Part shown: in pieces, positions 1 through 13,745 of the stretch
Numbering within the stretch: position 1 is the first letter of the stretch
Layout of the letters: the number at the start of each line of letters is the position of its first letter
DNA from: DASVDK01 sp036381125 [NCBI: Thermodesulfobacteriota bacterium]
GTDB lineage: Bacteria > DASVDK01
Direction: 5' to 3'
Length of the DNA stretch: 13,745 nucleotides
Assembly: GCA_036381125.1 (NCBI GenBank)
Contig: DASVDK010000185.1
Span: forward strand, 1-13,745
The notes under the pieces: generated by a model
Database searches by the model: none
Told to the model about the DNA's origin: nothing
What the model saw: only the letters and a program-made list of their open reading frames with translations
Translations under genes and position numbers: made by a program

Positions 1-20
1 CGCCGGGTGCGCGGCGGCGC

Positions 21-467
21 TTACGCGGCGATGGGGATGACGCGCGGCTTGGCGGCCGCGGCCTTGGGGATGGTCACGGTGAGGACGCCGTCCTTGAACC
101 TCGCCTCGACCTTGCCGGCCTCCACCTGCGCCGGGATGGAGAAGCTGCGGACGAACTGACCGTACGCCCGCTCCATGCGGTGGCAGGTCTGGTCCTTGAA
201 CTCGTCCGCGAACTTCCGCTCGCCCTTGAGCGTGAGCACGTTGTCCTTCAGCTCGATCTGCACGTCGTCCTTCGTGAGCCCGGGCAGCTCGGCGACGACC
301 ACGTACCGGTCGGCGTTCTCGTAGACGTCCACGGCCGGGGACCAGTTGCCGGTCAGCTCCGAGGGCTCGCCTGTACGGGTGCGGCTCAGCGTCTCGTCGA
401 AGAGCCGGTTCATCCGCTCGTGGAGGACGGCGAGGTCACGGAACGGGTCCCAACGCACGATCGCCAT
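21..467 (-). CDS. hsp20: Small heat-shock protein, Hsp20/alpha-crystallin family
   Basis: ATP-independent holdase chaperone that binds unfolding proteins in the cytoplasm as large oligomers. The 148-residue product has a short N-terminal arm opening MAIVRWDPFRDL, an alpha-crystallin domain at about residues 42-135 (SPAVDVYENADRYVVVAELPG region, then the family signature FKDGVLTVTIPK at about 124-135), and a C-terminal IPI anchor (144-146) in RVIPIAA that docks into neighbouring subunits. The frame stays open upstream to 548, but the ATG at 467 is chosen because AAGGAGG (476-482, complementary strand) lies 8 bases before it and family proteins start at this point. Length is normal. It is the last leftward gene, 489 bases beyond the hydrolase gene, so it probably has its own promoter; I could not identify one. 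Family assignment is firm. Confidence 0.96.
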   Translation of the reverse strand: MAIVRWDPFRDLAVLHERMNRLFDETLSRTRTGEPSELTGNWSPAVDVYENADRYVVVAELPGLTKDDVQIELKDNVLTLKGERKFADEFKDQTCHRMERAYGQFVRSFSIPAQVEAGKVEARFKDGVLTVTIPKAAAAKPRVIPIAA

Positions 468-478
468 CTGTCTTGCCT

Positions 479-524
479 CCTTCCGTAAGGGTCGGGTGCG
501 CGGCACCCGGCAAACCCGGGCACC
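479..524 (-). promoter_or_regulatory. Hairpins in the hsp20 5' leader, possible RNA thermometer
   Basis: Two structures can form in the leftward RNA. One is a 9-bp stem with a 5-nt loop (GGUGCCCGG / CCGGGUGCC, complement of 502-524, including two central G-U pairs). The other is a small CCUU-ACGG-AAGG hairpin (complement of 479-490) that covers the first half of the Shine-Dalgarno sequence. Occlusion of the ribosome site by weak pairs is how ROSE and fourU thermometers control small heat-shock genes. No canonical ROSE or fourU sequence is seen, so the regulatory reading is inference. Confidence 0.3.
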
Positions 525-907
525 GCTACTGCGCGACCGTGACAGCAACCGACGTGCCGATCTCTAACCGCGCGAAACCTCTCCCCTTTGCTTGCCTTGC
601 CCGCGCGCCGTGCCGGGGCGGCGTGCCACACCGGCCGAAGCCGGCGTCAACGTGACAAGGTGACGGCGAGCCCGGCCAGCCGTAGCGGCCGGCCAGGAGC
701 GTGGCCACCCTGAACGTGGCCGAGGCATGCCCCGACGGGGCAGCAGCGGGACAGCGGCGCCCGCCAGGAGCGAGCACGATCAGGGAGAGGAGGCGGGGCT
801 CGACCTGCCCCGCCTCGGCTCGAGCCTCGTCCACCGGACGCCGGGATCGGCCCCGCGTGTACCACCAGGATCACCGCGGCGAAGGTCGTCGCCGCTCCCC
901 GGAGCCC

Positions 908-939
908 CACGCGTGCGCCCCCCGGAGACGGCACGCGTG
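908..939 (-). terminator. Candidate terminator hairpin after the hydrolase gene
   Basis: A perfect 9-bp inverted repeat (CACGCGTGC at 908-916 and GCACGCGTG at 931-939) with a 14-base loop begins 17 bases past the hydrolase stop codon. Each arm contains the palindrome CACGCGTG. There is no U tract on the leftward transcript, so it would be a GC-type terminator or an mRNA 3' end stabiliser. The structure is certain; the role is inferred from position. Confidence 0.45.
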
Positions 940-956
940 TAGACAAGTCAAGGTCC

Positions 957-1640
957 CTAGCGCTTCAGCACGCGATCGAAGAGGTCGAGCACCTTGCCCC
1001 AGGCGTCCTTCGCGTGCTCCGGCCGGTAGACCTCGGGGCGAGTGTCGTTGAAGAACGCGTGCGGCGCCGGGTAGGTGACGACCCGTCCCCGCACCCCTCC
1101 GGCCTTCAGCGCCGCTTCGAGGCGCCGCACCTCGCCGACCGGGACGAAGGGGTCCTGGTCGCCGTAGATGTAGAGGACCTCGGCGCCGATCCGCCTGAGC
1201 GTGTCGTCGTCGGGGACCGGCACGCCGTACCACCCGGCCGACGCCTTGACCCGCGCGTCGTTCGCGGCCAGCAGGAGGGCGAGCCGGCCGCCCATGCAGA
1301 AGCCGGTGACCCCGATCCGGTCGGCCCTCGCCGCCGGATGCGCCGCCAGGTGGTCCACCGCCGCCTTCAGGTCGCGCACGGCGTCGTCCACCTTGAGCGC
1401 GTTCATCAACGCGCCCGCCTCGTTCGCGTCGGTCGTGACCTTCCCGTGGTAGAGATCCGGCGCGACCGCCAGGTAGCCCTCCGCCGCGACGCGTCGCGTC
1501 ACGTCCTTGATGTGCTCGTTGAGGCCCCACCACTCCTGGATCACCACGACCGCGGGGAATGGCCCGGTCCCCGAGGGCTTCGCCTCGTAGGCGCCCGCCC
1601 CGGTGGAGAGCGTGACCATTCGGGTCTCGACCTGTGCCAT
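957..1640 (-). CDS. Dienelactone hydrolase family protein
   Basis: Alpha/beta hydrolase of the dienelactone hydrolase family, which cleaves lactone or ester bonds with a Cys-His-Asp triad. All three residues are visible in the 227-residue product: Cys115 in GFCMGG, Asp163 in GDQDPFVP and His194 in PAPHAFFND. The conserved QEWWGLN segment near residue 35, carrying the family glutamate, is also present. The start is the ATG at 1640, preceded by AGGAGGT (1645-1651) four bases away; a GTG at 1646 is in frame but overlaps that ribosome site. It lies 35 bases after rsmB and probably shares its transcript. No catechol-degradation genes are nearby, so the substrate is unknown. Many soil bacteria carry such homologues of unassigned function, so I would not call it a true carboxymethylenebutenolidase. 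Confidence 0.93.
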   Translation of the reverse strand: MAQVETRMVTLSTGAGAYEAKPSGTGPFPAVVVIQEWWGLNEHIKDVTRRVAAEGYLAVAPDLYHGKVTTDANEAGALMNALKVDDAVRDLKAAVDHLAAHPAARADRIGVTGFCMGGRLALLLAANDARVKASAGWYGVPVPDDDTLRRIGAEVLYIYGDQDPFVPVGEVRRLEAALKAGGVRGRVVTYPAPHAFFNDTRPEVYRPEHAKDAWGKVLDLFDRVLKR

Positions 1641-1675
1641 CGTCACCTCCTCTGTGGACTGGGACAGATGCGAGG

Positions 1676-2983
1676 TTACCTCACGAGGCGCCGCATTCGC
1701 TGCACGAAGAAGCCGTCGAGGCCGCCGTCGGCGGGGTGCGTCACGAGGCGTGCCTCGGCCTCGTACTCCGGATGCCCGGCGAGGAACCCGTCGACGACGC
1801 CGGGCCCCTCCTCCGCCGTCGTCGTGCAGACCGAGTAGACGAGTCGGCCGCCCGGGCGGACCGCCGACGCCGCGACCTCGAGGATGGCCCGCTGGGTCGC
1901 GGCGAGCGGGGGAACGTCCTCGGGACGCCGCCGCCAGAGGATGTCGGGGTTGCGCCTGACGACGCCGAGCCCCGAGCAGGGGGCGTCGACCAGGACGGCG
2001 TCGTAGGGGCCGGCGAGCGGCGCCGGCAGGGGGGTCGTGGCGTCGTGCGCCGCCACCGTGACCCGATCGGCGACGCCGAGGCGGGCGACCGTCTCGCGAA
2101 CTCGCCCGAGGCGGGCGGGGTCCACGTCGAGCGCCACGACGCGCCCGTGCGGCCCGACGAGGTCCGCGAGATGACCGGTCTTGCCCCCCGGCGCCGCGCA
2201 GAGGTCGAGGACGCGGGCGCCGGTCGGAGGGTCGACGAGCCTGGCCACGAGCTGGGAGGCCTCGTCCTGCACGGCAAAGGCCCCCTCGGCGAACCCGGGG
2301 AGGGCCGCCACGCCGCCGGGCGGCAGCGATCCCGGCTCGATCACCACCGCGTCGGGCGCCACGCGCCCGGGGCGCGCGGCGACGCCCGCCGCGGAGAGTC
2401 GCGCGCGCAGGCGCTCCACCCCCTCCCGCGCCCGCAGGACCAGCGGCGCCGGCGAGGCGTCGGCGCCGAGCCGGCGCGCGGCCTCCTCGACCCCGTGCGC
2501 CGCCACCTCGCGCTCGACCATCCAGCGCGGGTGCGAGGTCTCGACGGCCAGGCGCTCGATCGGATCGGCCGGCAGCGGCACGTCCCCCCCTTCGTCCGCC
2601 ACGCGCCGCAGGAGCGCGTTCGCGAAGCCGGCCGCGCCCCGCGCGACCCGCTTGACGTGCTCCACCGCCTCGTCCACGGCGGCGTGGGCCGGGATGCGAT
2701 CGAGATGGCGGAGCTGGTAGGCCGCCAGGCGGAGGGCGGCGCGGACCTCCGGGTGGAGGGTGCGGAGCGGACGCTTCGCGAAGTACGAGAGGACGTGGTC
2801 GAGGCGCCCCTGCCAGCGCAGGGTGCCGTAGACCAGCTCGGTCAGGAGGGCGCGGTCGCGCGGGTCCGCGAGGGAGGCCAGGGCGGCCTCGAGGAGGCGG
2901 TCGGCGAAGGCGCCCCGCTCGACCCGCGCGAGGATCCGCACGGCCACGCCCCGTACGCCGGCGCGGCCGCGCGGCGGGCGCAT
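1676..2983 (-). CDS. rsmB: 16S rRNA (cytosine-967-C5)-methyltransferase RsmB
   Basis: Transfers a methyl group from S-adenosylmethionine to C967 of 16S rRNA. The 435-residue product matches the usual length of about 430. It has an N-terminal NusB-like RNA-binding domain (about 8-140), then a Rossmann methyltransferase domain with the SAM motif VLDLCAAPGGKTGHL (258-272), the motif IV cysteine Cys336 in DAPCSGLG, and the presumed nucleophile Cys386 in VYSVCTTTAEEG. The NPDILWRR segment typical of the family follows motif IV. The frame continues upstream through htpX, but that part is shadow sequence. The ATG at 2983 lies 8 bases past the htpX stop and gives the right length, although its ribosome site is weak; GTG codons near 2944 are alternatives. 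Translation may be coupled to htpX. Confidence 0.94.
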   Translation of the reverse strand: MRPPRGRAGVRGVAVRILARVERGAFADRLLEAALASLADPRDRALLTELVYGTLRWQGRLDHVLSYFAKRPLRTLHPEVRAALRLAAYQLRHLDRIPAHAAVDEAVEHVKRVARGAAGFANALLRRVADEGGDVPLPADPIERLAVETSHPRWMVEREVAAHGVEEAARRLGADASPAPLVLRAREGVERLRARLSAAGVAARPGRVAPDAVVIEPGSLPPGGVAALPGFAEGAFAVQDEASQLVARLVDPPTGARVLDLCAAPGGKTGHLADLVGPHGRVVALDVDPARLGRVRETVARLGVADRVTVAAHDATTPLPAPLAGPYDAVLVDAPCSGLGVVRRNPDILWRRRPEDVPPLAATQRAILEVAASAVRPGGRLVYSVCTTTAEEGPGVVDGFLAGHPEYEAEARLVTHPADGGLDGFFVQRMRRLVR

Positions 2984-2991
2984 GCCCGTCG

Positions 2992-3870
2992 TCAGACCCA
3001 GCTCGGCCGCACGCTCCCCATCGCCATCGCCTCGAGGCGCGCGACGCGCTCCTCGGTCGGCGGGTGGGTGCTGAAGAGCCGCGCGAGTCCGCCGCCCGCG
3101 AACGGGTGGACGATGAACATGTGCGCCGTCCCCTCGTTGCCCGCCGTCATCGGGATGCGGTGCGCGTAGGCGTCGATCTTCCGGAGCGCGTTCGCGAGCG
3201 AGAGCGGAGCCCCCGAGAGCCGCGCGCCGGTCGCATCGGCCGAGAACTCGCGCGTGCGGCTGATGGCCATCTGGACGATCATCGCCACGATCGGGGCGAT
3301 GATGATCGTGGCGAGCAGGCCGACGATGTTGCCGCCGTCGCCCTCCTCGTCCGAGCGCCCGCCGAGGCCGCCGAAGATCGCCCCCCACTGGAGGATGTTG
3401 GCGATCATCGAGATGGCGCCGGCGATCGTCGCGGCGACCGACGAGATGAGGATGTCGCGGTTCCTCACGTGACCGAGCTCGTGCGCGAGGACCCCGCGCA
3501 GCTCGTCGCGAGAGAGCAGGCGCATGATGCCCTGGGTCACCGCCACGGCCGCGTGCGACGGGCTCCTGCCGGTCGCGAAGGCGTTCGGCTGCTCCTGCGG
3601 GATGATGTAGAGACGGGGCATCGGCATGCCCGCGCGCCCCGCCAGCTCGCGGACCATGGCGTACAGCTCGGGGGCCTCGCGCTCGTCGACCTCGTGCGCC
3701 CCGTACATCTTGAGCACGATCTTGTCGCTGAACCAGTAGCTCACGAAGTTCATCGCGCCGGCGAACACGAGCGCGATGACCATGCCCTGCTGCCCGCCGA
3801 GCATCCCACCGATGGCGACCAGGATGCCGGTCAGGGTGGCCAGCAGGATGGTCGTCTTGATGGCGTTCAT
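2992..3870 (-). CDS. htpX: Zinc metalloprotease HtpX homologue
   Basis: Inner-membrane M48-family zinc protease that degrades misfolded membrane proteins with its active site facing the cytoplasm. The 292-residue length is typical. Two N-terminal membrane segments (about 5-22 and 28-47) precede the catalytic HELGH motif (His130, Glu131, His134), and the third zinc ligand is Glu208 in SRTREFSAD. Two more hydrophobic segments at about 141-163 and 183-203 flank an acidic glycine-rich loop (DEEGDGG). The [16 protein letters not shown] end is also diagnostic. The start has a good ribosome site, GGAGGAG (3875-3881), 4 bases before the ATG. The gene sits between fmt and rsmB, 54 bases after fmt, which places membrane protein quality control in a translation operon. 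No CpxR- or sigma-32-like site was seen upstream. Confidence 0.96.
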
Positions 3871-3924
3871 CGATCTCCTCCGGGAGGGACGCCCTGCCCC
3901 TCCACCACGAACATCGTTTCGAGG

Positions 3925-4863
3925 TTATGCAAGCGCCGTTCCGGGGCCGATCCGCGCGCCGCGGGCGAACTGCGCGCCCGACATCGGCTTTCGGCTCTCG
4001 GGCTGCACCTCGAGAAGGAGGAGGACCCCCTCCCCGGTCGCCACCGCGATGCCGTCCGGGACGACCGCCAGCACCTCGCCCGGCCTGCGGGCGGAGGCCT
4101 CGTAACCGTTCGAGACGTAACGAGTTCTCAGAATCTTCACCGGCCGGCCCGCCACCGCGGTCACCGCGCCCGGCCAGGGCTGGAACGCCCGCACCTGATC
4201 GTGGATCGCCCGGGCGGGCCGCGTCCAGTCGATCCGGGCGTGCTCGCGCGTGAGCATCGGCGCCAGCGTGGCAGCCGCGTCATCCTGGCGCTCGGCCGTC
4301 GCCGTGCCCGCGTCAAGCCGGCCGAGTACCTCGACGAGCGCCTCGGCGCCGAGCGACGCCAGGCGCTCGGTCACCGTCGGCGCGTCCTCGTCCGGGCCGA
4401 TCGGCGTTCGACGGACATGATACACGGGGCCGGTGTCGAGGCCGGCCTCCATGCGCATGATCGACACGCCGGTCTCGCGCTCGCCGTGGTAGATGGCCCA
4501 CTGGACCGGCGCCGCGCCGCGGTACTTCGGCAGCAGCGAGGCGTGGACGTTGACGCAGCCGTGCCGCGGGATGTCGAGGATGGCCTGCGGCAGGATCCTG
4601 CCGTAGGCGGCCACGACGATCACGTCGGGCGCCAGGGCGCGCAGGCGCGCGCGGGCCTCCTCGGTGCGGATCGTCTCGGGCTGCCAGACCGGCAGCCCGA
4701 GCTCGAGGGCGGCGACCTTGACCGGCGGCGGCGTCGGCGCCTGCCCGCGCCCCGCCGGCCGGTCGGGCTGGGTCACCACCACCGGCACCCGGTGCCCCGC
4801 CGCCACGACCGCCCTGAGCGACGGCACCGCGAAGGCCGCGGTGCCCATGAACGGGACGATCAC
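3925..4863 (-). CDS. fmt: Methionyl-tRNA formyltransferase
   Basis: Formylates the amino group of initiator Met-tRNA using 10-formyltetrahydrofolate. The 312-residue product is close to the 315 residues of the E. coli enzyme. The catalytic set is present: Asn105 and His107 in CVNVHASLLPKYRGAAP and Asp143 in GLDTG. The C-terminal tRNA-binding domain covers about 205-312. The frame is open to 5046, but homologues begin at the first beta strand, just before FMGTAAFAVPSL. The GTG at 4863 supplies that start and overlaps the def stop codon as GTGA, which suggests translational coupling. The next in-frame ATG would remove the first strand. The def-fmt pairing is classic: one enzyme adds the formyl group and the other removes it after translation starts. 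Confidence 0.95.
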   Translation of the reverse strand: MIVPFMGTAAFAVPSLRAVVAAGHRVPVVVTQPDRPAGRGQAPTPPPVKVAALELGLPVWQPETIRTEEARARLRALAPDVIVVAAYGRILPQAILDIPRHGCVNVHASLLPKYRGAAPVQWAIYHGERETGVSIMRMEAGLDTGPVYHVRRTPIGPDEDAPTVTERLASLGAEALVEVLGRLDAGTATAERQDDAAATLAPMLTREHARIDWTRPARAIHDQVRAFQPWPGAVTAVAGRPVKILRTRYVSNGYEASARRPGEVLAVVPDGIAVATGEGVLLLLEVQPESRKPMSGAQFARGARIGPGTALA

Positions 4864-5366
4864 TCGGCTGCGGCCAGGTACTTCCTGTACCGGCGACGGA
4901 AGAGGTCGCGCTTGACCGGCCCCAGGCGGTCGACGAAGAGCAGTCCGTTGAGGTGGTCGATCTCGTGCTGGAAGCAGCGCGAGAGGAGGTCGCGCCCGGT
5001 GATGACCTGCTCCTTGCCGTCGAGCCCGAGCCCCTTCACCGTGCACTCGGCGTAGCGGACGACCGGCGCCGAGTACTCCGGCACCGACAGGCAGCCCTCC
5101 TCCTCCTTGAGCTCCCCCTTCACCTCGACGATCTCCGGGTTGATCATCGTGATGAGCTGCCGGGGCTCGCCCTCGCCGTGACAGTCGGCCGTGAAGATCC
5201 GCAGCGATACCCCTACCTGATTGGCAGCCAGGCCGACGCCCGGAGCGGCGTACATGGTCTCGGCCATGTCACGGCAGAGCTGGACGATCTCGGGTGTGAT
5301 GCGCTCGACCGGCTCGGCCCGCCGCTTGAGCACGGGGTCGGGATAGTGGCGGATCGGAAGGATCAT
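4860..5366 (-). CDS. def: Peptide deformylase
   Basis: Removes the formyl group from the N-terminal methionine of nascent proteins at the ribosome, using a bound Fe(II) or Zn ion. The 168-residue product has all three family motifs in order: GVGLAANQVG (43-52), EEGCLSVP with metal ligand Cys92, and HEIDHLNG with ligands His134 and His138 and catalytic Glu135. Length is standard. The ATG at 5366 has GAGG (5372-5375) five to six bases upstream. A strong promoter lies at 5399-5427, giving a predicted leader of about 25 nt. The last codon overlaps the fmt GTG start. Confidence 0.97.
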   Translation of the reverse strand: MILPIRHYPDPVLKRRAEPVERITPEIVQLCRDMAETMYAAPGVGLAANQVGVSLRIFTADCHGEGEPRQLITMINPEIVEVKGELKEEEGCLSVPEYSAPVVRYAECTVKGLGLDGKEQVITGRDLLSRCFQHEIDHLNGLLFVDRLGPVKRDLFRRRYRKYLAAAE

Positions 5367-5398
5367 GCAGTCCTCAAATCCCTGTAATCAAAGGAGAA

Positions 5399-5423
5399 AT
5401 GATAGCGTGCCGGGCGGCCGGTG

Positions 5424-5427
<4 letters not shown>
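5399..5427 (-). promoter_or_regulatory. Sigma-70-type promoter for def-fmt-htpX-rsmB
   Basis: Leftward TTGACA (complement of 5422-5427, full consensus), a 17-base spacer and TATCAT (complement of 5399-5404, 5 of 6 consensus bases). The -35 box overlaps the priA stop codon at 5424-5426. The predicted start is near 5392 and leaves about 25 nt of leader before the def ATG. The stretch from 5370 to 5404 is clearly more A+T-rich than its surroundings. Transcription starting here would make the downstream genes independent of priA. Confidence 0.75.
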
Positions 5428-7967
<2,540 letters not shown>

Positions 7968-7975
7968 GGGCGCTG

Positions 7976-8005
7976 ATTGTGCCGCCCAGGGCCGGGCGCG
8001 GTCAA
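7976..8005 (-). promoter_or_regulatory. priA: Candidate priA promoter, nearly leaderless
   Basis: Leftward TTGACC (complement of 8000-8005), an 18-base spacer and CACAAT (complement of 7976-7981). Transcription would begin about 7969-7970, only 2-3 bases before the priA ATG. This agrees with the absence of a Shine-Dalgarno sequence. The -10 matches consensus at 4 of 6 positions. It is divergent from the tRNA promoter, with 28 bases between the two -35 boxes. Confidence 0.45.
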
Positions 8006-8033
8006 TCCGCCCGGCGCGAGCGGCGCCCCTCGC

Positions 8034-8062
8034 TTGACGCTCCCACGGGCGTCGGGTAGACT
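8034..8062 (+). promoter_or_regulatory. Promoter for the tRNA-Ala transcript
   Basis: TTGACG (8034-8039), a 17-base spacer and TAGACT (8057-8062) give a good rightward sigma-70-type promoter. The predicted start is near 8069, about 210 bases before the mature tRNA 5' end. No other promoter is visible closer to the tRNA. Confidence 0.6.
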
Positions 8063-8088
8063 TTCCGCGCGTTTCCAGCCGCGTGGTA

Positions 8089-8105
8089 CCGGCCGCGAGC
8101 CGTTG
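8089..8105 (+). repeat. Partial copy (17 bp) of the tRNA-leader repeat
   Basis: CCGGCCGCGAGCCGTTG, identical to the last 17 bases of the 43-bp repeat. It directly abuts the first full copy. With the two following bases the match to 8132-8150 is 19 bp, giving a tandem period of 43 bp at this end. Confidence 0.9.
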
Positions 8106-8148
8106 CGGGTTCATCCCGGGCGGAGCGGACGCCGGCCGCGAGCCGTTG
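8106..8148 (+). repeat. 43-bp direct repeat, copy 1
   Basis: Starts CGGGTTCATCCCGGGCGGAG and ends CGCGAGCCGTTG. It is identical over all 43 bases to 8231-8273 (period 125). The CGGG-TTCAT-CCCG core can form a 4-bp stem here. The unit length is not a multiple of three, and the repeat lies inside the predicted tRNA leader. Confidence 0.95.
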
Positions 8149-8198
8149 CGAGAGGTGTGGCGTGAGCCGCACCGGGAGGCGAGCGGCCACCGGTGGTT

Positions 8199-8217
8199 GG
8201 CGGCCCGCAGGGCCGCC
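8199..8217 (+). other. Strong hairpin in the tRNA leader (8-bp stem)
   Basis: GGCGGCCC (8199-8206), loop GCA, GGGCCGCC (8210-8217): a perfect 8-bp stem with a 3-nt loop between the two 43-bp repeats. A 10-bp palindrome, CCACCGGTGG (8187-8196), lies just before it. No U tract follows, so it is more likely a structured leader element than a terminator. Confidence 0.6.
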
Positions 8218-8227
8218 GACGAGCGGA

Positions 8228-8246
8228 GCCCGGGTTCATCCCGGGC
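8228..8246 (+). other. Strong hairpin formed by repeat copy 2 (7-bp stem)
   Basis: GCCCGGG (8228-8234), loop TTCAT, CCCGGGC (8240-8246). The stem is longer than in copy 1 because the flanking GCC adds pairs to the repeat core. It lies 32 bases before the tRNA. Confidence 0.6.
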
Positions 8247-8273
8247 GGAGCGGACGCCGGCCGCGAGCCGTTG
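8231..8273 (+). repeat. 43-bp direct repeat, copy 2, next to tRNA-Ala
   Basis: Identical to 8106-8148. It ends five bases before the first base of the mature tRNA, so RNase P would cut almost at its edge if the leader is transcribed. The position suggests a dispersed repeat inserted at, or duplicated beside, a tRNA gene. Confidence 0.95.
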
Positions 8274-8278
8274 GAAGT

Positions 8279-8354
8279 GGGGCTGTAGCTCAGCTGGGAG
8301 AGCGCTGCGTTCGCAACGCAGAGGTCGGCGGTTCGATCCCGCTCAGCTCCACCA
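8279..8354 (+). tRNA. tRNA-Ala, anticodon CGC
   Basis: A complete 76-nt cloverleaf. Acceptor arms GGGGCTG (8279-8285) and CAGCTCC (8344-8350) pair with a single G3:U70 wobble, the identity determinant for alanyl-tRNA synthetase. D stem GCTC/GAGC (8288-8291, 8300-8303). Anticodon stem CTGCG/CGCAG with loop TTCGCAA, so the anticodon is CGC at 8312-8314 (reads GCG codons). T stem 8327-8331 with 8339-8343, loop TTCGATC. Discriminator A at 8351 and genome-encoded CCA at 8352-8354. No mismatches. Confidence 0.98.
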
Positions 8355-8392
8355 CCTCTCTTCTCCTCCTCCAGGTCCTCCCCTTCTCCTCC
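8355..8392 (+). terminator. C-rich, G-poor tract after the tRNA, possible Rho site
   Basis: Two pyrimidine runs (18 and 17 bases) separated by AGG, sharing the 10-mer CTTCTCCTCC at 8360-8369 and 8383-8392. Unstructured C-rich, G-poor RNA is what Rho loads on, and no hairpin-plus-U terminator is present after this tRNA. The composition is plain; the role is inference. Confidence 0.3.
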
Positions 8393-8512
8393 GGGTCGAG
8401 CGCGTTCACCCCCTGGCGCACGTGACGTTACGAGCGTCGGCCCTGGCACCGGCGTGCGTCCTCGACCGGCGTCGATGGGGGACGGCGAGGGGCCGGGCGC
8501 CCGTGGCGTCGG

Positions 8513-8746
8513 ATGGCGATCGCCGGCGCCGTGCCCGTCGTCGTCGCCGGCCTGGCCGCCTGGCCGCACATCCGGGCCCCGACCTTCTCCCCCGAAGGCT
8601 TCGCGTCGGGAAACGGGCGCATCGAGGCAACCGGGTACGACGTCGCCACCGCGCGGGCCGGCCGGCTCGACATGGACACGAAGGACCTCGAGGCGCAACT
8701 GCGCGGGGCCGAGGCGCAGGTCGCGCAGGCGCGCGAGGACAACTGA
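8513..8746 (+). pseudogene. Decayed HlyD-family membrane-fusion protein (N-terminal remnant)
   Basis: The 77-residue frame has the N-terminal hallmarks of an HlyD-type periplasmic adaptor for an ABC exporter: a hydrophobic segment (IAGAVPVVVAGLAAW), then FSPEGFASGNGRIEATGYDVATARAGRL, then DMDTKDLEAQLRGAEAQVAQARE, the start of the alpha-hairpin. Full-length relatives have about 18 more residues (roughly VREGDFVxAGQVLAR) between RAGRL and MDT, forming half of the lipoyl domain. Here the two ends are joined in frame. The frame then stops at 8744-8746, where homologues continue for some 250 residues. No partner ATPase or permease is near and the ATG has no ribosome site. I read it as a relic with an internal deletion and a lost 3' end. 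Family recognition is from memory of conserved sequence. Confidence 0.7.
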
Positions 8747-8749
8747 TCC

Positions 8750-8786
8750 CCGGGCAGAGGTTACGCCCGGACCCGAGGAGTCCGGG
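8750..8786 (+). other. Two mutually exclusive hairpins before the DUF983 gene
   Basis: CCGGGC (8750-8755) pairs with GCCCGG (8765-8770) around a 9-base loop. CCCGGAC (8766-8772) pairs with GTCCGGG (8780-8786) around a 7-base loop. The two stems share 8766-8770 and cannot form together. They lie between the HlyD remnant stop and the next gene. Either could act as a GC terminator of upstream transcription; no U tract follows. Confidence 0.35.
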
Positions 8787-8796
8787 GCCGGCGAGG

Positions 8797-8802
8797 TAGA
8801 GT
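8797..8802 (+). promoter_or_regulatory. Possible -10 box for the DUF983-slp pair
   Basis: TAGAGT six bases before the ATG at 8809, in a GGTAGA context resembling the tRNA promoter's GGGTAGACT. It would give a leaderless mRNA. No -35 is recognisable, and the same bases lie between a weak ribosome site (GAGG, 8793-8796, 12 bases from the ATG) and the start, so this is only a suggestion. Confidence 0.25.
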
Positions 8803-8808
8803 AAATCC

Positions 8809-9351
8809 ATGGCCGTGGGTTCGTCGCTCCTCGACCGGCCGAGCGTCGCCTGGCGGGTCTTGCGGACAGCCTGCCTCGTCGCGCGCCTGCGCTGCCCGTC
8901 CTGCGGCCTCGGCCGCATGGGGGCCGGCGGCCTCGCCGTCCACCTGCGCTGCCCGGTCTGCGGGGTCGTCTTCGAGCGCGACCCCGGCGAGGTCGCGGGC
9001 GGCATCTGGGTGAACTCCATGGTCACGACGCTCGGCATCTGCGGGCTCGCGAGCTACCTGGAGTTCTTCACCGCCCTGCCGCGCACGCTCCTCACGCCGC
9101 TCGTCGTCCTCTTCGCCGCCGTGTTCCCCGTCGCCTTCTACCGGCACTCGCGCGCCGTCTGGATCGGCGTCCTCCACCTGGCCGGCCTGGTGCATCGCGA
9201 CGAGGCGGCCGACCCCGAGCCGGTCATCCGCCCCTGGCCGCCGGACGGCCCCGGCGGAGGCGGCCCCACGACCGGCGCCGAGTCGGCCCGCGAGCCGGTC
9301 TTCGTCGGGACCGGCCGCCCCCTCGACGGCCCGCGCGGCGGCGCGTCATGA
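8809..9351 (+). CDS. DUF983 family zinc-ribbon membrane protein
   Basis: 180 residues. An N-terminal zinc ribbon has two CxxC pairs (Cys29/32 in RCPSCGLGRMG and Cys48/51 in RCPVCGVVFERDPGE), followed by two membrane segments (about 68-88 and 95-112). This is the DUF983 arrangement. A hydrophilic tail rich in Pro, Gly and acidic residues (about 131-180) extends past the usual domain end. No function is established for the family; members are often found near cytochrome oxidase genes, but none is here. The ATG at 8809 is the only plausible start and has at best a distant GAGG ribosome site. The stop codon overlaps the next start as ATGA, so the two genes are translationally linked. Confidence 0.85.
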   Translation: MAVGSSLLDRPSVAWRVLRTACLVARLRCPSCGLGRMGAGGLAVHLRCPVCGVVFERDPGEVAGGIWVNSMVTTLGICGLASYLEFFTALPRTLLTPLVVLFAAVFPVAFYRHSRAVWIGVLHLAGLVHRDEAADPEPVIRPWPPDGPGGGGPTTGAESAREPVFVGTGRPLDGPRGGAS

Positions 9352-9905
9352 CGCGGCGCGCCACGATCGCCGCGCGCCTCCGGCGGCTCGCGGCCGCCAT
9401 CCGCCCGAGGCCGCTCGCCTCCTGCGCGGCTCTCGCCGCACTGCTGGTCGCCGGTTGCGCGAGTCACCCGATCTCCGAGCCGCTCCGCGCGGCGGCGAAG
9501 GACCAGCCGCCGTTCGCGGCGCTGGCGGCCGATCCGGCGGCGTACGTGGGCCGGGCGGTCGTGCTCTCGGGCATCGTGCTCGGCGCCTTCCCGGGACCGA
9601 GCGGGGGGACGGTGCTCGAGGTGCTCCAGACGCCGGCCGACGGCGCCGGCCGTCCCGGCGACCCCGACCGATCGCAGGGGCGCTTCCTCGCGGTGGACGC
9701 GAGACGTCTCGACCCGGCGATCTACGCGCCGGGCAGACGGGTGGCCGTCGGCGGCGAGGTGGTGCGGACGGAGACGCGCGAGGTGCCGGGCGGCGGAACG
9801 ATCACCTACCCGGTCGTCGAGGCACGCGAGCTGCACCTCTTCCCGGTGGAGCGGCGGGGTGGCCCGCCCGTGAACCTCGGGATCGGGATCGGCATCGGGT
9901 TCTAG
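9348..9905 (+). CDS. slp: Slp family outer-membrane lipoprotein
   Basis: 185 residues. A long basic N-terminus (about 22 residues with many Arg) precedes a hydrophobic stretch and the lipobox VAGC, making Cys37 the lipidated residue. The +2 residue is Ala rather than Asp, which predicts sorting to the outer membrane. The mature part matches the Slp starvation-lipoprotein family (ISEPLRAAA, then DPAAYVGRAVVLSGIVLG, GGTVLEVLQTP, GRFLAV, LDPAIYAPGRRVAVGGEV, TYPVVEARELHLFP). The C-terminus ends in a GIGIGIGF repeat. The E. coli member is induced in stationary phase and helps resist acid metabolites; whether this holds here is unknown. Its stop codon overlaps that of the opposing GAF gene. Confidence 0.88.
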   Translation: MTRRATIAARLRRLAAAIRPRPLASCAALAALLVAGCASHPISEPLRAAAKDQPPFAALAADPAAYVGRAVVLSGIVLGAFPGPSGGTVLEVLQTPADGAGRPGDPDRSQGRFLAVDARRLDPAIYAPGRRVAVGGEVVRTETREVPGGGTITYPVVEARELHLFPVERRGGPPVNLGIGIGIGF

Positions 9906-11011
9906 GCCGCGTTCGGCCCGGGCGTCCCGGTCTGCCTGAGCGCCTCGACGAGGCTCGCGTTGCGGATGGCCGCCGCGGCCGACGCGGCGAGGCTCACGAG
10001 GAGGTCCTGGTCGTCCTCCGTGAAGGCGTCGAGCCGGTAGTGGTCGACGTTGATGACGCCGATGACGGCGCCGTCCCAGCTCATCGGCGCGGCCAGCTCG
10101 CTGCGCACGTTCTCGTTGGCGAGGACGTAGCGAGGGTCCTTCGTCACGTCGCCCACGCGCAGCGGCGTGCCGTGCGCGGCGACCCACCCGGTGATCCCCT
10201 CCCCTTTCCGGAGCCGGATGCGGCGGCGCGCCTCGGCCGAGAGACCGCGCGCCGACCGGATGACGAGCCGCTGGTCCGCCGGGTCGAGCAGCATGACCGA
10301 GCCGGACGAGGCGTGCATCAGCTCGATCGCCTTGTCGACGATGAGGTCGAGGAGGGCGTCCACCTCGACGGTCGAGGTCATCGCCTGCGCCACCTCGAGG
10401 AGCCCGCGCAGCCGGTCGGCCCGGGCGCGCAGCCGCTCGACCAGGGTCGCGTTCTCCTCGGCGATGGCGGCGAGGTTCGCGAGGACCGTGAGCAGGCGGA
10501 GGTCGCCGTCGGTGAAGGGCCTCCGGTCGCGCTTGGTGTCCGCGGTGATCACGCCGAGCGTGCGGCCTCCGATGGTTAGCGGCGCCACGAGGAACGACCG
10601 GACGCCGGCGCGGCCGAGGATCCCCTCGAACGCGTCGGGCTCGTCGGCCGCATCGCGGACGATCGCCGGCTCGCCGGTCTCCGCGACCCGCCCGATGACG
10701 CCCGTGCCCTTCGGCACGCGAAGCCCCTCGAGGAGCGGCTCGGAGAGCAGCCCGCTGCCCGAGCGCGCCACCAGGTCGCCGGTCCCGGCCTCCCGGAGGA
10801 GCAGCAGGCTGCGCTCCACGCCGAGGATGACGGTGACCGCCTCCGTGATGAGCTTGAGCGTCAGCTCCACCGACTGCATGGACGAGGACATCGCCCGGCC
10901 GATCTCGAGCAGCATGGCCGTCTGCGCGGCGAGCTGCCCCGGGGAGGCATGCTCGGCCGCCCGGCTCCGATCGGCCCGCAGGAAGGCCTTGAGCCCGCTC
11001 ACCAGGCTCAC
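9902..11011 (-). CDS. Stand-alone double-GAF domain protein
   Basis: 369 residues with no catalytic or DNA-binding domain. GAF domain 1 covers about 47-186 (VPKGTGVIGRVAETGEPAIV, then FLVAPLTIGGRTLGVITADT). A helical linker at 186-212 looks coiled-coil-like. GAF domain 2 covers about 216-352 (LRKGEGITGWVAAHGTPLRV, then LAAPMSWDGAVIGVINVDH). GAF domains bind small ligands or mediate dimerisation; the ligand cannot be told from sequence. The GTG at 11011 is chosen because it overlaps the response regulator stop as GTGA and gives MSLVSGLKAFLRADRS; a GTG three codons later is possible. As the last gene of the kinase-regulator operon it is a likely accessory sensor or partner for that pathway. Confidence 0.85.
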   Translation of the reverse strand: MSLVSGLKAFLRADRSRAAEHASPGQLAAQTAMLLEIGRAMSSSMQSVELTLKLITEAVTVILGVERSLLLLREAGTGDLVARSGSGLLSEPLLEGLRVPKGTGVIGRVAETGEPAIVRDAADEPDAFEGILGRAGVRSFLVAPLTIGGRTLGVITADTKRDRRPFTDGDLRLLTVLANLAAIAEENATLVERLRARADRLRGLLEVAQAMTSTVEVDALLDLIVDKAIELMHASSGSVMLLDPADQRLVIRSARGLSAEARRRIRLRKGEGITGWVAAHGTPLRVGDVTKDPRYVLANENVRSELAAPMSWDGAVIGVINVDHYRLDAFTEDDQDLLVSLAASAAAAIRNASLVEALRQTGTPGPNAA

Positions 11012-11370
11012 GCCGCGCTGCCCTTCAGCGCGCGCCGGACGGCCTGCTTGAGCTCGGCGAGGTCGGAGGACTTGACGACGTAGGCGTCGCACGCCCAACT
11101 GCCGAAGTCGGCCTTGTACTCGTCGTACGCGGTGCAGAGGATGACCGGGAGCTTCCGGTGGTGCTCCTTGATCGTCCGGAGCACCTCGATGCCGTCCATG
11201 CCCGGCATCTTGATGTCGAGCGTCACCACGTCGGGCTGGAAGCTGTCGAGGGCGGCGAGTGCCTCCTGCCCGCTCGCGGCGGTCTTCACCTCGTAGCCCT
11301 CGTCCTCGAACTCTTCCCTGTAGAGGGTGCCGATGGACGGCTCGTCGTCGACGATGAGGATTCGGGGCAT
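11008..11370 (-). CDS. Receiver-only response regulator
   Basis: A single 120-residue CheY/Spo0F-type receiver domain with no output domain. The acidic pocket is Asp8-Asp9 in ILIVDDEPS, the phosphoacceptor is Asp52 in VTLDIKMPGMDG, the switch Thr is Thr80 in LCTAYDE and the conserved Lys is Lys100 in VVKSSD. The ATG at 11370 follows GGAGG by six bases and overlaps the kinase stop by one base (TGATG). The frame is open far upstream, but that part is a shadow of the kinase. Signalling must pass through protein-protein contact or a phosphorelay, as with Spo0F or CheY. Confidence 0.95.
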   Translation of the reverse strand: MPRILIVDDEPSIGTLYREEFEDEGYEVKTAASGQEALAALDSFQPDVVTLDIKMPGMDGIEVLRTIKEHHRKLPVILCTAYDEYKADFGSWACDAYVVKSSDLAELKQAVRRALKGSAA

Positions 11371-13745
11371 CAGGAGCCTCCGACCGCGGCCGCCGGCTCC
11401 GCCGGCGTCTCCCCGGAGATCAGCTGGTCGGGGCGAAGCGGCAGCCGCAGGATGAACGTCACGCCGTGACCGGGTCGGTTCGCGACCTCGATCGAGCCGG
11501 CGTGATTCTGGACGATCCGCTTGACGATGGCGAGGCCGAGGCCGGTCCCGCTCTCCTTGGTCGTGTAGAAGGGCCTGAAGACGTGGTCCATGACGGTCTC
11601 GTCGAGCCCGCCCCCGGTGTCCTCGACCTCGGCGACCAGGTGCGGCCCGAGCCCGCGCCCGTCGGCCGAGGCGAGGCGGACCGTGAGGGTCCCGCCCGTG
11701 CTCATCGCCTCGCGGGCGTTGTTGAAGAGGTTCACGAAGACCTGGCGGATCTGCGTCCCGTCGCAGACGATGGACGGCAGGCCGGCGTCGAACCGCTTGA
11801 CGACCCGGACGCCGTTCTCCTTGAACGCCTCGGCCATCATCTGCAGCGTCGAGTCGACGATCGCCTCGAGCGACTGCGGCTCGTAGGCCGTGCTCCGGTG
11901 CTCCTTGGAGAAGGCGAGGATCTCGTTGAGGATGCGCTCGAGCCGGCTCACCTCCTTGAGGATGATCTCCGTGTACGCGCGGTCGGGCGAGTCGTCGCCG
12001 ATCCGCTTGTGGAGGCGACGCGCGAAGCCGCCGATCGACACGAGCGGGTTCCTGATCTCGTGCGCCACCTGCGCCGCCATCTCGCCGAGCGCCGCCAGCT
12101 TCTCGTTCTGGACCAGCCGCTGGTGCATCGCGCGCTGCTCGCGGTTGGCCACCTCGAGGTTCCGATAGAGCGTGGCCGACTCCACGGCGAGCCCCGCCTG
12201 GTTGGCGAACATGAGGAGGAACCTGAGGTCCTCGTTGGTGATGGGCCGCTGGTTGAAGCGGTTGTCCACCAGGATGACCCCGAGCGCGCGGCCCTTGGCG
12301 AGGAGCGGCACGGTGGCGAAGGCGGCGAGGTCGAGCTTGTCCGCGAGCCAGCCCGGCACCCCAGGGTCGCGCCGCCCCTCCGGCACGTTGTGGCCCTGCT
12401 TGTCGAGGAGCGTGCGCACCAGGACGTTCGACTCGTCGGTCATCGGGATCCGGATGGACTGCACGGTGCGGTTGAGGCGCGTGTCCAGGCTCACGTCGAA
12501 GTCCTCGTTGCGCACGAGGTCGCCGAGCGTCCGCCGCTCGGACGCGAGCCGGTGCCACACCGCGCCCGCCTCCTCCGGGCTCTCGGGCCCCACGCCGAGG
12601 ATGCCGTCCACGGTGCCTTCCGCCTCGTTGTGGAGGAAGAGGAACGCCCGGTTGAAGCCGAGCCCGTCGCCGATGGTGACGGCGGTGAGGATGGTGTGCA
12701 GGAGCCGGTCCCGCTGGATGGTCGTCATCATCGCCTGGCCGACCTCGTAGAGGATCGACAGCTCCCGGTTCTTCAGCTCGAGGTCGCGCGCCAGCGTCTC
12801 CATGCGGTTGAAGACGACGGCGTTGCCGATGGCGTTGGCGATCTGGCTCGCCATGGTGGAGAGCAGGTACCGGTCGTCCTCGTCGAACCCGCGCTCGCGC
12901 ACCGGCGCGTCCCCCTCCTTGTCGAAGAGCGAGAGGGTTCCGATGACGCGCCCCTTGAAGGTGAGCGGGACGCAGAGGATGGACGAGACGATCTGCCGGC
13001 CCCGGTCGAGGACCCTCGGGTCGTTGCGGGCGTCCTTGACCAGGATGGGGAGGCCCGTGGCCGCCACCTCGCCGGCGATGCCCTCGCCCACCTTGATGGG
13101 GTCGCGCGTGCCGGGGACGTCGAGGAGGCCGAAATCGGCGGTGACCTTCAGCTCGCCCGACGCCTCGTCGAGCAGGCGCAGCACGGCCGCGCGCGCGCGG
13201 ATGATCTTGACGCTGGTCCTGACGATCAGCGCCAGCAGCTCGTTCAGCTCGAGGGTCGACGAGCAGGCCTTGCCGATCTCGTAGAGCGTCGTCAGCTCGC
13301 CCACCATCTTCTTCGCCTCGAAGTAGAGCTGGGCGTTGCGGATGGCGCCGGCGATCTCCCGCGCCACGATGGCGAGGAGCCGGACGTCGCGGTCCGGCAG
13401 CGGCCCCGGCTCGCGCCGCAGGGCGAGCAGGACGCCGTAGGAGAAGGTGTCGTCGACGATCGGCACGGCGGCGGCCGAGGCGAACTCGCGCCAGTCGGCG
13501 GGAAGCCCCCGGCGCGGATCGGCGAGGTCGTGCCAGGGCGCGCCGCAGTCCGCGACGACGACCGGCTCACGCCGGGCCGCCGCGAGCCCCACCAGGCCGC
13601 CGGCCCCGCCGCTCGGCCCCCCGGCCACGGAGACCGGCAGCCTGAGCGGCTCGGACGGGGCCGGCACGCCCGTGAGGAGCCTGAGCGTCAGCTGCTCCTT
13701 GGCGCGGTCGAGGGAGAAGATGGCGCAGGCGTCGAGCCCGAGCTC
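11370..13745 (-). CDS. Multi-GAF sensor histidine kinase (5' end outside window)
   Basis: 791 residues are visible and the reading frame is still open at the window edge. A GAF-like segment starts at the very first codons (ELGLDACAIFSLDRAKEQL), so the GTG at 13667 is internal. Visible domains: GAF A to about 137, GAF B about 165-312 (KVGEGIAGEVAATGLPILV), GAF C about 344-523 with a long insert, HisKA with His562 in AHEIRNPL, and HATPase_c with Asn676 in NLFNNAREAM, the DTGGGL G1 box (709-714) and GTGLGL (733-738). All catalytic elements are present, so the kinase should be active. No membrane segment is seen in the visible part, suggesting a cytoplasmic sensor. It overlaps the response regulator by one base, which makes that protein its likely partner. 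Confidence 0.94.
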   Translation of the reverse strand, partial: ELGLDACAIFSLDRAKEQLTLRLLTGVPAPSEPLRLPVSVAGGPSGGAGGLVGLAAARREPVVVADCGAPWHDLADPRRGLPADWREFASAAAVPIVDDTFSYGVLLALRREPGPLPDRDVRLLAIVAREIAGAIRNAQLYFEAKKMVGELTTLYEIGKACSSTLELNELLALIVRTSVKIIRARAAVLRLLDEASGELKVTADFGLLDVPGTRDPIKVGEGIAGEVAATGLPILVKDARNDPRVLDRGRQIVSSILCVPLTFKGRVIGTLSLFDKEGDAPVRERGFDEDDRYLLSTMASQIANAIGNAVVFNRMETLARDLELKNRELSILYEVGQAMMTTIQRDRLLHTILTAVTIGDGLGFNRAFLFLHNEAEGTVDGILGVGPESPEEAGAVWHRLASERRTLGDLVRNEDFDVSLDTRLNRTVQSIRIPMTDESNVLVRTLLDKQGHNVPEGRRDPGVPGWLADKLDLAAFATVPLLAKGRALGVILVDNRFNQRPITNEDLRFLLMFANQAGLAVESATLYRNLEVANREQRAMHQRLVQNEKLAALGEMAAQVAHEIRNPLVSIGGFARRLHKRIGDDSPDRAYTEIILKEVSRLERILNEILAFSKEHRSTAYEPQSLEAIVDSTLQMMAEAFKENGVRVVKRFDAGLPSIVCDGTQIRQVFVNLFNNAREAMSTGGTLTVRLASADGRGLGPHLVAEVEDTGGGLDETVMDHVFRPFYTTKESGTGLGLAIVKRIVQNHAGSIEVANRPGHGVTFILRLPLRPDQLISGETPAEPAAAVGGS

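What the first reader, a model, noticed from the sequence alone, without database searches (positions are those of the whole stretch)
8063..8278. Repeat-bearing, highly structured leader in front of tRNA-Ala(CGC)
Seen directly: two identical 43-bp direct repeats (8106-8148, 8231-8273) plus a 17-bp partial copy, two near-perfect hairpins (8199-8217, 8228-8246) and a 10-bp palindrome, all between a good promoter (8034-8062) and the first base of the tRNA. The second repeat stops 5 bases before the mature 5' end. A leader of about 210 nt is long for a single tRNA. It may be a dispersed REP-like element that targets tRNA genes, a small RNA released by RNase P processing, or a relic of a duplication.
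Basis: partly seen in the sequence, partly recalled or inferred. Interest (0 to 1): 0.62.

Follow-up and report, generated by a model that had tools for sequence, protein, structure and literature searches.

The report
Repeat-swollen leader before an alanine tRNA
In a GC-rich, so far unplaced bacterium, the stretch between a normal-looking tRNA promoter and an alanine tRNA gene has probably grown by about 200 bases of repeated and hairpin-forming sequence, and a diverged inverted copy of part of it lies inside a neighbouring gene; it is most likely a small genomic repeat that lodged in a tolerant place, not a new kind of system.

Summary
Two exact 43-bp repeats (8106-8148, 8231-8273), a partial copy, the named hairpins and the palindrome lie between a tRNA-type promoter (TTGACG-17-TAGACT, 8034-8062) and an intact tRNA-Ala(CGC). 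The 43-bp pair is exceptional: the longest exact direct repeat upstream of 60 comparator tRNA-Ala(CGC) genes is 12 nt. One comparator has the same promoter hexamers 17 nt before its tRNA, against 216 nt here, so the leader looks like an expansion between promoter and tRNA.

New here: folding stability sits in the 82-nt insert between the repeats (8149-8230), not in the 43-mer. A diverged inverted copy of that insert (81% over 64 nt) lies at 9376-9447 (-), near the start of an Slp-family lipoprotein ORF; none of 500 shuffles of the insert reached its score. The leader thus contains a small repeat with at least two copies in 14 kb: a dispersed REP/MITE-like element or a local inverted duplication.

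The window's own genome and near relatives could not be reached. Genome-wide copy number, tRNA targeting, conservation and a stable sRNA therefore stay untested. Most likely it is a passively carried pre-tRNA leader that RNase P removes.

The parts
8034..8062 (+). Sigma-70-type promoter-like site TTGACG-17-TAGACT, followed by a GC-rich stretch; inferred start near 8069
   Evidence: mean 0.0 in 50 shuffles; same hexamers and spacing 17 nt before the tRNA in comparator L126. Start point is inferred
8089..8107 (+). Partial copy of the 3' end of the 43-bp repeat
   Evidence: family D2
8106..8148 (+). 43-bp repeat R, copy 1
   Evidence: not structured itself (z -0.43)
8154..8219 (+). Inter-repeat two-hairpin element, copy A (whole insert 8149-8230)
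   Evidence: insert z -5.15 and -5.40; core alone z -3.35, 1 of 300 shuffles as good; diverged copy at 9376-9447
8154..8173 (+). Hairpin H1, 8 pairs including one G-U, GUGA loop
   Evidence: folds
8187..8196 (.). 10-bp palindrome CCACCGGTGG
   Evidence: sequence
8197..8219 (+).
8228..8246 (+). Hairpin H3 GCCCGGG-UUCAU-CCCGGGC, overlaps the start of R copy 2
8231..8273 (+). 43-bp repeat R, copy 2, ending 5 nt before the tRNA
8279..8354 (+). tRNA-Ala(CGC), CCA encoded
9376..9447 (-). Diverged inverted copy B of the inter-repeat element; its right part also matches 8250-8275 (end of R copy 2)
   Evidence: cmsearch 28.7-28.8 bits; 81% over 64 nt, 0 of 500 shuffles of the insert; 22 of 26 match to 8250-8275, 0 of 500 shuffles against the 140-nt neighbourhood
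9348..9905 (+). Slp-family lipoprotein ORF; copy B spans its codons 10-34, ahead of the lipobox-like cysteine codon 37
   Evidence: Pfam PF03843, E 3.9e-26; codon numbers; signal peptide judged by eye
5424..7967 (-). priA, divergent neighbour

Best explanation
The region is an enlarged 5' leader of a single tRNA-Ala(CGC) gene. A normal tRNA promoter once stood close to the tRNA. A small GC-rich, two-hairpin repeat, present elsewhere in this genome in diverged form, came to lie between them, and local direct duplication (43-bp units, 125-bp spacing) lengthened it further. RNA polymerase starts near 8069 and reads about 209 nt of leader into the tRNA. Leader and tRNA are predicted to fold apart, and RNase P cuts the leader off at 8279. 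The leader is probably carried passively because RNase P mainly reads the tRNA, not the leader. Shown: repeats, predicted structure, promoter-like site, second copy. Inferred: transcription start, order of events, RNase P removal, lack of selected function.
For: Exact 43-bp pair plus partial copy. No comparable repeat upstream of 60 comparator tRNA-Ala(CGC) genes. The same promoter hexamers stand 17 nt before the tRNA in L126 and 216 nt here; 17 of the 21 comparators with any promoter-like site have one within 76 nt. Insert 8149-8230 is unusually foldable (z -5.15, 0 of 200 shuffles; lowest of 334 tiles is -3.32). Diverged inverted copy B: 51.1 bits against a maximum of 38.3 in 500 shuffles, 34.0 as best in 1.19 Mb of other loci, and no inverted best match of 45 bits or more among 4890 tiles of 19 other GC-rich loci. 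The predicted fold of leader plus tRNA has no pairs between the two.
Against: Only two copies of the element are seen, 1.2 kb apart and inverted, which a local inverted duplication would explain without a dispersed family. With the whole leader as query the same place scores 54.0 bits and 1 of 500 shuffles reaches that. Copy B folds only modestly (z -1.91, 13 of 300 shuffles as good; core -2.58, 5 of 300), and core A alone gives z -3.35. The insert bounds were chosen after seeing the fold; a grid tile starting at 8160 gives only -2.95, and one of 63 longer tiles elsewhere nearly equals the whole leader. 38 of 59 comparators show no promoter-like site and 4 show only distant ones. The predicted minimum-energy fold of the tRNA is not the cloverleaf, with or without the leader. 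No data on transcription, and no relative close enough to show the state before expansion.
Confidence: 0.5

Rival explanations
1. Local inverted and direct duplication only: the 5' end of the lipoprotein gene or the leader was copied once into the other by a template switch between sites 1.2 kb apart. There is no dispersed family.
For: Only two copies seen, inverted and close; no third copy reaches E 0.005 in the window apart from A and B.
Against: The copies have diverged to 81%, so the event is old, while both hairpins stay nearly paired (97.1% of cells; that alignment is fitted to the structure, and its shuffle control is uninformative with two rows). B's right part matches both H2 and the end of R, a mosaic not expected of one simple copy.
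Confidence: 0.28
2. The leader is a functional non-coding RNA (sRNA, sponge or regulator) co-transcribed with the tRNA and released by RNase P.
For: Strong predicted structure, H1 with a GNRA-type loop in both copies (GUGA, GAGA), a tRNA-type promoter and a leader that folds apart from the tRNA.
Against: No Rfam family at gathering score; no match at E 1e-6 in 282, 297 and 297 genomes of three groups, though with few candidates scored per genome and no positive control; internal exact duplication suggests recent neutral growth.
Confidence: 0.12
3. A tRNA-targeting mobile repeat: the element inserts preferentially in front of tRNA genes.
For: The second repeat ends 5 nt before the tRNA.
Against: Its other copy lies in a protein ORF; no significant hit near another tRNA, but the own genome was not searchable.
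Confidence: 0.06
4. Relic of a tandem tRNA cluster: R is a spacer and the 76-nt slot between the R copies is a dead tRNA.
For: Register fits: R start to tRNA start is 48 nt, and spacing 125 leaves a slot of 76 nt plus 1 (from coordinates).
Against: The slot does not resemble the tRNA beyond chance (116 of 1000 shuffles as good), nor does R (294 of 500) or the leader as a whole (309 of 500); no weak tRNA hit in the slot in Rfam at E up to 10.
Confidence: 0.04

Closest known systems
REP / REPIN-type small palindromic repeats (GTAG- and CGTC-tagged families, PMC3733652; abstract, outline and search passages seen)
   Same: Short, GC-rich here, hairpin-forming, more than one copy in opposite orientations, one copy inside an ORF
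   Different: Element is about 65-80 nt with two hairpins and diverged copies; high copy number and an associated transposase were not testable; no GTAG tag, and CGTC beside H2 in copy A only
Stem-loop-containing repeat families of bacterial genomes (PMC2267715; abstract and outline seen)
   Same: Repeated sequence with predicted stem-loops
   Different: Family membership needs many genome copies, not testable here
rtT repeats at E. coli tyrT (recalled; one search found no paper)
   Same: Direct repeats attached to a tRNA transcription unit
   Different: As recalled, those repeats are downstream and contain the tRNA 3' end; here they are upstream and do not resemble the tRNA beyond chance
tRNA-transcript spacer sRNAs such as the 3'ETS of leuZ (recalled)
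   Same: Non-tRNA part of a tRNA transcript
   Different: As recalled, 3' side with known targets; here 5' side and no expression data

Membership tests
REP/REPIN-type repeat | Small palindromic unit | tested here: met
   H1 and H2 hairpins of 8-10 pairs; the whole element is longer than the 20-40 bp given in PMC3733652
REP/REPIN-type repeat | High copy number in the genome | not testable with these tools
   No whole genome held for the window; two copies in 13.7 kb
REP/REPIN-type repeat | GTAG or CGTC tag at one end | tested here: inconclusive
   no GTAG or CTAC in the leader; CGTC on the minus strand (GACG at 8128, 8218, 8253), the one at 8218 beside H2; none near copy B (9360-9460)
REP/REPIN-type repeat | Dedicated RAYT transposase (GTAG type) | not testable with these tools
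   Genome not held; the five window proteins scanned in Pfam show none
Known structured RNA family (Rfam) | Covariance-model match at gathering score | tested here: not met
   Only tRNA passes; best other match by bits in 7960-8480 is 19.1 against a cut-off of 41.2
tRNA pseudogene between the repeats | Similarity to the tRNA beyond chance | tested here: not met
   116 of 1000 shuffles align as well

The most novel reading that the evidence does not exclude
A previously undescribed family of mobile two-hairpin RNA/DNA elements with GNRA-type loops that inserts between tRNA promoters and tRNAs and into signal-peptide codons, and whose tRNA-linked copy is released by RNase P as a stable regulatory RNA.
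Probability: 0.08. Interest if true: 0.6.

Novelty: new member of a known kind. Interest (0 to 1): 0.3.

Why it matters
If the element is dispersed, it is a clear case of a small repeat pushing a promoter about 200 bp away from an intact tRNA, and of another copy supplying codons near the start of a lipoprotein gene. That would test how much a bacterial pre-tRNA leader can grow before processing suffers. If it is only a local duplication it is a curiosity.

Tried and rejected
Dead-tRNA slot: rejected. Leader hits in 35 genomes (4 places in 3 genomes at E up to 0.001; no tRNA in those loci) and exact 18-19-mers in viral contigs (2 and 6 stretches; no tRNA in any of the 8): judged chance. (plasmids, leader plus tRNA as query) matched 377 records; the 20 listed cover the tRNA with at most about 35 nt of leader. 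With the insert alone there is no plasmid match, and with the leader no phage or E. coli match. Viral-contig scans with PriA, the GAF kinase and two patterns found nothing. The single-sequence model gave 2 of 235 genomes (32.3 and 32.0 bits, no tRNA in the loci), and the two-sequence model 1 of 297 (29.4 bits, no tRNA): treated as background, though these scores equal or exceed copy B's 28.8; B differs in being found within 13.7 kb. The MAFFT alignment of A and B places H2 differently from the BLAST and cmsearch alignments. Two-sequence covariation is uninformative (500 of 500 shuffles equal, no two-sided change).

The PriA tree puts the window near Binatota/Myxococcota rows with no starred set around it. 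In further genomes HtpX reached at most 66% and PriA at most 656 bits at 45%. I recalled Rokubacteria as a guess; it was not tested. Paper searches listed nothing about such a leader, but for some only 10 of 945 and 8 of 468 papers were listed; this is not proof of absence.

Limits: comparators are 60 of the 121 matching genomes (83 of 140 and 38 of 148), those for which loci were returned; all 60 are tRNA-Ala(CGC) by ARAGORN; one (L135) has only 127 nt upstream. They come from other groups than the window, and some are AT-rich. Candidates scored per genome, in the rows listed: up to 2, 15, 19, 23. The test of R against copy B used a 140-nt neighbourhood picked after one search had shown the match. 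One search looked only at each tile's best match, so weaker inverted ones could be hidden.

Full report
What is there. The tRNA-Ala(CGC) at 8279-8354 is intact. Upstream, between it and a promoter-like site at 8034-8062, lie two exact 43-bp repeats, a partial copy, three hairpins and a 10-bp palindrome. The neighbour on the other side is a divergent priA.

Is it more than chance? The 43-mer is the only 43-nt exact repeat of the window. In 60 comparator loci, all tRNA-Ala(CGC) by ARAGORN, drawn from two groups of genomes (83 of 140 and 38 of 148 genomes matched, 30 loci of each taken), the longest exact direct repeat in up to 220 nt upstream was 12 nt. The leader folds better than all 200 shuffles, though one of 63 tiles of that size elsewhere in the window comes close (z -3.39 against -3.63). 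The stability comes from the insert between the repeats: 8149-8230 has z -5.15, while the 43-mer has z -0.43. Of 334 tiles of 82 nt over the window the lowest z is -3.32. The insert bounds were chosen afterwards: a tile starting at 8160 gives -2.95, and the core 8154-8219 gives -3.35.

Promoter position. A simple promoter scan of 350 nt upstream was possible in 59 of the 60 comparators. It found a site in 21; in 17 of these a site ends within 76 nt of the tRNA, and in 4 the only sites were farther (133 to 277 nt). One comparator, L126, has the same two hexamers and spacing, 17 nt from the tRNA. Here the distance is 216 nt. I infer that the window's promoter is an ordinary tRNA promoter and that the leader grew between it and the gene.

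A second copy. A covariance model built from the insert alone found a second place in the window, 9376-9447 on the minus strand (28.8 bits; 28.7 with filters off). BLAST aligns it at 81% over 64 nt and 51.1 bits; 500 shuffles of the insert reach at most 38.3. With the whole leader as query the place scores 54.0 bits and 1 of 500 shuffles reaches it, so the signal is in the insert. In 177 other loci (1.19 Mb) the best match of the insert is 34.0 bits. In 4890 tiles of 19 other GC-rich loci no tile's best within-locus match was inverted with 45 bits or more, while 47 tiles had direct ones of 51 bits or more. Background in other genomes is not zero: the model reaches 32 bits in 2 of 235 genomes. 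The H1 loop is GUGA in one copy and GAGA in the other, and the pairs are nearly all kept (97.1% of cells), but that alignment is fitted to the structure and two sequences cannot show covariation. B's right part also matches 8250-8275, the end of the second 43-mer, in 22 of 26 positions, with 0 of 500 shuffles as good against that 140-nt neighbourhood. B spans codons 10-34 of an Slp-family lipoprotein ORF, ahead of a lipobox-like cysteine at codon 37. On its own B folds only modestly (z -1.91).

What could not be done. No genome is held for the window, and no near relative was reached. The leader gave no match at E 1e-6 or better in 282, 297 and 297 genomes of three groups; the tool itself notes that an empty answer without a positive control shows nothing.

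How it probably works. Transcription from 8034-8062 would give a precursor with about 209 nt of leader. In the predicted fold of 8063-8354 the leader and the tRNA share no pairs, so RNase P could act normally; the predicted fold of the tRNA part is not the cloverleaf in either case, a known weakness of such predictions. The exact duplication points to recent, probably neutral growth. A stable sRNA is possible but unsupported.

Verdict. I file it as a new member of a known kind (small structured bacterial repeats) with modest interest.

Noticed in passing
9348-9458: The Slp-family lipoprotein ORF has 36 residues before its lipobox-like cysteine (by eye), and copy B covers codons 10-34; an in-frame insertion of the element into a signal peptide is possible.
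   Followed up: partly
8861-8968: A 51-nt direct repeat (75%) inside the DUF983 ORF, seemingly a doubled CPxCG-type motif.
   Followed up: no
7976-8005: Divergent promoter-like site (-) ahead of priA, 8 nt from the assumed start codon, suggesting a near-leaderless priA transcript.
   Followed up: no
1676-7967: Gene order priA-def-fmt-htpX, then an rsmB-like ORF (named from its translation by recall, not scanned); priA-def-fmt-htpX is shared with L101.
   Followed up: partly
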